From Melioribacteraceae bacterium (GTDB lineage: Bacteria; Bacteroidota; Ignavibacteria; Ignavibacteriales; Melioribacteraceae), in NCBI GenBank assembly GCA_027030245.1, contig JALVFE010000016.1, positions 310,001 to 374,000 of the forward strand: DNA of 64,000 bases. Reading direction: 5' to 3'. The notes under the pieces are model-generated. The model was not told the DNA's origin, did no database searches, and saw only the letters and a program-made list of their open reading frames with translations. Shown in pieces: positions 1-64,000 of this stretch; the stretch's first letter is position 1; each line of letters begins with the position of its first letter. Position numbers and translations under genes: made by a program.

Positions 1-1654
1 TCAATTCAGCTAAACTTAGTCCGGCTAATTTTAACCTTGTATCAAGATATTCTTCAATATTTTTCCACGGGAAATATTTTTGCAATCCTAATTTTTCCCC
101 TAATTTTTTAGCGATCCACCAACCAGGTTTTTGATCGTGTGGCGGATCAACTACCGGTTGCCTTATGGAAACAAATGGTTGTTTAAAATATGGAGCAAAT
201 AAATCGTCGTACCTTTCTAGATAGACCGCTTCGGGCAAAACCACATCGGCGTACCCGGCAATTTCGCTCGGTACAACATCAATTACAACCAACAAATCAA
301 GCTTTTGGATTGCATCTATTGTTTCTTGTGTATTAGGCAACGAATAAAGAATATTAGTACCGTAAACAAACCAACCTTTAATCGGGTAAGGATTTTCCGT
401 AAGAGTTGCTTCTCTTAATCCGGTAGTATAACCTTCCGCACCTCCGAAAGGATATTTTCCTCCGGGATTATCGGCTCTTTCCCGTTCCGGTTTGGGATAA
501 GGAGGATACGGATAAGACGGTATATCAAAAACATCTTGGTTGGTTAAACCGCCTTTTCTGCCCCAGCTTCCGATTAAAGCATTGATTATAGCAAGGGCTC
601 TACCCCTTTGTGTATCATCACCGTACCAAACGGAATGTCTTCCCGGATGAACTAACGTATGGGGGATATATCTTGCAATTTCGTGCGCGGTTTCTCTGAT
701 TAATTCCGGCTCAATACCCGTAATCGGATAAGCCCATTCGGGTGTGTATCCGCTAACTGCGGCTTTCAGTTGTTCAAATCCGAATGTATATTTTTCTACG
801 TAATCTTTATCGTACAGATTTTCCGAAATCAATATGTTAATCCACGTAAGCAGCAATGCCAAATCCGTTCCGGGTTTAATAGGCAGATAATATTTTGCTT
901 TTGTAGCTGCGGTTGACATACGCGGATCAACAACAATAATCGATGCACCCCTTTCGACCGCTTTGGAAAATTCTTGCACTTGTGTGTTGTGCATGTTTTC
1001 GCCGATGTGGGAACCGAACAAAACAATGCACTCGGCATTTTCTATATCCGTACGTTCCGGTCCGCCTACAACATCGCCGTAGGTAATTTCGAATGCTGTG
1101 TCTCTCGGTCCCAGACATTGATCGAACGAAGGAGCCGCAATATTTCTCGTTCCATAAGCTTTTAAGAGATGCTTGAAAAATCCACCGCCGATACCATGAC
1201 TGAAGAACCCAATGGATTCCGGCCCGTATTCATTCTTAATTTTATTCATTTTTTTAGCGATGTAATCCAGAGCTTCATCCCAAGTAACTTGAACCCATTT
1301 TTCTTCGCCCCTTTCGCTTTTACGGATAAGCGGAGCTTTCAATCTATCGGGATCGTAATGGGCGCCAACGCCGCCCGTACCGCGCGGGCAAAGTCTTCCG
1401 TTGCTTAACGGATCTTCCGGATTACCTTCTATTTTCCACAATTTACCGTCTTTAACATAAGCTATCGCGCTGCATTTCCAGAAACACATACTGCAATACG
1501 TCGGGATTTTTTGAATCCCCTTAACTTGCTTTCCGGTTTTTTCTTCGATTTTTTTAGCACCTTTCACAATTCCGCTTGCAGAAGAAAGAGCTGCAGTGGC
1601 AACTATCGAAGCTCCGGAAATTTTTAAGAATCTCCTTCTGGATAAATATGCCAT
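1..1654 (-). CDS. Molybdopterin oxidoreductase, PsrA/PhsA/TtrA/ArrA-type catalytic subunit (3' end cut off by window)
   Basis: This is the catalytic subunit of a periplasmic Mo-bisMGD reductase; the substrate is probably polysulfide, thiosulfate, tetrathionate or arsenate. The N-terminus SRRRFLK followed by a hydrophobic stretch is a twin-arginine signal. A [4Fe-4S] motif C-x2-C-x3-C-x27-C is at residues 54, 57, 61 and 89. Cys180 in FDQC sits where this branch carries its Mo-ligating cysteine. The frame stays open to base 1, so about 551 codons are visible and the C-terminal cofactor domain is missing. The start at 1654 lies 4 bases after the MerR-type gene, so the two are probably cotranscribed. 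The electron-transfer and membrane subunits would be beyond the left edge. The substrate cannot be fixed from this fragment. Confidence 0.88.
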   Translation of the reverse strand, partial: MAYLSRRRFLKISGASIVATAALSSASGIVKGAKKIEEKTGKQVKGIQKIPTYCSMCFWKCSAIAYVKDGKLWKIEGNPEDPLSNGRLCPRGTGGVGAHYDPDRLKAPLIRKSERGEEKWVQVTWDEALDYIAKKMNKIKNEYGPESIGFFSHGIGGGFFKHLLKAYGTRNIAAPSFDQCLGPRDTAFEITYGDVVGGPERTDIENAECIVLFGSHIGENMHNTQVQEFSKAVERGASIIVVDPRMSTAATKAKYYLPIKPGTDLALLLTWINILISENLYDKDYVEKYTFGFEQLKAAVSGYTPEWAYPITGIEPELIRETAHEIARYIPHTLVHPGRHSVWYGDDTQRGRALAIINALIGSWGRKGGLTNQDVFDIPSYPYPPYPKPERERADNPGGKYPFGGAEGYTTGLREATLTENPYPIKGWFVYGTNILYSLPNTQETIDAIQKLDLLVVIDVVPSEIAGYADVVLPEAVYLERYDDLFAPYFKQPFVSIRQPVVDPPHDQKPGWWIAKKLGEKLGLQKYFPWKNIEEYLDTRLKLAGLSLAEL

Positions 1655-1658
1655 TTTT

Positions 1659-2105
1659 CTATTCCGTAATTTTTTGTACTAAAGATTTAATTTTACCGCA
1701 TTGGGTATAGTTCAGATAAACTTCACATTCACGGCAATCCCGATTTTCGCAAATCGTATTCGGATGATTATATGTCCAACAAGGATTTTCGCCACCGTTA
1801 TAGGCACCGCAATTCTTTCTGTCCTCAATTGAACAATTTATAACTTCCCAACAAGGAATCAGAGAATAGATAACCTTAATCCCGTTAATGCTAATACCCT
1901 TGTCTTTCATTGCCTTGCGGATACATTGAATTCTATCTATATCCTTTTTCGAATATACTCTTTGATTTGATTCGGTTTTATGAGGAATTATTAACCCTTC
2001 GTTTTCGTACATCCTTAGTGTAGGAACCGATATTCCCAATAATTTAGCGGCAGCGCTAATCGAAAAAATCGGTTTATCATCGGGTAGAACTACTGAATTA
2101 TCCAT
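1659..2105 (-). CDS. MerR-family regulator with cysteine-rich two-CW tail
   Basis: The protein has 148 residues. Residues about 14-80 form a MerR-type winged helix (SISAAAKLLGISVPTLRMYE, then a QRVY wing). The remaining 60 residues do not match the usual MerR dimerisation helix or effector domain. They carry eight cysteines in the pattern CWE..NC....NC......CW....C...C..C......C, which resembles the two-CW cysteine domain. Such a cluster could bind a metal or an Fe-S centre, so the regulator may sense redox state, sulfur or metal; that is inference. It lies 4 bases upstream of the molybdoenzyme gene and is divergent from the Rieske/cytochrome b pair, so it is a candidate regulator of both units. 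Confidence 0.82.
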   Translation of the reverse strand: MDNSVVLPDDKPIFSISAAAKLLGISVPTLRMYENEGLIIPHKTESNQRVYSKKDIDRIQCIRKAMKDKGISINGIKVIYSLIPCWEVINCSIEDRKNCGAYNGGENPCWTYNHPNTICENRDCRECEVYLNYTQCGKIKSLVQKITE

Positions 2106-2122
2106 TTTTTCTTAATATGAAT

Positions 2123-2144
2123 GTTGATATAAATTTCTATCAAC
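2123..2144. promoter_or_regulatory. Inverted repeat in the divergent promoter region (near merR-like gene)
   Basis: GTTGATA and TATCAAC form a perfect 7-base dyad with an 8-base spacer, 18 bases upstream of the MerR-like start. It is placed like an autoregulatory operator in the 314-base divergent gap 2106-2419. Function is inferred from position only. Confidence 0.35.
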
Positions 2145-2243
2145 TATCTTGCCATGAATAAAAACAGCGTTTTAGCGTTTTTTTAAGTTCAATATCAAGC
2201 GGTTATTATTAAATTTGAGAATAGCAAATCGGATTATCTTTAG

Positions 2244-2275
2244 TTTTAAGATTTTACAGATATCTTGTCTTAAAA
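2244..2275. promoter_or_regulatory. Inverted repeat in the divergent promoter region (towards Rieske gene)
   Basis: TTTTAAGA and TCTTAAAA are perfect 8-base arms separated by 16 bases. The palindrome AGATATCT lies inside the spacer. The element is about 145 bases before the Rieske start, in the same 314-base gap as the dyad at 2123. It could be an operator, but AT-rich DNA gives such dyads by chance fairly often. Confidence 0.25.
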
Positions 2276-2419
2276 ATTTCTGCTAATTTACTACCAGAGA
2301 ATAAAATTCTATTTAGTTTATCAAAGCCCAATTAAATGACATCTAATGGTAACAAAATAAAACCGGCAAAGCTCCTTTAGATTTTTTTTACCTATTTTCG
2401 TTAACTTTAGTATTCAAAT

Positions 2420-2827
2420 ATGAATAATAACAGCAAAATACCACGCAGAAAATTTTTAAAGTCAATAGCAGGATTGCTGGTTATTCCTTCAATTGCGGTC
2501 TGGATTGAATCAATTAAAACCCGGCTGAAAATAAATTTAAAATCAAAAAAAATTGTTTTGCCCCCCGATTTGAATGAGGGAATTGTATTTTACGATGGAT
2601 TGATTGTTAAAAAAAACGGAGAAAATATTAAAATTTTCTCATCTACATGTACCCATCTTGGTTGTAAAATAAATCAAGAAAAGAATAACAGATTCGTATG
2701 TCCTTGCCATGGTTCCCAATTTACATTGAGCGGTGAAGTTGTAAAAGGACCGGCGACAAAAAATCTGATGCAACTTAATTTCACAAAAGATAAAAAAACA
2801 GGAAAAATTATTGTTTATGCCGGATAA
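2420..2827 (+). CDS. Rieske [2Fe-2S] protein of a cytochrome bc-type complex
   Basis: This 135-residue protein is a periplasm-facing iron-sulfur subunit that would take one electron from quinol. The N-terminus has PRRKFLKS and a hydrophobic segment, consistent with a TAT-type signal anchor. The cluster motifs are CTHLGC (Cys77, His79, Cys82) and CPCHGS (Cys94, Cys96, His97), giving two Cys and two His ligands plus the bridging disulfide pair. The stop overlaps the start of the next gene by 11 bases, so translation is probably coupled. The partner cytochrome b is therefore the fused protein downstream. The molybdoenzyme lies on the other side of the shared promoter region. Confidence 0.93.
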   Translation: MNNNSKIPRRKFLKSIAGLLVIPSIAVWIESIKTRLKINLKSKKIVLPPDLNEGIVFYDGLIVKKNGENIKIFSSTCTHLGCKINQEKNNRFVCPCHGSQFTLSGEVVKGPATKNLMQLNFTKDKKTGKIIVYAG

Positions 2828-5597
2828 ACAAAAAAACAATTCGACCGATAAACTTTATTCTAAACTATTCGGTTCAACGTTTGGACATATAGCTTTTGCT
2901 TCTTTTTTCATTGCGGCAATTTCCGGTATATTGTTGGCAATCCCTTTCGATGTGAAAGATCCGTTTAATTCCATTGCTTTAATGTTAATTGCTAATCCGG
3001 CAGCCGAATTTATAAGATCCGTCCATTATTGGAGCGCTCAATTTTTCTTGGTTTTTGCAGTTTTACATATTTGGGATCATTTAAGAAAATCGACAGAAAA
3101 GAAAGTGAAAAAAGGAGTCTGGCTTAGACTTACAATTTCTCTACTCGCGGTTTTTTTCGTAATGATAAGCGGATTCATACTAAAAGGTGACGCCGATAGT
3201 ATTCAAGCAAAGCGTATTTTATCTTCTCTCCTTTTTGAAATTCCTTACTTCGGAAAGTACATCTCATATTCTCTGCTTGGAAATGAAAACAGTTATCAAT
3301 TGATATATGTAAATCATATAGCAACCACAACTATATTTTTATGGTTAATAATTATTGAACATGTGAAATTGGTTTGGTCTAACTTACGATCGACATTATA
3401 TTTTCTGACTTTTATTCTAATTGCCTCCTTCTTTTTTCCGGCAGGATTGCACAATAATTCCGATCCGGTAATGAAAGGACCTTGGTATTTTTTAGGCTTG
3501 CAAGAGTTGTTTCATTATTTCAGTTATCCTTCACTTGTTTTAATCTTTTTTACACTGTTGATAATTTTAATTTGGCGGTTGCCAAAACTTCCGGGAAAAA
3601 TTGGAAACTATTCAAAACAATTTATAATCTATACAGCTATTGCTTACATTATTCTAATTGTCATCGGATATTTTTTCAGAGGAGAAAATTGGGAATTTAC
3701 TTCACCTTTGAAAAACCCTTATTTTACCACCTTCACAACGCCGCTTTTAACCAAATTCCAAAATTATTTTACCGATTTTGATTCCAACAAAGAAATAAAA
3801 ACGGTTTTAGGGCAAAAAGAAGGATGCGTTTATTGCCATACGAATTCAAAGGGTTTTACCGTTTCACATTCTCCTGAAATCATCGGATGTGCTTCTTGTC
3901 ATTTAGGAAATCCCTTTACAATCGATAAGGAGCTTGCACATTATGATATGGTATTAATTCCCGGGAACCTTGGCAACGCTAAATTAACTTGTGGAAACAC
4001 AAATTGTCACCCCGATATTACCGACCGGGTAAACAATTCAATCATGACAACAATGAGCGGAGTTGTCAGCGTCGATAAATTCGTATTCGGCGAATCGGAT
4101 AGTTTGAATAAACTTTATCGAGTAGATGAAATCGGAAACAGTGCAGCAGATATTCATTTGAAAAATTTGTGCGCTTCTTGTCATTTGAGTAAGGAAAAAG
4201 AAAAATTCGAGCCTGTAAATCAACTTTCGCGCGGTGGCGGTTGTATTGCTTGCCATCTCACTTATTCCGGTCAGGCAAAACAGGATTTGAAAGAGTATCT
4301 CACGGTCAATAAAATCAAGGGAATTAATGGTGATACTTTATTTCATCCTGGCATATCGTTAAAAGTTACCAACGAACATTGTTTCGGATGTCATAGCCGT
4401 TCTGGTAGAATTTCCACCAACTACGAAGGTTGGCATGAAACTCAGCTCGATAAATCGGAAGTCAACTCTGATGGTTACAGAGTTTTGCAAGACGAGCGGG
4501 TATTTAAATTTATCACGCCGGATATTCATCACCAAAAAGGATTGGAATGTATTGATTGCCATAATTCATACGAGTTAATGGGCGACGGGAAAATGTATGC
4601 GCACGAGGAAAATCAAACAAAAATCCGGTGTGAAGATTGTCATTTTTCAAATAAGCCTGAAACCATAACTTTCGATAAAATGGATTATGAATCATTAAAA
4701 ATTGTGCGACTGAGAAACTTAGAAATTAATAACCGAAAATTTTTAATTACGAAGAAAGACAGTATTCCTTTGATAAATACTTATGTGGTGCAAAACGATT
4801 CAATTTATCTGATAGGGAAAAATACCAAGAAAGTATTTCCGCTTAAAACTCCCAAGCCGGTTTGTCAGACCGTAGGGGCACACAATAATTTATCATGTAA
4901 CAGCTGTCACACGAGTTGGTCACCGCAATGCGTTGGCTGTCATACTGAATTTATTCCCAATGAAGAAGGAATAAACCACTTAACCGGAAATAAAACGGAA
5001 GGAAGATGGGCGGAAGCATCGGGTGTTTTCTTTGCCGAACCTCCAACTCTTGGAATTGTTGAAAAGGAAACGGCAAGCGGAACGAAAAAGAAAGTGGAAA
5101 CTTTCATACCCGGTATGATATTGACGGTTGATAAAAGTGAGTTTACGAAAAAGAAAGATGATGTAATTTTCAAACGGTTATTCGCTCCTGCCGTTTCCCA
5201 CACAACGGCGGCAAAAGGCAGAACTTGCAAATCATGCCATAACAATCCTGTGGCAATTGGTTACGGTCGCGGTAAATTAATTTACAAGACTGTTAACGGA
5301 AAAGGGGTTTGGGCTTTTGAGTCAACATACGCAAACGATGAAAACGACGGACTTCCGCAAGATGCATGGATTGGATTTTTAGATGCAACAAAGTTGGGAA
5401 AATCCACGAGAACAAATGCACGGTCATTTAACTTAACCGAACAAAAAAGAATACTTACCGTTGGGGCTTGCTTGACTTGCCACAAAGAGAATTCGGAAAT
5501 AATGAAAAAATCGCTGATAGATTTTGATGCTTTACTTAAACAAGTATCGGAAAAATGCATATTGCCGGAATGGAACCCCGGTCTTCAGCAGAAATAA
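2817..5597 (+). CDS. Cytochrome b fused to a 12-heme cytochrome c domain
   Basis: This 926-residue protein joins a quinol-oxidising membrane subunit to a multiheme electron carrier. Residues about 1-290 are a multi-pass cytochrome b with paired heme histidines in SVHYWSAQFF...LHIWDH and VNHIA...IIEHVK, and GPWYFLGLQE in place of the usual PEWY Qo motif. After another membrane helix, residues about 337-889 carry twelve heme c sites: eleven CxxCH and one CxxxxCH (CGNTNCH). ATG 2817 is preferred to TTG 2811 and overlaps the Rieske gene. No separate cytochrome c1 is seen, so the fused domain probably takes its place, passing electrons to a periplasmic acceptor. The final electron acceptor is unknown. 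Confidence 0.92.
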   Translation: MPDKQKNNSTDKLYSKLFGSTFGHIAFASFFIAAISGILLAIPFDVKDPFNSIALMLIANPAAEFIRSVHYWSAQFFLVFAVLHIWDHLRKSTEKKVKKGVWLRLTISLLAVFFVMISGFILKGDADSIQAKRILSSLLFEIPYFGKYISYSLLGNENSYQLIYVNHIATTTIFLWLIIIEHVKLVWSNLRSTLYFLTFILIASFFFPAGLHNNSDPVMKGPWYFLGLQELFHYFSYPSLVLIFFTLLIILIWRLPKLPGKIGNYSKQFIIYTAIAYIILIVIGYFFRGENWEFTSPLKNPYFTTFTTPLLTKFQNYFTDFDSNKEIKTVLGQKEGCVYCHTNSKGFTVSHSPEIIGCASCHLGNPFTIDKELAHYDMVLIPGNLGNAKLTCGNTNCHPDITDRVNNSIMTTMSGVVSVDKFVFGESDSLNKLYRVDEIGNSAADIHLKNLCASCHLSKEKEKFEPVNQLSRGGGCIACHLTYSGQAKQDLKEYLTVNKIKGINGDTLFHPGISLKVTNEHCFGCHSRSGRISTNYEGWHETQLDKSEVNSDGYRVLQDERVFKFITPDIHHQKGLECIDCHNSYELMGDGKMYAHEENQTKIRCEDCHFSNKPETITFDKMDYESLKIVRLRNLEINNRKFLITKKDSIPLINTYVVQNDSIYLIGKNTKKVFPLKTPKPVCQTVGAHNNLSCNSCHTSWSPQCVGCHTEFIPNEEGINHLTGNKTEGRWAEASGVFFAEPPTLGIVEKETASGTKKKVETFIPGMILTVDKSEFTKKKDDVIFKRLFAPAVSHTTAAKGRTCKSCHNNPVAIGYGRGKLIYKTVNGKGVWAFESTYANDENDGLPQDAWIGFLDATKLGKSTRTNARSFNLTEQKRILTVGACLTCHKENSEIMKKSLIDFDALLKQVSEKCILPEWNPGLQQK

Positions 5598-5645
5598 AAA
5601 TTAAATGTGTAGAAAAAACTATTAAGCCGGATTATTTTCCAAGAA

Positions 5646-6218
5646 CTATCTTATTATTCCGATGCTTAATCCTTCGCCGTACATTTGGTCTTTTACTTTT
5701 CTTACGCTTTCTTTAAATAATGCACCGTTGGAGATTATGGTTTTCAATTCTTCTTCGGTAAATTTACCGGATTTTTCCAAAGCCTTATACAATTCGTTCA
5801 TGTACCCGCGAATGATGTAAAAATTACCGAGCTCAAAATAATTATTAATCACACTTACAAATTCAAGCGCATCTACGGCATTTAGTTTTCCGGTGATTTC
5901 TTCTTTATCAACCACAAAGCTCCATAACACTTTTTTCTCGAGATATAAAGCGTAATAAATTTCACTCAGCGGAAAACCTTCGTTAATTCTTTCCACGCCA
6001 ACTTGTTGAAAATACTTAGCCGCATCGTCGTTCGAGGCACCGGTTTGTAACCAATGAAGCAGATTTTCGAATAAGATTTTTCCTTTTGTGCGCAAATCTT
6101 CATCGGACAGGGAGCGGTACGTTTCGAGATATTCGCATTTCTTAACTTCTTGCTCCCACGATTCCGTTAATTTGTCAATGTTTTCTTCTACTATTGCCAT
6201 TAAGCTCTCGTAAACCAT
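5646..6218 (-). CDS. RsbRD N-terminal-like sensor domain protein
   Basis: This 190-residue all-helical soluble protein resembles the N-terminal sensor domain of RsbR-type co-antagonists (RsbRD_N, a globin-like non-heme fold). Seen features are a W....V early helix, an LLHWL helix and the block GVERINEGFPLSEIYYALYLEK. The usual C-terminal STAS domain is absent, so it is a stand-alone domain. A GGAGGTG ribosome binding site precedes the start. It is convergent with the cytochrome b gene, separated by 48 bases. A sensory or partner-switching role is inferred; no partner is nearby. Confidence 0.6.
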   Translation of the reverse strand: MVYESLMAIVEENIDKLTESWEQEVKKCEYLETYRSLSDEDLRTKGKILFENLLHWLQTGASNDDAAKYFQQVGVERINEGFPLSEIYYALYLEKKVLWSFVVDKEEITGKLNAVDALEFVSVINNYFELGNFYIIRGYMNELYKALEKSGKFTEEELKTIISNGALFKESVRKVKDQMYGEGLSIGIIR

Positions 6219-6388
6219 AACACCTCCTTTTTAATCCTATAATAAGATACTTTTTTCCGTTGATTATTTCAATAGAATAAACTTCACATATTTTGAAAAA
6301 CAGTGCGTTAATTTTGTTTCAAATCGGATAAAAAATTCTTTTTATTTTCCGGGAAAAACATTAAATTTTATAAAAACATTTTCATCCA

Positions 6389-6769
6389 ATGTTTAAGAAA
6401 ATTTTTTCCATATCGATAATTTTTGCCTACACGTTAATCATCGGTGCGAATACTTTTGCGTTTTTATACTTTAAGATAAACCAACATTATATTGCGGAAA
6501 ATCTTTGTATTCAAAAAGACGAAGCTGAGAACTTATGTATGGGAAGCTGTTACCTCAAAGCAATCCAGAAACGGTTACACGAGGATGAGAAAAGCGAAAA
6601 AGGCACACAAGCCCCAACCTACAAAGCTCCCGTTCAATTCGAAACCACGTTGAATCATAAAATTAACTTAAGCACGATAGCGAAAAAAGGATTTTTAATT
6701 TTAATAAAAAACGATACCCCCCTCGAGAGAGCTGTTGAACCTCTCACACCTCCGCCGAAAAGCGTTTAA
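6389..6769 (+). CDS. Small membrane protein with CxGxCYL motif, linked to copper receptor
   Basis: This is a 126-residue protein with one N-terminal membrane segment or signal anchor (about residues 5-28). It continues NQHYIAENLC and then CMGSCYLKAIQKRL, giving three cysteines near residues 42-57. The C-terminus is proline-rich (EPLTPPPKSV). Short Bacteroidota proteins with an ENLC...C.G.CYL pattern are often found beside TonB receptors and copper genes, which matches the next gene. The cysteines may bind metal on the periplasmic side; that is inference. The gap to the receptor is 152 bases. Confidence 0.65.
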   Translation: MFKKIFSISIIFAYTLIIGANTFAFLYFKINQHYIAENLCIQKDEAENLCMGSCYLKAIQKRLHEDEKSEKGTQAPTYKAPVQFETTLNHKINLSTIAKKGFLILIKNDTPLERAVEPLTPPPKSV

Positions 6770-6883
6770 GTTCAATCTGTTTATTTGTTATTAATTGCAG
6801 CATACAGTGTTATGAATGTGATAAAAAACAAACAAGTATGCCAGTGAAATTTGTTATCAATTTAATTAATTCAATATATTACT

Positions 6884-6913
6884 ATAATAACTTATAGCAA
6901 TATACGTTATTAT
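6884..6913. promoter_or_regulatory. Dyad just upstream of the TonB receptor ribosome binding site
   Basis: ATAATAAC and GTTATTAT are perfect 8-base arms separated by 14 bases. They end just before the CGGAGGTG ribosome binding site of the receptor gene. The element could be an operator or an mRNA hairpin that affects translation. The AT-rich arms make this tentative. Confidence 0.35.
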
Positions 6914-6921
6914 TCGGAGGT

Positions 6922-8802
6922 GTGATGAAAAATAAATTTATTTATATACTATTTGCTTTGGGATTGGTTTTATTAACATCGCGGTGTGTTCTTGCACAGA
7001 AAGACAGTATTATGATTTATTGGCTAAGCCCAGTGGAAGTTACGGCAAAACAGCAGTTGTTGGGAGATAAAAATATTCCGGTTGAAAAAGATAATCTTTC
7101 CAACATATTGGATAGAAACGGTTTTACTCTGATAAGAAAAGGTGTATTTTTTGCGCAAGATATTTTTGCCGACGGATTCAAGCGCAGTGATATAAATGTT
7201 GTTATTGACGGGGAAAGATATCATAGCGCTTGCCCTAACAGAATGGATTCGCCGTTAACGCGAATCAATCCGCTGGAACTGAAAGAAATTGTTCTGCAAA
7301 AAACTTCAGCGGCGTTGCAAGCAGGTTTAGCGGGAATGGTACAATTCAAACGTCCGTTTCCCAATCAACAGCTAAAAGTTAAAGCCGGACTATCAAAATC
7401 GCTCGGCGCGTTGAACAGTCAGGATATTGCTTTTTCAATAGAAAAATCCCACCATAGAATCAATCTGCGTTATGCTTCGGGTAAGCCGTACAAAAATGCC
7501 GAGGGTAAGAATTTCAACGAACTTTATCCTTACAAAGATAATTTTACTTACACGCTGGCAGAAGGTTCTTTCTACGGCGGTTCGGGAAATTGGAAATATA
7601 CGGCTTCGTTTACTTATACGGAAAACGTTTCATTCCCTTATTTATTAATGGACGAAAGATTAAACAGGGTATTCAACGGTTCGGTAAGTTATAAAGGGAA
7701 TAAAATCTATTTCAATTATACCCGGCATATAATGGATAACGGTCTAAGAAAAAGTCCGACAAATTTATTCATGCAGACGGATGCAAAAAATCTTACGATA
7801 GGCGCCGTTGGTACCAATTACGAAATTTACTACAGAAAATGGGATGATGATAATTTCCTAACTGTTCCCGGTAAATTTCTGATAAAGAATCACTTAATTC
7901 CGGCGGTATCATATTTTTCCGCAGCCGGTTTTCATCAAATGAGTTTGGGCGGATTAAACTTATCCGCAAAACTGGGAGTCGTATATGAAAACTTAGGCGA
8001 CAAAAACAGACTCGATTTCTATAAAGCAATTTATCCGGATGCAAAAGATTCCAGATATTTCCTTACTTTTTCGGCAGCCGCCAATTATATGAAAGCATTC
8101 AACGGCGATCTTGCCGGCGGTGTAATTCTTGAAGCGGCTTCGGATGCGCCGGATATTGAAACTTTATTTATATCGGTTAAAAAACCGGCGATGAAACCGC
8201 AATGGAGCGGAAACCCGGATTTGAAACAACCCGTAAGGGCAACATTCAGAACAATGGTTAAATATAAATCCGGTGAGATTGAATTGTTTGCCACGAAAGT
8301 ATGGAACTACGTTAACCTAACATCGATGAAAACTTCTTCTCTCAAATATTTGACATACAGAAATATTGATGCATACATGTTGGGCATTAATGCTTCGATG
8401 ACGCTAAAATATTTTAACACGGAACTGAATTACATTTACGCTCAAAATAATTCCACGGGAAATCCGCTTTCGGAAATTCCGCCGTTGAGAATAACCACGG
8501 TTCTTAATTCACCGGAGTTATATGGATTTACCGGTTTCATACGTCATACTTATAACGATGCACAAACGCGGATTGACGAAAACTTGCACGAAACTCCCAC
8601 TCCGCAGTGGAACAAATTAGATCTCGGCATTTCGGCCAACTACCGTTATTTAACTTTCACGGTTACGGTCGAAAATATTACCAACGAAAACTATTATCAA
8701 CATTTGTCGTTTGCACGCGACCCGTTTGCATCGAAGATGAAAGTGTTTGAACCCGGAAGAACGGTAAGGTTGAATTTAAGAATAAACAAAATGTTCGAAT
8801 AA
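6922..8802 (+). CDS. TonB-dependent outer-membrane receptor, OprC/NosA-like copper type
   Basis: This is a 626-residue outer-membrane transporter with a signal peptide, a plug domain (about residues 35-130, starting VEVTAK) and a C-terminal barrel. The plug holds the block GERYHSACPNRMDS, close to the NosA/OprC signature. The copper site known from OprC is CxxxM plus HxM. Here Cys104-x3-Met108 and His269-Ile-Met271 are present at similar spacing. The last strand ends in RLNLRINKMFE. Together with the CxGxCYL protein upstream, this points to copper uptake. A terminator shared with the convergent transporter follows. Confidence 0.85.
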   Translation: MMKNKFIYILFALGLVLLTSRCVLAQKDSIMIYWLSPVEVTAKQQLLGDKNIPVEKDNLSNILDRNGFTLIRKGVFFAQDIFADGFKRSDINVVIDGERYHSACPNRMDSPLTRINPLELKEIVLQKTSAALQAGLAGMVQFKRPFPNQQLKVKAGLSKSLGALNSQDIAFSIEKSHHRINLRYASGKPYKNAEGKNFNELYPYKDNFTYTLAEGSFYGGSGNWKYTASFTYTENVSFPYLLMDERLNRVFNGSVSYKGNKIYFNYTRHIMDNGLRKSPTNLFMQTDAKNLTIGAVGTNYEIYYRKWDDDNFLTVPGKFLIKNHLIPAVSYFSAAGFHQMSLGGLNLSAKLGVVYENLGDKNRLDFYKAIYPDAKDSRYFLTFSAAANYMKAFNGDLAGGVILEAASDAPDIETLFISVKKPAMKPQWSGNPDLKQPVRATFRTMVKYKSGEIELFATKVWNYVNLTSMKTSSLKYLTYRNIDAYMLGINASMTLKYFNTELNYIYAQNNSTGNPLSEIPPLRITTVLNSPELYGFTGFIRHTYNDAQTRIDENLHETPTPQWNKLDLGISANYRYLTFTVTVENITNENYYQHLSFARDPFASKMKVFEPGRTVRLNLRINKMFE

Positions 8803-8804
8803 TA

Positions 8805-8833
8805 AAAAAGCGGAAGTTACACTTCCGCTTTTT
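8805..8833. terminator. Bidirectional rho-independent terminator
   Basis: GCGGAAGT and ACTTCCGC (8810-8828) form an 8-bp stem with a TAC loop, flanked by A5 on the left and T5 on the right. It ends transcription of both the TonB receptor and the convergent YeeE-type gene. Confidence 0.9.
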
Positions 8834-8840
8834 GCTTTAA

Positions 8841-10355
8841 TTAACTATTCAGATTTAACCTTTCTATTTCGATTTGTAGTTCTTCGGTATTTTTATTAAT
8901 TATACTATCGGGTGAAGTGTTTGTATTTCTTGCGCCAACGTTTACCAAATATCTAAACAACATTATTAGAGCAACCAAAAACAGAAAAGCAATTATAACT
9001 TGAACGGTATGATTATCGGAAAAGAATTGAGGCCAATAATATGTTTCAACCATAACGGTGTTCTTTAAGAAAGACTTGTGTGCATCATAAAAGAGTGTAA
9101 ACGGTAAATATCCCACAGCGAAACCCATAAAACCGACCCAAGTATTCAGATACCCCATTCCGAGTCTCATGTAGGAACGTATTTCACAACCTATAAGCAA
9201 TACCGCACCGGCTCCTAACAGAAAACCTCCGATAGGAACACCGGCGGTTAACTGGTATTTTACCGAGCCGCTGAAACCATGTTTATAGCCAAGCAATCCC
9301 CAGAAAACCAAAATTCCGAATAATGTAATTATCCATGCAGCAACAACGCCTTGTAAAGGTAATAACCCTTTAAATAAAGTTCTGGTAATTCTGGGCAATC
9401 CCCATTTCGCAAATTTCGATTCGTCTTTTTTAATCATTCCCGCAGCTTCTGCCGAAACAAGTGCACACTCCGTTCCGAAACCGGATTTGGCCATTCCGAA
9501 TCCTGCAATGATACCGGCTATCAAAGTTACCAAAACATAACCGAGACCTTCGTGCGCAATACTTTTGTTGTGAGGTATGATCTTACCGCCTTTAACGTGA
9601 TCGAAAAATTCCGGTGAGAATAATCCACCGTAAACAGCCACGCCGAAAAAGAGAATCAGAAAAGCCAAACTAATCCAAAAAATCGGTCGCTTTGTCGGTT
9701 TGTAATCAGGATCGTAATTCGGAGCTTCTTCTTTATCTCCTCTTTCATAAGCTGCTTTGGAATATGACAGTGTGTTTTGATGTTTAAAATTTGATGCTAA
9801 CCCTATTTTTCCCATCATAAAAAAAGCAACCAAACCTCCGATTGACATAAACACCAAAGCTACCAGGGAATGAATGCTCATCATCGGCACGCCCCCCAAA
9901 AGATGATTTAAGGTACAACCTCCGGCTAAGCGTGTTCCGTAACTAAAAAGTATTCCGCCGATAAATGAAACAAGTAACATTTTCTTTGAGTATTTTACCC
10001 ATATTCTTGAATCCCTTTCGGCTCTGGTTGCTATCCAACCTCCCAGCATCATACCGAAAATGATCCAACCGATACCGGGCACGAACGCACCACCGCCGTT
10101 AACTAATTTTCCGCCCACTTCTTTTATGTGCCCGTAAATTTGTGGGTCGGAAAACCCGAAAGTATGCGAAAGCCAGACTTCCACACCCCGAAACATTTTG
10201 CCCAAATCCGTTGTTACCGTCATAGGCTTAACTTTTGGTACCTTACCTGCGCTCCATTTCGGTATCATTGTTCCAACCATGTAAATTATTTGAGCGATAC
10301 CGAATGCTACTCCCGCCCAAATGAAAGACCATTGTCTTGTAAAATATTTTTTCAT
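8841..10355 (-). CDS. YeeE/YedE-family sulfur (thiosulfate-type) transporter
   Basis: This 504-residue polytopic inner-membrane protein contains two Sulf_transp (DUF395) halves. The known family imports thiosulfate or related sulfur species using conserved cysteines lining the path. Matching cysteines are Cys147 (GGCTLNHLLGG), Cys297 (GTECALVSAEA) and Cys390 (IGCEIRSYMRLG). The N- and C-terminal helices add to a length greater than short YeeE proteins. A GGGAGGT ribosome binding site precedes the start. The LysR regulator lies 85 bases upstream on the same strand and may control it. No TusA-like partner is adjacent. Confidence 0.87.
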   Translation of the reverse strand: MKKYFTRQWSFIWAGVAFGIAQIIYMVGTMIPKWSAGKVPKVKPMTVTTDLGKMFRGVEVWLSHTFGFSDPQIYGHIKEVGGKLVNGGGAFVPGIGWIIFGMMLGGWIATRAERDSRIWVKYSKKMLLVSFIGGILFSYGTRLAGGCTLNHLLGGVPMMSIHSLVALVFMSIGGLVAFFMMGKIGLASNFKHQNTLSYSKAAYERGDKEEAPNYDPDYKPTKRPIFWISLAFLILFFGVAVYGGLFSPEFFDHVKGGKIIPHNKSIAHEGLGYVLVTLIAGIIAGFGMAKSGFGTECALVSAEAAGMIKKDESKFAKWGLPRITRTLFKGLLPLQGVVAAWIITLFGILVFWGLLGYKHGFSGSVKYQLTAGVPIGGFLLGAGAVLLIGCEIRSYMRLGMGYLNTWVGFMGFAVGYLPFTLFYDAHKSFLKNTVMVETYYWPQFFSDNHTVQVIIAFLFLVALIMLFRYLVNVGARNTNTSPDSIINKNTEELQIEIERLNLNS

Positions 10356-10440
10356 AACTTTACCTCCCTAAAATGTTAGAAGTGACCGTATATAATTTAT
10401 TCAGGTTGTTTTGGAAGGTAAAATTCAAAAAAATTATAAA

Positions 10441-11343
10441 TTATAACTTTTCGTTATAATGTCTTTTGGCAAAAGACATAAACTTTTTAGCCAAACCGCG
10501 TTGCCCGCCTTGATTACAAACAAACCGGAAATTTCTTTTGAATTTTATCCCCTTCAACTTTACGGTTTTAAGGATACCCGCTTCAACTTCTTTTTTGATG
10601 GCGGGACACGAAATAATTGCCATGGCATCGGAGTGATGTAAGTATGTTTTTATACTTTCAGTAGAGCCGAGGTGCATTAAAACATTAAGATCGGAAAGAT
10701 TAATTTTCGCTTTCTCATGAAGTGTTTTCAAGATAACATCGAGTGTGCCCGAGCCGTGTTCCCTTAACAATAACGGTATTTTAAGTAACTCCTTAACGGA
10801 AATTGTATCCAAGCCGGAGTATTTACTTTTAGAACTTACAACGGGCTTTAGAATATCATTTTTGAAAAAAGTATACCTTAATCCTTTTCTTCTACGATTG
10901 CCTTCAACAATTCCCAAATCTATTTTGCCTTCGAAAAGTGCATTTTCAATCTGCGTCGAGTTCCCGTTAACAAGGGAAATTTTAATTGAAGGATAAGCTT
11001 CTTTGAATTTAGAAAGTACTACCGGAATAACCCATTGGGCAATTGTGGAGCTCGCTCCGATTACAAGATTCCCTGTATATTGCTTACGCAATGTTCCAAT
11101 TTCATATTCCAGCTCTTTATAAATCTCAAAAATTTTCTTTGTTTTTTCGTATAATATTTTCCCTGCAGGCGTCAAAGCAATTCTTGTCCCTTTCCTTTCA
11201 AAAATTCTTATTGCTAACTTTGTTTCGATTTCCTTGATATGTTTGGTTATTGCCGGTTGGGATATCAACAATTCGTTGGAAGCCTTAGTAAAACTTAAAT
11301 GTTTGGCAACAGTAAAAAAAACTTTTAATCGAAAATCGAACAT
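10441..11343 (-). CDS. LysR-family transcriptional regulator
   Basis: The protein has 300 residues. Residues 1-60 form the LysR winged helix-turn-helix (HLSFTKASNELLISQPAITK). Residues about 90-295 form the periplasmic-binding-protein-like effector domain (NLVIGASSTIAQWVIP; VVSSKSKYSG). It resembles the CysB/CbbR-like group of LysR proteins, but the ligand cannot be read from the sequence. It is on the same strand as and upstream of the YeeE-type transporter, so control of sulfur uptake is the simplest inference. A dyad that fits the T-N11-A LysR rule lies just before its start. Confidence 0.88.
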   Translation of the reverse strand: MFDFRLKVFFTVAKHLSFTKASNELLISQPAITKHIKEIETKLAIRIFERKGTRIALTPAGKILYEKTKKIFEIYKELEYEIGTLRKQYTGNLVIGASSTIAQWVIPVVLSKFKEAYPSIKISLVNGNSTQIENALFEGKIDLGIVEGNRRRKGLRYTFFKNDILKPVVSSKSKYSGLDTISVKELLKIPLLLREHGSGTLDVILKTLHEKAKINLSDLNVLMHLGSTESIKTYLHHSDAMAIISCPAIKKEVEAGILKTVKLKGIKFKRNFRFVCNQGGQRGLAKKFMSFAKRHYNEKL

Positions 11344-11360
11344 TTTGTAACCCTTGGCTG

Positions 11361-11379
11361 TTATAACTCTAAATTATAA
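11361..11379. promoter_or_regulatory. Candidate LysR operator (TTATAA-N7-TTATAA)
   Basis: TTATAA-CTCTAAA-TTATAA lies 18 bases upstream of the LysR start and contains a T-N11-A core. A related TTATAA pair (TTATAAATTATAA, 10434-10446) lies just before the YeeE-type gene, overlapping the lysR stop. This would fit autoregulation plus control of the transporter. The motif is AT-rich and unproven. Confidence 0.35.
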
Positions 11380-11584
11380 AAAAATTTTATTTTTTAATAA
11401 TCTGCCGGTCATCCTTTTCTTATTAAATTAATCTTGACATTTTAACATTAATATTTTACTTTAATAAAAGAATGTTCTTCCGATTAATGTTTTGTTTATC
11501 CCCTTTTCGAATATCCGGTAATTTTTAAAATAAATTTCCACTTCGCAGTATCATTCTTTTTTAACAAAATTGGGGGGATAAAAA

Positions 11585-11797
11585 ATGAAAGTTCCTACCG
11601 AAGTTTGGAAGCGCAAAAACAAAACAACCGGTAAAACCGAGTACATAGCCGCATACAAGTATTATTCCGGCAAATCGAAAAAGCGGGAGCTTGCTTTAAT
11701 TACAAAGTCCACCTACAATTTTTATAAAAAACATGCTAATTTTAGCGGGAAAGAATTATTGAAAAACCAAAGAAGAAAAATTCTGAATCGTTCGTAA
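11585..11797 (+). CDS. Small basic protein, first gene of the archease-RtcB operon
   Basis: This is a 70-residue, strongly basic protein of unknown function (many Lys and Arg; few acidic residues after residue 40). It begins KVPTEVWKRKNKTTGKTEYIAAYKYY and ends KNQRRKILNRS. A G-rich ribosome binding site is 5 bases upstream. Its stop shares bases with the archease start (TAATG), so the two are translationally coupled. Charge and context suggest a nucleic-acid-binding helper for RNA ligation, but this is inference. I do not recognise the family. Confidence 0.65.
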   Translation: MKVPTEVWKRKNKTTGKTEYIAAYKYYSGKSKKRELALITKSTYNFYKKHANFSGKELLKNQRRKILNRS

Positions 11798-12222
11798 TGA
11801 AAAAATTCCGGATAATCGAACATACGGCGGATATTGCCGTTGAAGTCTCAGCACCCAGTTTGGAAAAATTGTTCGAGTATTCCGTTTATGCATGGCTTCA
11901 ATCCGTTGCGGAAATTAACGGCGCCGATAATATTGAAGATAAATCGATTGAATTAAGTTCGGCATCCCGCGAAGTTTTACTCGTGGATTTTTTGAGCGAG
12001 CTGAATTACTTACTGAATGTGAAAAGATGGCTGTTTATAAATGTCAAAAGCTTGGCAATCGAAGAAAATTCCAAATACATTTTAAAAGCAATTGTGGCGG
12101 GAACAAATTTGGAAAATGCGGATGTAAAACTTAAAACCGAAATTAAAGCCGTAACGTTTCACCAGATGAATATCGAAGAGACCGGGAAAGAATTTAAAAC
12201 AAAAATAATTTTCGACATTTAA
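11797..12222 (+). CDS. Archease, RtcB cofactor
   Basis: The protein has 141 residues, the usual archease length. The N-terminal signature FRIIEHTADIAVEV and the block LVDFLSELNYLL are typical. The C-terminus has the conserved AVTFHQMNIEE stretch. Archease activates RtcB by promoting guanylation and turnover of the ligase. The gene overlaps the small basic protein upstream and is followed 2 bases later by rtcB, so the three form one operon. The start is fixed by the TAATG overlap. Confidence 0.93.
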   Translation: MKKFRIIEHTADIAVEVSAPSLEKLFEYSVYAWLQSVAEINGADNIEDKSIELSSASREVLLVDFLSELNYLLNVKRWLFINVKSLAIEENSKYILKAIVAGTNLENADVKLKTEIKAVTFHQMNIEETGKEFKTKIIFDI

Positions 12223-12224
12223 AA

Positions 12225-13679
12225 ATGATCATACAAGGCATCGAAATAAAAAAAATAAACGACACTCTTTGGGAAATTCCCAAACACGGCGGAATGCTTG
12301 TGCCGGGCAGAATTTATACTTCGCAAAATCTATTGGAAAGCACTCTACAAAACGATGAAGCAATTAAGCAAGTTATTAACGTAGCGCATCTTCCGGGAAT
12401 ACAAAAGTACAGTTTGGCGATGCCCGATATTCATTGGGGATACGGCTTTCCCATCGGCGGGGTTGCCGCAACCGATTTGGACGAAGGAGTGATTTCTCCG
12501 GGCGGAGTAGGTTACGATATTAATTGCGGTGTCCGGCTTGCACGGACTTCCCTTGAATACAAAACGATTCAAAAAAGAATTCCCATACTGGTGGAAAACC
12601 TGTTTAAAAATATTCCTACGGGCGTTGGAGCAAGCGGCGCAATACGTAAACTTTCCACAAAAGAAATCAGAAAAATTTTAACCCACGGTTCCCAATGGGC
12701 GGTTGAGCAAGGTTTCGGTTCGGATGAAGATATAATTTTCACGGAAGAACACGGAAAACTGAAAGGCGCAAATCCCGATGCCGTAAGCGAAAGGGCTATA
12801 GAACGTGGAACCGACCAAGCCGGAACTCTCGGTTCGGGAAATCATTTTTTGGAAGTTGATGTTGTGGAAGAAATATTCGACCGGGAAAAAGCGGAAGTTT
12901 TCGGATTGTTCGAAGGGCAAGTCGTAATTTTAATTCATACCGGCTCACGCGGTTTGGGTTATCAAGTCTGCGACGATTACCTTAAAGTTCTGGTGGAAGC
13001 TGGAAATAAATACGGTTTTAAATTGCCCGATAAACAACTTGCCTGCGCTCCGTTAAAATCCGGAGAAGGACAAAATTATTTGGGAGCAATGCAAGCCGCG
13101 GCAAATTTCGCGTGGAATAACAGACAAATAATTATGCACCTCGCCAAAAAAACTTTAATGCAAACTTTAAGCATTTCCGAAAGTGAATTGGATTTCCACT
13201 TGGTTCACGATGTTTGCCATAATATCGCAAAGATTGAAGAACACCAAATTAACGGGGAAAGGAAAAAGGTTTGCGTTCACAGAAAGGGAGCAACACGGGC
13301 TTTCCCGCCGGGTAGCGAACAGATTCCGGAAAAATATTTTTCCACCGGGCAACCTGTTTTAATTCCGGGTGATATGGGCAGGTATTCTTACGTTCTTGCC
13401 GGTACGGAAAAAGCGATGGAAGAAACTTTCGGAAGCTCTTGCCACGGAGCCGGAAGAGTTAAAAGCAGACACAAAGCGCTCAAAATGGGAAAAGGTAGGG
13501 ATTTGATAGCCGAATTGAAAAAAGAAGGAATTGAAATTCAGGCAAAAGGTTTCAGAACCATTGCCGAAGAGATGTCTTATGCATACAAAGATGTTTCCGA
13601 TGTTGTTGACGTTATGGCTAAGTCCGGTATTAGCAAAAAAGTAGCAAAATTGAGACCCGTGGGAGTTATAAAAGGTTAG
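12225..13679 (+). CDS. rtcB: RNA-splicing ligase RtcB (GTP, Mn-dependent)
   Basis: This 484-residue enzyme joins RNA 2',3'-cyclic phosphate or 3'-phosphate ends to 5'-OH ends. Metal-ligand motifs are visible: DINCGVRLA, GSGNHFLEV, IHTGSRGLGY and HDVCHNIAKIEEH. The guanylated histidine is His407 in SSCHGAGR. The length matches the family. It directly follows archease with a 2-base gap. The operon suggests RNA repair or tRNA healing; no RtcA cyclase or RtcR regulator is in the window. Confidence 0.97.
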   Translation: MIIQGIEIKKINDTLWEIPKHGGMLVPGRIYTSQNLLESTLQNDEAIKQVINVAHLPGIQKYSLAMPDIHWGYGFPIGGVAATDLDEGVISPGGVGYDINCGVRLARTSLEYKTIQKRIPILVENLFKNIPTGVGASGAIRKLSTKEIRKILTHGSQWAVEQGFGSDEDIIFTEEHGKLKGANPDAVSERAIERGTDQAGTLGSGNHFLEVDVVEEIFDREKAEVFGLFEGQVVILIHTGSRGLGYQVCDDYLKVLVEAGNKYGFKLPDKQLACAPLKSGEGQNYLGAMQAAANFAWNNRQIIMHLAKKTLMQTLSISESELDFHLVHDVCHNIAKIEEHQINGERKKVCVHRKGATRAFPPGSEQIPEKYFSTGQPVLIPGDMGRYSYVLAGTEKAMEETFGSSCHGAGRVKSRHKALKMGKGRDLIAELKKEGIEIQAKGFRTIAEEMSYAYKDVSDVVDVMAKSGISKKVAKLRPVGVIKG

Positions 13680-13680
13680 T

Positions 13681-13706
13681 ACTGCCACCGTGTGAACGGT
13701 GGCAGT
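13681..13706. repeat. Dispersed hairpin repeat E, copy 1
   Basis: ACTGCCACCGT and ACGGTGGCAGT form a perfect 11-bp stem with a GTGA loop, right after the rtcB stop. The bases after it (to about 13736) match the direct repeats near 17866. Related copies are at 17935, 57523 and 57926. No U tract follows, so it is not a standard terminator. It may be a REP-like element. Confidence 0.8.
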
Positions 13707-13783
13707 AATGGTATGGATTAAAGGCGACAGCAATTAAAAATACCGATAGTTGTGTTAATGGAATTGGGGTAAAAATATTATAA

Positions 13784-13820
13784 GGAGAAAAAAGGACTTT
13801 TGACGAGCCCTCTTTTCTCC
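13784..13820 (-). terminator. Rho-independent-type terminator of the subtilisin gene
   Basis: GGAGAAAAAAGG and CCTCTTTTCTCC form a 12-base stem with one mismatch or wobble and a 13-base loop. It lies 6 bases beyond the protease stop, and a T-rich stretch follows on the minus strand. Confidence 0.7.
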
Positions 13821-13826
13821 CTTCCA

Positions 13827-16205
13827 TTATTTCGTTAATAACATTTTCTTACTTTCTACATAATTATTTGCTTGCAGTCTGTAAATATATAAACCACTCG
13901 GCAATTTACTTCCATCGAAATTTACACTGTAATACCCTGCGCTTTTTCGCTCATTTACCAACTCCGCTACTTCTTTTCCCAACACGTCATAAACGCGCAA
14001 TATAACGTGTGCCGGTTCTTTTAGCTGATACTTTATTACTGTTGTTGGATTAAACGGATTCGGGTAGTTATTCATTAATCTCGTTGCTGTTGGTATTTCT
14101 TCAGCTACGCCGGTTTTTTCAAAATTATTTCTCTCTTGCATATTCCCTTCGCCTACAGTAACCGTTTTATATGCTACAGCCGTAGAGTTATTTGCATCGG
14201 TAACTGTAACCTTTACCTTAAAACTTCTCCAATCCGATCGAGAAGCAGTTGGGCTATCTCCTCCAAAATCAAACCAATAACCGCACGGAACATTGTCCGG
14301 ATTTATATCTCCAAAATTCTCAATCCCATCGCAAAAAACATAATATTCCCAATGATAATGATATGGGGTTCTGCCTCCAGAAGGATGTGCGGTCCACGTA
14401 CCGGTTTGTCCTCCATTTAAATATGAAGGCCCAGTAATATAAACTGATAACGGTTCATTCTTTCCTAAAACAGTATATTCAAAATGTACATTTGAAGGAG
14501 TCGTAGGATAATATCCTAAATATTCACCTGCTACATTCCATACCTGATAAACGTATGTACGTAAAGTAGCACTTGAATTATTATAAGAAACGACATCGCA
14601 ATACCCCATTCCGTAATTGGGGGATGCTTTAGAAAAACCGTTTGTACCGACTCCCCTACCCCAAACATGCGTATCGGTAGTATAACCGAAACTAACGGAT
14701 TTTCGAACTTCGTATCTTTTTACAATATAATAACCATCTGCAAGCCCGGATACACCGTAAAACGTAATACCAAATGAGCCGGTACTACTGTATACACTGC
14801 CGCCATTGGCTGATTTATGACTTAAAATATAAGGTGACCGCAATAAATCCAACGCTTTACGGGCATTTACACGACCGGTACCATAGTATTGATCCCATCC
14901 AGGTGCCCCTTTATCATCAGCTGAAATTTTAATTATATTTTCGATATCATCATTATCTAAGTAAGATTTGTATCCTTTCAATAATGATGCTATCCCAGTT
15001 ACAATAGGTGCTGCCATAGAAGTACCAGCTAAATAATCATAATATCCATTATATGCTGATTTATAATATGCAACAGTTGAAAAAATATCATGTGGATCCC
15101 CTTGACCTGAACCACCTGGAGCTGACACATCTATCCATGGAGCGATTTGCGAATAACCGGCATGTTGATCTTTATCGGTTGTAGCGCCAACAGCAATAAT
15201 ACCTTGACCATAATCAGCAGGATATGTTGGACCTGTTGCACCATGGTCATCCATAGCTGCAACGGCAACACGATTCATTTTATATGCATAAGCAAATGCT
15301 GATCTTATTGTTACGCTATAATCTGGACCTCCCCAACTATTATTCAAAACGTTACAGCCATGATCAACTGCATCTACAATAGCATTATAAATAAATACAT
15401 CATCATCTTGATGATCTTGTGAATCAAATATTCGACGAGAATATATTTGGGCATTCCAATCAACGCCCTTTATACCTTTATTATTGTTAGTTTTTGCCGC
15501 AGCAATACCAGCAACATGAGTCCCGTGTGCATAGCTATAGTACCAATCAGGATCATGCCAATTATAATCGGGGTTGTCTCCTGTAGTTTTCCCACTCAAA
15601 TCTTCATGGTTAGTTTTTACTCCTGAATCAATAATACCTATTTTGATATTTGAGCTTCCTTTAAATATTTGCCATGCATCTTCTGCTTTAATGTCTGCGC
15701 CAACATAACCTCCTGATTGCCCAGTGTTTTTTAAATACCATTGTTTATGATAATAAGGATCATTAATTGAATAAAGCTTCCAACCTCCATTTTTTTCAGC
15801 ATATATTACCTCAGGAACTCGACTTAAAGATTTAATGAGAGAATCAACAATAATTCCTTTAGGTATTTTAAGTTTATACAATCTTGCAAGATTAAGCATT
15901 TTAATAGGTTTTCCCTCTTTCGTAAATCTTAACGTATCTTCTAAATTAAAATTTACATATGCTCTTTTAATATTCTTTATTTTATATTTTTTTAATGTTA
16001 TTAATAATCGTTGTGATTTAATTGAATTCGTATTTATTTCAAATTCTCCGCTGTAACTCAAAGGAACATCAACAGTTTTTGACTTTACATAAAAAAGTAT
16101 TTCATTAGTTACTTTTTGTTGTGCGTAAAGTGTACTAACACTCGTAAAAATTATTGCAATGATTATAAATATTTTGAGAACTATTTTAAATAATTTACTT
16201 TTCAT
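13827..16205 (-). CDS. Secreted subtilisin-like serine protease with type IX sorting domain
   Basis: The protein has 792 residues: a signal peptide (1-28), a propeptide to about 150, and an S8 catalytic domain at about 165-460. The triad is visible as Asp in GIIDSGVKTNHED, His in HGTHVAGIAAA and Ser in GTSMAAPIVTG. A middle beta-rich part (about 470-690) includes a PKD-like segment. The C-terminus has NYPNPFNPTT, VYDVLGKEVAEL and SGLYIYRLQ, a sorting module for T9SS export and surface attachment. AAAGGAGA precedes the start. It probably digests extracellular protein, in line with a peptide- and amino-acid-using lifestyle. Confidence 0.93.
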   Translation of the reverse strand: MKSKLFKIVLKIFIIIAIIFTSVSTLYAQQKVTNEILFYVKSKTVDVPLSYSGEFEINTNSIKSQRLLITLKKYKIKNIKRAYVNFNLEDTLRFTKEGKPIKMLNLARLYKLKIPKGIIVDSLIKSLSRVPEVIYAEKNGGWKLYSINDPYYHKQWYLKNTGQSGGYVGADIKAEDAWQIFKGSSNIKIGIIDSGVKTNHEDLSGKTTGDNPDYNWHDPDWYYSYAHGTHVAGIAAAKTNNNKGIKGVDWNAQIYSRRIFDSQDHQDDDVFIYNAIVDAVDHGCNVLNNSWGGPDYSVTIRSAFAYAYKMNRVAVAAMDDHGATGPTYPADYGQGIIAVGATTDKDQHAGYSQIAPWIDVSAPGGSGQGDPHDIFSTVAYYKSAYNGYYDYLAGTSMAAPIVTGIASLLKGYKSYLDNDDIENIIKISADDKGAPGWDQYYGTGRVNARKALDLLRSPYILSHKSANGGSVYSSTGSFGITFYGVSGLADGYYIVKRYEVRKSVSFGYTTDTHVWGRGVGTNGFSKASPNYGMGYCDVVSYNNSSATLRTYVYQVWNVAGEYLGYYPTTPSNVHFEYTVLGKNEPLSVYITGPSYLNGGQTGTWTAHPSGGRTPYHYHWEYYVFCDGIENFGDINPDNVPCGYWFDFGGDSPTASRSDWRSFKVKVTVTDANNSTAVAYKTVTVGEGNMQERNNFEKTGVAEEIPTATRLMNNYPNPFNPTTVIKYQLKEPAHVILRVYDVLGKEVAELVNERKSAGYYSVNFDGSKLPSGLYIYRLQANNYVESKKMLLTK

Positions 16206-16262
16206 GATTGTTCTCCTTTGTAAAAATGTTTTTAAAATCCTATATTTATTATAAATTTTAAC

Positions 16263-16352
16263 AAAAAACCCCTGTATGACTATTTGTCATAAAAAATCAT
16301 TTCTTCTGGCGGAAGAGTGTTTTTATCCTACATCCGTAGGATCAGGGGTTTT
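16263..16352. other. Nested inverted-repeat element, possible structured RNA
   Basis: An outer stem AAAACCCCTG (16265-16274) pairs with CAGGGGTTTT (16343-16352). It encloses a 5-bp hairpin (16276-16290, ATGAC/GTCAT) and a 7-bp hairpin (16325-16342, ATCCTAC/GTAGGAT). On the minus strand the outer stem ends in a run of T. It lies between the PD40 gene and the protease gene, so it could end the former or be a leader of the latter. The rest of the gap 16206-16392 holds only ribosome binding sites. Confidence 0.5.
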
Positions 16353-16392
16353 ATAAATAACTTTTCATTTTATATCACCTCCTTCCAAAATC

Positions 16393-17448
16393 TTAATTAT
16401 ATGTTGGTTTAGGATTAAACGTTAGTTGCTTTTTATTACCTGTATTAACATTCAGAATCCATAAAGTTCCATTTTGCGCGGGCCATTTATCAGACCGGTA
16501 TTGCGAATAAACTATAAAATTTCCCGTAGGACTCCAAGAAAATGGAACGGCATCTGCGTAAATCCCTTCATTTGTCATTTGTTTTATATCCGAACCATCA
16601 AAATTCATTACCAAAAGTTGTGGTGGACCACCTATACCCTGTGAAGAGAATGCAATCTTTGTCCCATCAAATGAATATTTTGGAAAATAATCCATAAAAT
16701 CATTAAATGTTAAACGTTTTACATTATTTCCGTTTGTATCCATTATGCAAATTTCCGAAGCATCTGTGTTAAAATCTTCCGAATACCTTATATGAACGAT
16801 TTTACTACCGTCCGGTGACCAACTTGGGTCTCTTATTTCTCCTTTTTCAGGTTCATACGCAATTCTTGTTTTGTCACTTCCGTCACTCTTCATTTTCCAA
16901 ATAAAGTTCATTCCGTTAGGACTGTCTTTATTTGAATCATAAACAATCCATTTGCCATCGGGGCTCCATGACGGGAAAAAGTTCCTGCCTTCCGTTGTTA
17001 ACTGTACTAGCGTTGTAGTATCAAAAGTCTCACCCGTAAATCTCATCTTATATATTTGAGCACCTGCATCAAATACAATCCATTTCCCATCCGGAGACCA
17101 TTCGGGATCGGATATAGGATATGGGAATATTCTATGCATATTTGTCCCGTCTGAATTTATTAACCAAAATCCTGCGGAATCCGGCTCAAATTCATACTTA
17201 TCTGGGTAGTCTGCGCCACTATTATAGTGAATGTTTTTTAACGGTATATGGTTGAATCCTACAATTTTCCCATTAGGATGCCATACCGGACTATAATAAA
17301 TTATCGGCGGAATAGGTAATGGCGGTTTAATTCCGCCTCCGTCAACCGGGTTGCTGTCATTGCAGCTTGTAAAAATAAAAATTAAAACTATGATAATAAA
17401 AAACATGTATTTATAAGATAACATTTTACAATTACTTAGTTTTATCAT
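16393..17448 (-). CDS. TolB/PD40-type beta-propeller lipoprotein
   Basis: This 351-residue surface or periplasmic lipoprotein has a hydrophobic signal ending in the lipobox FTSC. About six PD40 repeats follow (PEWSPDGKWIVFD, PSWSPDGKWIVYD, PSWSPDGSKIVHI, PKYSFDGTKIAFS), forming a TolB-like propeller for protein binding. The start at 17448 is chosen because AAGGAG lies 6 bases before it; a longer frame opens at 17505. The ligand is unknown. It is on the same strand as the protease downstream. Confidence 0.8.
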   Translation of the reverse strand: MIKLSNCKMLSYKYMFFIIIVLIFIFTSCNDSNPVDGGGIKPPLPIPPIIYYSPVWHPNGKIVGFNHIPLKNIHYNSGADYPDKYEFEPDSAGFWLINSDGTNMHRIFPYPISDPEWSPDGKWIVFDAGAQIYKMRFTGETFDTTTLVQLTTEGRNFFPSWSPDGKWIVYDSNKDSPNGMNFIWKMKSDGSDKTRIAYEPEKGEIRDPSWSPDGSKIVHIRYSEDFNTDASEICIMDTNGNNVKRLTFNDFMDYFPKYSFDGTKIAFSSQGIGGPPQLLVMNFDGSDIKQMTNEGIYADAVPFSWSPTGNFIVYSQYRSDKWPAQNGTLWILNVNTGNKKQLTFNPKPTYN

Positions 17449-17668
17449 CTCAACTCCTTTTATATTAAACTTTAACTTATTATTTTTCAAATTTTCTGTT
17501 CTCATACTATTATTTTCTTTTTAAAAAAGAAACCTTTAGTTTTAAAAGAATAGAAAAGAATATAATTAAGATTTCGAAACATTGATATGTTAAAAGTTTG
17601 CTGTCGATAAAACTTTTGTCGACGTAACTTGATAGATATAAGAATAGAAGTGAAAAACAGAAATTTCC

Positions 17669-17690
17669 AGAGAGAGAGAGAGAGAGAGAG
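17669..17690. repeat. Dinucleotide repeat (AG)11
   Basis: Eleven AG units lie about 220 bases upstream of the PD40 lipoprotein start. Read on the minus strand they fall in a weak 67-codon frame (17502-17705) whose stop overlaps a second possible start (17505). Changes in copy number could shift the frame or alter promoter spacing. Confidence 0.8.
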
Positions 17691-17865
17691 TAAAAATCGT
17701 GCCAACTTATTTGCTCCTTATATTTAAGAAAGCAAAATCTTTTTATTTAAAATCGTAAATTTTTATTTAAATGTCAAGGTTGTTTTTTATGCCTATTAAA
17801 CTATTATTACTTTATTATTATGTATGCTGATTATAACAGTATATTTCTCCCCCTATTCTGTCGGT

Positions 17866-17960
17866 GGCAGTAATAGTATGTGTTAGGGGCGGCAGTAATA
17901 GTAAGTGTTGACGGTAGAATAACTCAGTACCGGTGTTGCCACCGTCCACACGGTGGCAAC
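17866..17960. repeat. Repeat E cluster: two direct repeats plus an 11-bp hairpin
   Basis: GGCAGTAATAGTATGTGTT (17866-17884) recurs with one change at 17891-17909. At 17935-17960, GTTGCCACCGT and ACGGTGGCAAC form a perfect 11-bp stem with a CCAC loop. The units match the sequence after rtcB at 13681-13736. The hairpin lies 12 bases beyond the FecR-like gene stop. Otherwise the 17706-17972 gap shows no gene. Confidence 0.8.
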
Positions 17961-17972
17961 TAAGCCAAGCGT

Positions 17973-18650
17973 TTACTTCGCTAATTTCAAATTAACTTGT
18001 TCTATTTTCTTTTCCAATATTTTTCGTTGGGCATCGGTCATCGGTTCTTTTTTAATACTCGCATATTCGCTTGCCGCTTCTTGGTATAAACCCAAATCCG
18101 CTAAAATATCCGCAAAGTAAATGCGGTCTGCAATTCTCTTTTTAGTAGCGGGATATTTACGGTATGTTTCTTTTGCCACAATTACGGAAGATTCTTTATA
18201 TCCGTTTTCCGCAAGCAGTTTTGCACCGTTCAATTTTTTTTCGCCGAGCGTATTTTCCAGAACCGCAATATCGTCTTCGTTCGTCACATCCGCGCCGTAA
18301 ACAGCGGTGCTTTTAACTTCCCCGCTCTTTTTAATTTTCGGAACGTTTCTTATTTCTTCCATCGCCAAAGCGAGCAAGAGATCATTAATGGAAATCTTTT
18401 TAATGTAATTGAGACCGAGCGCGGAATTTCCGTCGATGACGAATCTTGTACCGTTTTTATTCAACCTTACGAAAGAATTCTCTTCCGTAACAATCAATGC
18501 ATCGCCGTTAAGTTTATCGCCTGCTTGCACGGTTTCCCATTTTTCACTTGTTCCTTTTTGCACAAGCACTTTGCCCTTTACTTTTTCAACAACATATTCC
18601 TGCGCAAATAACGTGCTTGCCAAAAACAGAATCAATAATATCTTTTTCAT
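17973..18650 (-). CDS. FecR-like periplasmic protein with helical repeat tail
   Basis: The protein has 225 residues with a signal peptide (FLASTLFAQ). Residues about 18-85 look like a FecR domain: VVEKVKGKVLVQKG, then WETVQAGDKL and SFVRLNKNGTRFVIDGNSAL. Residues 135-225 are helical and TPR-like (IADRIYFADILADLGLYQEA). The known domain senses or transmits envelope signals, often to CHASE2 proteins. A CHASE2-sigma54 activator is four genes upstream in the same cluster. GGAGG precedes the start. Its specific role is inferred. Confidence 0.7.
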   Translation of the reverse strand: MKKILLILFLASTLFAQEYVVEKVKGKVLVQKGTSEKWETVQAGDKLNGDALIVTEENSFVRLNKNGTRFVIDGNSALGLNYIKKISINDLLLALAMEEIRNVPKIKKSGEVKSTAVYGADVTNEDDIAVLENTLGEKKLNGAKLLAENGYKESSVIVAKETYRKYPATKKRIADRIYFADILADLGLYQEAASEYASIKKEPMTDAQRKILEKKIEQVNLKLAK

Positions 18651-18683
18651 TTTTTCCTCCGGTTTATAATCTTTTTAAATTTT

Positions 18684-20690
18684 TCAAAAAACATCGATAA
18701 TTTCAACCGTTCCTTTTGCCAATCCGAAATTTTCTATGGCAGTTTTATAAAACTTTTCCGCTCCGATTTCCCATGCGGTTTCAAAATTTGTCAGCGAAGT
18801 AGTTTCCAAAGGAATCCATACTTCGTCTTTACCATCTGTATTTTTTCTTATGAAAATCTTCTTATCGTTCGATGTAATTAATCCGGCTTGTTCCGGTTTA
18901 AGTTTTGTATTAACCAATAAATTCACGTGACCGATATTGTTCCCTTCCGGTTTGTAATCGACAAATGCGGTTTGGATTCCTATACTTTCCAAAACCGCTG
19001 CAAAGCTGACGCTTAAATCGTCGCAATCGCCGCCTTTCAATTCAATTGTTTCGGAAGGAAACTGAACATTTTCCACACTTGCCCTTCTATCGGCAACGTA
19101 TTGCATATTCTTTACAAAATTATCGAATAATATTTTCACTTTGTAAAAATTCTTTAGCGGCGGTTTAACATTTACCAACGAATCGTATGCGTTTTTAAGC
19201 ACAGCTTTTGCATATTGATTAGCGAAATCGTAATCGCGTTCAACGAAAAACTTAAGATTTTTTACATTACCGTCCCAACTGTTTTTATCGTTAATCAAAA
19301 TCGGTTTTTGAATTATGTCGTCCGGTTCGCCGTTTCCGGTCTTAACAATAAAATCAACCGATTCTATTTTTCTTCTTTTCAAATTAAACTTTTCATCCAC
19401 AATCGTATAAAAATTAACTTCGGCGGTATCGTGTGGTATAAGTTCAACCGCGGGAGATTGTACCTCTTCTTTATTCACTTCCGAAATAAAGCTGAAAGGC
19501 TTTACCGTAATTTTCTTATCGGATAAATTGACTATCTTCCCTCTTGCAAAGGGTTTCGTCACATAAACATCGGCAAGCGTAGGATAAATCTCCGTTAATA
19601 TTTCCACGTCGAGTATCTTCACATACTTTTCGGGTTGAAACGAGAGCGCAAAATTTACGGTTAAGAAAACTTCGTCGTTTACAAAATAGTTATTTACAAT
19701 ATTGGAAATTTTTTTCTCTTTGAATTCCGCAACACTGCGGGGTGTTAATCGGTTCGACAGATATTTTATTCCGCTAAGAGTAACACTGTAAAATTGATTG
19801 GCAACATTTACGACCGGAACAATTCCCGCAATAAACGGTTGTTGATATCTATCGTGTAAAGCGGTAACACCAACAGTGAATTCCTTTTCCATGAATTTGA
19901 AATGAGTGGATAAATCCGCAGAAAAAGAACCGTTGGTTTCAATTTTAGAGTTAAGCGCTAAAGCTTCAAAGGGTGAAAAATTAATTCCGAGTACACCGGT
20001 TCTTTGCTTTCTTAAATCAAATACATCTTTCTTTATTTCAAAATCGCTTTCCTCAACGTTTTGGTAATTCCGCCCGAAGATAATAAAGTTATTAGTCGAA
20101 AGATTCAAACTTAAATTCTTCATAATTGAATATGAAATTCCGAAATCGGCTTGCCAAAAATCTTTACTAACAATTTCTTTTTCTTTGATTAATACTTGGG
20201 GTTCCGTACCGGCAATAAACGAAGGAAACTCTTCGCTGAATTCCTGTTGAAAAAACCTGAACGAAATGCCTGCAGTTAGAACAGGCGAAATATTATAAGA
20301 ATAGCCGAACCCGAATTTTTCTTTATAAATTAAATCCGTTTCGAACACTGTAAGGGAATCGTCTATGTTACTTTTGGAAGCGGTAAACTTAAACTCTTTG
20401 GAAATCCCGGGCGTGTATCTGGCGTATAAATAATGATCTTTTATCCTTTTCCCCAACGAAACGAAAAACAAGTTGGTAGAATATTGCCTTGCAAAAACAG
20501 TATTAAACGAAATGGCGAATTCCCAATCCTTGGTGAGCGCATAGTTCCCCGGGTTCGATTCCAAACTGTTCAACCTGAAATTAATCCGGTCGGACGGAAT
20601 AAAATTTCCGTAAACGTCATACGAAATCTGACTATATGTAATAGTAGTTAAACTCATCATAAAAATTAAAATTGTATAAATTATTCTCAT
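18684..20690 (-). CDS. Outer-membrane barrel-like protein with transglutaminase-like domain
   Basis: This is a 668-residue protein with a signal peptide (to about residue 20). Residues about 20-350 are rich in alternating aromatic strands typical of an outer-membrane barrel. Residues about 370-450 form a beta domain. Residues about 480-640 resemble a transglutaminase-like fold: Cys in ELKGGDCDDLSVSFAAVL and His in NIGHVNLLVN are the expected catalytic pair. It starts 1 base after the upstream lipoprotein gene stops, so the two are coupled. Function is unknown; such folds act as peptidases or cross-linkers. Confidence 0.72.
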   Translation of the reverse strand: MRIIYTILIFMMSLTTITYSQISYDVYGNFIPSDRINFRLNSLESNPGNYALTKDWEFAISFNTVFARQYSTNLFFVSLGKRIKDHYLYARYTPGISKEFKFTASKSNIDDSLTVFETDLIYKEKFGFGYSYNISPVLTAGISFRFFQQEFSEEFPSFIAGTEPQVLIKEKEIVSKDFWQADFGISYSIMKNLSLNLSTNNFIIFGRNYQNVEESDFEIKKDVFDLRKQRTGVLGINFSPFEALALNSKIETNGSFSADLSTHFKFMEKEFTVGVTALHDRYQQPFIAGIVPVVNVANQFYSVTLSGIKYLSNRLTPRSVAEFKEKKISNIVNNYFVNDEVFLTVNFALSFQPEKYVKILDVEILTEIYPTLADVYVTKPFARGKIVNLSDKKITVKPFSFISEVNKEEVQSPAVELIPHDTAEVNFYTIVDEKFNLKRRKIESVDFIVKTGNGEPDDIIQKPILINDKNSWDGNVKNLKFFVERDYDFANQYAKAVLKNAYDSLVNVKPPLKNFYKVKILFDNFVKNMQYVADRRASVENVQFPSETIELKGGDCDDLSVSFAAVLESIGIQTAFVDYKPEGNNIGHVNLLVNTKLKPEQAGLITSNDKKIFIRKNTDGKDEVWIPLETTSLTNFETAWEIGAEKFYKTAIENFGLAKGTVEIIDVF

Positions 20691-20691
20691 A

Positions 20692-21609
20692 TTACGGAAT
20701 ATTAATTAGAATATTATGAATACTCTGGGACGCAATATAAATATCTCCCAACCGGATAGTATTAACCGAAGCTCTGAATTTACGAATAACGGAAAACACC
20801 ACGCTGTCATACTTTTCGAAAGGTATTTTCTGGATCAACGAATTTCTGATCACAATTCTGTTTCCTTTAAATGATTTTAATCTGAGTAACGGAATTATTT
20901 CCCTTCTACCTTCCAACAGCCCGCCGATAATAACCTCAACTTCCCCGCCGTCTATCTTATTCCAAGAAAGTTCCGCCCGCAAATTTTTATCTTTTTTGGT
21001 ACCGGTTAATTTAAGTTTTGCCGAAATCTCCTGCGGCACTTTAATTGTGGTTAAAAATGGCATTTGTCCGAAAAAATCGAAATGGAAGCGCACACTTTTA
21101 CCATACGGGAAATTAGACCGAGCGGGTGCGATTCGTTTTTTATAAAAAAGAACATGTTTAACGCCAACCAAAGTGTCTTTTATAACGTTTCCGTCCCTGT
21201 AAAAAATCCGGTGCGGAACCACTCTTGCAGAATCATCATCGAATCTTACTCTTCCGAATAAAAGTGTTTTGTACCCGATGATTATTCCCGAAGAAGTTTT
21301 AATCGGTTGATCGGTATCGTAGAAAACCGCCTCGGCATAACCTTTATTTACCGTAACGTTTTTATTGTAGAATGTATTTTTAATTCCGCTTAAACTTATT
21401 ACCGAACTGTTGACGGGAATAGGACTTGTAATTCCGGTGGAATCGTAACCGGTGAACACTACCGTATTGGGTTTTGGAGTAATCACCTCAACATCATAAT
21501 CTTCTTCGGGATTTTCTTTGTTCACCAATTCGATAGGCAAAGGGTCTTGACAAGCAAAGAAAACCGCAAAGATAAAAATCAGTGCGATATATAAGTTTTT
21601 TACTTTCAT
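20692..21609 (-). CDS. Hypothetical lipoprotein of the envelope cluster
   Basis: The protein has 305 residues with a hydrophobic signal and lipobox (FAVFFAC; Cys20). The mature part has acidic, proline-rich residues first (PIELVNKENPEEDYDVE) and then beta-rich sequence. I do not recognise a family. Its stop is 1 base from the start of the barrel/transglutaminase gene, so the two proteins probably work together at the outer membrane. About 100 bases, including a terminator hairpin, separate it from the lipoprotein gene upstream. Confidence 0.6.
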   Translation of the reverse strand: MKVKNLYIALIFIFAVFFACQDPLPIELVNKENPEEDYDVEVITPKPNTVVFTGYDSTGITSPIPVNSSVISLSGIKNTFYNKNVTVNKGYAEAVFYDTDQPIKTSSGIIIGYKTLLFGRVRFDDDSARVVPHRIFYRDGNVIKDTLVGVKHVLFYKKRIAPARSNFPYGKSVRFHFDFFGQMPFLTTIKVPQEISAKLKLTGTKKDKNLRAELSWNKIDGGEVEVIIGGLLEGRREIIPLLRLKSFKGNRIVIRNSLIQKIPFEKYDSVVFSVIRKFRASVNTIRLGDIYIASQSIHNILINIP

Positions 21610-21666
21610 CTTGATAATAATAAACTCTTTAAATTAAATGAATATTTTCACAAAGTAAATAAATAA

Positions 21667-21694
21667 GAAGACCCCTTTTTTCAAAGAGGTCTTC
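21667..21694 (-). terminator. Hairpin terminator after lipoprotein gene 21709
   Basis: GAAGACCCCTTT and AAAGAGGTCTTC form a 12-bp stem with one G-U pair and a 4-base loop (GAAA on the minus strand). A TTATTTATTT stretch follows on the minus strand. It may end or weaken transcription before the downstream lipoprotein gene. Confidence 0.75.
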
Positions 21695-21708
21695 ATGATT
21701 TTTTATTT

Positions 21709-22677
21709 TTATTTTACAACGTAAGGCATTCCCCACGAATTCGATTCAACCGGAGCTTCATCGTCGTAAATTACAACTCTCGGGAAAGCATTAACAACCG
21801 CATGTCTTACTCCCGGGAACGGATTAACTTTCCAATTTCCTTCGTAAACTCTGTTGTAAAATGTTCCGTCGAATTCTTCGGATACCAATTCGAATTTTTT
21901 CTTTGTTCTATGTTTAGCTCTTATGCCTAACATTCTATCTTTCCATGCTCCCCAAGTTAACGTAACAAAATCCGGATCGGGATAAACACTTGCAATTTCA
22001 ACTTTCACGCGAACGTCTTTAGAAGGACCGAATATAGGAATCAAGTGTCTCAAACCGGGTTCGCGCGAGAGATAATAATCATTCGGCGAATCTACATAAA
22101 TCGAATCTCCGTTTTCCAGATAAACAGTCATAGATTTTATACTAATATTATCGGTAAGAGTTCCGCCTTCGGGTAACGAAACCGCAACCAATTTCCAATT
22201 GTCAAGCGGATTATCGGAATTACCGATTCGTTGGAAAATTACGTTTCTTGTAATTGTGGTTGTAAACGGTTTTTGTATTAAGACCAAATTAGTATCGAAG
22301 AAACTCGCGTTCGAATCGTAAGAAGCGATAATAAACAACATTCCTTCGAAAGTACGAGTGATTGTTCCGTATGCGGAATCGCCTTCAATTGTTGCATTGA
22401 AATCAAAATTTATCGGGCGCATTCTTTGTCCGACCTTTACCGGGAAGATTTCGGTTGAAATTTTACCGAATACAAAACCCATTGCTTCGTCTTCGTTATA
22501 ATTTGCTTCGAAAGATTGAATAAGTTCGTCTTCTTCGGCAATTTTTTTCAACGTTTCTATTTCATCGTTTGTGTTATTCGGATCTACAATGGAATTTTCC
22601 TGGTTACATCCGAAAAACAAAAACGATAACAAGAATAATGTAAGCAACGTTGTTAAGATTGATTTGTTGGTTTTCAT
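21709..22677 (-). CDS. Hypothetical lipoprotein next to the sigma54 activator
   Basis: This 322-residue protein has a signal peptide with lipobox (LFFGC; Cys24). The mature part begins with an acidic helix (DEIETLKKIAEEDELIQ) and continues as beta-rich sequence. No family is recognised. AGGAGGT precedes the start. The candidate sigma54 promoter lies 48-63 bases upstream, so it may be the first gene of a regulon activated by the CHASE2 protein. It is probably an outer-membrane-anchored component of the cluster. Confidence 0.62.
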   Translation of the reverse strand: MKTNKSILTTLLTLFLLSFLFFGCNQENSIVDPNNTNDEIETLKKIAEEDELIQSFEANYNEDEAMGFVFGKISTEIFPVKVGQRMRPINFDFNATIEGDSAYGTITRTFEGMLFIIASYDSNASFFDTNLVLIQKPFTTTITRNVIFQRIGNSDNPLDNWKLVAVSLPEGGTLTDNISIKSMTVYLENGDSIYVDSPNDYYLSREPGLRHLIPIFGPSKDVRVKVEIASVYPDPDFVTLTWGAWKDRMLGIRAKHRTKKKFELVSEEFDGTFYNRVYEGNWKVNPFPGVRHAVVNAFPRVVIYDDEAPVESNSWGMPYVVK

Positions 22678-22724
22678 TTTTACCTCCTGTTTGTGATTTT
22701 TGCGAAAACTTCTGCCCCCGAAGT

Positions 22725-22740
22725 ATCAGAAAGCGTGCCA
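22725..22740 (-). promoter_or_regulatory. Candidate sigma54 (-24/-12) promoter
   Basis: On the minus strand the site reads TGGCACG-CTTT-CTGAT. The -24 half matches the consensus exactly and has the expected T before it. The -12 half matches three of five positions of TTGCW and lacks the C of the usual GC. It lies between the sigma54-activator gene and the lipoprotein gene at 22677, at a plausible distance from that start. Confidence 0.45.
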
Positions 22741-22851
22741 ATATCCGCCGGTTTTGCTAAGTTGTTGTAATTCAAAGCATTAGCTACACTCAACTTCATT
22801 AACTATTTGCCTGAAGTTCACAAAATAATGCCTGACCTGTAACTCCTCAGG

Positions 22852-25296
22852 CTAACTTTCGAGAATTTTCCGGATTACTTTATCGAGATAGGTGTGATAT
22901 TTTTGAGGTAAATTTTTGTATTTGGAAACGAATGCTATTTTTACTTCGGCAAAATCTTTAGTGGAAAGCTTCTCCACATCCCTTTCAATATTTTTCAAAT
23001 ATGTGGAAGCTTTTGTTCTGACTTTTTCAAGAACTTCCGGCTCTTCGGTTTGTGCAATTTCCCGTACGGCTTTTTCCAAATCGAAATTGAAATTACAGTA
23101 AAATTTGAAAAATATTCCTCTGAAATTTTCCGAAACTACCGTACGATTCAGGTCGCCCAATTCCCGTGCGGTTTCATTTATCGAAGAGTGGGAAAATTTC
23201 TTTTCCCTTAAAAGTTCGAGAATATTCGCTTCGAGATTGGATTTATCGTATTTGGCTAGCTGCTCGGGTAAATCTTTAAGTTTTATTATTGTTCTGTTTT
23301 CCGATTTTGCAAATATCGCGGCGCGTTTCATAACCGATTCTAGCTCACGCACATTTCCTTTCCAATTGTAATCGATAAGTTGCTGAAGAACGGAACGCGA
23401 AAGCGTAAGTCCGGGAGATTCCTTTTTAATAAAATAATCGGCAAGAACTTCTATATCTTCTTTTCTTTCTTTTAAAGAAGGCACTTTTATTGTAAACACG
23501 TTCAGTCTGTAAAACAAATCTTCGCGGAATTTACCTTCGCGCACAAGTTTTTCCAAATCCTTGTTTGTTGCCGCTACTATCCGCACATCCGCATGAAGAG
23601 TTTCGGAAGAACCTACGCGCTGAAAATCACCCGTCTGCAAAACTCTTAACAACTTAACTTGGAAATTTTCCGAAGTTTCGCCTATTTCATCCAAAAATAA
23701 AGTTCCTTTATCAGCTAACTCAAACCTGCCTTTCTTATCCTTTATTGCATCGGTAAAAGCGCCTTTTACATGCCCGAACAATTCACTTTCCAGCAAAGTA
23801 TCGCTTAACGCCGCACAATTAACCACAACAAATTCTTTATCGTTTCTCGGACTTAATTTATGAATCGCTTGAGCTACAAGTTCCTTTCCGCTTCCGCTTT
23901 CCCCAAGAATTAAAACAGTGGCGTCTTCCGGTGCAACTTTACGTATAAGTTCCACAACGGAATTCATTTTTTTACTTTTGTAAATTATTCCCTCAAAGTT
24001 TTTCACGGATGCGGAATCACTTTCGATTTCGGCCGGAATTTCATCTTCCTCTTGCTTTTTAAGCCTGGCTATTTCTTCGTTTAATTTTTCTATTTGAGCG
24101 GTAAGTTCCGCGCTTTGATTCTGAGCGGAGTTTTTATATTGTTCCTCCAATATCTTTAATTCTTCCTCTTTTTGAAGAAGCGTTTTCTTTAAATTTTCCG
24201 CTTCGTCCAGAGTTTCGGTTAGAATTTCTTCCCTTTCTGTTAAATCGATAAAAGAATCGACCAAAAACAAAACCGCGAAAGGCAAAACGATTGAAAGGTA
24301 ATCCAATTCAATATATTGAAAAACAAAAAGAATATAAGCCAAAACCAAAAACACTATAATTGCCAGAAGATAAATGCTTTTCTTTTTAAACCCCGTATAT
24401 CCAACGACCAAAGACAAAAGAAGGAAAATAAATGTGGAAATATTTTTTAAGCGGTAATCTATACTCCTACCGGTTAAAATATTATCGAGAGCAATTGCAT
24501 GAAACCCGATTCCCGGAAGTTCTTTATCAAATACCGTTGCAACCGACGGTGCTATTAACGGATCGCTTACACCGATAATTAAAATTTTTCCTTCGAGAGT
24601 TTTTAGTTTGTTTTTGTCGTTTAACACGGAAGAAAAGAAATCCAAGAAAGAATATTTCTTAAAAGATTTCCAAGTAGTGTAAAAATTTACTTTCATTAAT
24701 TTTTGATCTGTCAATTCCTTTCCCGAAAGTGCCAAAGAAAATGCCGGTTCAATTCCTTTACCTGCTTTAACGTTAAGCGGAATATACAATCCGTCTTCGG
24801 TTAGAAAATTTATGTGTCCTGTTTGCAACTCCGGTATCACCCGTTTCGGAGCGGGATAAATAACGGAATCCGTAAAAATTTCTTCCCCGTTTCTGTTAAT
24901 GGAATTAAGCAAAGATGAAAGCACAATGCCTTTTGTGGTTTTAATTTCTTTGTTAAGGACACTGTCGTAAATACTTTGGAAAGACAGCTTTTCCGAAAGG
25001 AAAATTTCTATTCCAATTTTTTTCAAATTTTGTTTTTGTAAATGACTGAGCAGAGTAGCATAATAACTTCTTTTGAAAGGCCATCCCAAACTTTCTATAT
25101 CTTTCGGTGAAATGTGAATGAGAACGATATTCGAGTCAATTCCCTTTTGCCCGCTTACCGAATTGAAAAATCCGGTTAGATTATAATCAGCTTCGTAAAA
25201 AAGAGATTTAAAAGAAAGAATAATCAGAGCCGAAATTAAAGCAAACGCAAACCGGAGATATTGTTTGAAACCCGATATTTTTTTTATCTTGCCCAT
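22852..25296 (-). CDS. Membrane-bound CHASE2-sigma54 activator
   Basis: This is an 814-residue regulator. One N-terminal helix is followed by an extracytoplasmic CHASE2 domain (about 30-275, IDSNIVLIHISPKDIESLGWPF), three membrane helices (about 285-355) and a coiled coil (360-425). An AAA sigma54-activation domain spans about 440-680, with Walker A GESGSGKE, GAFTDA (a variant of GAFTGA) and Walker B LFLDEIG. A helix-turn-helix (INETARELGDLNRTVVSENF) and an unusual helical tail follow. It would open sigma54 promoters in response to an envelope signal; the lipoprotein gene just downstream is the best target. Confidence 0.88.
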   Translation of the reverse strand: MGKIKKISGFKQYLRFAFALISALIILSFKSLFYEADYNLTGFFNSVSGQKGIDSNIVLIHISPKDIESLGWPFKRSYYATLLSHLQKQNLKKIGIEIFLSEKLSFQSIYDSVLNKEIKTTKGIVLSSLLNSINRNGEEIFTDSVIYPAPKRVIPELQTGHINFLTEDGLYIPLNVKAGKGIEPAFSLALSGKELTDQKLMKVNFYTTWKSFKKYSFLDFFSSVLNDKNKLKTLEGKILIIGVSDPLIAPSVATVFDKELPGIGFHAIALDNILTGRSIDYRLKNISTFIFLLLSLVVGYTGFKKKSIYLLAIIVFLVLAYILFVFQYIELDYLSIVLPFAVLFLVDSFIDLTEREEILTETLDEAENLKKTLLQKEEELKILEEQYKNSAQNQSAELTAQIEKLNEEIARLKKQEEDEIPAEIESDSASVKNFEGIIYKSKKMNSVVELIRKVAPEDATVLILGESGSGKELVAQAIHKLSPRNDKEFVVVNCAALSDTLLESELFGHVKGAFTDAIKDKKGRFELADKGTLFLDEIGETSENFQVKLLRVLQTGDFQRVGSSETLHADVRIVAATNKDLEKLVREGKFREDLFYRLNVFTIKVPSLKERKEDIEVLADYFIKKESPGLTLSRSVLQQLIDYNWKGNVRELESVMKRAAIFAKSENRTIIKLKDLPEQLAKYDKSNLEANILELLREKKFSHSSINETARELGDLNRTVVSENFRGIFFKFYCNFNFDLEKAVREIAQTEEPEVLEKVRTKASTYLKNIERDVEKLSTKDFAEVKIAFVSKYKNLPQKYHTYLDKVIRKILES

Positions 25297-25374
25297 TCAC
25301 AAAATTTTGTAGTTTTGAATAACGGAATTTACTAAAAAAAATTAATTAAAGAATAAAGAAATGGTGATGTTAAA

Positions 25375-26166
25375 ATGCAAAAAACAATAAACGGTCTTTA
25401 CGTAACTGCTAAAGGAAATCCGGATAATCAATCAATTATTTTCGTTCACGGCTTTCCTTACGACCACAACATGTGGAATTTCCAAACGGACGAATTGAGC
25501 AAAAATTATTATTGCGTAACATACGATGTAAGGGGTTTAGGTAAAAGTTACGTCGGCGACGGTCAATACACCATGGAAGCTTTCGTATGGGATTTGTTCT
25601 CAGTTATAGACGGAATGAAATTGAATAAACCGGTATTGTGCGGACTTTCCATGGGCGGTTACGTTTCCTTGCGGGCGGTGGAAAAAGACCAGAACAGATT
25701 TAAAGCTTTAATCCTTTGCGATACAAGATCGCAAGCCGACGATAACGAAGGCAAACTGAAACGCGCTATGGCAATTAATCAAATTAATACGGAAGGACTT
25801 GCGGCTTTTGTCGAACCGTTCGTTTCAAATTGTTTTTGGAAACAGACAATCAAAAAGAAACCGGATTTCTTCAAAGGGATTTTGGAATCCACCAAGAAAC
25901 ACAATCCTGTTGGAGTTAAAGGCGGATTGATTGCAATGCTAAGCAGAACCGATACCACAAAAGCTCTTAAAAAATTCAAGTTGCCTACTCTTGTTCTTGT
26001 GGGGAAATACGATGCATTAACTCCGCCGGAAGTAATGGAAAAGATGGCAAAGAAAATTAAGAAATCGGATTTTTACATTGTGCCGAAAGCCGGTCACATG
26101 GCGCCGTTGGAAAATCCGGAATATGTAAACGCAAAAATTTTGAAATTTTTGGCGAAACTGGATTAA
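25375..26166 (+). CDS. Alpha/beta hydrolase
   Basis: This 263-residue cytoplasmic enzyme has the alpha/beta hydrolase fold. The oxyanion region is FVHGFPYDHNMW. The nucleophile elbow is GLSMGGY (Ser near residue 94), the acid is probably in GKYDALTPP, and the histidine is in AGHMAPLE. It is similar in length to 3-oxoadipate enol-lactonase and haloperoxidase-like proteins, but the substrate cannot be told. It is divergent from the CHASE2 gene and ends 10 bases from the convergent SMUG2-like gene. Confidence 0.85.
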   Translation: MQKTINGLYVTAKGNPDNQSIIFVHGFPYDHNMWNFQTDELSKNYYCVTYDVRGLGKSYVGDGQYTMEAFVWDLFSVIDGMKLNKPVLCGLSMGGYVSLRAVEKDQNRFKALILCDTRSQADDNEGKLKRAMAINQINTEGLAAFVEPFVSNCFWKQTIKKKPDFFKGILESTKKHNPVGVKGGLIAMLSRTDTTKALKKFKLPTLVLVGKYDALTPPEVMEKMAKKIKKSDFYIVPKAGHMAPLENPEYVNAKILKFLAKLD

Positions 26167-26176
26167 GCAAAAACGT

Positions 26177-26863
26177 TTAGGGAAATTTTATTGTTTCCAA
26201 GTATTTGCTTATAAATTCATGGAGCCTTTTTCTGCGGTATTGCATAATAAAGCGGGGATGTTCAACAACTTTGATTTCGCAGAAATAATTTAATTCCGTA
26301 TTTATTTCTTCAAGATATTTAGCGTTCTTTTTACCAAGCGAGACGGCGAAAGACTTCTCCGCCCCGAATTTTATTTGCTCCCGTACGGAATCAATCAGAA
26401 GCGGTTTCATAATTTCGTAAAGCTCTTTGCTGTCGTAATAATTATGATTTTTACCGTCTTTAATTATTGCCAGCGGATAGAGTGCGGTAAGAAAATATTT
26501 GCGAAAGAATTTTCCGGCTCCGCCAAACTGTTCAACAACTTTATAAATAAAATCGCTTGAAAGCTCACGCCGGTTACCCAGTCTGTTTTCGATACCACAG
26601 AATAAACGCAAAGCAACCGGATCGGTAAAAGAAATTCCGGTAAGTCCGCCGCCGAATCTTCCGGGATTTATACCGAAAATAAAAACCCGCTTGTTGTTAT
26701 CGTTATAAAATTTACGGTAGAATTCTTTAACAACTTTCCGCACACTTTTGTTTTCGTAAGGATTGAGAAATTCAACACCTTGCGGCAGGTTTACTGGTTT
26801 TTTAAGAGAAAGAAAATACTCAACCGCTTTTTCCGCAAATGTATTTGATTTAATTCCGTTCAA
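26177..26863 (-). CDS. SMUG2-like uracil-DNA glycosylase
   Basis: This 228-residue protein fits the SMUG2-like part of the uracil-DNA glycosylase superfamily. Motif 1 is FGINPGRFGGG and motif 2 is EHPRFIMQYRRKRL. The known family removes uracil or deaminated bases from DNA. Its start overlaps the NUDIX stop (ATGA type), so the two are coupled and likely form a DNA-damage-prevention pair. The exact base preference is not readable from sequence. Confidence 0.8.
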   Translation of the reverse strand: MNGIKSNTFAEKAVEYFLSLKKPVNLPQGVEFLNPYENKSVRKVVKEFYRKFYNDNNKRVFIFGINPGRFGGGLTGISFTDPVALRLFCGIENRLGNRRELSSDFIYKVVEQFGGAGKFFRKYFLTALYPLAIIKDGKNHNYYDSKELYEIMKPLLIDSVREQIKFGAEKSFAVSLGKKNAKYLEEINTELNYFCEIKVVEHPRFIMQYRRKRLHEFISKYLETIKFP

Positions 26864-27318
26864 TAAAATTCCACTTCGTAATCGATAAATTTGCCGTTAT
26901 TATAATTAAATTTTGCGCTGAAAAATTTTTCTTGAAACAACCACGGAATAAAAATTTGATCGCCTTCCCAAAGATTCAAATCAAGTAACTTTACATTCGG
27001 AATCCATTCCAATTTACCTTCAGGCGAATCGATTAAACTGCCTTCGAATTTATCGATGACAAAAATAAAAACATACCAATCATCTTTACCGTCGAACATC
27101 GGGAAGGTAATGAATCCTTTCAGCTTCAGGCTTTTGACTATCAAGCCGGCTTCTTCTTTAATTTCCCGGATTGCGCAATCTTCCGGGGATTCGCCCGGTT
27201 CGAACTTTCCGCCTAATCCGTTCCACTTCCCTTCGTGGTAATCGTTTTCTTTTTTGTTGCGGTAAAGCATTAAAGTTTTACCGTCTTTTTGGATGTAGCA
27301 AAGTGTTGCGAGTTTCAT
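26860..27318 (-). CDS. NUDIX hydrolase, MutT/MTH1-like
   Basis: The protein has 152 residues. The NUDIX box G-x5-E-x7-REU-x-EE-x-GU is complete (GKFEPGE...REIKEEAGL) at about residues 36-60. The start LATLCYIQKDGKTLMLYRNK and the motif WNGLGGK resemble 8-oxo-dGTP diphosphatases, which clean oxidised nucleotides from the pool. It overlaps the SMUG2-like gene by 4 bases and begins 7 bases after the radical SAM gene. The shared damage-control theme supports the assignment. Confidence 0.87.
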   Translation of the reverse strand: MKLATLCYIQKDGKTLMLYRNKKENDYHEGKWNGLGGKFEPGESPEDCAIREIKEEAGLIVKSLKLKGFITFPMFDGKDDWYVFIFVIDKFEGSLIDSPEGKLEWIPNVKLLDLNLWEGDQIFIPWLFQEKFFSAKFNYNNGKFIDYEVEFY

Positions 27319-27325
27319 AAAATTC

Positions 27326-28306
27326 CTACAACGGATATTCTTCTAATTTTGTCTGCCAAGCCCAGTAATTACAAGTCGGACACAACGGTAATTCACCGGT
27401 TTTGTTTTCAATATGTAATTTCCTAATTCTTCTTAGCGGTTCACCTTTCCAAATACTTTCCAAACTTTGCTCATTTGCATTTCCGGTTTGTAATTTTTGT
27501 AACCAATCCATACAACAAGCGGAAACTATTCCGTCGGAATTAATTACCATAGATTCCCACAAAGAATAACACGGGTATCGGTTCTTTTCCGATTCTTTAT
27601 AGTCGAAAACCCCCCAAGTTAAATTTTCCCATTCTTGTATTTCCACATCGTAATTTTTCCAAAATTTCCTGAATAATTTTAATTCGGTCTTCATTTCCGG
27701 GAACTGTTTCAAATCTATTATTTGAACAATTACCCTTGGTTTCCAAGAATTCTTATTCCTTAATTCTAAAAATGTTAAAATATTATTAATCACTTTATCA
27801 AAATTTTTACCTCTGACTTTCTTATAAAACTCTTCCGTTGCCGCACCGATACTGAAGTTTACTATGTCGATCTTATTTTCTAAAATCGACATGCTTATTT
27901 CTTTTGTTAAACGGTGACCGTTTGTAGTTAAATAAACAATATGATTGTTTTTCTTCTTAACTCTTTCAAGTATATAATTAATATCCGGATGTAAAAGGGG
28001 TTCGCCGTCTTTATGCAATGCTATCCTTCTAATACCGTAATTATCTATTTCGTTCATTATTTTTTCAAACAAACCAATTTTTATTATACCGAATTTTCTT
28101 ACGTCATTCCGGAATTCTTTCATGTGCGGGGGACAATGAACACAAGAAAGGTTGCAAGAGCTTACAATCTCTACATTAATCAATTCCGGAAATTGCATAT
28201 CGGGCTTAGGTAAAAGGTTTGCGGTTTTCTTAAACCGGAAAATCAATTCCTTGCCCAAATCATTAGATTTGATTTTATTTATAACAATTCTTTTTACGTT
28301 CATCAT
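27326..28306 (-). CDS. Radical SAM/SPASM-domain protein
   Basis: This is a 326-residue enzyme. The radical SAM cluster motif is C-x3-C-x2-C in SSCNLSCVHC (near residue 50). The C-terminal SPASM-like region has Cys residues in YPCYSLWES, VSACCMDW and LCPTCNYWAW, enough for one or two extra Fe-S clusters. It resembles SPASM enzymes that modify peptides or activate other proteins, but no peptide substrate gene is seen. It sits between hldD and the NUDIX gene on the same strand with small gaps (46 and 7 bases). Confidence 0.83.
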   Translation of the reverse strand: MMNVKRIVINKIKSNDLGKELIFRFKKTANLLPKPDMQFPELINVEIVSSCNLSCVHCPPHMKEFRNDVRKFGIIKIGLFEKIMNEIDNYGIRRIALHKDGEPLLHPDINYILERVKKKNNHIVYLTTNGHRLTKEISMSILENKIDIVNFSIGAATEEFYKKVRGKNFDKVINNILTFLELRNKNSWKPRVIVQIIDLKQFPEMKTELKLFRKFWKNYDVEIQEWENLTWGVFDYKESEKNRYPCYSLWESMVINSDGIVSACCMDWLQKLQTGNANEQSLESIWKGEPLRRIRKLHIENKTGELPLCPTCNYWAWQTKLEEYPL

Positions 28307-28352
28307 TTAATATAAACTTATTCTATTAATTTTTGGATTATCTTAATTAAAA

Positions 28353-29327
28353 CTACCATGCTAAGGTTTTATCCTTTAGCAAATAGTTTTTCACGTAATC
28401 TTCCACGCCTTTTTCCAAAGGGGTTATTTCGTTTTCGTATCCGGCTTCGCGAAGTTTTGTCAGATCGGCTTGAGTAAAGTATTGGTATTTTTCCCTAAGG
28501 TTCTCCGGCATCTCGATATATTCGATGTTAACAGGTTTATCCATTGCATTGAAAATTGCAGTAACCAAATCATTCCAAGTTCTGGCATTACCCGTTCCAA
28601 CGTTAAACAAACCGTTAACATTTTTATTCCGCATAAAAAACAAAGTAATATCAACCGCATCTTTCACATAAATAAAATCGCGGAGTTGTTCCCCGTCTTT
28701 ATAATCTTTTTTGTATGATTTGAATAATCTCACCTTTCCGCTCTCTTTAATTTGATAAAACGCTTTATGCACAACGCTTCTCATATCGCCTTTGTGATAC
28801 TCGTTGGGACCGTAAACATTAAAATATTTAAGTCCAACAATTTTATCAAAGTAATTATTTTTTTTCGCGTAAAGATCGAACAAATGTTTTGAATAGCCAT
28901 ACATGTTAAGCGGTCGAAGTTTTTCCAAACTTTCCTCATCGTCTTTATATCCTTGTGAACCGTCGCCGTAAGTTGCCGCGGAAGAAGCGTAAATAAACCT
29001 TATGTTTTTCTCAACGCAATAATCCGCTAGCACTTGAGTATAAGCAAAGTTATTTTCCATAAGGTAATCGGCATCTTTTTCCGTGGTGGACGAACAAGCG
29101 CCGAGATGAAAAATCACATCGATATCATATTCAAATTCATCGGTGTATATCCATTTAATGAAATCGTCTTTGTGGTAAAAGTCGTGATAATCCAATCCCA
29201 CTAAATTTTTCCACTTTTCGGCTGTTCCAAGATGATCAACGATAATAATATCGTTTCTGCCAATCCGGTTTAATTTCCAAACCAACGCGCTGCCGATAAA
29301 TCCGGCTCCTCCGGTTACTACGATCAT
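28353..29327 (-). CDS. hldD: ADP-L-glycero-D-manno-heptose 6-epimerase
   Basis: The 324-residue enzyme converts ADP-D-glycero-D-manno-heptose to the L-glycero form for lipopolysaccharide core. The NAD-binding motif is TGGAGFIGSALV at the N-terminus. HldD-type blocks include VDHLGTAEKWKNLVGL, IFHLGACSSTTEKD and the catalytic Y-x3-K in MYGYSKHLFD. The length matches the family. It indicates a Gram-negative heptose-containing core. It may lead an operon with the radical SAM, NUDIX and SMUG2-like genes. Confidence 0.94.
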   Translation of the reverse strand: MIVVTGGAGFIGSALVWKLNRIGRNDIIIVDHLGTAEKWKNLVGLDYHDFYHKDDFIKWIYTDEFEYDIDVIFHLGACSSTTEKDADYLMENNFAYTQVLADYCVEKNIRFIYASSAATYGDGSQGYKDDEESLEKLRPLNMYGYSKHLFDLYAKKNNYFDKIVGLKYFNVYGPNEYHKGDMRSVVHKAFYQIKESGKVRLFKSYKKDYKDGEQLRDFIYVKDAVDITLFFMRNKNVNGLFNVGTGNARTWNDLVTAIFNAMDKPVNIEYIEMPENLREKYQYFTQADLTKLREAGYENEITPLEKGVEDYVKNYLLKDKTLAW

Positions 29328-29466
29328 TTTTTTACTCCAATCAATTTTATTTGAATCCCAAAATGCAAAATTAGAAACGCCAATGCAAAAATATCTTAAT
29401 TGATTTTATTTATTAAATTTATGGTTGACGATAATTTTATTAAAAATTGAATTCAAAGTGAAAGCA

Positions 29467-32400
29467 ATGTATAACAAATTAAAAAAAATACTCGATAACC
29501 GCATCATGGTTTTAGACGGTGCAATGGGAACAATGATTCAGCGGCACACTTTATCTGAAGAAGATTTCCGCGGCGAACGATTTAAGAACCATCCGCAACA
29601 ACTTAAAGGAAATAACGATATTCTTTGCTTAACTCAACCGGAAATAATCAAAAACATTCATTTGGAATATTTGAAAGCAGGCGCCGATATTATCGAAACA
29701 AACACTTTTAACGGAACATCCATTTCTCAATCAGATTACGGAACTCAAGATTTAGCTTATGAAATTAACTTTAACGCTGCCAAATTAGCAAAGCAGGCAA
29801 TAGAAGAATTAAACGATCCGGGCAAACCGAGATTCGTTGCCGGAGCTGTTGGGCCTACAAACAAAACTGCATCGATGTCTCCAAAAGTTACCGACCCGGG
29901 ATTTAGAGCGGTAACGTTCGATGATCTTTATGAAGCATACTACGAACAAATCAACGGATTGATTGACGGCAGAGCGGATATAATTTTAATCGAGACAATT
30001 TTCGATACACTTAACGCAAAGGCTGCAATTTATGCCGCCGGAGAATTAAGCGACAAATTGGGAAAGGACATTCCGGTAATGATTTCGGGAACGATAACCG
30101 ACGCAAGCGGAAGAACGCTTTCGGGACAAACGTTGGAAGCATTTTGGATTTCCGTTTCCCACACAAAAAATTTGCTATCCGTAGGTTTAAACTGTGCAAT
30201 GGGCCCGCAACAATTAAGACCTTACATAGAAGAACTTTCGGGAATTGCCGATTGTTATGTGAGCCTTTATCCTAACGCGGGGTTGCCGAACGAGTTCGGA
30301 GAATATGATGAAACTCCGGAAATGATGAAAAAAGTTTTGGAAGACTATGCGAAACACGGATTCTTCAATATCGTCGGGGGTTGCTGCGGAACAACCCCGG
30401 ACCACATCAAAGCGTTTGCGGAAATGGTAAAGGACCTTTCGCCGAGAAAAATTCCTGATGTTGAACCGTATCTGAGACTCAGCGGTTTGGAAGCGCTTGT
30501 AGTGCGTCCCGATTCGAACTTCATTAACATCGGAGAAAGAACAAACGTTGCCGGTTCAAGAAAATTTGCCCGCTTAATCCGGAACGAAGATTACGAAGAA
30601 GCGTTATCAGTTGCGAAAGAGCAAGTGGAAAACGGTGCGCAAATACTCGACGTAAGTATGGATGACGCAATGATCGACGCCGAAAAAGCAATGATCAAAT
30701 TCCTTAACCTGTTATCCGCCGAACCGGAAATTGCCAAAGTTCCGGTAATGCTTGATTCATCGAAGTGGAATGTTATTGAGTCAGGATTAAAACGTTTGCA
30801 AGGCAAAGGAATTGTTAATTCAATCAGCTTAAAAGAAGGGGAAGAAAATTTTAAAAAATACGCACGCAAAATAAAAAAATACGGAGCCGCCGTTATCGTT
30901 ATGGCTTTCGACGAGAAAGGGCAAGCCGATTCTTTCGAACGGAAAATCGAAATTTGCAAAAGGGCTTACGATATTTTGGTAAACGAAGTCGGCTTTCCGC
31001 CGCAAGATATAATTTTGGACCCGAATATTTTTGCGATTGGAACCGGAATAAAAGAACACAGAAATTATGCAGTCGATTATTTCGAAGCAACGCGTTGGAT
31101 TAAACAGAACTTACCTTATGCAAAAGTATCGGGAGGAGTCAGCAATGTATCGTTTTCGTTCCGCGGAAACAACACTGTAAGAAGGGCTATTAATTCCGCA
31201 TTCCTTTATCATGCAATAGAAGCGGGAATGGATATGGGAATTGTCAATCCTTCGCAACTTGATGTTTACGAAGACATTCCGCGCGATCTGCTCTCACTTG
31301 TGGAAGATGTTCTTTTCAACCGGAGGGAAGACGCAACCGACCGTTTAATCGATTACGCTCAAAAAGTTAAGGATACCGTTGTTACGGAAAAACAAAAACT
31401 CGAATGGAGGGAGAAACCGGTTGAAGAACGCTTGGAATACGCTTTGATAAAAGGAATAACAGACTTCATCGAAGAAGATATAGAAGAAGCACGCAAGAAA
31501 TACCCTTCGGCTTTGGACGTAATTGAACAACCATTAATGAAAGGAATGAACAAAGTGGGAGACTTGTTCGGCTCCGGGAAAATGTTTTTGCCGCAAGTTG
31601 TTAAAAGCGCAAGGGTAATGAAAAAAGCGGTTTCATATTTGATTCCCTACATTGAGAAAGAGAAAGAAAAAGCGGGCGAAATATCTCATCAAGGAACGGT
31701 TTTATTGGCAACGGTAAAAGGTGACGTGCACGATATCGGGAAAAACATTGTATCTGTTGTTTTAGGTTGTAACAATTACAATGTAATCGATTTGGGAGTA
31801 ATGGTTCCTTCCGATAAAATTTTATCCACCGCTATCGAAAAGGATGTTGATATCATAGGTCTAAGCGGACTTATCACTCCGTCGTTGGATGAAATGGTGC
31901 ACATCGCCAAAGAAATGAAACGGCTGAATATGGATAAACCGTTGCTCATCGGCGGTGCAACAACATCCAAAATACACACTGCGGTTAAAATTGCTCAAAA
32001 CTATAACGGTCCGGTAATTCACGTTCTCGACGCTTCCCAATCTGTTCCGGTAGTTAGTAATTTACTTAACAGTGAAATTAAAGAAGAGTTTTTATCGGAC
32101 ATTGAAAACGAATACGAAGAAATAAGAAAACGGCATACCGCCAAAACCGCAAGCAAAAAGTTTGTATCGATTGAGGAAGCAAGAGCAAATAAATTAAAAA
32201 TCAATTGGGATGAAACCGGTATTAAAACTCCTAATTTTTTAGGTATAAAATTATTTGATGATTATTCTTTGAGGGAAATAAAAGAATACATCGATTGGAC
32301 TCCCTTTTTCCGGGCTTGGGAATTAAAAGGCAAGTTTCCTGAATTACTTAACGATTCCATCCACGGAAAAGAAGCGGAAAAGTTATTCACGGATGCAAAT

Positions 32401-33141
32401 GAAATTTTAAGCGAAATAATAAATTCCAAATTATTAACGGCTAAAGCCGTAATCGGAATATTTCCCGCAAATACCGTTGGTTGCGACGATATAGAAATTT
32501 ACAAAGACGAATCGAGAAACGGACTGCTTGGAATTTTACACACCTTGCGTCAACAATCGAAAAAAGCAAAATCATCTTCCAACTTGGCGCTGGCGGATTT
32601 CATAGCACCGAAAGATTCCGGGGTAAACGATTACATCGGAATGTTTGCGTTAACTACAGGATTGGGAATTGAAAAATTGATAGACAAATACGAAAAAGAT
32701 TCGGACGATTACAAAGCCATTTTGATAAAATCATTAGCCGACCGGCTAGCCGAAGCTTTCGCCGAACTTCTTCACCTTAAAGTTAGAAAAGAAATTTGGG
32801 GATACGCTCCGGACGAAAACTTATCGTTAAACGAATTGATAGAAGAAAAATACAGAGGCATAAGACCGGCGCCCGGTTACCCCGCCCAACCCGACCACAC
32901 CGAGAAAATTACAATATTTAATATTTTAAATACTACTGAATCTACCGGTATTGAACTTACCGAAAGTATGGCGATGTATCCCGCTGCATCGATTTGCGGC
33001 ATCTATTTCGGTCACCCCCAATCAAGATATTTTAATGTGGGTAAATTAGGTAAAGATCAAATTCTAGATTATAAAAAAAGAAAAGGGATGAGCTTGGAAG
33101 AAGTAGAAAAATGGCTTGCACCTTACTTGAATTATAAATAA
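29467..33141 (+). CDS. metH: Cobalamin-dependent methionine synthase
   Basis: The 1224-residue enzyme transfers a methyl group from methyl-tetrahydrofolate to homocysteine through cobalamin. Four modules are seen in order: the homocysteine domain with zinc cysteines ([17 protein letters not shown]), the folate domain (about 340-620, [14 protein letters not shown]), the cobalamin domain with DVHDIG (His755) and the AdoMet reactivation domain ([12 protein letters not shown]). The start at 29467 is preferred over the TTG at 29425, which would add residues with no counterpart in the family. No riboswitch is evident upstream in 29328-29466. Confidence 0.97.
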
Positions 33142-33352
33142 CCGAATGATGCAATATATTTTTACATAAAAATGTTTTTGTAAAATTATGTTGCTTTTCT
33201 TTACACTTGTCTTAAAATATTTATTTCCGCTGCTTCTCGGAAAATCATCTTTGCGTGCAAAAATTGATAAATCGCACAAAACCAAATATTCCGTTTCTTC
33301 GGGTAAACTGGCATAAAATTGGACTATAAATAATATTGTATATTACGATTAT

Positions 33353-33501
33353 CCTTGGATTTTCGGCTCCTTATACCGAAAGCGTTAAACGAATTTCATA
33401 TACTATTGTTTTATAATATAAATTTTCTTGCATTTCCTTTTCCGGTAAACTGTTGAAATCAATACTTACAATACATAAAGAAATCCAAGGGAGCTGAAAA
33501 T
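33353..33501 (+). promoter_or_regulatory. Leader with alternative pairings to the ribosome binding site
   Basis: ATTTTCGGCTCC (33359-33370) can pair with GGAGCTGAAAAT (33490-33501), with one G-U, covering the ribosome binding site and start of the next gene. CCTTGGAT (33353-33360) can instead pair with ATCCAAGG (33483-33490). The two pairings overlap and are probably exclusive. The rest of the 358-base gap 33142-33499 holds no gene that I can see. Confidence 0.4.
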
Positions 33502-34720
33502 GAAAACCATATTATTTGGTGGTTTGATTTTGTTAATGAATTTACTAATGCTTAATCAATCTTCATATTCTCAACCTGTTATTGTCGATCACTCATGCAC
33601 AGACATTACACTTATTCCGCAAGATGCAATTCAACAAGCAAAAGAAACGCTTCACATCGGTTACGGGCACACTTCCCACGGAAGTCAACTAACAACCGGG
33701 ATGAATGGATTGATAAACTTTGCCAATGACGGAGGTCTTGGTTTATCCCTTCCGCAAGATATTTTCGAATGGAACAATGGAGGCGCAGACGGGGCACTCG
33801 ATTTGGAAGAGGGAGACGGATACGGCTCCGGTTGGTTGGACCACGATTGCGGATACTACCCAAACTGGATTGACGAGACAAGACAGTATTTGGACGATCC
33901 TTCCCATTCAGACGTTAACGTAATTATTTGGTCGTGGTGCGGACAAGTAAGCGGTATGAGTGAACAGGATATGATTGATAAATACCTGGCGCCCATGACA
34001 CAATTGGAAAATGATTTCCCGAATGTAAAATTTGTTTATATGACCGGGCATGCGGACGGCAGCGGCGAAACGGGAAACTTACATATCAGGAATCAGCAAA
34101 TTAGGGATTATTGTATTGCCAACAACAAAATTTTGTTTGACTTTTACGACATTGAATGTTACGATCCCGACGGAAATTATTATGGCGACAAATTAGTAAA
34201 CGATAACTGCGATTACGACTCTAACGGTGACGGTTCGCGGGATGCCAATTGGGCAATTGATTGGCAAAACAATCACACCGAAGGAGTTGATTGGTATCAA
34301 TGTCCCGCCGCCCACTCACAACCGTTAAACGCTAACAGGAAAGCTTATGCGGCTTGGTGGCTTTGGGCACGCTTGGCAGGTTGGGACGGAATTACATCAA
34401 TAAATTCTCATAATGAAAAATTAAACGCTAATTTCGTTTTGTATCAGAATTATCCTAATCCATTTAACCCGGCAACTACAATTAAATATTTAATTGCAAC
34501 CTCCTCCCCTTTGACAAAGGGGAGGACCGAGGAGGGGTTTGTTACCTTGAAAATTTATGATGTCTTGGGACGTGAAGTTGCAACACTCGTCAACGGATTA
34601 CAAACACCCGGAAGTTATAAAATAGAATTTGATGCCGGTAGTCTTCCGAGCGGTATTTATTATTACCGGCTGACAATTAATAATTTCTCTCAAACAAAAT
34701 GGATGATACTGCAAAAATAA
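33500..34720 (+). CDS. Secreted protein of unknown enzymatic type with type IX sorting domain
   Basis: The protein has 406 residues with a signal peptide (to about 24). The main domain, about 25-300, has LHIGYGHTSHGSQLTTGMNG, VNVIIWSWCGQVSG and FVYMTGHADGSGE. These blocks suggest a hydrolase-like fold, perhaps SGNH-like, but I cannot name the family. A Ca-binding-like DSNGDGSRDAN is present. The C-terminus has YQNYPNPFNPATTI, IYDVLGREVATL and SGIYYYRL, a T9SS module. A palindromic repeat is inserted in frame within this module (34503-34525). It is exported and probably surface-bound. Confidence 0.82.
   Translation: MKTILFGGLILLMNLLMLNQSSYSQPVIVDHSCTDITLIPQDAIQQAKETLHIGYGHTSHGSQLTTGMNGLINFANDGGLGLSLPQDIFEWNNGGADGALDLEEGDGYGSGWLDHDCGYYPNWIDETRQYLDDPSHSDVNVIIWSWCGQVSGMSEQDMIDKYLAPMTQLENDFPNVKFVYMTGHADGSGETGNLHIRNQQIRDYCIANNKILFDFYDIECYDPDGNYYGDKLVNDNCDYDSNGDGSRDANWAIDWQNNHTEGVDWYQCPAAHSQPLNANRKAYAAWWLWARLAGWDGITSINSHNEKLNANFVLYQNYPNPFNPATTIKYLIATSSPLTKGRTEEGFVTLKIYDVLGREVATLVNGLQTPGSYKIEFDAGSLPSGIYYYRLTINNFSQTKWMILQK
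34503..34525. repeat. Palindromic element inserted in frame in a coding region
   Basis: CCTCCCCTTTG and CAAAGGGGAGG are perfect 11-base arms with a 1-base centre. The surrounding DNA encodes TSSPLTKGRTEEG, an extra loop between two conserved strands of the sorting domain that the other two copies in this window lack. It looks like a mobile palindrome that has become coding. Confidence 0.75.
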
Positions 34721-34867
34721 TGACAAATACAATTATCCTGTTACACTGCTAAATGCATGATTTTGTTTTAGAGAATTATTTTACTTGATTCTAAAGATTT
34801 AATAATTATCTTAAACTTTAGAACATTAGAATTTTATATTCTCTAAAAAACCAGAAAGGGAAACAAA

Positions 34868-35539
34868 ATGAAAAAAATATATATACCGGTGTTCTTAATT
34901 TTAGCCGTTTCAATAACTTTTCTCACGGGAAGAAGTTTCCGGGTTCAACAAGTACCTTATGGGTCCAAATACAGTTGTAATACTTGTCATACCGAAGGAG
35001 GCGGAACACCGAGAAATCCGTTCGGACTCGATGTTGAATCGAGAGTTACCCCTGGCGGGAACGAAACGTTTTGGGGACCTGATCTTGCGGCATTGGATTC
35101 GGACGGCGACGGTTTCACAAACGGCGAAGAATTGCAAGACCCAAACGGAACTTGGAAACAAGGCGATGCCGATCCAGGCGACCCCACCGCGGTAACTCAT
35201 CCCGGCGATCCTAACGACCATCCGCCTATCGTTTCGGTTGAAGAGGAACTACCCGTTTCAAACAAATTTATTTTGTTTAACAATTATCCGAATCCTTTTA
35301 ATCCAAGTACTAAAATATCATTCAATGTTCCGGTTAACTCAAAGGTTAAGCTCGCGATATACAATATTAAAGGTGAGCTTGTTAATATTTTAGCAGACCG
35401 CGAATACGCTCCGGGCAAATACGAAGCTTTTTGGAGCGGAAGAGACGATTCCGGTCGTAAAGTTAGTTCGGGCATTTATTTGTACAGGCTAACTGCCGGA
35501 AATTTTGTCCAAACCAAAAGAATGATTTTGTTAAAATAA
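34868..35539 (+). CDS. Secreted mono-heme cytochrome c with Ca-binding repeat and type IX sorting domain
   Basis: This 223-residue protein has a signal peptide (to about 25), then one heme site CNTCH near residue 37. A Ca-binding stretch DSDGDGFTNGEELQDP follows near residue 76, then a Pro/Asp-rich linker. The C-terminal sorting module has NNYPNPFNPSTK, IYNIKGELVNIL and SGIYLYRLTAGN. It would be an exported cytochrome held on the surface, able to pass electrons outside the cell; that role is inferred. An AAGGGAAAC ribosome binding site precedes the start. Confidence 0.82.
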   Translation: MKKIYIPVFLILAVSITFLTGRSFRVQQVPYGSKYSCNTCHTEGGGTPRNPFGLDVESRVTPGGNETFWGPDLAALDSDGDGFTNGEELQDPNGTWKQGDADPGDPTAVTHPGDPNDHPPIVSVEEELPVSNKFILFNNYPNPFNPSTKISFNVPVNSKVKLAIYNIKGELVNILADREYAPGKYEAFWSGRDDSGRKVSSGIYLYRLTAGNFVQTKRMILLK

Positions 35540-35555
35540 TTTTATTGAACCCCGG

Positions 35556-35583
35556 GGAACCCCCGTTTATCAACGGGGTTTCC
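35556..35583. terminator. Bidirectional hairpin terminator overlapping a stop codon
   Basis: GGAACCCCCGTT and AACGGGGTTTCC form a 12-base stem with one mismatch and a TATC loop. It serves the secreted cytochrome gene (plus strand) and contains the last codons of the convergent methyltransferase gene (stop at 35570). Confidence 0.75.
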
Positions 35584-36124
35584 TTCCAACAAATAATGCT
35601 TTGTTTACTTTTACATTATTTTTACCGGTGGTTATAAATTCTTTGTACTCGATTAATTCCAAATCGTTGAATGCCTGCAGCAACTCCCCTTCCTTAACAA
35701 GAAAATCGGGATTGCGCTTTAACTTTTCCGTTTCTTTACCATGCATCAATGTTTCATAAATCAAAACACCACCGGGTTTTAATGCATTTATAATTTGGGG
35801 AAATAATTTTCTGCTCAGATAATTTATACAAATAATTAAATCGTATTTGTTTTGCGGTAAAGTATATTCGTCCAAATCAACTTGAAACACTTTAACGCCT
35901 TTAATCGATTTTAACTTCTTAACGGCAACATCGCTCAATTCCAATGCATCAACGTCAAAACCTTGACTAACCAAATATTCTGAATTCCTTCCCATTCCGG
36001 CGGCGATATCCAATGCTTTTTTACCTTTAGCCAAAGTAGAAAATTCAATCACCGAACCGGAAGGTTTTGTGATATAAATTCCTTCCGCAAATTTTTTATT
36101 CCATCTTTTTCTATCAGCATCCAT
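35570..36124 (-). CDS. Class I SAM-dependent methyltransferase (TehB-like)
   Basis: This 184-residue soluble enzyme has the Rossmann-like methyltransferase fold. Motif I is ALDIAAGMGRNSEYL, the acidic SAM ligand is in VDALELS, motif II is YDLIICINYL and motif III is LKPGGVLIYET. It resembles TehB/UbiE-like small methyltransferases (RWNKKFAEG start). The substrate is unknown. It is a single gene between two plus-strand genes, with a shared terminator at its 3' end. Confidence 0.82.
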   Translation of the reverse strand: MDADRKRWNKKFAEGIYITKPSGSVIEFSTLAKGKKALDIAAGMGRNSEYLVSQGFDVDALELSDVAVKKLKSIKGVKVFQVDLDEYTLPQNKYDLIICINYLSRKLFPQIINALKPGGVLIYETLMHGKETEKLKRNPDFLVKEGELLQAFNDLELIEYKEFITTGKNNVKVNKALFVGRKPR

Positions 36125-36212
36125 TGTTTTCTTTAAATTTTTACAGTCAAAATTTATTTCCCGAATTTCTTTATATTAGGGTTTAATCGTTCAAAAAATA
36201 CAGAGACAAATT

Positions 36213-37412
36213 ATGAATAACTTAATCAACGAACAAGATTTAAGAACATGGGCATCTTATTTGCTCGATTATTCGCTTGGCGGCGTTCAACCTGATGATG
36301 TAATAATGATAAAGGGAGAAAATATTTGTTGGCCTTTAATTTCCGTTCTTCAAGACAAAATATTTGAAGCAGGCGGTATTGCCGACGTTAATATTGTTGC
36401 ACCCGACAATGACCGCGGAAAAGTCTGGGGAGCTTCGATGGCGAAATACGGTTCGATCGAACAAATTAATAAAGTGCCGGGATGGCATAAACAAAGATAC
36501 GAAGCAATGACAAAGTACATTGAAATACTCGGTGCGGAAAACCCTAAATTGTTTACCGGCGTTAAAGAAGATTTAGCACAAGAAATAATGAAAGTTGATG
36601 AACCCATTAAAAACATTAGGCTTGCCAAACCTTGGGTGCTTACTCTCTTCCCAACTCAAGGATTTGCCGACTTGGAAGGAATGACTTTGGAAGAATACAC
36701 CCGCGTGATAGTAAACGCATCTACGGTTGATCCGCGATATTTGGAGGAAGTTGAAGAAGATATTTACCGCTTGATGGATAAAAGCGAAACTATAAAAATT
36801 CAAACCGAACATCCAAAAACCGGAAAACTTTTGGAATTAAAGATGAACATTGGCAACAAAAACATTATTAAATGTACGGGCAAAAGAAATTTTCCGGACG
36901 GTGAAGTGTTTACAAGTCCCAACGCTAATACCGTTGAAGGAGAAATTTTCGTTGATCTTCCCGTATATCAAGGCGGCGGAGACATTCAAGGAATATACCT
37001 GAAATTTGAAAATGGAATGATTACTGAATACAGTGCAGAACAAGGCGGTGATATTTTACAAAAAATCATTGAAACCGATCGAGGTTCACACCGCTTAGGT
37101 GAAGTAGCTTTAGGAATGAATAACGGAATCGAAAAAGTATTAAAACATCCTCTGTTTGTTGAAAAGGTCGGTGGTACATTACACATTGCAATCGGCGCCA
37201 GTTATCCCGAATGTTTCGTTGGCGACGAAGTTACGGGCGAGAAACGCTCAAGCAGAATAAACGAATTATTCGAAGAAGGAATTCTGAATAAATCCGCTCA
37301 ACATGTTGATATAGTAACTGATTTCAGACCGGGCGGAAGCGGCAGAGCCGTTTACCTCGATGACGTAAAACTTGAAATTGAAAACAACATTTGGGTTGTA
37401 CCGAAAACATAA
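36213..37412 (+). CDS. M29-family (thermophilic-type) metallo-aminopeptidase
   Basis: The 399-residue cytosolic enzyme removes N-terminal residues from peptides using two metal ions. Family ligands are visible: Glu in FPDGEVFTSP, Glu in LGEVALG, His in TLHIAIGASYPE and the His-Asp pair in QHVDIVTDFR. The length matches the family. The downstream arginine deiminase gene starts 36 bases later. The order peptidase, then arginine deiminase, suggests use of peptides as carbon, nitrogen or energy source. Confidence 0.9.
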   Translation: MNNLINEQDLRTWASYLLDYSLGGVQPDDVIMIKGENICWPLISVLQDKIFEAGGIADVNIVAPDNDRGKVWGASMAKYGSIEQINKVPGWHKQRYEAMTKYIEILGAENPKLFTGVKEDLAQEIMKVDEPIKNIRLAKPWVLTLFPTQGFADLEGMTLEEYTRVIVNASTVDPRYLEEVEEDIYRLMDKSETIKIQTEHPKTGKLLELKMNIGNKNIIKCTGKRNFPDGEVFTSPNANTVEGEIFVDLPVYQGGGDIQGIYLKFENGMITEYSAEQGGDILQKIIETDRGSHRLGEVALGMNNGIEKVLKHPLFVEKVGGTLHIAIGASYPECFVGDEVTGEKRSSRINELFEEGILNKSAQHVDIVTDFRPGGSGRAVYLDDVKLEIENNIWVVPKT

Positions 37413-37448
37413 ATTATTTAACTTTTTTTTATTATTATTTTTGATTCT

Positions 37449-38693
37449 ATGAAAGTTAACATCACATCCGAAATCGGAAAATTAAACGCTGTCATTATTC
37501 ATACGCCGGGGAAAGAAGTGGAAAATATGACTCCGGAAAGCGCGGAACGGGCTTTATACAGTGACATTCTTAATCTTTCCGTTGCGTTAAAAGAATACAA
37601 CGAATTTAAAAACGTACTTCAACAAACCACGGAAGTTTTAGAAGTTAAAGATTTGTTAAATTTCGTCTTGCAAATTGGAGATGCGAAATCGTATTTACTA
37701 CAACACGTTTGTAAATATGAAAAAACGGAAGATATTAAAAATGTGTTGGGTGATCTTCCAACGGAAGAATTAACGAGACAATTAATAGAAGGCGTACCGT
37801 TACTAAAAAATAACTTTACTGCTTTTCTTAGTCGGGAGCGATACTCCCTTCAACCCTTGCACAATTTGTTTTTTACCCGGGATAGTTCAATCGGTTTATA
37901 CGACAATATACTTATCGGTAAATTGGCAAACCGAGTACGTGAACGGGAAGCAATGATTATGGATACAATTTTCAAGTTTCACCCAAAATTTAAAAACAAA
38001 TCTATTAATCCTTTTTACGATCCGAAAACCGAGAAGATAACTATAGAAGGCGGAGACATCATTGTTGCAAGGGAAGATATAATACTAATCGGTATTGGAA
38101 ACAGAACTACAACGTACGGTGTAGATTACATAATCAATCATTTTAAAAAGTTAGGAGAAAGAAAAAATATAATTGTTCAGGAACTACCCAACACTCTTGA
38201 ATCTTTCATACATCTCGATATGGTTTTTACATTTTTGGATAATGATAAATGTATGGTTTACGCTCCCGTAATTTTCAAGCATTATCATTTGCGAACGGTG
38301 CATATTGTTGTTGATAACGGTGAAGTAAAATCCATTAACGAAGTTCCGAACATTCTGGAAATATTAAAGACTCTTGGAATTGATTTAAAACCTATCCATT
38401 GCGGCGGGAATTCGGACGAATGGACACAAGAACGCGAGCAATGGCACAGTGGAGCAAACTTTTTCGCTATTGCACCGGGTAAAATTTTAGGATATGCACG
38501 GAACGTTTACACAATAGAAGAGCTTAACAAAAACGGATTCGAAATTATCAAAGCAACAGAATTCGATGCGTCAAAGATTAATCTTTTTGACGATAAGAAC
38601 ATCGTAATAACAATCGATGGGGACGAATTGGCAAGGGGCGGCGGCGGTTGCCGTTGCATGACAATGCCATTAAACAGGGAACCGGCATTTTAA
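37449..38693 (+). CDS. arcA: Arginine deiminase
   Basis: The 414-residue enzyme hydrolyses arginine to citrulline and ammonia. Conserved blocks are FTRDSSIGLYDNILIGKL, EGGDI, HLDMVFTFLD and HCGGNSDEWTQEREQWHSG. The C-terminal catalytic cysteine is Cys403 in GGGCRCMTMPL. The length is typical. The usual partners (arcB carbamoyltransferase, arcC kinase, arcD antiporter) are not adjacent, so citrulline fate is not shown here. A cation/proton antiporter follows 17 bases later, which may link to acid or ammonia stress. Confidence 0.95.
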   Translation: MKVNITSEIGKLNAVIIHTPGKEVENMTPESAERALYSDILNLSVALKEYNEFKNVLQQTTEVLEVKDLLNFVLQIGDAKSYLLQHVCKYEKTEDIKNVLGDLPTEELTRQLIEGVPLLKNNFTAFLSRERYSLQPLHNLFFTRDSSIGLYDNILIGKLANRVREREAMIMDTIFKFHPKFKNKSINPFYDPKTEKITIEGGDIIVAREDIILIGIGNRTTTYGVDYIINHFKKLGERKNIIVQELPNTLESFIHLDMVFTFLDNDKCMVYAPVIFKHYHLRTVHIVVDNGEVKSINEVPNILEILKTLGIDLKPIHCGGNSDEWTQEREQWHSGANFFAIAPGKILGYARNVYTIEELNKNGFEIIKATEFDASKINLFDDKNIVITIDGDELARGGGGCRCMTMPLNREPAF

Positions 38694-38709
38694 CGATCGA
38701 TTATAAACC

Positions 38710-40512
38710 ATGACAGAACAAATTTTAATCAGCTTTGCAATAATAATCGTTGCGGGAACGTTTGCACAATGGCTTTCGTGGAAATTTAATTTACCTTCCA
38801 TTCTTTTATTAATGATTATCGGAATTTTTATCGGACCTGTTTCAGGATACATTAATCCGGATCAGTTTTTCGGCGACATTCTCTTCCCTTTCGTTTCCAT
38901 TTCCGTTGCGATCATTTTATTCGAGGGTGGTTTAAGTCTCCATTTTAATGAGTTCAAACAAATATCGTCAATAGTAAGAAACCTTATAACAATCGGTAAC
39001 GTCGTAACTTGGGGCTTGACAACATTAATCTCTTTTTATGTTTTGAAACTCCCGCTAGGACTTGCGCTATTGATTTCCGCTATTCTTGTTGTTACTGGTC
39101 CCACGGTAATTATTCCTATGTTGCGCCAAATAAAACCTAAAGGAAAAGTCAATTCCATATTAAAATGGGAGGGAATAGTAAACGATCCAATCGGTGCAAT
39201 CCTTGCGGTACTGGTTTTTGAAATTCTTATTTCTTCCGGGCCTAAAGAAGCAACTGCCGTTGTAATTCTAACAATTATTAAAAGTTTGCTGATTGGTTTG
39301 GTTTTAGGTTCGTTGATAAGCATAGTGATTGTTTACCTTCTGAAACGGGAGCTCGTTCCTGATTATTTACAAAGTCCGTTTATGCTTGCGATGGTAATCG
39401 GCGCTTTTGCGTTGTCAAATACGCTACAAAGCGAAAGCGGTTTATTAACCGTAACCATCATGGGAATGATACTTGCAAATCAAAAATACGTTATTATCAA
39501 CCATATCATTGAATTCAAAGAAAACCTAAGGGTATTGTTGATTTCCTTTTTGTTTATAGTTTTGTCAGCCCGGCTTCAACTTAGCGATTTACAGCAACTG
39601 GATTGGAGCAGTTTTGTTTTCACAGGCTTACTTATTTTGTTGGTGCGACCCGCTAGTATTTTTGTTTCTACTATCAGGTCAGGTTTATCTTTAAAAGAAA
39701 AATTGTTTTTATCCGGAATGGCTCCGCGCGGGATAGTGGCCGCCGCCATCACTTCCCTTTTCGCACTCGAGTTAACGGAAAATCATATTACAGGAGCGGA
39801 ATCGCTTGTACCTGTAATGTTTTTGGTAATTATCGTTACTATTACCGTTTACGGTTTAACAGCATCAACATTGGCTAAAAAGCTCGATCTATCCGAAGCC
39901 AACCCGCAAGGTTGTTTAATTGTTGGCGCTCATCAATTAGGCAGATCGTTAGCTAAAGCATTGAACGATGAACATTTCAAAACTTTGCTGGTCGATACAA
40001 ACAGATCGAATGTTATGCAAGCGAAAATGGAAGGATTAAGTGCCGTAGTAGGCAACATTCTTTCCGAATCGATTATCGAAGAAATCGATTTAGACGGTAT
40101 CGGCAAGTTAATAGCATTAACTACAAACAACGAAGTGAATTCGCTTGCCGCCTTGCAGTTTGCGCGTATTTTCGGCTCGTCAAATGTTTTTCAAATCGGA
40201 ATGGACAGAAACAAAGACGGAAAACTGGACGAAGTTTCACGGGAATTACGCGGTAAAATTTTATTCAGTGATTCGGCATTGATGTGTACATTGGAAGAAT
40301 TGATAGTTGATGATTCGGTCATCAGCTCAACTAAAATTACCGAAGAATTTAGCTTCGATAAAATGAAAGAAAAATACGGCGAACAAAATATTATTCCGTT
40401 ATTTTTAATTACTCCCGATCACGAGCTGGTGGTTTATTCGGTCGACAACAAACCGGAACCAAAACCCGGCGATATTTTGATGAGCATCGTCACCAAAAAA
40501 CATAAAGATTAA
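38710..40512 (+). CDS. CPA1-type Na+(K+)/H+ antiporter with TrkA-N domain
   Basis: This 600-residue inner-membrane protein has about 12-13 transmembrane helices (residues 1-385). The antiporter core includes AIILFEGGLSL, VTGPTVIIPML and WEGIVNDPIGA, with the ND pair in the transport site. Residues about 395-520 form a TrkA-N nucleotide-binding domain (GCLIVGAHQLGRSLAKAL). A further C-terminal regulatory part follows. It exchanges monovalent cations for protons under nucleotide control. It closely follows arcA and probably shares its transcript. Confidence 0.9.
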   Translation: MTEQILISFAIIIVAGTFAQWLSWKFNLPSILLLMIIGIFIGPVSGYINPDQFFGDILFPFVSISVAIILFEGGLSLHFNEFKQISSIVRNLITIGNVVTWGLTTLISFYVLKLPLGLALLISAILVVTGPTVIIPMLRQIKPKGKVNSILKWEGIVNDPIGAILAVLVFEILISSGPKEATAVVILTIIKSLLIGLVLGSLISIVIVYLLKRELVPDYLQSPFMLAMVIGAFALSNTLQSESGLLTVTIMGMILANQKYVIINHIIEFKENLRVLLISFLFIVLSARLQLSDLQQLDWSSFVFTGLLILLVRPASIFVSTIRSGLSLKEKLFLSGMAPRGIVAAAITSLFALELTENHITGAESLVPVMFLVIIVTITVYGLTASTLAKKLDLSEANPQGCLIVGAHQLGRSLAKALNDEHFKTLLVDTNRSNVMQAKMEGLSAVVGNILSESIIEEIDLDGIGKLIALTTNNEVNSLAALQFARIFGSSNVFQIGMDRNKDGKLDEVSRELRGKILFSDSALMCTLEELIVDDSVISSTKITEEFSFDKMKEKYGEQNIIPLFLITPDHELVVYSVDNKPEPKPGDILMSIVTKKHKD

Positions 40513-40525
40513 AAGTGAGGTAGCC

Positions 40526-41509
40526 ATGAAAAAAATATATTCCCTGTTGATTTTATTTTTAATTCTTGTTCAGCTAAACGCCCAAACCCCAAACAAAGAA
40601 AACACATTGGTTCATACATACTCAATTGTTGCGCGAGATACTGTTACCGGAGAAATGGGCGTGGCTGTTCAGTCTCATTGGTTTTCGGTCGGTTCGCTTG
40701 TTGCATGGGGCGAAGCCGGAGTTGGAGTTGTTGCCACCCAATCGTTTATCAACCCTTCGTTCGGTCCTCGCGGACTCGCATTGTTAAAACAAGGACTTTC
40801 ACCGGAACAGGCAATCAAATATTTGATTGAATCCGACGAAGGCAGAGACGTAAGACAACTTGCAATACTCGATTTCAAGGGAAGAGTGGCGGCATACACC
40901 GGGAAAAATTGTATACCCGAAGCAGGACACATTGTGGGGAATAACTTTTCCGTTCAAGCAAACTTGATGTTGAAAAATACAGTTTGGCAAGCAATGGCAA
41001 AAGCTTTCGAAAATACTAAGGCGCCTTTAGCCGAAAGAATGATTGCCGCTTTGGAAGCCGCGCAAAATGAGGGTGGTGATATTAGAGGCAAGCAATCCGC
41101 CGCGATCTTGGTCGTAAGCGGGAAATCTACCGGGAAAGTTTGGGCGGACCGCTTAATCGACTTACGCGTTGAAGATAATCCCGAACCCGTCAAAGAATTA
41201 AAAAGATTATTAAAAATCCACCGGGCATACGAACACATGAATAACGGCGACCACGCAGTGGAAACCGGAAATATGGAATTAGCCATGAAAGAATATTCCG
41301 CCGCCGAAAATATGTTTCCGCAAAACGAAGAAATGAAATTTTGGCATGCCGTAACTTTGGTTAATATAAACAAAACCGATGAAGCTTTACCGTTATTTAA
41401 GAAAGTATTTTCGAAAAACAAAGATTGGAAAACTTTACTTCCACGTTTAACGAAAGTCGGTTTGCTGAATGCCGATAAAGAAACGATTGATAAAATATTA
41501 TCTCAATGA
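40526..41509 (+). CDS. DUF1028-family protein with TPR tail
   Basis: This 327-residue protein has a signal peptide (to about 20). Residues about 25-225 match DUF1028: HTYSIVARDTVTGEMGVAVQSHWFSVG and VGVVATQSFINPSFGPRGL. The fold is related to Ntn hydrolases, but no activity is established. Residues about 230-315 have TPR-like helices. GAGGT precedes the start. The stop overlaps the methyltransferase start (ATGA), starting a three-gene overlapped operon. A periplasmic location is likely. Confidence 0.88.
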   Translation: MKKIYSLLILFLILVQLNAQTPNKENTLVHTYSIVARDTVTGEMGVAVQSHWFSVGSLVAWGEAGVGVVATQSFINPSFGPRGLALLKQGLSPEQAIKYLIESDEGRDVRQLAILDFKGRVAAYTGKNCIPEAGHIVGNNFSVQANLMLKNTVWQAMAKAFENTKAPLAERMIAALEAAQNEGGDIRGKQSAAILVVSGKSTGKVWADRLIDLRVEDNPEPVKELKRLLKIHRAYEHMNNGDHAVETGNMELAMKEYSAAENMFPQNEEMKFWHAVTLVNINKTDEALPLFKKVFSKNKDWKTLLPRLTKVGLLNADKETIDKILSQ

Positions 41510-42687
41510 ACAAGAACTTTTATAAAAGTAAAAAGTTTGTAGCAAAAACTTTATACGGACTTGAAAACATTCTTGCCCGGGAATTGGAAAAATTAGGCGC
41601 GGAAAAAATTAATATTCTCAACCGTGCGGTCGAGTTCGAAGGCACTAAAGATTTAATGTACCGGGCAAATATTAGCTTAAGAACAGCTCTGAGGATATTA
41701 GTTCCAGTAACAAATTTTAAGTTTCAAAACACGAAAGAATTTTACACCCGCGCAAAAAAAATAGACTGGCTTGATTACATTAAACCTAATCAAACATTTG
41801 CAATTGATTCCGTGGTCAACTCCAAATTGTTCAAGCATAACAAATATCCCGCGCTTAAATTAAAAGATGCAATAGTCGACAAAATAAGAGACATAACCGC
41901 GAAACGCCCCGATGTAAATACTGAAAATCCGGATATCAAAATTCATCTTCATATTCAAAATAATTTTGCCAAAATTTATTTGGACAGCTCAGGCGAATCG
42001 CTTCACATGCGCGGTTACAGATTGGAAGGCGCCGCCGCACCGTTAAACGAAGCTCTTGCCGCCGGTATGATTCTGTTGACCGGCTGGAAAGGCGATACAG
42101 ATTTTATTGATCCTATGTGCGGTTCGGGCACGCTTGTTGCCGAAGCCGCAATGATTGCGAAAAACTTACCGCCTAATTTGTACAGAAACCATTTTGGCTT
42201 TATGAAATGGGATGATTTCGATAAGGAACTGTTTACAAAAATCAAAAAAGAATTGTCCGGCAAAGTCCGTAACCCTGGTATTACAATTTACGGAAGCGAT
42301 GTTTCAGCAAAAGCAATTGAGGTTGCACGGAAAAATATTGCCCGTGCAAAACTTGAAAACGATGTAATTTTGGAAGTGAAAGATTTCACGGAAGTAAATA
42401 AAACCGGGGAACGTGGAATTATTGTAACCAATCCACCGTACGGCACCCGTATCAAAAATAAGAATCTTATTCAATTGTATAAATCGTTCGGCGATATCCT
42501 GAAAAAGAAATTCGACGGATACGAAGCATGGATTCTTAGCGGTGATAAAACCGCGATTAAAAATATCGGGTTGAGAACTTCAAAAAAATTAACTCTTTAT
42601 AACGGACCAATTGAATGTAAATTTCATAAGTTTGAACTTTACAAAGGTTCGCGAAAAACCAAAAATAAAATTGAATCTCTGTCATGA
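41506..42687 (+). CDS. THUMP-domain RNA methyltransferase (RlmL N-terminal-like)
   Basis: The 393-residue protein has an N-terminal ferredoxin-like and THUMP domain (about 1-165) and a C-terminal SAM methyltransferase. Motifs are DPMCGSGTLVAEAAMIAKN, YGSDVSAKAIEVARKN and the catalytic NPPY in IVTNPPYGTRI. The family methylates guanine N2 in 23S rRNA or tRNA. It overlaps DUF1028 upstream and recD2 downstream by 4 bases each, so expression is coupled. Confidence 0.9.
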   Translation: MNKNFYKSKKFVAKTLYGLENILARELEKLGAEKINILNRAVEFEGTKDLMYRANISLRTALRILVPVTNFKFQNTKEFYTRAKKIDWLDYIKPNQTFAIDSVVNSKLFKHNKYPALKLKDAIVDKIRDITAKRPDVNTENPDIKIHLHIQNNFAKIYLDSSGESLHMRGYRLEGAAAPLNEALAAGMILLTGWKGDTDFIDPMCGSGTLVAEAAMIAKNLPPNLYRNHFGFMKWDDFDKELFTKIKKELSGKVRNPGITIYGSDVSAKAIEVARKNIARAKLENDVILEVKDFTEVNKTGERGIIVTNPPYGTRIKNKNLIQLYKSFGDILKKKFDGYEAWILSGDKTAIKNIGLRTSKKLTLYNGPIECKFHKFELYKGSRKTKNKIESLS

Positions 42688-44864
42688 CCGAAGAATTACA
42701 AGGCTCGATAACCAAAATAATTTTTCGTAACAACGAAAATCACTACACGATTGCATCGGTGAAAACCAAAGATAAAGGACAGATGACCGTTGTCGGCTAC
42801 TTTTACAACATTAACGAAGGAGATAATCTTAAGTTTACCGGAAGTTTTTACGAACATCCAAAATACGGCAATCAGTTTAAAGTTGATAATTATGAAGTGA
42901 TAATGCCGGAAACGGAAAACGAAATAGAAAAATATCTCGAATCAACACTCTTAAACGGAATAGGTCCGCAGCTTGCAAAAGCTATTGTTGATAGATTCGG
43001 TCAAGATACTTTTAATGTTCTCGACAACAGAATAGAAGAGTTGAAACAAATCAAAGGCATCGGTAAAAAGAGGTTCGAATCGATTAAAAAAGCCTGGAAC
43101 GAAATTAAAGACTCCCGGGAAACAATTTTTTACTTACAAAAACTCGGGCTGACCGTAAACACTGCACTTAAAATTTATCAAAGGTTCGGCAAAGAAACCG
43201 TTGATATAATTCAACAAAATCCTTATTTGGTCGCAAAAGAAATAGACGGCATAGGATTTTTAACTGCTGATAAAATCGCTTATAAAATCGGCATATCGGA
43301 AGATTCGCAAGTTAGAATTGAAGCGGCGGTATTATATAAACTTTATCTTCTCTCAAATGAGGGGCATTCGTTTTTCCCAAAATCAGATTTGGTAAAAGAA
43401 GTATCCGGCATGTTAAGATTAAATCCGGAATTAATTTCCGATGCGTTATATTCACTTGAACAAAACGGTGAAATCCACATAGAACGCGATTTTAATTTGA
43501 ACAATTCTGAATCCGAAGAGTATGTTTATTTATATTCACTTTATTTAACGGAAACGGAAATTGCAAACAAACTATTGGGAATTAAGAACTCCCCGTTGTT
43601 TTTACCAGACGGACAATCGAATAACGTTTTGCTCGATGAAATATTTTCATCCCAACAATACGAATTAACCGAAGAGCAAAAAGATGCGCTTCGTTCAGCA
43701 ACAGAAAACAAAATTCTAATAATTACAGGCGGGCCCGGAACAGGCAAAACCTTTATTGTTAAAACTCTAATCGATTATTACAATTCGAACGGTTTCAAAA
43801 CAGCGCTTTGCGCACCGACCGGACGAGCGGCTAAACGTTTAAGTGAAAGTACCGGACAAGAAGCAAAAACGATTCACCGTTTGCTCGAGTACAATCCTTT
43901 GGAAATGAGATTTGCCGTTAACAGCGAAAACCCGTTGGATACAGACGTCGTAATTGTAGACGAAGCTTCTATGATTGATCAATCTTTGTTTTTTAATCTT
44001 CTGGACGGCATGCCGGAACACGCCGGTTTGATTTTAGTAGGCGATGTCGATCAAATTCCGCCTATCGGTCCCGGTAACATTTTACGCGATATAATTGATT
44101 CGGGAATTTTCAAAACAATCCAACTTACTAAAATTCACCGTCAGGAAATCGGCAGCGGAATAATACTTAATGCTCATAGAATTAACAATGGCAAATTTCC
44201 GGTGGTTGAAAACACAAACGGCGATTTTTCCCTTTTTATAAATTCATCCGAAACGGAAGTGGTAAACAAAATAATAGAATTATGCAGCAAAACATTGCCC
44301 AAAGAATTCGGTTATAATCCGTTTACCGATATCCAGGTTATTTCGCCGATGTATAAGGGTAATACCGGAATCGATAATTTAAATTTGAAACTTCAAAACA
44401 TACTTAATCCCGATGCGCAAACCGTTGAGCTTCTTGGCAAAAAATTTAAAGTGGGCGACAAGGTAATGCAAACAAAAAACAATTACGAAAAAGATGTTTT
44501 TAACGGCGATATCGGAATGATTTATAATTACGACCGTATAGAGCAAACGGTAATAATAAACTTTGACGGAAGACTGGTTGAATACACTTCCGGAGAACTG
44601 GATGAAATCTCATTAGCTTACGCAATCTCGATTCATAAATCGCAAGGCAGCGAATATCCGGTAGTGATTGTTCCCATACTAAAATCCCATTCGAGAATGC
44701 TTCAGAGAAACTTACTTTATACTGCTGTTACAAGGGGAAAAGAGCGCGTCTATCTTCTCGGAGATAAATTCGCAATTGAAAAAGCAATAAGAACCAATCG
44801 CGCAATTAAACGCAATACTTTACTGAAAGAAAGGCTGCAAAGACTGGAAGCAATAAGTAATTAA
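42684..44864 (+). CDS. recD2: RecD2-like SF1 DNA helicase
   Basis: The 726-residue protein resembles RecD2, a stand-alone 5'-3' helicase outside RecBCD. The N-terminal half has helix-hairpin-helix motifs (LNGIGPQLAKAI; IKGIGKKRFESI). The motor has Walker A GGPGTGKTF (near residue 350), Walker B VIVDEASMID and the C-terminal AYAISIHKSQGSEY and YTAVTRGKERV. No recB or recC is in the window. Its stop overlaps the end of the convergent PsiE-like gene by 4 bases. Confidence 0.93.
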   Translation: MTEELQGSITKIIFRNNENHYTIASVKTKDKGQMTVVGYFYNINEGDNLKFTGSFYEHPKYGNQFKVDNYEVIMPETENEIEKYLESTLLNGIGPQLAKAIVDRFGQDTFNVLDNRIEELKQIKGIGKKRFESIKKAWNEIKDSRETIFYLQKLGLTVNTALKIYQRFGKETVDIIQQNPYLVAKEIDGIGFLTADKIAYKIGISEDSQVRIEAAVLYKLYLLSNEGHSFFPKSDLVKEVSGMLRLNPELISDALYSLEQNGEIHIERDFNLNNSESEEYVYLYSLYLTETEIANKLLGIKNSPLFLPDGQSNNVLLDEIFSSQQYELTEEQKDALRSATENKILIITGGPGTGKTFIVKTLIDYYNSNGFKTALCAPTGRAAKRLSESTGQEAKTIHRLLEYNPLEMRFAVNSENPLDTDVVIVDEASMIDQSLFFNLLDGMPEHAGLILVGDVDQIPPIGPGNILRDIIDSGIFKTIQLTKIHRQEIGSGIILNAHRINNGKFPVVENTNGDFSLFINSSETEVVNKIIELCSKTLPKEFGYNPFTDIQVISPMYKGNTGIDNLNLKLQNILNPDAQTVELLGKKFKVGDKVMQTKNNYEKDVFNGDIGMIYNYDRIEQTVIINFDGRLVEYTSGELDEISLAYAISIHKSQGSEYPVVIVPILKSHSRMLQRNLLYTAVTRGKERVYLLGDKFAIEKAIRTNRAIKRNTLLKERLQRLEAISN

Positions 44865-45331
44865 GCTCCGTTTTGTTTTGAGGGTTGCAATGTTTTAAAC
44901 TTTCGGATAATGTAAAGAGCCACAACCAGCACAAAAACAATTCCCGTATTCAAAATTAATTCAATCACATAATGCTGAAAAGCTTGTTCAGCCATTACGG
45001 CTTGAGATTCGGAAATAGACATTTGTGCTCCGATCGTTAAAAGTTTTCTTAAACTTGAAATAATACCGATTACAATAAACGGTTCAAGTGGAATAGTATG
45101 CTCTTTTAAAAAAGTGATAATAGTATAAACCAACTCGAGCAAAATCATAATCATTAAAAGCTCGTGAATGAACATTATCAATGCATAGGAAAAATCATCT
45201 CTGAAGTGCATTATGAAGTGAATACCGGCTACTACCAGTACTATTCCGGCTACGGCAAAAATAATGACGGCTACTGTTATTTGGATGATGTCGTCAAATT
45301 TTTCTAATATTTGAATCGACTGTTTCATCAT
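44861..45331 (-). CDS. PsiE-family membrane protein
   Basis: This 156-residue protein has four predicted membrane helices. The block FIHELLMIMILLELVYTI, then LEPFIVIGIISSLRKLL, fits the phosphate-starvation-inducible PsiE family (PF06146). Function is poorly known; some members respond to phosphate limitation. No pho box was recognised. It is downstream of the CDP-alcohol phosphatidyltransferase gene on the same strand (63-base gap) and convergent with recD2. Confidence 0.75.
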   Translation of the reverse strand: MMKQSIQILEKFDDIIQITVAVIIFAVAGIVLVVAGIHFIMHFRDDFSYALIMFIHELLMIMILLELVYTIITFLKEHTIPLEPFIVIGIISSLRKLLTIGAQMSISESQAVMAEQAFQHYVIELILNTGIVFVLVVALYIIRKFKTLQPSKQNGA

Positions 45332-45394
45332 TTTTAAATGTATAAGAAAAATCTTTAATTTTCAAAAATATTTTATGCTCTAAAAATTTCCGGA

Positions 45395-46171
45395 TTATTT
45401 GATAAACAGCCTTCGGATTATTATCAAAAGGATTGAGTAAATTGAAAACCCGTAAATAAAAATATCTAAAGTATAAATATGCGAATTGAACGATACAAGA
45501 ACCGCAATAACAAGAAGTTGAAATCCCAAACCGACAAACGATACCATGGTTAAAAACCAATTGGGCAACTCTTTCCCCGCTAATGCCATGCTGTCGGATT
45601 TATAAATCAAGTAATCCTGCCAACCGTAAATAAGCAAATATATTTTGTGAAGTGCTTTCAATAATTTAACGTTATCCATCGGATAAGGAGCGGGAAGTTT
45701 GAACTCCAGTATTCTGCTTGTTTGATCGCCTTTAGCTTGGTAACGTTTTACCAGATAATAATAATTGTAAACGCTTCCTTGCAACTCAAATAAAACCACT
45801 GCCAACAGAATTTTGCTTAGTTCGATATTATAAAAACTTCCGATAGCCCAAAACAAAAAGAAGTTTACGATAAAATCACAAATCGAATCGTAATATCTTC
45901 CGACAAGGGAAGGTGTTTTACGCCGGCGTGCAATCTCGCCGTCGGCCGCATCCAACATGCTTTTAACTAAAATAAGGAGACCGGCAACCGGAAGAAATTT
46001 ATTGATGTAAATTAAATAGGAAGCGGCAAGACCAACAATCAGAAACAAAGTTGTAAGTGAGTAAGCTCCGATTTTCGTAGGCAATAAAAATTTAACAAGC
46101 CTGACCGCCAACGGTCTCGCATAATCCGAAACATCAACAAACTGTTTATTTTCTGGTAATTTGGTCGACAT
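45395..46171 (-). CDS. CDP-alcohol phosphatidyltransferase family enzyme
   Basis: The 258-residue membrane protein carries the complete family motif D-x2-DG-x2-AR-x8-G-x3-D-x3-D (DAADGEIARR...GRYYDSICD) near residues 88-110. Such enzymes join a CDP-activated lipid or CDP-polyol to an alcohol. About six membrane helices are expected. The final step and product are not readable from sequence. It is divergent from the glycosyltransferase gene, so both may serve envelope lipids or glycans. Confidence 0.9.
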   Translation of the reverse strand: MSTKLPENKQFVDVSDYARPLAVRLVKFLLPTKIGAYSLTTLFLIVGLAASYLIYINKFLPVAGLLILVKSMLDAADGEIARRRKTPSLVGRYYDSICDFIVNFFLFWAIGSFYNIELSKILLAVVLFELQGSVYNYYYLVKRYQAKGDQTSRILEFKLPAPYPMDNVKLLKALHKIYLLIYGWQDYLIYKSDSMALAGKELPNWFLTMVSFVGLGFQLLVIAVLVSFNSHIYTLDIFIYGFSIYSILLIIIRRLFIK

Positions 46172-46281
46172 AAATTTCTCTGAATAAGAAACTCGGTTTT
46201 CCCGAAAATGTAATCATTAATTGGAATAAAATAATATATTGTAAAACAAAATATTTTACTTTTCATGCAATATCAACAACA

Positions 46282-47400
46282 ATGAAGATTTTAGCTGTTA
46301 ATTGGCGGTGTATAAAAAATCCCGAAATGGGCGGAGCGGAAATTCACTTTCACGAAATTTTCAAACGAATAGCGGCAAAGGGTCACAGCGTTACACTTGT
46401 TGCACATAAATTCAAAGGAGCCCCGGAAAAGGAAGCCGTTGACGGAATAGAGATAATTAGAATCGGGAATAAATTTTTATTCGATAAACAATTCAAAAAA
46501 TTTTACAAAACGCTAAACGGCAAATACGATTTGATCGTAGACGACATTTCGAAAATTCCGCTTTTTACTCCGTCGTATGTAAAGGAACCGGTCGTAGGAA
46601 TTTTACATCACATTCACGGAAACTCTTTGTATAAAGAAATTCCCGCACCTTTGGCTTATTACATAATCAGAAAAGAAAAGCAGATTCCAAAATATTACGG
46701 TAACACCCCGATTTTTACCGTATCGGAAAGCACAAGGAAAGAATTAATTGAATTAGGACAACCTGAAAAATACACGGATATTCTTTACAATGCTATCAAT
46801 CAAGAATTATTTTACAATACGGAAATTAAAAAATCGGATATACCTTTAATCACATACGTCGGCAGAATCAAAAAATATAAAAACCTGGAAACGGTGATAG
46901 ATGCAGTTTATCTTTTGGTTAAAAAAATACCGGATTTGGAATTCATTATTGCCGGCACGGGAGATAACGAAAGTTCGTTGAAAAATTATGTGCATACAAA
47001 AAATCTGGAGAAAAACGTAAAATTTCTCGGTTACGTAACGGAGAAAGAAAAAGCCGAATTATTAGGTAAAGCGTGGTTGTTTGTTACCATGCCGTTAAAG
47101 GAAGGCTGGGGAATAACAATAATAGAAGCCAATGCAATGGGAACTCCGGCAATCGGAGCAGATGTGCCCGGTTTGCGCGATTCGATCAAAGATAACGAAA
47201 CGGGTTTACTCACACCATACAACAACGCGGAATTGCTCTCGGAAAAAATTTTCCGGTTGATAAAAGACGGGAAAGAAAGGGAAAGGCTTTCACAAAACGC
47301 CAAAAATTGGGCTTCGAAATTTTCATGGGATTCATCGGCGGAACATTTTTTAAGAAAAGTGCCGGAATGGTATCCGCAGTTGAAAGAAAAAACTGTCTGA
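46282..47400 (+). CDS. GT4-type glycosyltransferase
   Basis: This 372-residue protein has the GT-B fold of family 1/4 transferases. The N-terminal domain begins LAVNWRCIKNPEMGGAEIHFHEI. The C-terminal donor domain starts at ITYVGRIKKYKNLETVIDAV. It contains the E-x7-E motif in KEGWGITIIEANAMGTP and DVPGLRDSIKDNETGLL. It would add a sugar from a nucleotide sugar to an envelope glycan. Donor and acceptor are unknown. Confidence 0.88.
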   Translation: MKILAVNWRCIKNPEMGGAEIHFHEIFKRIAAKGHSVTLVAHKFKGAPEKEAVDGIEIIRIGNKFLFDKQFKKFYKTLNGKYDLIVDDISKIPLFTPSYVKEPVVGILHHIHGNSLYKEIPAPLAYYIIRKEKQIPKYYGNTPIFTVSESTRKELIELGQPEKYTDILYNAINQELFYNTEIKKSDIPLITYVGRIKKYKNLETVIDAVYLLVKKIPDLEFIIAGTGDNESSLKNYVHTKNLEKNVKFLGYVTEKEKAELLGKAWLFVTMPLKEGWGITIIEANAMGTPAIGADVPGLRDSIKDNETGLLTPYNNAELLSEKIFRLIKDGKERERLSQNAKNWASKFSWDSSAEHFLRKVPEWYPQLKEKTV

Positions 47401-47498
47401 TTTTCTTCGTAGAATAATTAATTTCCACCCGTTTGAAAGTCTTAATTAATCAAGATATTTTCTTATATTTTGTGCTTGAACTAAAATATTTTTGTAAT

Positions 47499-47735
47499 AT
47501 GAGTTACAGGGAACAAAAAAATTATTTTGAAAAATTAAAACGGTTCGAAAGAAAATTCTCTTCGAAAGATAAAGAAGTATATTCAATGCTTCTGAAGCGC
47601 CACAAAGACGACGAAGATTTGGACAGGCTTTCGATGGAAAAATTAAAAGACTTATACACAAGATACTATGTGAACCGCGAAAAGAAAAATTTTGATCATC
47701 TATTTAAAAAACCTGACGCTGACAAAGACAATTAA
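47499..47735 (+). CDS. Small charged protein of unknown function
   Basis: This is a 78-residue, highly charged helical protein (SYREQKNYFEKLKRFERKFSS...). No family is recognised. The start at 47499 is preferred because the longer frame (47433) adds hydrophobic residues unlike the rest. The gene lies 25 bases upstream of the DUF2723 gene and probably shares its transcript. It may be an accessory factor, but nothing in the sequence shows a role. Confidence 0.5.
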   Translation: MSYREQKNYFEKLKRFERKFSSKDKEVYSMLLKRHKDDEDLDRLSMEKLKDLYTRYYVNREKKNFDHLFKKPDADKDN

Positions 47736-47760
47736 GTTTAACCGAATTTAAGAGGAACTA

Positions 47761-50643
47761 ATGGACGAAAAAAAATTACACAAACTAATGGGATTTTTTG
47801 TTTTTCTCATTGCATTCTTTACTTATTTCTCAACCGTTCAACCTTCCGTTTCGTTTTGGGATTGCGGTGAATTTATTGCATCTGCATATCATTTGCAAGT
47901 TCCGCATCCCCCGGGAACACCATTATTTCTCTTAGTCGGCAGATTATTTTCAATGATTCCTTTTGTCGGTAACGTTGGTCTCAGAGTAAATACAATTTCC
48001 GTTCTTACAAGCTCATTTACAAGTTTGTTTTTATACCTTGTTGGCGTTAAAGTTATTCTAAATTGGAAAGGCAGAAATCACGAAAATTTCTTTGATGCTA
48101 TTCTCACTTATTCTGCCGCTGCCATCGGCGCTTTGTCTTTGGCATTCGCCGATACTTTTTGGTTTAACGCAGTTGAAGCAGAGGTTTATGCTTCCGCAAC
48201 ATTTTTTATTGCAATTGTAACTTGGTTGTTAATGACTTGGAACGAAAAAGCCGATGAGCCGGATAACGAAAAATATTTAATAATGATTGCGTACTTAATC
48301 GGACTTTCAACCGGTGTGCATTTGATGTCCTTGCTCGGCATTGTTACGATTGTTATGGTTGTATATTACAGAAAATACTTAAGCGACGAAGAAACATATC
48401 TTAAAACATCATACATTTTTCTCGGGCATATTGCTTTGGTCGGTGTAATTGCCGCGGCTTTGTGGTCATCAACCCCAAACCATCCGCTTTCACCACAAGA
48501 AAATAAAGCTTTCGACTCAAGATTTTTAATGATTGTAGGCGCCGCAAGTTTGATTTACATGGGCGCATTTTTCAAAAAGATATTCCAGAAAAATTCCATT
48601 TACATACCTATTATCATTGGTGGAATAATTTTGATGGGGGTTTATCCCGGGGTAATTAAATACACAACAATCTTAATCTCTTCCCTTTCCGGTGCGGATT
48701 TTGTAATGAATACTGTTGTATTGCTTGCCATATTTGCTGTTTTCGGATATTTGATTCATTGGACAAATAAAAACAATAAAGCAACATACAACTTAATCGT
48801 CAAAGCGTTTTTGTTTGTGTTGCTCGGTTTTACAACTTATACGATGATTATTATTCGCGCAAATCAAGAACCGCCGATCAATCTCAACAATCCGAATACA
48901 GTACCCGGTTTGGTTTCTTATCTAAACCGCGAGCAATACGGCGATCAACCGATGTTCAAAAGAAGATTTTCGCAAGAACCCCATCAACAAGGCATTTACA
49001 AAAATTACGGCAGCGATTTGGATTTCCTTATCCGTTACCAAATGGATCACATGTTCAACCGTTATTTAATGTGGAATTATGTTGGAAGAAAATCCACCGT
49101 TCAAGATGCCGGTGTTGATTTCACCCAACTTTTCGCAATTCCGTTTTTGTTAGGATTATTCGGTCTCTATTATCATTTCAAAAAAGATTGGAAAATCGCT
49201 TCGGCGTTTTTAATACTATTTATTTTCCTTGGATATCTTACGGCTTATTATCAAAATCAACAGCAACCCCAGCCAAGGGAACGCGACTACTTCTACGTCG
49301 GGGCTTTCTTTGTTTATTCTTTATGGATTGCTCTGGGTATGCGCGGAATTTTTGATATTATTCTAGAATACATTAAAGATTTCAAAACTTCTAAAATAGT
49401 TTCAATCGTTGCGATTGCTCTTGGTTTTGTTTTCGTTCCCGTTAATATGCTGCAAGCAAATTATTTCACACACGACAGATCGAGAAACTTCGTTCCGTGG
49501 GATTATTCGTACAATCTTTTACAAAGCGCTGCACCGAATTCCATTTTGTTCACTAACGGAGATAACGATACATTCCCCGTTTGGTATTTGCAAGACGTTG
49601 AAGGCGTGCGCCGCGACGTTAGAATAGTTAACTTGAGTTTATTGAACACACCATGGTACATAAAACAATTGAAAAACACTACGCCCTACGGAACCGATAA
49701 AGTTGCACTAAGTCTTTCGGATGCGGAGATAGACAGAATCGGGCCTTCGCAATGGAAAACAAGAACAATTACTATTCCTGTTCCGAAAGAAGTTTACAAA
49801 CAATTCGGCGTTACGGATACTTCAATTATTAATCAAGGTAAGATTAGCTGGAAGATGGAAAACACGGTTCAATTCGGAAAAATTAAAGCCGTACGCGTGC
49901 AAGATTTGGTGGTTCTGGATATCATCAAATCAAACAAATGGAAACGACCGATTTATTTTGCAATTACAACCGGAACGAAAGGAAACATCGGTCTCGATGA
50001 TTATCTGGTAATGGAAGGAATGTCTTACAAGGTTACACCCATCAAACAAAAGAACTTCTTCAAATCGATAAATGAAAAAGCAATGCGCCAGCAATTACTG
50101 GAAGAACCGGAAGGTTTTTACAGGGATTATCATCCGGGATTTAAATTCCGCGGCTTACGAGATTCCACAATCTTTTTCGATGATAACCATCGAAGATTGG
50201 CTCTGAATTACAGAAATCCGTTTTTGCGGTTGGCATTTTACTATTTGAATACAAACAATGAAAAAGAAGCCGTTGCGGTTCTCGATACGATGGAAGCTAA
50301 AATCCCGAGAAAACTATTCCCAATGGATTACAGAATATTAAACGATGTAGGCAATTTATATTACAGCGCAGGCGCAAAAGACAAATATGAACCGATAGCG
50401 CGCGATCTTGAAAAAACGTTGCTAAGACAAATCAAGAAAAATCCGTTGGGTAATTTGCAATCGCAATACAATCCGTATTTTATGCTTGGCGAAATTTACA
50501 GCAGACTAAACGAAATGGATAAATTCGACAGTGCTTTGCAAATATTGGAAAACGCACTGCCCAACGATCCGAGAGCAAAAGATTTGGTGAAGCAATACAA
50601 AGCGATTTTTAATAAGAAATTAAACAAAACCGAAAAGAAATAA
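47761..50643 (+). CDS. DUF2723 (TMEM260-like) polytopic membrane protein, likely protein O-mannosyltransferase
   Basis: The 960-residue protein starts with a DUF2723 domain: FFTYFSTVQPSVSFWDCGEFIASAYHLQVPHPPGTPL. About a dozen membrane helices extend to residue 580. The last 380 residues are soluble, with helical repeats near the C-terminus. DUF2723 is related to eukaryotic TMEM260, a protein O-mannosyltransferase, and is common in Bacteroidota. It would use a lipid-linked sugar to modify exported proteins; the substrate is inferred. AGAGGAACT precedes the start and a terminator follows. Confidence 0.85.
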   Translation: MDEKKLHKLMGFFVFLIAFFTYFSTVQPSVSFWDCGEFIASAYHLQVPHPPGTPLFLLVGRLFSMIPFVGNVGLRVNTISVLTSSFTSLFLYLVGVKVILNWKGRNHENFFDAILTYSAAAIGALSLAFADTFWFNAVEAEVYASATFFIAIVTWLLMTWNEKADEPDNEKYLIMIAYLIGLSTGVHLMSLLGIVTIVMVVYYRKYLSDEETYLKTSYIFLGHIALVGVIAAALWSSTPNHPLSPQENKAFDSRFLMIVGAASLIYMGAFFKKIFQKNSIYIPIIIGGIILMGVYPGVIKYTTILISSLSGADFVMNTVVLLAIFAVFGYLIHWTNKNNKATYNLIVKAFLFVLLGFTTYTMIIIRANQEPPINLNNPNTVPGLVSYLNREQYGDQPMFKRRFSQEPHQQGIYKNYGSDLDFLIRYQMDHMFNRYLMWNYVGRKSTVQDAGVDFTQLFAIPFLLGLFGLYYHFKKDWKIASAFLILFIFLGYLTAYYQNQQQPQPRERDYFYVGAFFVYSLWIALGMRGIFDIILEYIKDFKTSKIVSIVAIALGFVFVPVNMLQANYFTHDRSRNFVPWDYSYNLLQSAAPNSILFTNGDNDTFPVWYLQDVEGVRRDVRIVNLSLLNTPWYIKQLKNTTPYGTDKVALSLSDAEIDRIGPSQWKTRTITIPVPKEVYKQFGVTDTSIINQGKISWKMENTVQFGKIKAVRVQDLVVLDIIKSNKWKRPIYFAITTGTKGNIGLDDYLVMEGMSYKVTPIKQKNFFKSINEKAMRQQLLEEPEGFYRDYHPGFKFRGLRDSTIFFDDNHRRLALNYRNPFLRLAFYYLNTNNEKEAVAVLDTMEAKIPRKLFPMDYRILNDVGNLYYSAGAKDKYEPIARDLEKTLLRQIKKNPLGNLQSQYNPYFMLGEIYSRLNEMDKFDSALQILENALPNDPRAKDLVKQYKAIFNKKLNKTEKK

Positions 50644-50661
50644 TCCGGTTTTTAATTTAAT

Positions 50662-50691
50662 AAAAGCGGTCTGCTTTTGCCGGCCGCTTTT
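50662..50691 (+). terminator. Rho-independent terminator after the DUF2723 gene
   Basis: AAAAGCGGTC and GGCCGCTTTT form a 10-bp stem with one G-U pair and a 10-base loop, and the T run continues beyond 50691. It begins 19 bases after the stop. Confidence 0.9.
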
Positions 50692-50723
50692 TTTTATTCA
50701 GACTAAATGTAATTTAATAACAA

Positions 50724-51251
50724 TTAATTTAAACTTTCTTTTATAAACTCTACCGCTTCAGCAATTCCGTTAAATATTTTTACCAAACCGGTTTCCCTAC
50801 CTTCGAGTTTCATTCTGTTTTCAATCGTTTCGATAATCGGATTCCAATATTCACCGATGCAGACCACGGGTTTTTTACTCATCATTTTTTTATTGATGTA
50901 TTCCCAAACAACGGAAAGCTCAACTAATGTTCCGGTTCCGCCGGGTAAAATCACATAACCGTCACCCGTGTTAATCAATTTTTCGATTCTTTCGAATAAT
51001 GACTCGCACCTAATTTCTTCGCTCAAATAAAGACTGGGTTTAGCATTATACAAATTGACCGTAACTCCGATTGCCCTTCCTCCGGCTTCGGTTACGCCTT
51101 TGGAAACCGCATCCATTATTCCTTGAAAACCTCCCGAGCAAACGTCAAAATTATTTTGCCCCAACAATTTTCCCAATTCGTAAGCAGTATTATATTCTTC
51201 GTCGCCGGGTCGCGGAAAGGAACTTCCGAAAACTGTGATAATTTTCTTCAA
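50724..51251 (-). CDS. LOG-family (nucleotide phosphoribohydrolase-like) protein
   Basis: The 175-residue protein begins KIITVFGSSFPRPGDEEY and carries the LOG motif PGGTGTLVE (near residue 103). It also has VCSGGFQGIMDAVSKG, a nucleotide-binding loop. Family members cleave ribose-5'-phosphate from nucleotides such as AMP or cytokinin precursors. The actual substrate is unknown. The YjbQ-like gene ends 2 bases upstream, so both are in one operon. Confidence 0.88.
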   Translation of the reverse strand: MKKIITVFGSSFPRPGDEEYNTAYELGKLLGQNNFDVCSGGFQGIMDAVSKGVTEAGGRAIGVTVNLYNAKPSLYLSEEIRCESLFERIEKLINTGDGYVILPGGTGTLVELSVVWEYINKKMMSKKPVVCIGEYWNPIIETIENRMKLEGRETGLVKIFNGIAEAVEFIKESLN

Positions 51252-51253
51252 AA

Positions 51254-51673
51254 TTATTCTCCTTGAATTTGAACAATTACCCTTCTGTTTCTGCCTCTGT
51301 TATCAAAATCGATTAAGATAATTTGCTGCCAAGTTCCCAACAAAAGATTGGCGTTTGTAAAAGGAACAACAAATGACGCGCCTTGCAATGCAGCGCGAAC
51401 ATGTGAATGCCCGTTTCCGTCGTGCCACGTATCGTCATGATGATAACGGATTCCGGAAGGAATTATTTTCTCCATAAACTCGGGATAATCTTTAAGCAAA
51501 CCGGGTTCATACTCGATTGTAGTAATTCCGGCAGTAGATCCGGGCACAAATACTAAAGCGTGACCTTCTTTTATTCCGCTATCATTCACAATGTTTTGAA
51601 CCTGACCGGTAATATCAATAATATCCGTACCGGCTTTTGTGGAAACTGAGAACTCAAAAGTCTTTACTCCCAT
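51254..51673 (-). CDS. YjbQ (UPF0047) family protein
   Basis: The 139-residue protein fits the YjbQ family, reported as a secondary thiamine-phosphate synthase. Conserved blocks are FVPGSTAGITTIEYEPGL, the His-rich YHHDDTWHDGNGHSHVRAAL and LLLGTWQQIILIDFDNR. The start at 51673 is chosen because GGAGG lies 5 bases before it; a longer frame starts at 51700. It is followed by the LOG-family gene after 2 bases. Confidence 0.92.
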   Translation of the reverse strand: MGVKTFEFSVSTKAGTDIIDITGQVQNIVNDSGIKEGHALVFVPGSTAGITTIEYEPGLLKDYPEFMEKIIPSGIRYHHDDTWHDGNGHSHVRAALQGASFVVPFTNANLLLGTWQQIILIDFDNRGRNRRVIVQIQGE

Positions 51674-51813
51674 TTTTCCTCCGAAAAAATTGATTTCCAA
51701 ACGTTAAATATAATTAATTCAACCGCTCAAATAATAAAACAAATTACTCGGAACTGATTGTTAAATTTCATAAATTTTCGGGAATGATTTTTTAACCAAA
51801 TTAAGGAATATTT

Positions 51814-53016
51814 ATGAAAACACAAGATTATATAGCGCTCGAAGAAAAATACGGAGCGCATAATTATCATCCGTTGGATGTAGTTATTGAAAAAGCAAAA
51901 GGAGTTTGGGTCTACGATGTGGAAGGGAAAAAATATCTTGATTGCCTTGCGGCTTACTCTGCCGTAAATCAAGGTCATTGTCATCCAAGAATTGTGAACG
52001 CTATGAAAGAACAAGCCGGAAAAGTAACGCTAACTTCCCGTGCTTTTAGGAATAATCAACTGCCTTTGCTCTACAAGGAACTTTGCGAGTTAACTGGTTT
52101 CGAAATGGTTTTACCAATGAATTCGGGAGCAGAAGCCGTTGAAACCGTATTGAAAGCTGCAAGGAAATGGGGTTATAAAGTTAAAGGTGTAGAAGAAAAC
52201 AAAGCTGAAATTATCGCGTGCACAAACAATTTTGCCGGAAGAACAATCACGATCATCAGCTTTTCGACCGAAGAACAATACAAAGACGGATTCGGTCCTT
52301 TAACTCCCGGTTTTAAAATTGTTGAATACGGAAACGTTGAAGACCTTAAAAATGCAATTACTCCGAATACCGTTGCGTTTCTTGTCGAACCGATACAAGG
52401 CGAAGGCGGCGTTGTTGTTCCGCCGGAAGGTTATTTGAAAGAAGTGTACGAAGTTTGCAAAAACAATAACGTTTTGTTCATTACCGATGAAATTCAAACC
52501 GGTCTGGGAAGAACCGGTAAACTGTTTGCTTTCGAACACGAAGGGATAAAACCCGATGCGGTCACAATCGGGAAAGCTCTTTCGGGTGGTTTGTATCCCG
52601 TTTCGGCGGTACTTTCCCGTAAGGAAGTTTTGGGCGTATTCAACCCGGGCGATCACGGTTCGACCTTCGGCGGAAACCCGCTGGGAGCTGCAGTAGCGCG
52701 CGAAGCTCTTAAGGTGATAATGGATGAAGACTTAATTTCTAAATCGGCTCAACTCGGCGAATATTTTATGAGCGAATTGAGAAAAATAGATTCGCCCCAC
52801 GTAAAAGAAATCCGTGGTAAAGGATTGTTTATCGGAGTGGAATTGAAAGACGAAGCCGGCGGCGCAAGAAGATTTTGCGAAGCGCTAAAAGACAAAGGAA
52901 TTCTTGCAAAAGAAACTCACGAAAACGTAATCCGGTTTGCACCACCGTTAGTAATCAAGAAAGAAGAAATCGATTGGGCTTTGGGGCATATCCGCGAAGT
53001 TCTGATGATGCAATAA
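51814..53016 (+). CDS. rocD: Ornithine aminotransferase
   Basis: The 400-residue PLP enzyme moves the delta-amino group of ornithine to 2-oxoglutarate, giving glutamate semialdehyde. Class III aminotransferase blocks are seen: GHCHPRIVNAM, NSGAEAVETVLKAARKW, DEIQTGLGRTG and the PLP lysine in TIGKALSGG. The N-terminal YGAHNYHPLDVVIEKAKG is typical of the ornithine type. It fits with arcA (37449) and the PutP-like symporter (63309) for arginine, ornithine and proline use. AAGGA precedes the start. Confidence 0.93.
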   Translation: MKTQDYIALEEKYGAHNYHPLDVVIEKAKGVWVYDVEGKKYLDCLAAYSAVNQGHCHPRIVNAMKEQAGKVTLTSRAFRNNQLPLLYKELCELTGFEMVLPMNSGAEAVETVLKAARKWGYKVKGVEENKAEIIACTNNFAGRTITIISFSTEEQYKDGFGPLTPGFKIVEYGNVEDLKNAITPNTVAFLVEPIQGEGGVVVPPEGYLKEVYEVCKNNNVLFITDEIQTGLGRTGKLFAFEHEGIKPDAVTIGKALSGGLYPVSAVLSRKEVLGVFNPGDHGSTFGGNPLGAAVAREALKVIMDEDLISKSAQLGEYFMSELRKIDSPHVKEIRGKGLFIGVELKDEAGGARRFCEALKDKGILAKETHENVIRFAPPLVIKKEEIDWALGHIREVLMMQ

Positions 53017-53023
53017 ATTTAAT

Positions 53024-53066
53024 GATCAACGGTTGAGTGACGTTAATCGTCATTCAGCCATTGATC
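53024..53066. terminator. 19-bp hairpin shared by convergent rocD and kinase genes
   Basis: Positions 53024-53042 pair with 53048-53066 over 19 bp with a TTAAT loop. The only three non-Watson-Crick positions are all G-U type. The hairpin includes the kinase stop and its last codons. There is no strong U tract, so it may stabilise 3' ends or block opposing transcription. Confidence 0.65.
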
Positions 53067-55412
53067 TATTGTCATTTTAAGGAAATTAATATTTATCGGT
53101 TTGGCGATGTAATCATTCATTCCCGCGGCCAAACATTTTTCGCGGTCTTTCATACTCGAGTGGGCGGTTACCGCAATTATCGGCACATTATTTACAGGCG
53201 GCGTTAAACTTCTAATTCTTTTTGTAGCTTCAAGTCCGTCCATGTCTTTCATTTCTATATCCATCAATACCAAATCGAATTTCCCGGATTTGATTGCTTC
53301 TATCGCATCATACCCGTTTGTTACCGCTTCCACTTCGTAACCCGCATCCCTTAAAAGTTTAAGCTCTACTTTTTGACTTATGGGATTATCTTCCACGAGC
53401 AACAGATGTTTTCTTTTCCCACCGGTTTTAACGGGTTTTGCCAGCGGAATAAAATCACCTTCGAACATACTTTCAACAAGCGCAGGTTCTTCATGGTCAG
53501 TATAAACTTCTTTTACGGAATCTTCTGTTTCCACTTCCGGCGGTTCCGGTTCGTCTTCTACATCATTTTCCGCCCCCAGTTCAGCGGGATCGAATTTTTC
53601 GTAGAGACTGAAAACTACCGTAAAAGTAAACTTAGTTCCCTTCCCTACTTCGCTTTCCACATTAATTTCGCCGCCCATGAGCTTAACAAATTCCCTGCAT
53701 ATCATTAATCCCAAACCGGTTCCTTCTTTTTGAAGGGAATTTTGTAATTGTTGGAAAGGTTTGAACAACAACGGAATTTTTTCTTCCGGTATTCCTTTTC
53801 CGGTATCGATTACCGACGTGCGTATTTTTATTATTGCTTCGGTTTGGGTATCAATCCCGACATTAATTTCAACAAATCCCGTATCGGTAAATTTGACCGC
53901 ATTGTTCAGAAGATTTACTACCACTTGACGGTATTTGGTGGCATCGCCATATAAAACTTCCGGTATTTCTGGCGAGACATCTATTTTTAAATCCAATTTT
54001 TTATCGTTTAATAAAGGAGTTACAATGGAGACGGCTTTGTTTATTTCTTCTACCACACTTAATTCCATTACGTCAACATCCATTTTACCGGCTTCTATTT
54101 TGGAAAGGTCAAGGATATTATTAATAATATCAAGCAAAGATTCAGCGGATGTTTTCGCATTTCTGGCAAAGTCTTTTAATTCTTTTTCACTTTCGAACAA
54201 TCCGTTTTCAATCAACGTAAGAAAGCCTAAAACGGAATTCATCGGTGTTCGTATTTCATGTGACATGTTTGCCAGAAATTGAGTTTTTACGTTACTTGCA
54301 TATTCGGCGGTTGTTGCCGTTAAGCTCGCATTGTTAACTTCTTTTTTAAGCCTTTTCAATTCATTATTAAGTTTTTCTATTTCCTTTTCGTAAAGGGAGA
54401 TATCTAAAAACATTCCCGTAAAAACATCATTTTTTTCTTCAAAAGATTTTTGAATAGTCAGAAATACCGTTATATCTTTTCCGGTTTTTGTTTTCAACTT
54501 TGTTTTCCGGAGTTTACCGAACCCATTGTTTTTCGCTCTGTTAATCAAATCGGAAAATTCGGCGGGACTCGAAAAAATATCTTTATCAAACTTCTTTTTT
54601 AATAACTCGTTTTTGTCGTTGTATTTTAATAATTCTATGAAACCTTTATTGACATATTTAAGCTTTCCGTTTTTATCAACTTTGAAAAATCCCAGAGCGT
54701 CATTATCTTCGAAAATATTTACGGACTTTGTTCCTTGCTGTATTTGCGAAACGTCGTCATCATCCAAATCGTTTAACTCGCGTACCATTGAATTAAAATT
54801 ATCGATCAGTTTTAATTTGTTCTTGTAAGTCAACTTGTTTATGAAGACCGAAAGTACGGAAAGAAAAACGACCGTTAACAAAACCGGCAAATTGACTGAA
54901 TTTGTCAAATCAATATCAGCCAAATAAACAACCAAGCCGAATACCAGATAAAAGAGAGAAAGAACCATAATCTGGTTGACACTTTTCCACCCGAGAAATA
55001 GAGAAAGAGTGAAAATAAGGAAGATAACAATTAACCCGTTCAACAGAAAATGTTCAGGTAACTTGTAAACTACTAATCCGAACGAAACAATTACACCGCC
55101 AAGATAAAAATGTAAAAGTCCGGTGGAATGCTTTTTTCCGAATTGAGTTTGTGAAAGAACCAGCGAAACAAAAGCAATTACGGTAAGAAAAAGTCGCGCA
55201 AGATAAATCTCGAAAGAGTAAGAAATGTAAGCTTTTACTTCAAAAACGAGAGCCAGAACTCCGGCGATTGCGGTTATGATAGCCGCAACTTTAAGGGGCA
55301 ACAGAATAGACGGAACAACATCATTTTTATCAATTTCACGGGAATAATTATCGTCATGTTTTATCTTTTGTTCTTTGGGCTCAAATTTTAAAATTTTTAA
55401 CGGTTGAGACAT
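53043..55412 (-). CDS. Membrane hybrid histidine kinase
   Basis: The 789-residue sensor has about six or seven N-terminal membrane helices (30-190), a PAS domain (about 235-340), a coiled coil, and HisKA with MSHEIRTPMNSVLGF (His385). HATPase_c includes NLLNNAVKFTDTGFVE and the GTGLGLMI box. A C-terminal receiver domain (about 665-785) has LLVEDN and the acceptor Asp in DLVLMDIEMKDMDG. No partner response regulator is adjacent, so the signal and output are unknown. It is convergent with rocD. Confidence 0.93.
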   Translation of the reverse strand: MSQPLKILKFEPKEQKIKHDDNYSREIDKNDVVPSILLPLKVAAIITAIAGVLALVFEVKAYISYSFEIYLARLFLTVIAFVSLVLSQTQFGKKHSTGLLHFYLGGVIVSFGLVVYKLPEHFLLNGLIVIFLIFTLSLFLGWKSVNQIMVLSLFYLVFGLVVYLADIDLTNSVNLPVLLTVVFLSVLSVFINKLTYKNKLKLIDNFNSMVRELNDLDDDDVSQIQQGTKSVNIFEDNDALGFFKVDKNGKLKYVNKGFIELLKYNDKNELLKKKFDKDIFSSPAEFSDLINRAKNNGFGKLRKTKLKTKTGKDITVFLTIQKSFEEKNDVFTGMFLDISLYEKEIEKLNNELKRLKKEVNNASLTATTAEYASNVKTQFLANMSHEIRTPMNSVLGFLTLIENGLFESEKELKDFARNAKTSAESLLDIINNILDLSKIEAGKMDVDVMELSVVEEINKAVSIVTPLLNDKKLDLKIDVSPEIPEVLYGDATKYRQVVVNLLNNAVKFTDTGFVEINVGIDTQTEAIIKIRTSVIDTGKGIPEEKIPLLFKPFQQLQNSLQKEGTGLGLMICREFVKLMGGEINVESEVGKGTKFTFTVVFSLYEKFDPAELGAENDVEDEPEPPEVETEDSVKEVYTDHEEPALVESMFEGDFIPLAKPVKTGGKRKHLLLVEDNPISQKVELKLLRDAGYEVEAVTNGYDAIEAIKSGKFDLVLMDIEMKDMDGLEATKRIRSLTPPVNNVPIIAVTAHSSMKDREKCLAAGMNDYIAKPININFLKMTIDQWLNDD

Positions 55413-55540
55413 CTAGCGGTTCGAATTATATTTTTGAATCATCATTTGTTATATTTGCACAATTGGTATTATCGAATACTTATTTTATTTATTAAGAGTT
55501 TTTTAATAAGGAAAAATTTTTATGATCCAAATCACACCGG

Positions 55541-56113
55541 ATGAGTGTAATGGTTGATTTTTTATACTCGCTAGACGTGCAGTTGTTCTATTTCATTAAC
55601 CATTCGCTTGCAAATCCGGTTTTCGATAAATTCTTCGTATTTATAACCGATGTTTCACATTGGTACATCGCTTGGTTAATTTTACTGGGAATTTTATTTT
55701 TTCAAGGCGGGAAAGCGGGTAAATTTGCGGCGGTTACAGCATTGATTTTAATTGCCGTATCCGATCAATTCAGCAGTTCGTTTTTGAAAAATTTGATTGC
55801 GCGCCCGCGTCCATGTAATGTTTTGGAAGGCGTGAGATTGTTGGTCACTTGTGGCGGGACTTATTCAATGCCTTCGTCCCATGCACTAAATAATTTTTCC
55901 ATCGCAGTTTTTTTCTCCAAATTATATCCGAAATATAAATGGATTCTCTTAACCGTAGCATTCTTGGTAGCTTTTTCCCGTCCGTATATCGGTGTTCACT
56001 ATCCTTCGGATATGATTGTGGGAATGATTCTCGGCTCGCTTTTGGGCTATTTGTTTGCTCTAATTTTACTGAAAGTTGAAAATAATTTATTAAATTCGAC
56101 ACATAAATCTTAA
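55541..56113 (+). CDS. PAP2-family phosphatase
   Basis: This 190-residue membrane protein has the three PAP2 phosphatase motifs: KNLIARPRP, SMPSSHALNN and FSRPYIGVHYPSD. About five or six membrane helices are present. Such enzymes dephosphorylate undecaprenyl pyrophosphate or phosphatidic acid; which one is not clear. ATG 55541 is used; ATG 55550 is an in-frame alternative. The AMP nucleosidase-like gene begins 15 bases later, so the two probably share a transcript. Confidence 0.88.
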   Translation: MSVMVDFLYSLDVQLFYFINHSLANPVFDKFFVFITDVSHWYIAWLILLGILFFQGGKAGKFAAVTALILIAVSDQFSSSFLKNLIARPRPCNVLEGVRLLVTCGGTYSMPSSHALNNFSIAVFFSKLYPKYKWILLTVAFLVAFSRPYIGVHYPSDMIVGMILGSLLGYLFALILLKVENNLLNSTHKS

Positions 56114-56128
56114 AGCATAAGGAAAATT

Positions 56129-56902
56129 ATGAAAACAAAACTTGATATTGCTAAAAATTGGTTACCACGTTACACGGGAACACAAATCGATGAATTTGGC
56201 GATTATATGTTATTGACAAATTTTTATAATTACGTTGAAAATTTTGCGGAAAGGTTCGGTTGCGACGTAAAAGGAATAGGCCGTCCGATGCAAACCGCAA
56301 CAAACACTAACGGACTTTCAATAATTAATTTCGGAATCGGCTCGGCAAATGCGGCAACGATTATGGATTTGCTAATCGCAAGGCAGCCCAAGGGTATTTT
56401 GTTTCTCGGAAAATGCGGCGGGTTAAAGCGTTCAACCGAAATAGGTCATTTTATTTTACCGATCGCCGCCATTCGCGGAGAAGGAACAAGCAACGATTAC
56501 GCTCCGCCCGAAGTTCCCGCTTTGCCTTCGTTTAAACTCCACAAATTTGTTTCGGAAAAGATAGTCGAAAGGAATTTGGAATACAGAACCGGCGTTGTTT
56601 ATACTACTAACCGGAGATTGTGGGAATGGGACGAAGACTTCAAATCGTATCTTCGTCACCTGGGAGCAATAGGAATCGATATGGAAACCGCTACCGTTTT
56701 TGTGGTCGGATATGCAAATCAAATTGCGCGCGGCGCCCTTCTGTTAGTATCCGATTTACCTATGATTCCCGAAGGTATTAAAACCGAAGAACTGGATAAA
56801 GAAGTAACGCAAAATTTCGTTGATATTCATCTCTCAATCGGCATAGATGCAATGACGCAAATTGGCGAACGGGGAGAAAAAATTAAACATTTTACATATT
56901 AA
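56129..56902 (+). CDS. AMP nucleosidase-like phosphorylase-family protein
   Basis: The 257-residue protein belongs to the purine nucleoside phosphorylase/MTAN superfamily. Visible blocks are FGIGSANAATIMDLL, ILFLGKCGGLKRSTEIGHF and AIGIDMETATVF, with the acidic Met-Glu pair in the nucleoside site. Length and sequence resemble the short AMP nucleosidase of Bacteroidota, which splits AMP into adenine and ribose-5-phosphate. Purine phosphorylase activity is an alternative. AAGGA precedes the start. Confidence 0.8.
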   Translation: MKTKLDIAKNWLPRYTGTQIDEFGDYMLLTNFYNYVENFAERFGCDVKGIGRPMQTATNTNGLSIINFGIGSANAATIMDLLIARQPKGILFLGKCGGLKRSTEIGHFILPIAAIRGEGTSNDYAPPEVPALPSFKLHKFVSEKIVERNLEYRTGVVYTTNRRLWEWDEDFKSYLRHLGAIGIDMETATVFVVGYANQIARGALLLVSDLPMIPEGIKTEELDKEVTQNFVDIHLSIGIDAMTQIGERGEKIKHFTY

Positions 56903-57000
56903 GTATTTTTTAACGCCGATAATTTTCGTATTTTATCTTGGTATTTAAGCAACAAATTCCAACTCGGCTTGTTAAATAGATAACAATCGGAAGGTGAAAA

Positions 57001-57441
57001 ATGATAAATTACGTAAAATATATTGGAATATTTTTAATTATTGCTGCATTACAAACCGCAGCAGTAGCGCAAAAAGCAAAACCGCTCGATGAAGTAAAAA
57101 CCGCGCTTTCGAAAATTTTCGATTTGAGCAAAAACAATAAATACAAAGATGCCGCCGGTTATTTTGCGTATACAGGCGATGATAAAGAACGTTACTTAGC
57201 ATCTACTCTAAATTACAAGGTTCGCGAAGAAAAAAGTTTGGTAAGAAGGAATTGCAAAAAAATTAAGGCTTACATAGAATTAAGTGATTCTTACGAATAC
57301 GGAAAATTCGAGACAAAAAAAATCGACGGTATCAATCATTATATTTTGCAAGTGATTTTCAAAAGCGGGAGTCAAAATCTTAACATTTCTTTCGATTTTG
57401 TAAAAATCAATAACAAATTTGTTCTTGCTTCGTTCGGATAA
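57001..57441 (+). CDS. Hypothetical exported protein
   Basis: The 146-residue protein has a signal peptide with cleavage near AAVAQ. The mature part is small, basic and mixed alpha/beta (KTALSKIFDLSKNNKYKDAAGYFAY, then FDFVKINNKFVLASFG). It may be an NTF2-like or DUF4878-like fold, but I am not sure. GGAAGGTG precedes the start. It is followed by the repeat-rich region, so it is probably the last gene of its transcript. Confidence 0.6.
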   Translation: MINYVKYIGIFLIIAALQTAAVAQKAKPLDEVKTALSKIFDLSKNNKYKDAAGYFAYTGDDKERYLASTLNYKVREEKSLVRRNCKKIKAYIELSDSYEYGKFETKKIDGINHYILQVIFKSGSQNLNISFDFVKINNKFVLASFG

Positions 57442-57605
57442 ATAACCCGTTCCGGTTGAAATTAAGGATATTGATGTTATATTAGTTTTCGGGGACGCAA
57501 AATTTGCGTTCCTACAATAATTCTACCACCATGTGGACAGTGGTAGCAATAAAATGAAATTCCCTTCTGTGAAAATCTCTGCCGAAATCCGTGCTAATCC
57601 GCCAC

Positions 57606-57677
57606 GGCGGATTGTTTCGGGATCTAAGAAGAACAAATAGATGCTGAAACAATTCGCCTGCGGCGAACAGCATGACA
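57606..57677. repeat. 72-base repeat, copy 1 (second copy 63044-63115)
   Basis: Positions 57606-57677 and 63044-63115 have the same length and appear to differ at two positions. The unit includes TTTCGGGATCTAAGAAG and GCTGAA...GCCTGCGGCGAACAGC, a hairpin. It belongs to the family of short interspersed palindromes that recur around this locus. Confidence 0.8.
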
Positions 57678-57690
57678 GTAAGACGAACCT

Positions 57691-57819
57691 GTCATTCCGA
57701 ACTTGTTTCGGAATCTACAAAGAAACTCTCCATTTCAAACCGCAAACGCCATCGGCGTGAAACATTTATAGAACATGCATTCTAACACAAAACCAAAACT
57801 CCGCTAGGAGTGACACAGA
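57691..57819. repeat. Composite repeat A-B, copy 1
   Basis: Part A is a 27-base palindromic unit at 57691 (GTCATTCCGAAC...GTTTCGGAATCTA). Part B (57741-57819) carries GGCGTGAAACATTTATAGAA and a CTCCG-AGGAG hairpin. Part B starts 50 bases after A, exactly as in the copy at 59725-59852. The two copies are direct repeats flanking the AAA gene. Confidence 0.8.
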
Positions 57820-58130
57820 TTAATCGCAACACAAATTAAAGGTGCACCCCGTTGGGGTTTTAACATTAGAGGGGATCAGGATTATTATAAATATTGAACC
57901 CCTACGAGGTTCGGTCGGTTTAACTCTACCATTGTGTAGACGGTGGGAGCAATGCAATCAAATTAAATTCCTTTCTGTGATAATCTGTGTCGAAATCTGA
58001 GAAAATTCGTGGTTAAAAAATAAACCACAGATTAAACACAGATTGGTCACAGAATAATTGGAATTTAGGATTTCTTTTCATCAACCAATCAATCTCCACA
58101 AAGGGTAGCGTATGAACATTGCAAATAAAA

Positions 58131-59222
58131 TCAGCCTATTCTTTTATTCTTAATCCATTCACCGAAAAAAGGATCTTCAATCTCATATCCGCCGGATGTC
58201 TTTAATACAAAGCCGTGCAAAATTAATTTTTTCAATGCGCTAAACACAGTGCTTGTGGCGCCAAGATTATACTTGGTTCTAATTTCATCTTTCAAAGGAG
58301 AATCATTACTTTCAGCTAAAGAAATCATTACTTTCATTTCAGTCTTGGTTAGCATTCCCCACAATCTCTCAAAATCATTATCATGCGATTGAACAATTTT
58401 CTTTACAACTTTGTCGATAGATTCAAATCTTTTATTAACAATTTCTTCCCAAACATAAAAAGCAAATTGTTGAGTATAATACGGATGACCTTTCGTAAAT
58501 TCCAAAATTTTCTTACAAACTTCATCTGAATTTTTGGAAATAAGAGAAAAATTTCTATTCAAATAATCAAAAAAATCTTCTTCTTGTATTTTTTTTAACG
58601 ACAACAAATAGCCGAAATGATAAAACGGGGATTTTTTATTTTCGAAAATTTCTTTCATTAAGGATTCCTGGCTACCGGAAAGAATATAATTCACTTTTTT
58701 CTGATGTTGAAAAATCGACCGGAGTTTTTTATCCAGGTTTTTATCGATTCTTATTATTTCCTGAAATTCGTCGAAAACTATTATCAATTTGTTTCTTTTT
58801 GTACTTATACGTTCAACCATTTCTAATACATCGGATAAAATTACATCGGACGAAGAAACGGGATTAAACGAAACTTCAATCTCGTTTGTCAGTGGATTAA
58901 CCGATACTGCAGGAATAAATTTGAAATTTTTAATCAATCGTTTCAGTTTTTCGAAAGGATATATTCTGTTGATCCTCTTTAATATTTGGGAAGCCAAATC
59001 ATTAACAGTAGTTATTAATTGCAAATCAATAAAAATAAAGGGTCTGCCGGATTCTTTAACTACTTTGTAAATCAGACTTGTTTTACCGTAGCGACGCGGA
59101 CTTATCACAATCAAATGGTTTTCGCTGTTAAGAACCGAATTTACTATTTTTATTTCTTCTGTTCTGTCCGTAAAATATTGGTCATCGACAACAGTACCGA
59201 ATTTAAAAGGATTGGGTTTCAT
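58131..59222 (-). CDS. AAA-type ATPase with C-terminal winged helix (PF01637-like)
   Basis: The 363-residue protein has an ATPase domain (about 1-230): Walker A SPRRYGKTSL near residue 42, Walker B LIIVFDEFQE near residue 144 and the sensor-like YILSGSQESLM. The C-terminal third has a winged helix (MVISLAESNDSPLKDEIRT...). It resembles the archaeal-type ATPase family of unknown role, often found as lone genes in variable regions. It stands alone, with composite repeats on both sides. Confidence 0.85.
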   Translation of the reverse strand: MKPNPFKFGTVVDDQYFTDRTEEIKIVNSVLNSENHLIVISPRRYGKTSLIYKVVKESGRPFIFIDLQLITTVNDLASQILKRINRIYPFEKLKRLIKNFKFIPAVSVNPLTNEIEVSFNPVSSSDVILSDVLEMVERISTKRNKLIIVFDEFQEIIRIDKNLDKKLRSIFQHQKKVNYILSGSQESLMKEIFENKKSPFYHFGYLLSLKKIQEEDFFDYLNRNFSLISKNSDEVCKKILEFTKGHPYYTQQFAFYVWEEIVNKRFESIDKVVKKIVQSHDNDFERLWGMLTKTEMKVMISLAESNDSPLKDEIRTKYNLGATSTVFSALKKLILHGFVLKTSGGYEIEDPFFGEWIKNKRIG

Positions 59223-60145
59223 TGTTATTCCGATTTTTTTCGTTGCGATACTTTTCGCAATAATAATAAAATTAATTTTAAATTGCTAAAAATATGAGTT
59301 AAATACAAGTAAATTGGCTCACAAGGTTTGCGTCTTTTACAATTTCTGGTTTGGGATTTGTAATTTGTTATTTGTTAGCCGCGAATTCACGAATAAGAAA
59401 TCATTTTCGGAACACAAGGTTTGTGCCCCTTACGTCTCACGTTTATTCTTTTCTTAGTGTGCTTTGTGATTTTTTCTTTGTGTGCTTTGCGGTTTAAAAA
59501 TGAACCACAAATAACACAGATTGGTCACAGACTAAAACATGTCACTTTGTCCGCTACGGCGGATCGTTTCTGGATCTAAAATAAAATGTCATTCCGAACT
59601 TGTTTCGGAATCTACAAAGAACTCGTTGATACAATAAGATGCTGAAATAAATTCAGCATGACAACTAGAAGTAATAGTTATCCCATTCACCGTCGGCGGA
59701 TTGTTTCTGGATCTAAAATAAAATGTCATCCCGAACTGGTTTCGGGATCTAAAAAGAACTCTCTATTTCCTCCTGCAAACGCCGTATGGCGTGAAACATT
59801 TATAGAACAAGCATTCTAACATAAAATCAAAACTCCGTAGGAGTGGCACAGAATGTTCATTTCTTTTGTCTTGATACAAAAGAAACGAACCAAAGAAAAA
59901 ATCAAGGCTGAAAACAATTTGCTAAAATTCTTAACTACGTAGCTAAAAATAATGAACTCGTCCCGCTATATCTTCCGATATACCGGAACTCAAACAGCAT
60001 TATTTTTTTAACGCTACTCCGCACGAATTTTTTAACGCAAATTGTTTTAGGCCGTTTTGGGTTCTAATACTACTTCGTTTGATTGGGTTTATTAGAATTT
60101 GGGATTTGATATTTGGAATTTGCTATTTGGGATTTCCGATTTAAA
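59223..60145. repeat. Repeat-rich intergenic region (right side of the AAA gene)
   Basis: This 923-base gap has no credible gene. Repeat A copies are at 59588-59614 and 59725-59751, the latter continuing into B (59775-59852). A further family at about 59860-60060 starts with a CTTTTGT-CTTGAT-ACAAAAG hairpin. GGGATTTG/TATTTGG-type degenerate repeats lie at 59340-59380 and 60090-60142. An ACACAGATTGGTCACAGA unit near 59515 recurs near 58035. Confidence 0.8.
59725..59852. repeat. Composite repeat A-B, copy 2
   Basis: The unit has the same order, orientation and A-to-B offset (50 bases) as 57691-57819. It ends with CTCCGTAGGAG and GGCACAGA. It lies about 500 bases beyond the AAA gene start, completing a direct-repeat pair about 2.0 kb apart. 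Confidence 0.8.
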
Positions 60146-60778
60146 TTATTTCCCATGCTTGGATAAATAATCAATTCCTTTCTGTACAATTTCCCAATAA
60201 CCTTCTTTTTTTTCGTTGGTTATTAAACCTTCTTCTATCATCCTTTCGCTTTCGATTAACAAACTTTCATGCCATTTTTCCAGACCGTCGTCGTTTATTA
60301 TTTCAGTATCCTTTCCCGTTAATTTGTTTTTCATATCTTTCTTAACAAATCCGATTACTTCATCTATCGCTGCGCTGCCGCCCAAATATATCAATCCTTT
60401 TAGCATCGGTATTCTGAATTCGCTTTCGGGGGTTAACACATCATTTCCGGTTTCTTCTTCCAAAGCTTGGGGGTCAAAAAATTCGTCGCTATCATTTTCG
60501 TCATTTTGCTCGTTTTTCTCTTCAACTTTACCGCTTTCCCCATTTTGTCCCTTGTTAATTTGGTCGAACAATTCTTTTGCTTCCGTCAGCTTTTTCACAA
60601 CATTTTCGTATGGCACAAGTTCGTTCAACAGTTTTTGTGCTTTTTCCAAACTGCCGTTTAATATCTCATCGGAACTTTGTTGTTTCAGACCGGAAACATA
60701 GTCGTTTATTTTGTCGTATACATTTTCGAACGCATGTAATATTTCGTTTTTGTCAAGGGATTTATTTTCAGCTGACAT
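60146..60778 (-). CDS. Protein with C-terminal Mrr-N-like winged helix
   Basis: This 210-residue protein has an N-terminal helical part (about 1-80), a very acidic linker (about 85-115, EEKNEQNDENDSDEFFD) and a C-terminal domain (about 120-210). The last part, IPMLKGLIYLGGSAAIDEVI ... MIEEGLITNEKKEGYWEIVQ, resembles the Mrr N-terminal winged helix. No nuclease domain is present, so it is not a full Mrr enzyme. A DNA-binding or regulatory role is inferred. Confidence 0.6.
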   Translation of the reverse strand: MSAENKSLDKNEILHAFENVYDKINDYVSGLKQQSSDEILNGSLEKAQKLLNELVPYENVVKKLTEAKELFDQINKGQNGESGKVEEKNEQNDENDSDEFFDPQALEEETGNDVLTPESEFRIPMLKGLIYLGGSAAIDEVIGFVKKDMKNKLTGKDTEIINDDGLEKWHESLLIESERMIEEGLITNEKKEGYWEIVQKGIDYLSKHGK

Positions 60779-60945
60779 TTCAACCTGCCATTTAATTTTG
60801 AAAATACAATTTGTTAGAGTATCTTATTATCGGTATGGTTGTGGTTTTGTTAATAGTAAGCTTATTTACAGTTCGTTGTTTTTTACTTGATTACTGAAAC
60901 TAATTTTATCATATTGCATCAAACGCAGAAAAAACGAGGTGAGTG

Positions 60946-61935
60946 ATGTATCAGATAATAATCATTGGAGCAGGTCCCGCCGGTATAAGCATGGGCGTGG
61001 AAGCCAGAAATTTCGGTGTGAGTAAAGATCAAGTATTAATCATAGAAAAAGCTAACGAACACTCGTTCACTATCAAAAAATATTATCCCGACAATAAATT
61101 GGTTACCGCAAATTACAAAGGATTTACTCCGGTTTGTACAGGCGTTATGTGTTTATCCGATTCAACCAAACACGAAACAATATCTTATCTCGACAAAGCA
61201 ATAGAGGATTATCAGCTTAACGTTCATTACAACGAAACTGTCTATAAAATTGAGAAAATAGATGCCGATCAAATATTCAAGGTTTACACCGATAAAAATG
61301 TTTACGAATCGAAAGTGGTTGCCATTGCAGTTGGAATTTTAGGTAAACCTAACAAACCGGATTATCCGTTACCGAGAAGTTTAAAAAACCGTATTCTTTT
61401 TGATATCACAAGTTTCGAGATCAAAAATTCCAAAGTGCTTGTTGTCGGAGGCGGAGATTCGGCATCGGAATACTGCCAATTTTTAGCCGAGGAAAATAAC
61501 GATGTTACTTTGAGTTACCGTCGTTCGGAATTCAACAGAATGAATGACATTAACCGTGAAAGTCTTTTGGCTCTGGCAAAAACCGGAAAAGTCCGTTTAC
61601 TTCTTAATTCAAATATTACGGAAGTTGTAGATAACAATGGAAAACCTGAAGTCCGCTTCAAAGAAGAACATCTTAAACCGGAGATATTTGATTATGTTAT
61701 TTATGCTTTAGGTGGAAGCACTCCGGAAAACTTTTTACGAACCATCGGAATAGAATTTAACGGTCCGCAGCCGGTATTAAAAGAAGGTTACGAAACAAAC
61801 ATTCCCGGACTTTTCCTTATCGGTGATTTAAGCGCAGGTAAAAAGGGCGGTTCGATTATTTGGGCATTCAATTCCGCAAATTCCGCAATGAGAAAAATTT
61901 GCGAAACGTATATTCAATGCCGGATTGATAATTAA
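60946..61935 (+). CDS. FAD/NAD(P)-dependent disulfide-reductase-like flavoprotein (YpdA-like)
   Basis: The 329-residue flavoprotein has an FAD motif IIIIGAGPAGIS at the N-terminus and an NAD(P) motif VVGGGDSASEY in the middle. The C-terminal FAD-contact block is GLFLIGDLSAG. It resembles YpdA/thioredoxin-reductase-like enzymes. The YpdA-type cysteine after GGGP is absent (GAGPAG). Instead, Cys64 and Cys69 (CTGVMC) could form a redox pair; this is inference. GAGGTGA precedes ATG 60946. The Crp-family gene follows. Confidence 0.82.
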   Translation: MYQIIIIGAGPAGISMGVEARNFGVSKDQVLIIEKANEHSFTIKKYYPDNKLVTANYKGFTPVCTGVMCLSDSTKHETISYLDKAIEDYQLNVHYNETVYKIEKIDADQIFKVYTDKNVYESKVVAIAVGILGKPNKPDYPLPRSLKNRILFDITSFEIKNSKVLVVGGGDSASEYCQFLAEENNDVTLSYRRSEFNRMNDINRESLLALAKTGKVRLLLNSNITEVVDNNGKPEVRFKEEHLKPEIFDYVIYALGGSTPENFLRTIGIEFNGPQPVLKEGYETNIPGLFLIGDLSAGKKGGSIIWAFNSANSAMRKICETYIQCRIDN

Positions 61936-62013
61936 ATCGCATACTTGTAGATTTATATCCGAAATAACGTTAAATTGTTTAACGGTTCTAATCTATTTCC
62001 GGATATTCATGCG

Positions 62014-62700
62014 ATGTTATCTGAAGAAACATATAATCAATTACTTGAGTCCAAACTTTCTTTTCTCAAATCATCGAATGATAACGTCAAAAACAAAATC
62101 CTACGCCACGGAGCAATTTCAAAAATTTCCAAAGGAACGATAATTTTCGATGAAGGCGCAGAATGTAACACTCTGGCGGTCATTCTTTCGGGAAAAGTAA
62201 GGGTGTTCAAACTCGGGGACTCCGGAAAAGAAATAACAATTTACAGAATTCTCGAAGGCGAAAGTTGCATTCTTACAATCTCTTCAATCCTGAGTCATCT
62301 TAAATTTCCCGCCACGGCAATTGTAGAAGAAGACACGGAAGCTTTGGTAATTCCCGCCGATGTTTTTCAAGAATTGGTAAACAAAGACGAAGCTTGGAGG
62401 AATTACACATTCGGACTTGTAAACAAAAGATTGGCAAACATAATTACCGTAGTGGAGAAAGTCGCTTTCAAAAGAATGGATGAAAGAATAGCGGAATTTC
62501 TTCTGAAAAAAACCGGCTCAAATTCACATAGCATAAATATCACTCACCAAGAAATTGCAGACGAACTAGGAACTCACCGCGAAGTTGTGAGTAGAATTTT
62601 GAAGGAATTCGAAAAGTTCGGATTCATCAAGTTATCCAGAAATAAAATAGAGATTTTAGATAAAGAAGAACTAAACTCAAAAGCAAAAAAATTTTCATAG
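62014..62700 (+). CDS. Crp/Fnr-family transcriptional regulator
   Basis: The 228-residue protein has a cyclic-nucleotide-binding-like domain (about 30-140) and a C-terminal Crp winged helix (ITHQEIADELGTHREVVSRILKEFEKFG). The N-terminal Fe-S cysteines of Fnr are absent, so oxygen sensing by that cluster is unlikely. ATG 62014 is chosen over an upstream TTG frame (61975). It lies between the flavoprotein and DUF2892 genes and may control one or both. Confidence 0.9.
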   Translation: MLSEETYNQLLESKLSFLKSSNDNVKNKILRHGAISKISKGTIIFDEGAECNTLAVILSGKVRVFKLGDSGKEITIYRILEGESCILTISSILSHLKFPATAIVEEDTEALVIPADVFQELVNKDEAWRNYTFGLVNKRLANIITVVEKVAFKRMDERIAEFLLKKTGSNSHSINITHQEIADELGTHREVVSRILKEFEKFGFIKLSRNKIEILDKEELNSKAKKFS

Positions 62701-62786
62701 TTTTGTAACATTATCACTGAATGTAACAAAGATAAAAGTTATTTTAACATTGAAAATTTCTTCACAAAAAGCATGGGAGGTTAGGT

Positions 62787-62975
62787 ATGAAAAAGAATGT
62801 AGGTTCTGTAGATAAGATTATCAGAATAATTTTAGGATTGGTTATTATTGCATACGGAATCGTCGAATCATCTTGGTGGGGATTAATCGGTTTGGTTCCG
62901 TTGCTCACAGCTTTTATGGGATTTTGCCCGTTGTATGCACCGTTTAAAATCTCTACAAATAAAGAATCTAAATGA
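62787..62975 (+). CDS. DUF2892 small inner-membrane protein
   Basis: This 62-residue protein has two hydrophobic helices and the ending GFCPLYAPFKIST, typical of DUF2892 (YgaP-like membrane domain) proteins. Relatives are often linked to rhodanese and sulfur or redox genes. No rhodanese domain is present here. GGGAGG precedes the start. It follows the Crp-family gene by 86 bases. Confidence 0.88.
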   Translation: MKKNVGSVDKIIRIILGLVIIAYGIVESSWWGLIGLVPLLTAFMGFCPLYAPFKISTNKESK

Positions 62976-63000
62976 TTCTTTGAATTTAATTTTATAAATG

Positions 63001-63231
63001 AGGCTGTCTCAAAATTAAAAAAATCGTCATCCCGTCCGCTTGGGGCGGATTATTTCGGGATCTAAGAAGAACAAATAGATGCTGAACCAATTCGCCTGCG
63101 GCGAACAGCATGACACAGAAAAGAACTTGTCATCCCGAACTGGTTTCGGGATCTAAAATGAACTCATAATTTGAAATAGATGCTGAAATGATTCGCCTGC
63201 GGAGAACAGCATGACATTCTTGAGACAGCCT
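63001..63231. repeat. 231-base repeat element with 12-bp terminal inverted repeats
   Basis: AGGCTGTCTCAA (63001-63012) and TTGAGACAGCCT (63220-63231) are perfect 12-bp inverted ends, extending to about 16 bp with one mismatch. Inside are the 72-base repeat (63044-63115), an A-type palindrome (63129-63155) and a second GCTGAA...CAGCATGAC unit. A T-rich stretch follows the right end. No ORF of note is inside. The gap 62976-63308 holds nothing else. Confidence 0.8.
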
Positions 63232-63308
63232 TATTTTTTATACTGCCTTTGTTAAAATTGTTTCCTAATTTGTAAATTTAACATACCGGTTTACAAATTG
63301 GAGAAATT

Positions 63309-64000
63309 ATGGAATCCGCTTCCGCACTTTCCGTTCATGCAAATATCTATACGCTTCTTTCTTTCATTGCTTATATATTATTGATATTGGGCATTGGAAT
63401 TTACAGCGCTAAATTTTCATCGAAGGGATTAGGCGAGTTTTTTCTTGGCGGAAGGAGCATGAACAAATTCGTAGTTGCTCTTAGCGCCGTTGCGTCGGGA
63501 AGAAGCAGTTGGTTGTTAATCGGTTTTACGGGAATGGCATTCGTAAAAGGCGCTTCGGCAATTTGGGCTGCTGCGGGTTACGTAACGGTGGAATTTTTGA
63601 TGTTTCTCTATGCGGCACCAAAACTCCGCAAGCAAACCGAAGTTAAAAATGATATTACCATTCCGGATTATTTCGAATCGAGATTTAACGACAAATCCCA
63701 CATTCTCCGTTTAATTTCTTCAATTATAATTATTGTTTTTATGACTGCATACATCAGCGCTCAGTTCGTCGGAGGAGGAAAAGCTTTTGCTTCAAGTTTC
63801 GGAACATCCAATTCAACGGGAATAATTTTAACCGCACTCATCGTTTTAATCTATACGATGCTCGGCGGATTCCTTGCGGTTTCCCTTACCGATGTTATTC
63901 AAGCTTTCTTCATGCTGTTCGCTTTGTTTGTTCTGCCCGTAATTACAATTATCAATTTCGGCGGATGGGAAAAAGTTATGCAAGCGGTTAGTAATATAAA
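63309..64000 (+). CDS. Sodium:solute symporter, PutP-like (3' end cut off by window)
   Basis: The first 230 residues are visible. They form membrane helices of the SSS family: ILGIGIYSAKFSSKGLGEFFLGGRSMNKF, then ALSAVASGRSSWLLIGFTG and the helix TAYISAQFVGGGKAF. The block most resembles Na+/proline symporters (PutP). It would import proline or another small solute with sodium. ATG 63309 follows AGAAATT. The C-terminal half lies outside the window, so substrate choice is tentative. Confidence 0.88.
   Translation, partial: MESASALSVHANIYTLLSFIAYILLILGIGIYSAKFSSKGLGEFFLGGRSMNKFVVALSAVASGRSSWLLIGFTGMAFVKGASAIWAAAGYVTVEFLMFLYAAPKLRKQTEVKNDITIPDYFESRFNDKSHILRLISSIIIIVFMTAYISAQFVGGGKAFASSFGTSNSTGIILTALIVLIYTMLGGFLAVSLTDVIQAFFMLFALFVLPVITIINFGGWEKVMQAVSNI

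Follow-up and report, generated by a model that had tools for sequence, protein, structure and literature searches.

The locus analysed here raises two questions: whether a TonB-dependent receptor of a Melioribacteraceae bacterium carries the copper site known from OprC, and what is the role of the small cysteine-bearing protein encoded just upstream. A sequence-only reading of the window (the whole 64,000-nucleotide stretch of DNA under analysis) had answered that the receptor keeps a full CxxxM-HxM site and that the small protein is a candidate periplasmic partner. The features on which our analysis bears are collected in Table 1.

Table 1. Coordinates in the window of the receptor, the small upstream ORF and the predicted RNA elements.
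Feature	Positions	Strand	Remarks
Candidate leader ORF, 126 aa	6389..6769	+	hydrophobic segment ~8-26, C40/C50-x-G-x-C54, ~66-aa linker, C-terminal LTPPPKSV
Codons of C40, C50, G52 and C54, putative copper-binding cluster	6506..6550	+	conserved in 30 homologs
C-terminal PP-motif site of the candidate leader	6749..6757	+	PP enrichment upstream of OprC-type receptors
RNA arm 1 (predicted)	6742..6754	+	perfect core 6744-6754 TCACACCTCCG, overlaps T-P-P-P codons
Spacer, leader stop to receptor ATG, 155 nt	6770..6924	+	hairpin loop + SD
RNA arm 2 (predicted), receptor SD + start codon	6915..6928	+	CGGAGGTGTGA(TGA)
Receptor ORF	6922-8802	+	from GTG 6922
OprC/NosA-type TonB-dependent copper receptor (predicted), 625 aa from ATG	6925..8802	+	homology, fold
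CxxxM half-site (C104, M108), plug	7231..7245	+	aligns with OprC C143/M147; invariant
HxM half-site (H269, M271), barrel strand	7726..7734	+	aligns with OprC H323/M325; model strand 259-271
Terminator-like hairpin just 3' of receptor stop	8805..8833	+	13 bp + T run

OprC was the only match for the receptor in a phmmer search of all PDB sequences (best E 1.8e-8, identity about 17%), and TIGR01778 TonB-copper was its best NCBIfam family (E 6.7e-24), at a score of 84.6 bits that lies far below the equivalog cut-off of 472.45 bits. OprC was also the closest solved fold: when the AlphaFold model (pLDDT 87.1, pTM 0.82) was compared with the PDB by Foldseek, OprC chains took ranks 1-28 (E 4.1e-28, TM 0.73). 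The sequence CGGAGG at 6915-6920 forms a Shine-Dalgarno (SD) sequence ahead of ATG 6925, which is the likely start rather than GTG 6922; the residue numbers of the copper site (C104, M108, H269, M271) are counted from the GTG. These four residues fall exactly on the copper ligands of OprC, C143, M147, H323 and M325 (PMC8610252), as the phmmer alignment pairs ACPNRMD with ACPNRMD and YFNYTRHIMDN with YYNYADHIMDN. The corresponding codons are 7231-7233 and 7243-7245 for C104-PNR-M108, and 7726-7728 and 7732-7734 for H269-I-M271. Since the search of the PDB gave OprC alone, with the motifs aligned in register, these are not chance motifs; across 27 homologs, some with as little as 22% identity, the C, M, H and M of both half-sites never varied. 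The two halves stand 165 residues apart, against 180 in OprC (C143 to H323; PMC8610252), so that the site, its match to OprC and the spacing all hold as first described. The receptor has a further HxM (H338-Q-M340). It differs from OprC in being about 100 residues shorter and in an apparently reduced methionine track: of the 11-12 Met expected of such a track, the segment after HxM has one (M284), or 1-3 in relatives, where OprC has M339/M341/M343/M348. The four aligned ligands and the fold support a copper receptor of the TIGR01778-type group of OprC (Pseudomonas aeruginosa) and NosA (P. stutzeri), with an intact predicted site.

The genome holds one such receptor. In its class, Ignavibacteria, a receptor match was found in 18 and a match to the small protein in 25 of 197 genomes, and a scan of GTDB genomes with two conserved peptides gave at least 545 relatives. 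The 80 loci kept span many phyla (Bacteroidota, WOR-3, Aquificota, Acidobacteria, Nitrospirae and others), whereas the published description speaks of Proteobacteria. Several of these receptors (L053, L054, L063 and L057-L059) sit in clusters with nos-type genes, reminiscent of NosA; for L053 and L063 this was verified by Pfam matches for NosZ, NosL, NosD and the ABC genes. NosZ was present in 13 of 20 receptor genomes as compared with 75 of 197 overall (p 0.014, with four of the 20 coming from a biased search). A role of the receptor and small protein for NosZ only is not supported, because the nos cluster of the window's genome, which also has three good COX1 matches, lies on another contig. 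A further nos locus (G000:C37, locus L167 4805-9453) carries a tandem pair of NosZ-like genes. The product of the first, of 749 aa, has a CuA-type CTEFCSALHLEM site; that of the second, of 799 aa and lipoprotein-like, lacks the CuA cysteines and bears a haem-c motif, CNACH, at its C-terminal side. Behind them come NosD, Fe-S proteins, NosF and NosL. In the window itself, positions 2420-5597 encode a Rieske protein and then a single ORF in which a cytochrome b region is fused to a large multihaem domain with many CxxCH motifs, and just upstream, on the other strand, lie a Tat molybdopterin oxidoreductase and a MerR-like regulator.

As the sequence-only reading had suggested looking for, the small protein and receptor recur as a pair in other genomes. 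Receptors of the same type lacking such a small protein were found in L048, L049, L051, L055 and L056, and that of Roseovarius (L145) is preceded by a true DUF2946 protein. Proteins with a Nitro_FeMo-Co (NifX-like) domain adjoin the receptor in L048 and L050. In a Geobacteraceae (L111) and an Opitutales (L153) genome, other cysteine-bearing small ORFs ending in PPPK or PPPR precede OprC-type receptors; they match neither DUF2946 nor the family described below, and are possible further leader families.

The small protein belongs to a family, present in 159 of 395 Bacteroidota genomes sampled, with an N-terminal membrane segment, a C...CxGxC cluster, a linker of fixed length and a C-terminal PP. 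The three-cysteine cluster pointed out at the start was borne out, as C40, C50 and C54 were invariant in 30 homologs, with G52 and L56 nearly so. The CYL signature held in part: CMGSCYL is present, yet the position after C54 varies in the family (Y, H, Q, E or F). Invariance across the family was limited to C40, C50, C54, P122 and P123. In 33 members, the distance from the last cysteine to PP was 65.8 +/- 2.2 residues, while pairwise identity in the linker was 20%, against 17.5% after shuffling, and in the cysteine region 38% against 18%. The homologs were found mostly through their N-terminal half and end in PP plus a few residues, with H, P, Q, K or R before it and mostly R, K, Q or E after it. 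In the window, PPP occupies residues 121-123 and the hydrophobic peak begins at residue 8. When PP was not used as a selection criterion, PP stood within 10 residues of the end in 32 of 34 C.[GAS].C ORFs located ahead of an OprC-type receptor, compared with 151 of 1615 (9.3%) in a background of same-size ORFs from the same loci. In the AlphaFold model the N-terminal helix is predicted with confidence and the linker with low confidence, and there is no folded domain beyond the helices of the N-terminal half. This anatomy is that of a cis-acting translational leader of the CruR/CutF type and not that of a chaperone.

Two characterized systems bear on this assignment. In Bordetella pertussis, the C-terminal RAPP of CruR (DUF2946) stalls the ribosome, and copper bound to its CxxC relieves the stall and turns a TonB receptor off (PMC9426467); according to Roy et al., oprC of P. 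aeruginosa also has a cruR homolog ahead of it. Our leader resembles CruR (bp2923) as a putatively exported small ORF with a cysteine motif and a C-terminal PP at fixed spacing, placed before a TonB copper receptor and sharing operon partners. It differs in its C-x9-C-x3-C (CxGxC) instead of CxxC, in a spacing of about 65-66 residues instead of about 45, in a tail that is mostly [FT][HP]PP (PPP in the window) instead of RAPP, and in its output, which is predicted to be a helix masking the ribosome-binding site (RBS) as opposed to the Rho mechanism reported for CruR. We found no match of the leader to the DUF2946 profile (PF11162), and a profile comparison of the family with a true DUF2946 leader gave a probability of 0.6%; membership of DUF2946/CruR was rejected on these grounds. 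CxxC, RAPP and the ~45-residue spacing are absent as well. In Rhodobacter capsulatus, the proline tail and CxxxC of CutF control a stem-loop that masks an SD (PMC9973294). The leader has the properties used to define CutF-like proteins: it is shorter than 150 aa (126), has PP in its last 15 residues (121-123), has an N-terminal export segment, as judged from hydropathy and the model helix, and precedes a same-strand gene by less than 1000 nt (155 nt). The published list of CutF-like proteins includes many from Bacteroidota (PMC9973294), and the class is therefore known in outline; the CxGxC-65-PP family may already be among the published clusters. The predicted masking of the receptor SD by a stem-loop is a further likeness. 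In contrast, CutF carries CxxxC, controls an oxidase and has its arrest enhanced by copper, and its stem-loop is described downstream of cutF, over the cutO SD, whereas the predicted stem arm of our leader is the arrest-codon/stop region itself. In the open-licence literature we found no paper on the CxGxC-65-PP family or on its stop/start helix, and a 2025 survey, which was confined to RAPP/RGPP, listed no leaders with a link to copper among Bacteroidota (PMC12992588).

The genes that follow the leader were examined in 40 loci with 43 family members. The next gene encoded a TonB receptor (OprC-type or other) in 24 cases, MbnP in 10, SCO1 in four and YtkA in two, and the second gene an MbnH-like CCP_MauG protein in 10 of 26 and PepSY_TM in four; the same partners have been reported for CruR operons (PMC9426467). 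In L215, L218, L219 and L231, the leader family is represented a second time, by a copy with a tail IFHPPLA or similar; after a gap of 290-600 nt come genes for a 240-aa protein and a superoxide dismutase, which suggests that this branch is redox-linked.

We then come to the RNA. In the window, the last codons of the leader are predicted to pair with the receptor start in a helix of 11 perfect base pairs, 6744-6754 with 6915-6925, plus two pairs beyond a bulge (duplex of the two arms, -24.8 kcal/mol). The helix was found in both the MFE and the centroid structures, and the fold of the stretch that begins at the PPP codons and reaches the receptor start gave a z of -3.96, with 0 of 200 shuffles as stable. 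It appeared only once the PP codons were included, the intergenic RNA folded without the last leader codons giving no signal (z +0.7). Since PP codons, of the form CCNCC, are by their nature able to pair with an SD, part of this helix is to be expected, and we therefore assessed gene specificity by comparing the pairing of each PP/stop segment with its own next-gene start and with swapped partners, which corrects for that resemblance; start codons were picked by signal-peptide score, blind to pairing. True partners paired better both where an SD was present (z -5.0, n=13) and where it was not (z -10.2, n=49). The signal was maximal at the PP codons and stop, upstream control segments falling mostly within 2 SD (standard deviations) of the swapped mean, and the shift amounted to -2.5 kcal/mol as compared with -0.5 for other adjacent gene pairs of the same loci. 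In 36 fresh loci the result was replicated (z -5.9, against -0.2 and -1.2 for two controls). The leader stop codon lay inside the helix in 47 of 63 cases, and close relatives displayed compensating changes, L258 pairing TTTTTTAGTG with CACTAAAAAA and L260 TTTTTTAAGTT with AACTTAAAAAA. The best pairing lay elsewhere in L063, L207, L216 and L085, all of the group with SD. The L267-L277 lineage, with a spacing of 71, has little stop/start pairing and probably a different output mechanism; its tails are mostly DHPPN and its gaps about 180-280 nt. In L053 (6255-6746), unlike its sister L054, the leader has no stop after LTPPPK and overlaps the receptor start by about 40 nt, which makes it a natural variant for the stop/start model.

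We believe that the leader is probably a CruR/CutF-like nascent-chain copper sensor that switches translation of the receptor, the two forming a self-regulated copper-uptake unit, a reading that draws support from the sequence motifs, their fixed spacing, the neighbouring genes and the pairing of the RNA. By homology, the receptor would bring copper ions across the outer membrane through its OprC-type CxxxM-HxM site. The ribosome would pause at the C-terminal T-P-P-P-K of the leader while the nascent chain is exported and, at low copper, would hold arm 1 (6744-6754), leaving the receptor SD and start free for the receptor to be made. Binding of copper, the presumed ligand, to the C40/C50/C54 cluster would relieve the pause; once the ribosome had departed, arm 1 would pair with the SD, the hairpin would close and receptor translation would drop. 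At that pause the cluster would stand ~65 residues from the P site, of which ~30-35 would lie in the tunnel and others would span the membrane. The 65 residues from cysteine to PP, as compared with 45 in CruR and CutF, would thus place the cluster past both tunnel and membrane, to read extracytoplasmic copper. We infer the direction of control from CruR and from the logic of uptake genes: a copper importer should be on at low copper, and copper should therefore relieve the pause. The combination would be one of CruR polarity with a CutF-like output. Against this reading, the leader motif differs from the tested RAPP/RGPP; the proline tail of CutF itself gave no strong stalling in a reporter (PMC9973294).

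If the leader instead acted on transcription, as CruR does in Bordetella, its stall would shield a Rho site, copper would free the ribosome, letting Rho terminate ahead of the receptor, and the RBS helix would be secondary. The operon partners and logic are those of CruR, the spacer of 155 nt is close to the 162 of bp2923 (PMC9426467), and no intrinsic terminator was found on the + strand between leader and receptor in the window, which leaves room for Rho. We consider this unlikely, as pairing between stop and start is strong, is specific to the gene and was replicated, and many spacers are short (18-100 nt).

A leader of the same design might also sense another cue, such as the redox or disulfide state of thiols, the status of export or a soft metal other than copper. 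Disulfides could form among the three cysteines, superoxide dismutase genes lie behind one sub-branch, and some known arrest leaders serve to monitor Sec export (PMC12992588), but the downstream genes are mostly copper-handling or TonB receptors, some with the OprC copper site, and a cue other than copper seems improbable to us.

The periplasmic partner proposed at the outset would be a membrane-anchored chaperone whose cysteines take up copper from the plug and hand it on, and the export signal, the invariant cysteines and the constant copper-gene neighbourhood agree with it. It leaves unexplained, however, the invariant PP beside the stop, a linker fixed in length and not conserved in sequence, and the pairing of the last leader codons with the next start; we rejected it as the best reading on these three points. 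Moreover, the leader also occurs ahead of genes for which a partner of this kind is not needed (MbnP, SCO1), and the modelled protein offers no folded domain outside its N-terminal-half helices, so that we hold a chaperone to be quite improbable. Finally, a CutF-like polarity, in which copper prolongs the pause and induces the receptor, is highly improbable, for although CutF works in this way with a similar SD-masking stem-loop (PMC9973294), it drives a detoxifying oxidase, whereas it would be maladaptive for copper to induce an importer, and copper represses both oprC and bfrG (PMC9426467, PMC8610252).

Copper import is much less understood than export. Beyond this locus, we lean towards the view that Bacteroidota widely use copper-sensing arrest leaders with no detectable relation to DUF2946, having their own motif (mostly [FT][HP]PP), a 65-residue ruler by which the copper site comes to lie outside the membrane, arrest codons and stop that double as the anti-RBS arm, and each leader keyed by covariation to its gene. 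If so, a large phylum would rely on a nascent peptide, gauging copper outside the membrane, to control its genes for copper uptake and for cuproproteins, with an RNA switch built into the arrest codons themselves. Arrest peptides would then extend past the RAPP/RGPP motifs and the OprC-type site well past Proteobacteria, and the signature CxGxC, 65 residues, PP, stop and partner helix would find copper-regulated genes in unstudied Bacteroidota.
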